A stretch of DNA of 15,163 nucleotides, from assembly GCF_030409905.1 (NCBI RefSeq), contig NZ_JAUFQT010000009.1, forward strand, positions 1-15,163. Direction: 5' to 3'. Of the stretch, positions 1 to 15,163 are shown one piece after another; position 1 is the first letter of the stretch, and every line of letters starts with the position of its first letter. The position numbers were made by a program, and so were the translations under genes. Below the pieces are notes generated by a model. That model did not search any database. It was not told where the DNA came from and worked only from the letters and a program-made list of their open reading frames with translations. The stretch is from Echinicola jeungdonensis (GTDB taxonomy: Bacteria; Bacteroidota; Bacteroidia; Cytophagales; Cyclobacteriaceae).

Positions 1-36
1 GTGGTTGATATAGAGGCCTCTTTGGGAAATAGACAT

Positions 37-78
37 AATTAACCTTTTAGTGACTTAACTAAAAGGTTAATTTTTTTT
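37..78 (+). terminator. Hairpin with U-tract beyond the transposase 3' end (left arm)
   Basis: A perfect 15-bp stem (37-51 with 58-72) closes a 6-nt loop and is followed by a T-run to 78. This is the form of an intrinsic terminator reading rightward. The transposase is on the opposite strand and ends at 220, so the hairpin would stop transcription entering from outside rather than end the transposase transcript. The AT-rich stem weakens the call. Confidence 0.55.
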
Positions 79-219
79 AGGGTACTTTGAAGTAAAATTC
101 AGAGTACAATTTGTGTAAGGAAAAGTACAATTACTGAATTGAAGGGGTTGATTTTTGGGGTGGTTTTGACAATTGGACACACCTGTCCTGTAATCCTTCT
201 TTCCGGCGGTAGTTTTTTG

Positions 220-1569
220 TCAAGCAGCTTTGTTGATGGGCGGGGATTCCTGTTGGTTTCTTCGTTTGGCAACTGCTACGGCGTTGGCTGCCATAATGCC
301 GAACAGCACGGCCAGCTTTTCCCTTTTATCTCCCTTTACTCGTATTTTAACCAGTCCATAGTGGTTTTTATGGTTGCCGAAAGCCCCTTCCATTGCCGTT
401 GCCCTTTGTTTGGAGACTTCAGCACTCAGAATCTTTTCGGCTTTGTTGTGCGGTTTGGGGCCTTTTTTGGGGAAGCCGGTGAATATGTCTTTGAGGTACA
501 ATACTTTCTGTTGGCATTGGTGGCATAAATCCGGTCGGCACCCAGCTGGGAAGTCTGTCCGAAAATCCGGGTATGTTTTAACCGTGGATATTTTCAACCG
601 GGTACATTCATTGAAGTTGTTGAAGTCCAGTTTATCGATAAATGATAGCCCGCCTGTCTGAAGGATATGGGCTTTCATACCGAACTCCACAGGTTTGTTT
701 TTCCTTTCCCCGGACGATCGGCCGGAGATAAGGTTTATGGAGGGAAACGATGCGGTCCTTAAGTTCGGAGGGAGGATTTTCCAACAAAAACTGCTGCTGG
801 ACCAAGACTTTTTTGATGGTCTTCAGACAGGCAAAGTCATTTGGTTTAAGCCCCGCCCCTTGATAAAAGTCTAGGATCTCTTGTAACTGGCCAAGTCCTT
901 TTTCCAACAGGAAGACCAGGGATTTTTTCCTTTTGAGGTTTCCTTAAAGGATTTGCGTCTTTTACGGAAGTAGCCAAGCTGTTTGGCCTTCTGCTCCCTG
1001 TATTTTGACCGGGCCTTTTTATGCCCAATTGTTTACATTTTTTGAACAGTTGCTTTTCAAACACCCACTGGCAGCATTCCCAGAGTAGTTTGGGTCGGTG
1101 GGGAAACGGACATAACTTTCATAACAGGTGGCATCCATTAATAAGACGTGGCTGTTGTCCACATCCTGTTTCCAGTGATCCATTAGTACCTCTTGGATCT
1201 GTTCCCAGTGGCAATGTTCCTCGATGTAGGCCCTGATCCGTGTCATAATGGTAAGGTCCCGGATCTGTTGGTCTGCTGCCAATACTTTCCCGCAGAAATA
1301 CTGAAGGCTCCAGTCGGTATTGAAACGCTCTATCAATTGGCGGTCTGAGGTATTCAGGTAGGCTTTCAAAAACATCAGGGCAAACATGCCCTTGGCACCG
1401 AACCACCTTGGGCACCAGGCCCCTGCAGCTTTTCAGGAACAAGGCTCGAAAGCTTTTCCCATGGCAGGCTGTCATGGATCTGGCCAAGCAAGGAATTCTT
1501 GAAAAAGTGATACTTTGGAGAGTATCCGTCAAAGTCTTTGAAAATAGGGAGCTGTATGGTATCTTTCAT
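220..1569 (-). CDS. IS5/IS1182-type DDE transposase (left-arm copy, frameshifted)
   Basis: Same gene as the right-edge copy. It encodes a cut-and-paste type transposase of about 445 residues. The C-terminal third is the best-read part of this arm: the catalytic Glu region reads MEGAFGNHKNHYG, followed by a basic Arg/Lys-rich tail and a clean stop after PPINKAA. Single-base indels split the rest into short overlapping frames. One indel near 515 turns TSKDIFTG into LKDIFTG after a run of out-of-frame residues. The left arm supplies the correct CCCC in FPTD, while the right arm supplies the correct ACCTCCAAAGAC, so the consensus is intact. The start is ATG at 1569, after a hairpin. Family placement is from recognised motifs, not a search. 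Confidence 0.8.
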
Positions 1570-1604
1570 AGTATTTTTGTCTGCAAACAAAAAATACGAA
1601 AAAG

Positions 1605-1646
1605 AAAACCCCGGAAAAAGCCCTTTTGGACGATTTTCGGGGTTTT
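1605..1646. terminator. Hairpin upstream of the transposase start (left arm)
   Basis: AAAACCCCG at 1605-1613 pairs with CGGGGTTTT at 1638-1646. T-rich runs follow on either strand, so it could act both ways. It lies 35 nt upstream of the transposase ATG at 1569. A hairpin here would shield the transposase from read-through transcription, a feature known in several IS families. The loop is 24 nt, so the folding strength is moderate. Confidence 0.5.
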
Positions 1647-1715
1647 TGAGTTATTTTTTCGCAACCCTGTTTATTAGAGTCAGTGATTTTAGCTAATTAA
1701 CAAGAAGCCCTATAG

Positions 1716-1751
1716 AAAGGTGGTTTGTGCGGACACAAACCACCTTTTTTT
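1716..1751 (+). terminator. Strong intrinsic terminator hairpin (left arm)
   Basis: A perfect 14-bp stem (AAAGGTGGTTTGTG at 1716-1729 with 1734-1747) has a 4-nt CGGA loop and ends in seven Ts. On the opposite strand it ends in a shorter T-run (TTTCT), so it may act in both directions. It lies just past the stop of the small frame at 1754 and after the coiled-coil lipoprotein gene, separating them from the insertion sequence. Confidence 0.75.
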
Positions 1752-1753
1752 AC

Positions 1754-1888
1754 TTATTCCAAAGTCAAAATACAGCCGGAATATTTTTCATTTCCATTGA
1801 ATATTTCACCTTGGAATATGCAGCCTTCCTTCCTGTAAATAAGATATTCGATTCCATTTTGGTCACCGTAATCTATAAGAAAAGAGTA
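1754..1888 (-). CDS. Short unassigned reading frame or 3' gene remnant (left arm)
   Basis: In this arm the frame is open from TAC at 1888 to TAA at 1754. It gives about 44 residues, including YGDQNGIEYLIYRKEGC and FNGNEKYSGCILTLE. The composition looks like protein, and the stop lies directly before a strong terminator, as a real gene end would. No ATG, GTG or TTG was found at a sensible place, and a stop in the same frame lies just upstream (mirror of 13303). It may be the C-terminal remnant of a decayed gene, or part of the preceding lipoprotein's transcript. No family recognised. Confidence 0.35.
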   Translation of the reverse strand, partial: YSFLIDYGDQNGIEYLIYRKEGCIFQGEIFNGNEKYSGCILTLE

Positions 1889-1899
1889 TTATGGAATAC

Positions 1900-2427
1900 C
1901 TAATCCATGGATTCAGGATTGTATTCCAAATCGTAATCGATCATGGTGGAATCCTCCTCAAGCATGGATGGAACCTCATCCCTTCCAATAACTTCTCTGC
2001 GTTCCAGCTCAATTATTACGTCCATTTGCTGGGAAAAGGAGGCATCCTCCTCTCGAAGCCTGTTAAATTCTTCAAGGAGTTCTTCATCACTAAAAGATTC
2101 ATACCTTTTGATTCTTTCCTCCTTGATTTTTTGTTTTTTCTCTGCATCAAAGCTTCTTCTCTTTTTCTAATCGGCTTTCACCGATTTAATGAATTTGGTA
2201 CCTTTTTCAGAGCCATAAAAGGCGCATCTTCACCAGGATTTCCTCCTGTGTCCCATCAATATGAACCACGGTAAGGGTGTCAAATTTTTCCATGGAATAT
2301 TCATCCCCGGATTCTTTGTCCAAGACTTTTTCCTCTTGATATTCAAACTGATCCTCATTTGATGACGAGCATGCCACCAAATGATAAGAGATATAATTAT
2401 TAATATGTTCCTAGTATTCATAATCAT
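1900..2427 (-). CDS. Charged coiled-coil lipoprotein (left-arm copy, frameshifted)
   Basis: Left-arm copy of the 176-residue lipoprotein read cleanly at 12764-13294. Here several one-base losses break it. One near 2395 falls just after the lipobox region, and another near 2170 removes a T and a C from the stretch coding for the Lys/Glu-rich helix. The result is a set of short frames. The 5' end (MIMNTRNILIIISLII) and the 3' end (DLEYNPESMD then TAG) match the intact copy. The lesions are arm-specific, so they are probably read errors. Confidence 0.75.
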
Positions 2428-2459
2428 AAGGTTTTGGTTACTGATTTAATTAAATGGAT

Positions 2460-2933
2460 TCAGTATATTTTCTTATCTGGTTGTCGATCCACATTTGGAA
2501 TACCTCCTTAGCTCCATTTTGTTTAAAATGGATCATGGGTATTTTCCTGTTTTCAGGGGCAATCGGGAGTTCCTGATAAATAAAATCATCATCAACCCAG
2601 CATTGGCGGCATCCTTTCTGGTATTGGCAAAAATACGCGCTTAGGTCTTGCCCAATAAATGGCTCCCAGGCACATAGGGCAAGGTTCACAGGAGGAATAA
2701 ACCTCACAGTCTTCAAGCTGAAAATGTCCAAGTGATTTGCAGGCATCCCGGATGGCCATGATCTCCGCATGAGCAGTTGGGTCATTGGTACTTAGGACAC
2801 TATTGTTTCCTTTTCCAATGACGACCCCCTCTTTTACAACAATACAGCCAAACGGGCCTCCCTTTCCGGAACTCATTCCTTCTTTTGCCAGGGAAATTGC
2901 CATTTCCATAAAGGTTCGTTGCTGTTCAGTCAT
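2460..2933 (-). CDS. guaD: Guanine deaminase, GuaD-like (left-arm copy, frameshifted late)
   Basis: Left-arm copy of the zinc-dependent deaminase. This arm reads correctly from ATG at 2933 through the zinc site: GGPFGCIVV, then TAHAEIMAIRDAC, then SCEPCPMCLGAIYWARP. It then loses single bases near 2640 and 2590-2610, so the frame slides after RVF. The right arm is correct in that part and reads FFANTRKDAANAGFDDDFIYQE. The merged protein is 158 residues, the usual length for Bacillus subtilis-type GuaD. The ATG follows an AT-rich ~200-nt leader that separates it from the upstream DsbD_N-like gene, so guaD may have its own promoter. Confidence 0.85.
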
Positions 2934-3134
2934 TTGCTTATAATCGGTTTGTTTCCATAATATTAAAAGCCTTTCAAAAGCAATTCAAAACCTCAGGCTT
3001 CCTTTATGAAAATAACCATATGATTGGTAAAATGAAAAAATAAAAGAGATAAATATCCGCAGAATTAAAGATTTTAGGAGCTAAAGGAATTAAATCGCCT
3101 TTTTTCTGAAAATTCAAAGCAAATGGATAAGTTG

Positions 3135-3593
3135 TTAGTTTTGCAAGTCTATGTTAAAATTTAAAGTCCTTGGAAAAAAGCATTTATAGGCATTGCAAGC
3201 TTGATAGTATAATTCTCCTGGGATTTTAAAAGTCCCCTTTTGGCTTTTTTTACCAAAATTTCACAGTGAATTGATTAGAAAATACTTGCAAAGGCTGATC
3301 TTCTCCAATCATTTTGAAAGTTTTTGGGGCAGAAAACTGAGCAGAGTCAATTTGAAAAGATGCTGGCCATTCTATGGTAATCCGGGTTGGAATAAAATTG
3401 GGGTCATTCACTTCATCTGCCTGAATGTGCATTCCATTTTGAATGGCAAAAACCAACTCTAGCTGTTGATTATTTTCTTTAAGGTAATTTGCTCATTAAT
3501 CAGTTTTACCCAGTGTTTTTCTTGTCCATTTGCTGGAAGGGTGATCCCAATCAGTAGGAGTATCCCAATACTAATTTTCAGACAATAGCTCAT
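3135..3593 (-). CDS. Stand-alone DsbD N-terminal-like domain protein (left-arm copy)
   Basis: Left-arm copy of the 152-residue secreted domain protein described for the right arm. This arm reads well in the middle (AIQNGMHIQADEVNDPNFIPTR). One A is missing near 3480 (TTAAAG for TTAAAAG) early in the gene. Near 3255 both arms show an apparent stop: here the frame ends KFW then TAA. The frame that continues as FGKKSQKGTFKIPGE and LYYQACNAYKCFFP is open to TAA at 3135. The stop is therefore probably a miscalled T-run rather than the natural end. Confidence 0.6.
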
Positions 3594-4125
3594 CAAGTTT
3601 AGCTTTAAGCCCCAAAAGTTTTGCGTCAAAATTCTTAGAATCCAGCAAGGACATATATTGGATATTTCCCTCCAGATCAACTAATATATTGGAGGCAAGC
3701 ATTACTTCATCCCCGGGCCAAGTCGGGCAATACGTCCTCAGGGGCAAAACTTGCCGCCCAGTCCCATCTTCATCCAATATTACCGGGAAGCTAAATTGAA
3801 ACGGTCTTGCAGTTTTTCTTTTTACCAGGGAAGCAGGTTCTTTCACATCGATAATGAGGACTTTGACATTTTTATTTCTGTAATTCTGGGCTAGCTCTTC
3901 AAGATAGGGAGCTTCGGCATTGCAAAACGGACACCAGGTAGTAGCAATATGGATGACCAAATAGCCGCCTTTGAAATCTTCAGAGGAAATAGTATTGCCT
4001 TCCAGATCCACTAATGTGAAATCCGGAAGTTCCATTCCCTTGGAGTCCATTGATTCGGTCTGGCCTTGTGCCCATAAAGGCAGACTAATCAAATAAAGGA
4101 CTAATATGGATATTTTATAATTCAT
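3571..4125 (-). CDS. TlpA-like thioredoxin, secreted (left-arm copy, compensated frameshifts)
   Basis: This arm appears to hold an uninterrupted frame, but part of it is wrong. Compensating one-base indels between about 3700 and 3830 change VKEKLQDRFNFSF to VKRKTARPFQFSF and scramble the stretch after DEDGT. The right arm reads each affected segment differently, and the merged version is VAASFAPEDVLPDLARDEVML, which fits a thioredoxin fold. The start used here is ATG at 4125, whose signal peptide is MNYKISILVLYLISLPLWAQ. An ATG 36 nt further upstream would add a charged, non-signal-like stretch and is rejected. Confidence 0.85.
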   Translation of the reverse strand: MNYKISILVLYLISLPLWAQGQTESMDSKGMELPDFTLVDLEGNTISSEDFKGGYLVIHIATTWCPFCNAEAPYLEELAQNYRNKNVKVLIIDVKEPASLVKRKTARPFQFSFPVILDEDGTGRQVLPLRTYCPTWPGDEVMLASNILVDLEGNIQYMSLLDSKNFDAKLLGLKAKLDELLSEN

Positions 4126-4438
4126 TGATGTATAGCGTTTTATGTCTGTAAATATAATCAATATTTAAATGATTTTTCTGGATTTCAATGATCTTCAAAC
4201 CGGAAAAACCTGTTGAAATAATGAATAGAGAAATTTATTAGGAGATCAAGTTAAATTTCTTTTTGAACCGATATAATGATAATAATATTTTATTCTATAA
4301 ACATTGAAATACAGTTATTTAAACTTTGTTTTATTTGATTAGGGGGGTAAAAGAATTAAATTTTGATAATACTTAAAAACCTGCTGGTATTAAAAAATTC
4401 GTATCCATATTTTCATTTAAAATTAACCCAAAACAACC
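4126..4438. promoter_or_regulatory. Divergent intergenic region (left arm)
   Basis: About 310 nt of very AT-rich DNA between the divergently read tlpA and lipoprotein genes, so it must hold promoters for both. A possible Bacteroidota-type promoter for the lipoprotein side has TTTG near 4328 and a TAAATTTTG stretch about 4356, close to the TTTG / TAnnTTTG pattern but with an extra base. No Shine-Dalgarno-like sequence precedes either start, as usual in this phylum. No RNA structure or operator was recognised. Confidence 0.35.
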
Positions 4439-5146
4439 ATGAAAGGCTTAGTTATTTTCCTAACAGCTTCAATTTCGCTGTTTATTTTGGCTTGTTCTGA
4501 GATTGAAGAAGAAGCAGCGTATGTGGGTGTTCCCAAAATTTCTTTGGGTTCTTATGAATAGGGAATTTGGCTGATGAATGGGCTCGTAAAGGTGGTACCC
4601 AAAACAGTCAACCAGTTTTTGCCTTTTCTGATCCAAGTAGCCCTGTGGAAGGGTCTTCAGCCGGTCTAATAAGGGGGCCAAGGGAATTTCAATGAGTTTG
4701 CATGCAGAGGAACTTATAGCGGGAATGCTTATACCATCTGGTTTGTAATATTCAATGCCCCTGAAAATTGTGCCACCAGTCCATGCGGTGAACCAGACAT
4801 TTTTAATCCTGAAACCATGACAGATGTTTCCTTTGGAGGAGGAAATATCGCAGGAAATTCCTCTATAACCATAAGTGGCCATAAAAAAGTAGGAGACTTG
4901 TCTGGATCTGCTATGCCTTTTTTTAATGACTTGTTGGGATTAGATATTCCGATATTCGGCTTAATAGACCCTTGGGGTGCAGAAGTGCATTTGGTGCTTC
5001 GAAGTCATGGTCCAAAAGTACCTGCTAATATGCCGGATTTAATCAATTCATTTGATGGAGGATGTACCACTTTTCTCGATGCTGGTCAGGTTACTGATGA
5101 CCCTGGAGAATGTGCCGATTCCCATTTCGCTATTTTTCAACCTTAA
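4439..5146 (+). pseudogene. Secreted lipoprotein, broken in both arms (left copy)
   Basis: Starts MKGLVIFLTASISLFILACS, a lipoprotein signal peptide with Cys near residue 19, followed by EIEEEAAYVGVPKISLGSYE. An in-frame TAG follows, then the same frame continues as GNLADEWARKGGTQNSQPVF. Near 4672 the frame shifts once more, and the rest reads NEFACRGTYSGNAYTIWF, CATSPCGEPDIFNPE and VHLVLRSHGPKVPANMPDL to a stop at 5144-5146. The Cys-rich C-terminal domain resembles uncharacterised Bacteroidota secreted proteins, function unknown. The TAG is identical in both arms. The G-run at 4672 differs between arms and neither length restores the frame. It is either a real pseudogene or carries repeated under-calling of a long G-run. 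Confidence 0.65.
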
Positions 5147-5164
5147 AAAACATTTTGTCTTAAG

Positions 5165-5191
5165 GGCGGGCAAAAAAGCTCGCCTTTTTTT
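5165..5191 (+). terminator. Terminator of the secreted lipoprotein gene (left arm)
   Basis: GGCGGGC at 5165-5171 pairs with GCTCGCC at 5178-5184 (one G-U pair) around an AAAAAA loop, followed by seven Ts. It is a textbook intrinsic terminator 18 nt after the stop codon at 5146. Confidence 0.9.
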
Positions 5192-5639
5192 ACCCATTTC
5201 AATTGAAAAAAGTGGTTTCTATTTCTAATACTGATTGAATTCCCTATTTCTTCAAAAGTGTGAAATTATTCACCTTAAGTAGGGGCTAATATGAGGTAGA
5301 AGATACCGGCGGTGTATTTGATAGGGATTATTCCATCTTTTCCTGAAGCGTTAGAAAAATAACAGGGTTATCTGAACTTTTGGTTATTCATGGAAGCCTA
5401 ATGTGAATCGCTTTCAGAATTCTACCTTAGCTAGGTAATCAAAGAGAATTATTGTGTACACTCAGTTGACAGATGAATTGATGTCCAATTATCAAATGTA
5501 ATTTTTAATAACAGTAAATCTATAAAATTCGATTCCGGCAATTACCAACTGGAAGTTTTCTTGTGACCAATTTTATCTCACTAACTTGATTAAGTTGAGT
5601 AATAAAGAAAATCATAATCCCAAGATCAGCTTATAAGGA
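5192..5639. other. Spacer without a recognised gene (left arm)
   Basis: About 450 nt between the lipoprotein terminator and the end of the PPTase remnant. No frame of convincing length or composition is shared by both arms. It has no tRNA-like cloverleaf and no repeats beyond a short AACTT-GATT-AAGTT hairpin near 5584. Lying between two decayed genes, it may be debris of a former gene. Confidence 0.5.
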
Positions 5640-6354
5640 TTAATGATAAAATGAGAGGTCACCTAAATCTCCATCAGTAGCAACAGCTGCTGGATATTCT
5701 TTCCCGGTGTAATGATCTCGTGCATACCAATTTGAATTTTACAATCCCCAATTTAAGATATGGATTAGTGAAGGTGATTTTCCACTAATTGAGGATACAT
5801 ACAATGGCTCCATTGGAAAAGAAAGCCCTTTCCCAAAAGCTTTAAGTAAAGCTTCCTTTCTTGTCTAAAATTGAATAAATATTTCCGGTCTTTTTTCCTG
5901 AGTAATTTCCTTTATTAACCTGATTTCCCTCTTAAAAAAAAATTACGGATAAAATGATCATAAGAAACATCATGTCGAATTTGCTCAATTTCGATCCTAA
6001 CATTCCGATTTTTAGAAAAATCTAAAGGGCTTTGTTGCTGGAATGTGATAGATCGAAATTGATGTTTTCCCAACCAATTTCTGGTCTTAATTGGGGTTTC
6101 CCATATTTAATAATCAAATTGAATTTGATCGGGTTTTATCTCTATATAAAAGCCCAAGATTTGACGTAACAATCCACGTGCAGCAATTGATTGGATTTTA
6201 TTTTTTTCAAAATGAAGCCTTCCAACCTTTTCAAGCTCCTCAATAGAAAGTATTGATGTTAAATATTTTCTTTGCCTTCACCTAAATCAAGGGAGAATCG
6301 CCAAATATGAACCGTGCCTTTAGGGGTGACATAATTGGAATCGAATGTTGTCAA
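5640..6354 (-). pseudogene. Sfp-type 4'-phosphopantetheinyl transferase remnant (left copy)
   Basis: Left copy of the PPTase remnant described for the right arm. It carries the same shared lesions: the extra T after FDY, TAG in place of Trp in WTRKEA, a frameshift inside GKGLSF, and an in-frame TAA after LNWGL. It ends at TAA 5640-5642. TTG at 6354 is the first in-frame start candidate. An ATG at 6374 would serve if the AAA run after it were one base longer. Upstream, the P450 stop lies 23 nt away, so the two were probably one operon. Confidence 0.65.
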
Positions 6355-6377
6355 TGAACTAGATGTTTGGTCATATT

Positions 6378-7604
6378 TTACTTTCTTTTTTCTAGTTGCA
6401 TCAGTATCCCATTTTTGGGTCTGAGGTTTAATAATTGGGCCATTTCCACCACTTGATCCGGCACCAATTTTAGCCGCCAAATTGAGAGATTGAAGCGATA
6501 ACCATAACCCCCTCTAACCAGGCATAATGCTGACCAATACATGAACGTGGACCTTCACTGAATGGAAAATACTCATATTTTGATTTTTGTCGATTAGTGG
6601 AAGGTGCCCAAGATTGAGGATTGAACTTCATGGGGTCTTTATGAAACCTTGAATCGTGATGTATCAGGTAAGGGCTCATCAAGACAATGGTTCCCTTAGG
6701 ATGAAATAATCGCCGATTGTTAAATTTGAACGGGCTTCTCGGACGATAACATAAATAGGGGGGTATAACCGCATTGCTTCTGTGAAAACCATTTTGGTAA
6801 ATTTCAACTTTGGATAATCATCCAAAGTAGGTTGCCGACCTTGTAATACTTGGTCGACTTCTTCATGTAATTCTTCCTCAGCTAGTGGATTTTGCGAAAG
6901 GAGGTACCAGGTCCAGGTAAGAGCAAGGGAAGTAGTGTCAAATGCGGTGAGTAATAGAGTAAGGGCTTCATCCCGGATTTCCTCATTGCTGATCCCACGA
7001 TCTTTTTTATTTTGTTTCTTGGGCTAAAAGTAGCAGGGAAAGTAAATCACCTTTGTCTAATTTAGTTTTCCCGCGCTCTTCAATAATTTTATAAATGATT
7101 TTATCCAATCGACTTTTTGCTTTAAAAATCTAATAGAGCCTGGAAGAGGAAGCTTAAGCAAATATTCCGCAAATGGAAGGGTTACCCTTCCAAAAATATC
7201 CATTATAGATTCAAATTCCTGATTAATTTCTGCAGCTTCTTCTTCTAAATCAACACCAAACATGGTCTTTCCAGCAATTCCGGTACTCATTCTGACCATT
7301 TCTTTAAAAATATCCACCGATGTCCCATTTTTCCAGCCGTTCATTAACCTTGAGGCAAATTCTGACATGACAGGGGAATAAATGTCCATCATTTTCCGGT
7401 GAAATGCCGGTTGCATTATTCGCGAATGGTGCTTATGAAAATCCCCTTCACTAGTAAGCAATCCCTCTCCTAATAGTTCTTTTGCCATTTTTAGGGGCCT
7501 ACCTTTGACGAAATTATCCTGTTGTGTGGAAAGCACTTCTTTGATAAAGTCCGGGTGATTTAACAGTAAAATTCGAAGATGTCCTATTTTAAATTGAGCA
7601 ATAT
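6378..7604 (-). CDS. Cytochrome P450, N-terminus missing (left copy, frameshifted)
   Basis: Left copy of the P450 described for the right arm, running from the palindrome centre toward TAA at 6378. This arm reads the first third well: NHPDFIKEVL, FVKGRPLKMAKELLGEG, FHKHHSRIMQPAFHRKM and TGIAGKTMFGVD. It then loses a T near 7130 and gains an A near 7015. It reads the C-terminal end better than the right arm: LRPKNGILMQLEKRK then stop, and HHDSRFHKDPMKF. The heme-ligand stretch FPFSEGPRSCIG is intact at about 6530-6575. Merging with the right arm gives one continuous protein with no shared lesion seen. Confidence 0.85.
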
Positions 7605-7608
7605 GGAG
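7605..7608. other. Centre (fold-back point) of the palindrome
   Basis: The four bases GGAG are the only unpaired ones between the arms. Read into the right arm they belong to the P450 frame: TAT GGA GAT ATT GCT gives Y-G-D-I-A, continuing into QFKIG, as expected for the start of a P450 beta-sheet region. Read into the left arm the same frame gives Leu-His instead of Gly-Asp. The turn therefore sits in the middle of a coding sequence with a few bases of ATAT microhomology. That is typical of a broken or self-primed DNA end and unlike an evolved telomere or origin. Confidence 0.85.
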
Positions 7609-8829
7609 ATATTGCTCAATTTAAAATAGGACATCTTCGAATTTTACTGTTAAATCACCCGGACTTTATCAAAGAAGTGCTTTCCACACAACAGGATAAT
7701 TTCGTCAAAGGTAGGCCCCTAAAAATGGCAAAAGAACTATTAGGAGAGGGATTGCTTACTAGTGAAGGGGATTTTCATAAGCACCATTCGCGAATAATGC
7801 AACCGGCATTTCACCGGAAATGATGGACATTTATTCCCCTGTCATGTCAGAATTTGCCTCAAGGTTAATGAACGGCTGGAAAATGGGACATCGGTGGATA
7901 TTTTTAAAGAAATGGTCAGAATGAGTACCGGAATTGCTGGAAAGACCATGTTTGGTGTTGATTTAGAAGAAGAAGCTGCAGAAATTAATCAGGAATTTGA
8001 ATCTATAATGGATATTTTTGGAAGGGTAACCCTTCCATTTGCGGAATATTTGCTTAAGCTTCCTCTTCCAGGCTCTATTAGATTTTTTAAAGCAAAAAGT
8101 CGATTGGATAAAATCATTTATAAAATTATTGAAGAGCGCCGGAAAACTAAATTACAAAGGTGATTTACTTTCCCTGCTACTTTTAGCCCAAGAAACAAAT
8201 AAAAAAGATCGTGGGATCAGCAATGAGGAAATCCGGGATGAAGCCCTTACTCTATTACTCACCGCATTTGACACTACTTCCCTTGCTCTTACCTGGACCT
8301 GGTACCTCCTTTCGCAAAATCCACTAGCTGAGGAAGAATTACATGAAGAAGTCGACCAAGTATTACAAGGTCGGCAACCTACTTTGGATGATTATCCAAA
8401 GTTGAAATTTACCAAATGGTTTTCACAGAAGCAATGCGGTTATACCCCCTATTTATGTTATCGTCCGAGAAGCCCGTTCAAATTTAACAATCGGCGATTA
8501 TTTCATTCCTAAGGGAACCATTGTCTTGATGAGCCCTTACCTGATACATCACGATTCAAGTTTCATAAAGACCCCATGAAGTTCAATCCTCAATCTTGGG
8601 CACCTTCCACTAATCGACAAAAATCAAAATATGAGTATTTTCCATTCAGTGAAGGTCCACGTTCATGTATTGGTCAGCATTATGCCTGGTTAGAGGGGGT
8701 TATGGTTATCGCTTCAATCTCTCAATTTTGGCGGCTAAAATTGGTGCCGGATCAAGTGGTGGAAATGGCCCAATTATTAAACCTCAGACCCAAAATGGGA
8801 TACTGATGCAACTAGAAAAAAGAAAGTAA
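7605..8829 (+). CDS. Cytochrome P450, N-terminus missing (right copy, frameshifted)
   Basis: Heme-thiolate monooxygenase that would insert one oxygen atom into an organic substrate using electrons from a redox partner; the substrate is unknown. Visible elements in order: YGDIAQFKIG at the cut end; NHPDFIKEVLSTQQDNFVKG; the I-helix AFDTTS at 8264-8281; the K-helix E-x-x-R (EAMR, 8428-8439) followed by LYPP; and FPFSEGPRSCIG, with the heme-ligand Cys at 8666-8668. About 408 residues remain, and roughly 50-70 N-terminal residues are absent because the window folds back here. Right-arm losses (near 7822, 7884, 8411) break the frame; the left arm is intact at each. The soluble-looking sequence resembles CYP102-like bacterial P450s, but no subfamily is claimed. 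The PPTase remnant follows after about 20 nt. Confidence 0.87.
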
Positions 8830-8849
8830 AATACCAAACATCTAGTTCA

Positions 8850-9559
8850 TTGACAACATTCGATTCCAATTATGTCACCCCTAAAGGCACGGTTCATATT
8901 TGGCGATTCTCCCTTGATTTAGGTGAAGGCAAAGAAAATATTTAACATCAATACTTTCTATTGAGGAGCTTGAAAAGGTTGGAAGGCTTCATTTTGAAAA
9001 AAATAAAATCCAATCAATTGCTGCACGTGGATTGTTACGTCAAATCTTGGGCTTTTATATAGAGATAAAACCCGATCAAATTCAATTTGATTATTAAATA
9101 TGGGAACCCCAATTAAGACCAGAAATTGGTTGGGAAAACATCAATTTCGATCTATCACATTCCAGCAACAAAGCCCTTTTAGATTTTTCTAAAATCGGAA
9201 TGTTAGGATCGAAATTGAGCAAATTCGACATGATGTTTCTTATGATCATTTTATCCGTATTTTTTTTTAAGAGGGAAATCAGGTTAATAAAGAAATTACT
9301 CAGGAAAAAAGACCGAAATATTTATTCAATTTTAGACAAGAAAGGAAGCTTTACTTAAAGCTTTTGGAAAGGGCTTTCTTTTCCAATGGAGCCATTGTAT
9401 GTATCCTCAATTAGTGGAAAATCACCTTCACTAATCCATATCTTAAATTGGGGATTGTAAAATTCAAATTGGTATGCACGAGATCATTACACCGGGAAAG
9501 AATATCCAGCAGCTGTTGCTACTGATGGAGATTTAGGTGACCTCTCATTTTATCATTAA
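8850..9559 (+). pseudogene. Sfp-type 4'-phosphopantetheinyl transferase remnant (right copy)
   Basis: Sfp-type PPTases transfer the phosphopantetheine arm of CoA to carrier proteins of fatty acid, polyketide or peptide synthases. Pieces in order: GTVHIWRFSLDL; LHFEKNKIQSIAARGLLRQIL; a stretch equivalent to YGKPQL; NFDLSHSSNKAL; NVRIEIEQIRHDVSYDHF; TRKEALLKAFGKG; PLYVSSISGKSPSLIHIL; KEYPAAVATDG. The magnesium-binding G-(I/V)-D-x-E motif reads R-I-E-I-E. The WTRKEA Trp codon is TAG. An in-frame TAA follows LNWGL, and two or more frameshifts are present. All these are the same in both arms, so unlike the indels in the other genes they are unlikely to be read noise. Probably a true pseudogene. 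About 236 codons in total, a normal length for the family. Confidence 0.72.
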
Positions 9560-10006
9560 TCCTTATAAGCTGATCTTGGGATTATGATTTTCTTTATTAC
9601 TCAACTTAATCAAGTTAGTGAGATAAAATTGGTCACAAGAAAACTTCAGTTGGTAATTGCCGAATCGAATTTTATAGATTTACTGTTATTAAAAATTACA
9701 TTTGATAATTGGACATCAATTCATCTGTCAACTGAGTGTACACAATAATTCTCTTTGATTACCTAGCTAAGGTAGAATTCTGAAAGCGATTCACATTAGG
9801 CTTCCATGAATAACCAAAGTTCAGATAACCCTGTTATTTTTTCTAACGCTTCAGGAAAAGATGGAATAATCCCTATCAAATACACCGCCGGTATCTTCTA
9901 CCTCATATTAGCCCCTACTTAAGGTGAATAATTTCACACTTTTGAAGAAATAGGGAATTCAATCAGTATTAGAAATAGAAACCACTTTTTTCAATTTGAA
10001 ATGGGT
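9560..10006. other. Spacer without a recognised gene (right arm)
   Basis: Mirror of 5192-5639. Two short frames are open here on the plus strand: one from about 9584 (MIFFITQLNQ) and one at 9806-9922 (MNNQSSDNPVIF, 38 residues). Both are disrupted in the left arm by one-base differences, and neither resembles a known protein, so they are not called as genes. Confidence 0.45.
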
Positions 10007-10033
10007 AAAAAAAGGCGAGCTTTTTTGCCCGCC
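10007..10033 (-). terminator. Terminator of the secreted lipoprotein gene (right arm)
   Basis: Exact mirror of the left-arm terminator, with stem 10014-10020 / 10027-10033 and the U-tract encoded by the A-run at 10007-10013. It separates the lipoprotein gene from the spacer and the converging PPTase remnant. Confidence 0.9.
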
Positions 10034-10051
10034 CTTAAGACAAAATGTTTT

Positions 10052-10753
10052 TTAAGGTTGAAAATAGCGAAATGGGAATCGGCACATTCTCCAGGTCATC
10101 AGTAACCTGACCAGCATCGAGAAAAGTGGTACATCCTCCATCAAATGAATTGATTAAATCCGGCATATTAGCAGGTACTTTTGGACCATGACTTCGAAGC
10201 ACCAATGCACTTCTGCACCCAAGGGTCTATTAAGCCGAATATCGGAATATCTAATCCCAACAAGTCATTAAAAAAGGCATAGCAGATCCAGACAAGTCTC
10301 CTACTTTTTTATGGCCACTTATGGTTATAGAGGAATTTCCTGCGATATTTCCTCCTCCAAGGAAACATCTGTCATGGTTTCAGGATTAAAAATGTCTGGT
10401 TCACCGCATGGACTGGTGGCACAATTTTCAGGGCATTGAATATTACAAACCAGATGGTATAAGCATTCCCCGCTATAAGTTCCTCTGCATGCAAACTCAT
10501 TGAAATTCCCTTTGGCCCCTTATTAGACCGGCTGAAGACCCTTCCACAGGGCTACTTGGATCAGAAAAGGCAAAAACTGGTTGACTGTTTTGGGTACCAC
10601 CTTTACGAGCCCATTCATCAGCCAAATTCCCCTATTCATAAGAACCCAAAGAAATTTTGGGAACACCCACATACGCTGCTTCTTCTTCAATCTCAGAACA
10701 AGCCAAAATAAACAGCGAAATTGAAGCTGTTAGGAAATAACTAAGCCTTTCAT
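10052..10753 (-). pseudogene. Secreted lipoprotein, broken in both arms (right copy)
   Basis: Mirror of 4439-5146. The signal peptide is followed by the same in-frame TAG near 10636. In this arm the G-run reads four Gs and the following A-run three As, against five and two in the other arm. Merging both gives only one of the two bases needed to restore the frame, so at least one lesion is shared. Further arm-specific losses occur, for example near 10270. The C-terminal part still reads DDPG, GECADSHFAIF-like residues in fragments. Unknown function. Confidence 0.6.
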
Positions 10754-11064
10754 GGTTGTTTTGGGTTAATTTTTTAATGAAAATATGGATACAATTTTTT
10801 AATACCAGCAGGTTTTTAAGTATTATCAAAATTAATTCTTTTACCCCCTAATCAAATAAAACAAAGTTTAAATAACTGTATTTCAATGTTTTATAGAATA
10901 AAATATTATTATCATTATATCGGTTCAAAAGAAATTTAACTTGATCTCCTAATAAATTTCTCTATTCATTATTTCAACAGGTTTTTCCGGTTTGAAGATC
11001 ATTGAAATCCAGAAAAATCATTTAAATATTGATTATATTTACAGACATAAAACGCTATACATCA
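10754..11064. promoter_or_regulatory. Divergent intergenic region (right arm)
   Basis: Mirror of the left-arm region between the same two divergent genes. On the tlpA side, TATATTTA at 11034-11041 is a possible -7 element 24 nt before the ATG. No matching TTTG lies at the expected distance, so the call is weak. Nothing else was seen here. Confidence 0.3.
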
Positions 11065-11619
11065 ATGAATTATAAAATATCCATATTAGTCCTTTATTTG
11101 ATTAGTCTGCCTTTATGGGCACAAGGCCAGACCGAATCAATGGACTCCAAGGGAATGGAACTTCCGGATTTCACATTAGTGGATCTGGAAGGCAATACTA
11201 TTTCCTCTGAAGATTTCAAAGGCGGCTATTTGGTCATCCATATTGCTACTACCTGGTGTCCGTTTTGCAATGCCGAAGCTCCCTATCTTGAAGAGCTAGC
11301 CCAGAATTACAGAAATAAAAATGTCAAAGTCCTCATTATCGATGTGAAAGAACCTGCTTCCCTGGTAAAAGAAAAACTGCAAGACCGTTTCAATTTTAGC
11401 TTCCGGTAATATTGGATGAAGATGGGACTGTGGCGGCAAGTTTTTGCCCCTGAGGACGTATTGCCCGACTTGGCCCGGGATGAAGTAATGCTTGCCTCCA
11501 ATATATTAGTTGATCTGGAGGGAAATATCCAATATATGTCCTTGCTGGATTCTAAGAATTTTGACGCAAAACTTTTGGGGCTTAAAGCTAAACTTGATGA
11601 GCTATTGTCTGAAAATTAG
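11065..11619 (+). CDS. TlpA-like thioredoxin, secreted (right-arm copy, frameshifted)
   Basis: A 184-residue consensus protein with a Sec signal peptide (cut near WAQ-GQ) and a TlpA/ResA-type thioredoxin fold outside the cytoplasm. The active-site motif is WCPFC in TTWCPFCNAEAPYLEEL, at about residues 67-71. Upstream elements are FTLVDLEGNTISSEDFKGGYLVIH, given here as separate pieces FTLVDLEGNT and FKGGYLVIH. Such proteins reduce or exchange disulfides, for example on apocytochrome c or other envelope proteins. One C is missing near 11405 and a T is gained near 11442, breaking this copy. The next gene, a DsbD N-terminal-like domain, starts inside its last codons, so the two are translationally coupled and probably act on one thiol pathway. 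The specific substrate is unknown. Confidence 0.88.
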
Positions 11620-12053
11620 TATTGGGATACTCCTACTGATTGGGATCACCCTTCCAGCAAATGGACAAGAAAAACACTGGGTAAAACTGATTAATGAGCA
11701 AATTACCTTAAAAGAAAATAATCAACAGCTAGAGTTGGTTTTTTGCCATTCAAAATGGAATGCACATTCAGGCAGATGAAGTGAATGACCCCATTTTATT
11801 CCAACCCGGATTACCATAGAATGGCCAGCATCTTTTCAAATTGACTCTGCTCAGTTTTCTGCCCCAAAAACTTTCAAATGATTGGAGAAGATCAGCCTTT
11901 GCAAGTATTTTCTAATCAATTCACTGTGAAATTTTTGTAAAAAAGCCCAAAAGGGGACTTTTAAAATCCCGGAGAATTATACTATCAAGCTTGCAATGCC
12001 TATAAATGCTTTTTTCCAAGGACTTTAATTTTAACATAGACTTGCAAAACTAA
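11597..12053 (+). CDS. Stand-alone DsbD N-terminal-like domain protein (right-arm copy)
   Basis: A predicted secreted domain of about 152 residues. It has a Sec signal peptide (MSYCLKISIGILLLIGITLP, cut near ANGQ), then a beta-rich stretch with GMHIQAD, FIPTRITIEWP and APKTFKM. The end is YYQACNAYKCFFP, which resembles the YQGC-x-C-xPP end of the DsbD alpha domain (DsbD_N) and its Cys pair. In full-length DsbD this domain hands electrons to periplasmic partners and is fused to a membrane domain and a thioredoxin domain. Here it stands alone and overlaps the 3' end of the TlpA gene by 23 nt. The right arm has an extra T near 11745, a missing A near 11794 and an ambiguous T-run near 11935 that gives a stop in both arms. 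A truncated 114-residue form is the alternative. Confidence 0.62.
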
Positions 12054-12255
12054 CAACTTATCCATTTGCTTTGAATTTTCAGAAAAAGGCGATTTAATTC
12101 CTTTAGCTCCTAAAATCTTTTAATTCTGCGGATATTTATCTCTTTTTATTTTTTCATTTTACCAATCATATGGTTATTTTCATAAAGGAAGCCTGAGGTT
12201 TTGAATTGCTTTTGAAAGGCTTTTAATATTATGGAAACAAACCGATTATAAGCAA

Positions 12256-12731
12256 ATGACTGAACAGCAACGAACCTTTATGGAAATGGCAATTTCCCTG
12301 GCAAAAGAAGGAATGAGTTCCGGAAAGGGAGGCCCGTTTGGCTGTATTGTTGTAAAAGAGGGGGTCGTCATTGAAAAGGAAACAATAGTGTCCTAAGTAC
12401 CAATGACCCAACTGCTCATGCGGAGATCATGGCCATCCGGGATGCCTGCAAATCACTTGGACATTTTCAGCTTGAAGACTGTGAGGTTTATTCCTCCTGT
12501 GAACCTTGCCCTATGTGCCTGGGAGCCATTTATTGGGCAAGACCTAAGCGCGTATTTTTTGCCAATACCAGAAAGGATGCCGCCAATGCTGGGTTTGATG
12601 ATGATTTTATTTATCAGGAACTCCCGATTGCCCCTGAAAACAGGAAAATACCCATGATCCATTTTAAACAAAATGGAGCTAAGGAGGTATTCCAAATGTG
12701 GATCGACAAACCAGATAAGAAAATATACTGA
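12256..12731 (+). CDS. guaD: Guanine deaminase, GuaD-like (right-arm copy, one frameshift)
   Basis: Predicted cytosolic enzyme that hydrolyses guanine to xanthine and ammonia in purine salvage. The zinc ligands are visible: His in TAHAE, with the catalytic proton-shuttle Glu next to it, and the two Cys of EPCPMC. The stretches GGPFG, NDPTAHAE, SCEPCPMCLGAIYWARP and AGFDDDFIY closely resemble B. subtilis GuaD as I remember it, which favours guanine deaminase over the tRNA adenosine deaminase TadA. The C-terminus ends in aromatic KKIY, as in GuaD. One missing G near 12372 (ATTGAAAAG for ATTGGAAAAG) breaks the frame, and the left arm has it intact. The coiled-coil lipoprotein gene follows after 32 nt. 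Confidence 0.88.
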
Positions 12732-12763
12732 ATCCATTTTAATTAAATCAGTAACCAAACCTT

Positions 12764-13294
12764 ATGATTATGAATACTAGGAACATATTAATAATTATAT
12801 CTCTTATCATTTTGGTGGCATGCTCGTCATCAAATGAGGATCAGTTTGAATATCAAGAGGAAAAGGTCTTGGACAGAATCCGGGATGAATATTCCATGGA
12901 AAAATTTGACACCCTTACCGTGGTTCATATTGATGGGACACAGGAGGAAATCCTGGTGGAAGATGCGCCTTTTTATGGCTCTGAAAAAGGTACCAAATTC
13001 ATTAAATCCGGTGAAAGCCGATTAGAAAAAAGAGAAGAAGCTTTGATGGCAGAGAAAAAACAAAAAATCAAGGAGGAAAGAATCAAAAGGTATGAATCTT
13101 TTAGTGATGAAGAACTCCTTGAAGAATTTAACAGGCTTCGAGAGGAGGATGCCTCCTTTTCCCAGCAAATGGACGTAATAATTGAGCTGGAACGCAGAGA
13201 AGTTATTGGAAGGGATGAGGTTCCATCCATGCTTGAGGAGGATTCCACCATGATCGATTACGATTTGGAATACAATCCTGAATCCATGGATTAG
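12764..13294 (+). CDS. Charged coiled-coil lipoprotein, hypothetical (intact copy)
   Basis: A complete 176-residue frame. Residues 1-20 form a lipoprotein signal peptide with a lipobox-like LVAC and Cys at about position 20, followed by SSSNED, so the mature protein is probably lipid-anchored to the envelope. Residues 85-150 are very rich in Glu, Lys and Arg (EKREEALMAEKKQKIKEER, FSDEELLEEFNRLREED) and should form a long helix or coiled coil. The C-terminus is acidic. It starts 32 nt after the guaD stop on the same strand, so the two are probably co-transcribed. I do not recognise a family or function. This is the only gene fully readable in one arm without correction. Confidence 0.8.
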   Translation: MIMNTRNILIIISLIILVACSSSNEDQFEYQEEKVLDRIRDEYSMEKFDTLTVVHIDGTQEEILVEDAPFYGSEKGTKFIKSGESRLEKREEALMAEKKQKIKEERIKRYESFSDEELLEEFNRLREEDASFSQQMDVIIELERREVIGRDEVPSMLEEDSTMIDYDLEYNPESMD

Positions 13295-13305
13295 GTATTC
13301 CATAA

Positions 13306-13439
13306 TACTCTTTTCTTATAGATTACGGTGACCAAAATGGAATCGAATATCTTATTTACAGGAAGGAAGGCTGCATATTCCAAGGTGAAATATTCAATGG
13401 AAATGAAAATATTCCGGCTGTATTTTGACTTTGGAATAA
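13306..13439 (+). CDS. Short unassigned reading frame or 3' gene remnant (right arm)
   Basis: Mirror of the frame at 1754-1888. Here one A is missing near 13409 (GAAAAT for GAAAAAT), so the last residues shift to NIPAVF instead of KYSGCILTLE. The left-arm version ends exactly in front of the terminator and is probably the correct one. It follows the lipoprotein stop at 13294 by about 11 nt in a different frame. No start codon is evident, so a gene remnant is as likely as a small gene. Confidence 0.3.
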
Positions 13440-13441
13440 GT

Positions 13442-13477
13442 AAAAAAAGGTGTTTGTGTCCGCACAAACCACCTTTT
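13442..13477. terminator. Strong intrinsic terminator hairpin (right arm)
   Basis: Mirror copy with a 4-nt loop (TCCG) and a stem of 13446-13458 with 13463-13476. One G is missing from the GGTGG run, which bulges the helix. The left copy is perfect. It follows the small reading frame ending at 13439 and would end the guaD-lipoprotein transcript. Confidence 0.7.
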
Positions 13478-13545
13478 CTATAGGGCTTCTTGTTAATTAG
13501 CTAAATCACTGACTCTTAATAAACAGGGTTGCGAAAAATAACTCA

Positions 13546-13595
13546 AAAACCCCGAAAATCGTCCAAAAGGGCTTTTTCCGGGGTTTTCTTTTTCG
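13546..13595. terminator. Hairpin upstream of the transposase start (right arm)
   Basis: Mirror of the left-arm hairpin. The stem pairs 13546-13554 with 13579-13587 and is followed by TTTTCTTTTT, just ahead of the transposase ATG at 13623. The sequence matches the left copy, so it is not a read error. It is a probable insulator against outside transcription. Confidence 0.5.
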
Positions 13596-13622
13596 TATTT
13601 TTTGTTTGCAGACAAAAATACT

Positions 13623-14960
13623 ATGAAAGATACCATACAGCTCCCTATTTTCAAAGACTTTGACGGATACTCTCCAAAGTATCACTTTTTCAAGAATTCC
13701 TTGCTTGGCCAGATCCATGACAGCCTGCCATGGGAAAAGCTTTCGAGCCTTGTTCCTGAAAAGCTGCAGGGGCCTGGTGCCCCAAGGTGGTTCGGTGCCA
13801 AGGCATGTTTGCCCTGATGTTTTTGAAAGCCTACCTGAATACCTCAGACCGCCATTGATAGAGCGTTTCAATACCGACTGGAGCCTTCAGTATTTCTGCG
13901 GGAAGTATTGGCAGCAGACCACAGATCCGGGACCTTACCATTATGACACGGATCAGGGCCTACATCGAGGAACATTGCCACTGGGAACAGATCCAAGAGG
14001 TACTAATGGATCACTGGAAACAGGATGTGGACAACAGCCACGTCTTATTAATGGATGCCACCTGTTATGAAAGTTATGTCCGTTTCCCACCGACCCCAAA
14101 CTACTCTGGGAATGCTGCCAGTGGGTGTTTGAAAAGCAACTGTTCAAAAATGTAAACAATTGGGCATAAAAAGGCCCGGTCAAAATACAGGGAGCAGAAG
14201 GCCAAACAGCTTGGCTACTTCCGTAAAAGACGCAAATCCTTTAAGGAAACCCTCAAAAGGAAAAAATCCCTGGTCTTCCTGTTGGAAAAAGGACTTGGCC
14301 AGTTACAAGAGATCCTAGACTTTTATCAAGGGGCGGGGCTTAAACCAAATGACTTTGCCTGTCTGAAGACCATCAAAAAAGTCTTGGTCCAGCAGCAGTT
14401 TTGTTGGGAAATCCTCCCTCCGAACTTAAGGACCGCATCGTTTCCCTCCATAAACCTTATCTCCGGCCGATCGTCCGGGAAAGGAAAACAAACCTGTGGA
14501 GTTCGGTATGAAAGCCATATCCTTCAGACAGGCGGGCTATCATTTATCGATAAACTGGACTTCAACAACTTCAATGAATGTACCCGGTTGAAAATATCCA
14601 CGGTAAAACATACCCGGATTTTCGGACAGACTTCCCAGCTGGTGCCGACCGATTTATGCCACCAATGCCAACAGAAAGTATTGTACCTCCAAAGACATAT
14701 TCACCGCTTCCCCAAAAAAGGCCCAAACCGCACAACAAAGCCGAAAAGATTCTGAGTGCTGAAGTCTCCAAACAAAGGGCAACGGCAATGGAAGGGGCTT
14801 TCGGCAACCATAAAAACCACTATGGACTGGTTAAAATACGAGTAAAGGGAGATAAAAGGGAAAAGCTGGCCGTGCTGTTCGGCATTATGGCAGCCAACGC
14901 CGTAGCAGTTGCCAAACGAAGAAACCAACAGGAATCCCCGCCCATCACAAAGCTGCTTGA
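13623..14960 (+). CDS. IS5/IS1182-type DDE transposase (right-arm copy, frameshifted)
   Basis: Encodes the transposase of an insertion sequence that cuts and joins DNA at the element ends. The two-arm consensus is about 445 residues starting MKDTIQLPIF. An N-terminal DUF772-like region (about 50-130) contains MFALMFLKAYLNTSDRQLIE. The probable first catalytic Asp is in LLMDATCYESYVRFPTD (about 143). A basic linker includes PRSKYREQKAKQLGYFRKRR. The second Asp is in LGADRIYATNANR (about 341), and the Glu is in MEGAFGNHKNHYGL (about 390), with the usual following Lys. This copy is broken by one-base indels, for example near 13860 and 14095 and a missing A in CCCATCA-CAAA near 14947, so its nominal frame overruns the true stop at 14958-14960. 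No clean terminal repeats or target duplication could be fixed. GGGTTG at 13526 and CAACCC at 15028 are a weak pair. Confidence 0.82.
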
Positions 14961-15099
14961 CAAAACTACCGCCGGAAAGAAGGATTACAGGACAGGTGTG
15001 TCCAATTGTCAAAACCACCCCAAAAATCAACCCCTTCAATTCAGTAATTGTACTTTTCCTTACACAAATTGTACTCTGAATTTTACTTCAAAGTACCCT

Positions 15100-15141
15100 A
15101 AAAACAAATTAACCTTTAGTTAAGTCACTAAAAGGTTAATT
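15100..15141 (-). terminator. Hairpin with U-tract beyond the transposase 3' end (right arm)
   Basis: Mirror copy of the left-edge hairpin. One T of the stem is missing (CCTTT instead of CCTTTT) and a C interrupts the A-run near 15105, so the helix is imperfect here. The perfect stem in the other arm suggests these are read errors. Confidence 0.5.
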
Positions 15142-15163
15142 ATGTCTATTTCCAAAGAGGCCT

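Follow-up and report, generated by a model that had tools for sequence, protein, structure and literature searches.

A 15-kb palindromic contig of the Echinicola jeungdonensis assembly is almost certainly a sequencing or assembly artefact

Background

Palindromic reads are produced by whole-genome amplification, and missed SMRTbell adapters give reads of like structure that can affect assembly, as described for Pacasus (PMC6218980). In the unamplified control reported there, 0.5% of the reads were flagged. In multiple displacement amplification, inverted chimeras form when a displaced 3' end pairs with a strand close by (PMC13265396). The foldback artefact reads described for Breakinator align a second time to one and the same locus in opposite orientation, and break close to the middle of the read. 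They occur mainly in nanopore libraries, and the three PacBio samples in that description had virtually none in HiFi and Mas-Seq data and 0.03% in Iso-Seq data (PMC12870357).

The window, which is the whole 15,163-nt stretch analysed here, makes up contig C9 in full; the assembly has 13 contigs and 4,534,283 bases (4.53 Mb). Like a Breakinator foldback (PMC12870357), it has halves that align to one place on opposite strands (C1:55310-47679 and C1:47665-55299, where C1 is the chromosome contig), and its centre, near position 7606 of 15163, lies no more than 10% from the midpoint. The Breakinator foldbacks are reads, whereas in the present assembly fold-back reads appear to have become contigs. 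The window also resembles reads with missed or missing SMRTbell adapters in that both strands of one insert are read in tandem (PMC6218980). Unlike the reads with a missed adapter, it shows no adapter remnant at its centre, where the best local score against an adapter sequence is 6/45 and shuffled sequences reach up to 8. Compared with the same adapter sequence, the whole of C5, C7, C8, C9, C12 and C13 score no better than shuffles. Because no remnant is found at the centre, the looped end of the window probably had no adapter, instead of a missed one. Inverted repeats are common to the window and the chimeras of multiple displacement amplification (PMC13265396). The reads described in that study are complex and carry multiple inversions, whereas a single symmetric fold is present in seven of the eight palindromic contigs found here.

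Results and discussion

Structure of the window and its chromosomal copy

The window has one full-length minus-strand match to itself by BLASTN, 14-15163 to 15163-14, with 98.49% identity over 15,254 columns (22 mismatches and 208 gap positions). Mapping of the centre places GGAG exactly between positions 7604 and 7609. Both results bear out the preliminary description, which had reported a palindrome spanning 14..15163 around a 4-nt centre. The arms pair exactly for 212 bp on each side of the centre. Over their full length they are not letter-perfect and differ mainly by small indels; a rigid gapless comparison gives only 39% identity because about 200 of these indels shift the register. A palindromic match of such length cannot be due to chance. 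The first 13 bases of the window have no mirror, and of these bases 3-13 match the flank at C1:55310-55300, while bases 1-2 are unaligned. The features of the window and the chromosomal copies of the palindromic contigs are listed in Table 1.

Table 1. Coordinates of features in the window and of the chromosomal copies of palindromic contigs
Feature	Position	Strand	Remark
Unmirrored tip	1..13	.	window 3 aligns to C1:55310; insertion sequence ends at C1:55299
Left arm, reverse strand of C1:47679-55299	14..7604	-	alignment to C1
Insertion sequence, left-arm copy (DUF772 / DDE transposase)	14..1712	-	1,702 bp in C1
Cytochrome P450 gene copy, truncated and frameshifted, starting near residue 38	6381..7604	-	broken pieces in C9; intact gene in C1
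4-nt centre GGAG	7605..7608	.	parent stretch AATAT-GGAG-ATATT
Right arm, forward strand of C1 up to C1:55299	7609..15163	+	alignment to C1
Mirror copy of the truncated P450 gene	7609..8818	+	broken pieces in C9
Insertion sequence, mirror copy	13481..15163	+	match to C1
Chromosomal copy of C9, C12 and C13	C1:47665-55310		
Chromosomal copy of C5	C1:476283-485786		
Chromosomal copy of C4	C1:597653-611748		
Chromosomal copy of C7 and C8 (one unit)	C1:833891-842636		
Chromosomal copy of C6	C1:1080907-1094326		

C1 carries the 7.6 kb unit once, with different sequence on its two sides, and runs straight across the fold point of the window. Window positions 3-7604 align to C1:55310-47679 with 99.39% identity (1 mismatch and 46 gap positions in 7640 columns), and positions 7595-15163 align to C1:47665-55299 with 99.03% identity (4 mismatches and 70 gap positions in 7637 columns). 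The 35-nt sequence with which C1 spans the fold point does not occur in C9 or in the related contigs C12 and C13, nor does the 32-nt fold junction occur in C1:40001-60000. The genome therefore has its own non-palindromic copy of the locus, as the preliminary description had proposed to look for, and this copy is flanked differently on both sides. With window positions 1400-7590 as query, seven copies of the unit are found in the assembly, one in C1 and two each in C9, C12 and C13. The artificial doubling of gene copies that had been suspected is thus real, and the inflation is more than twofold.

C12 (15,101 bp) and C13 (15,104 bp) contain the C9 palindrome again, with an identical centre that reads CTCC, the reverse complement of GGAG. 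The outer ends on C1 are 55310/55299 for C9, 55301/55237 for C12 and 55229/55310 for C13, so that C9 and C13 have one end in common, while every other end falls short of it by 9 to 81 bp. The first 60 bases of C9 equal the last 60 of C13 once these are reverse-complemented, and they include two or three bases that depart from the chromosome. The three contigs probably come from one molecule, since independent random fragments would hardly share both the centre and an end.

Genes in the unit

The P450 gene is intact at C1:47552-48907 and encodes a protein of 451 aa that matches the Pfam cytochrome P450 family (E 1.9e-84). The fold point falls in codons 38-43 of this gene, and the copies in C9, C12 and C13 start near residue 38 and are in pieces, many of them with stops. 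Several more genes, among them those for the transposase and a deaminase, have their full length in C1 but are fragmentary in the window. The few frames that are near full length include one of 196 aa (redoxin-like) in the left arm and one of 176 aa in the right. The unit and its borders hold 15 ORFs with a length of 90 aa or more, and Pfam was applied to nine of them. Seven of the nine proteins matched families and two matched none, and no replication or telomere-resolution family is among the seven matched proteins. Rfam at gathering thresholds gave nothing in L051:5000-17000.

The P450 protein has matches in nine of the 39 genomes searched, its own included. None of the ten same-genus genomes has a match at E <= 0.001, and the best match outside its own genome has 32% identity. 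Relatives are therefore of no use for checking this locus. A P450 pattern scan of genome contigs for relatives, from which records of the own genome were possibly excluded, gave 28 pattern matches, none of which was confirmed.

Error signature

The window contains 4608 A and 4666 T. Its palindromic construction makes these counts nearly equal, so unbiased errors should delete both bases equally. Over both arms, the deletions are 55 A and 7 T in C9 (binomial p 2e-10), 8 A and 49 T in C12 (p 3e-8), and 13 A and 50 T in C13 (p 3e-6). Within each of these contigs the bias hits the same base in both arms, which would fit one strand being read through both arms, and not a two-strand consensus. When C9 is reversed, so that all three contigs are in the orientation of T deletions, the loop reads CTCC in three of three. 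The deletions cluster in runs of at least three bases (26-45 of the 37-67 deletions per arm), which make up 28% of the bases.

C9, C12 and C13 have 24-35 error events in common in one arm and 16-18 in the other, and share far fewer events, 3-6, between opposite arms. The shared same-arm errors by themselves are no proof of a single molecule, as systematic one-strand errors could have the same effect.

C5, C7 and C8 also have a T deletion bias that is alike in both arms. C4 has 19 T and 3 A deletions in its first arm and 3 of each in its second, and the segments of C6 are mixed (53 A and 10 T, then 15 and 21, then 1 and 8). Because the bias is absent from the second arm of C4 and mixed in C6, neither of these contigs is one simple read. 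In the non-palindromic contigs, the main part of C10 has little deletion bias (13 A, 10 T) and C11 has more (27 A, 6 T).

Fold-backs and chimeras elsewhere in the assembly

Eight of the 11 small contigs (C4, C5, C6, C7, C8, C9, C12 and C13) are palindromic and derive from five chromosomal sites. For C4 and C6 the palindrome was tested on the first 20 kb and then over the whole length. Arm pieces of 8,001 bases from C4, C5, C6 and C7 each have one long match in the genome outside the palindromic contigs, and the C7 piece also matches 1.6 kb stretches of C10 and C11. In seven of the eight contigs the two outer ends differ by no more than 0-81 bp (0, 1, 2, 11, 11, 64 and 81). C6 has another layout and changes direction twice, running forward, back and then forward, with folds at 1094326 and 1080907.

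The remaining three small contigs are two-locus chimeras. C10 and C11 join C1:840738 to C1:2025916, and C3 joins C1:879695 to C2:1003255. Apart from 1-2 bases at some tips, each of the 11 small contigs matches C1 or C2 from end to end and is therefore redundant.

C1 itself has fold-backs. Its first 18 kb are an inverted copy of the sequence that follows, with the fold near 18,015, and overlap the end of C2; its last 19 kb fold back at 3,208,690, within the overlap with the start of C2. The assembly thus has eight distinct fold points at unrelated places. This survey consisted of searches and selected stretches, among them the small contigs and the ends of C1. By arithmetic, C1 without its overlaps and fold-backs, together with C2, would make one circle of about 4,241,426 bp.

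There is no new biology in the window, and its main value is as a quality warning. Eleven of the 13 contigs of this public assembly (208,308 bp) are chimeras that duplicate chromosomal sequence, and fold-backs are present at both ends of the largest contig, C1, as well. Gene counts and insertion-sequence copy numbers taken from the assembly are inflated, and its contamination estimate (2.46) may be inflated too. Such contigs are easy to detect, as they match their own reverse complement, have a single copy elsewhere and show a deletion bias toward the same base in both arms.

Origin of the fold-back

The window is almost certainly an artefact contig of sequencing or assembly, and not a structure of the genome. 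This reading rests on the single C1 copy that runs through the fold, the centre common to C9, C12 and C13 and their similar ends, the same-base deletion bias, and the many fold-backs in the assembly. The preliminary description had suspected a fold-back read or an amplification chimera that became a contig, and the single copy in C1, the seven further palindromic contigs and the fold-backs at the C1 ends all support this suspicion.

The starting molecule was most likely a fragment of C1:47.67-55.31 kb in which a tiny loop linked the two strands at the 47.67 kb end. A long read would then have followed the first strand, passed the loop and returned on the second strand, and the assembler would have retained this fold-back read as a separate contig. 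Within the artefact class, the loop probably arose in vitro when a 3' end snapped back, an adapter was probably present at the outer end only, and repeated passes of a circular-template sequencer probably gave rise to three contigs. Repeated reading of single molecules could likewise account for the duplicate contigs C9/C12/C13, C7/C8 and C10/C11. Duplicate contigs for three molecules appear to favour a circular-template platform.

Short inverted repeats were considered as the cause of the fold points and rejected, being kept as a possibility only. At seven of the eight fold points the stems are ordinary and no stronger than at random positions (mean stem 4.1 against 3.6, P = 0.14). At the centre of the window, a stem of the length of AATAT/ATATT is present near 18% of random positions.

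Whole-genome amplification before sequencing is the other candidate within the artefact class. Here the fold-back would be a strand-displacement chimera, and a single amplified chimera would have given all three of C9, C12 and C13 as its copies. Strand-displacement amplification makes palindromic reads, often many per library (PMC6218980, PMC13265396), and two-locus chimeras are present here too (C3 and C10/C11). The orientation of the loop relative to the error bias is, however, the same in three of three copies, which has a chance of 1 in 4. Uniform orientation is predicted by one hairpin molecule with a single adapter and is not required of amplified duplex copies. In addition, two contigs hold most of the genome, which seems more contiguous than is usual for heavily amplified DNA. 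Amplification is thus possible but rather unlikely as the source of the fold-back.

It is quite improbable that some of these hairpin-closed molecules were already present in the living cells, having arisen by folding back of broken or stalled chromosome ends before the sequencer captured them.

A real inverted duplication or palindromic element, carried by all cells or by a subpopulation, is very improbable. The palindrome does occur in three contigs, but C9, C12 and C13 have an end as well as the centre in common and thus probably represent a single molecule. None of their arms joins the flank beyond C1:55310, and on both sides they stop at C1:55229-55310. Only one copy has flanks on both sides, and there are seven other fold points in the assembly.

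A hairpin end of a linear replicon can practically be dismissed: a covalently closed end would yield a fold-back read, but the fold lies inside the P450 gene, the C1 chromosome continues past it, one genome has eight different fold points, and the nine Pfam-tested proteins include no replication or telomere-resolution family. The hairpin end and the recent inverted duplication, which the preliminary description had kept as real alternatives, are accordingly rejected on the C1 through-copy and the recurrent fold-backs. A real palindromic replicon is likewise rejected on the through-running C1 copy and the fold-backs across the assembly.

The outer end of the window lies 11 bp from the end of an insertion sequence. 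This position is rarely expected from random breakage and was counted against the proposed mechanism; if fold-backs had formed in the cells, it would hint at transposase-linked breakage.

Chromosome contig ends and small contigs

C1, one of the two chromosome contigs, folds back on itself at both ends (C1:1-36063 and C1:3189641-3227711), and each fold-back lies within the overlap between C1 and the other chromosome contig, C2. Without the C1-end fold-backs and the overlaps, C1 and C2 would probably form a single circle of ~4.24 Mb. Three of the small contigs, C3, C10 and C11, are non-palindromic chimeras that each fuse two far-apart chromosomal places; C10 and C11 are one chimera present twice.

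The insertion sequence in the window (see table) has matches at seven places across C1 and C2. At its outer end, the molecule behind the window extends 11 bp past one copy, and another copy lies ~130 bp from a fold point of C6, a small palindromic contig. The closeness of the insertion sequence to these two points is probably a coincidence.

Features of the window and the neighboring CRISPR array
Feature	Window	C1	Remarks
Insertion sequence	14-1712, 13481-15163	53598-55299	1,702 bp; DUF772 / DDE transposase
P450 gene		47552-48907	
Lone CRISPR-repeat-like sequence	5402-5453	49847-49886	95% identity over 40 nt; array's orientation
CRISPR array		27574-29666	period ~76 bp; ~20 kb from lone repeat-like sequence

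CRISPR locus and P450 gene

The CRISPR repeat is matched exactly over 23 nt, in reverse orientation, at C1:20738-20760 (L050:738-760, L050 being a stretch of C1), directly upstream of the position corresponding to cas9. This match is perhaps the anti-repeat of a tracrRNA, a candidate whose role we infer. The C2 copy of the array region, at the end of that contig, encodes pieces of Cas9, Cas1 and Cas2, with Cas9 and Cas1 each in two frames (L052:4426-11045). At the Cas1 position, by contrast, the overlapping part of C1 carries an open frame of 297 aa (L050:6223-7116), a candidate for Cas1 by its location. The split Cas9 and Cas1 frames are probably due to indel errors close to the contig ends. 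The lone repeat-like element in the window may be a relic, or simply a repeat that has strayed from the array.

The P450 gene may have been acquired, or may often have been lost, since none of the ten same-genus genomes searched yields a match to it at E <= 0.001, and elsewhere its matches, found in 8 other genomes of the 39 searched, are all distant (best 32% identity).
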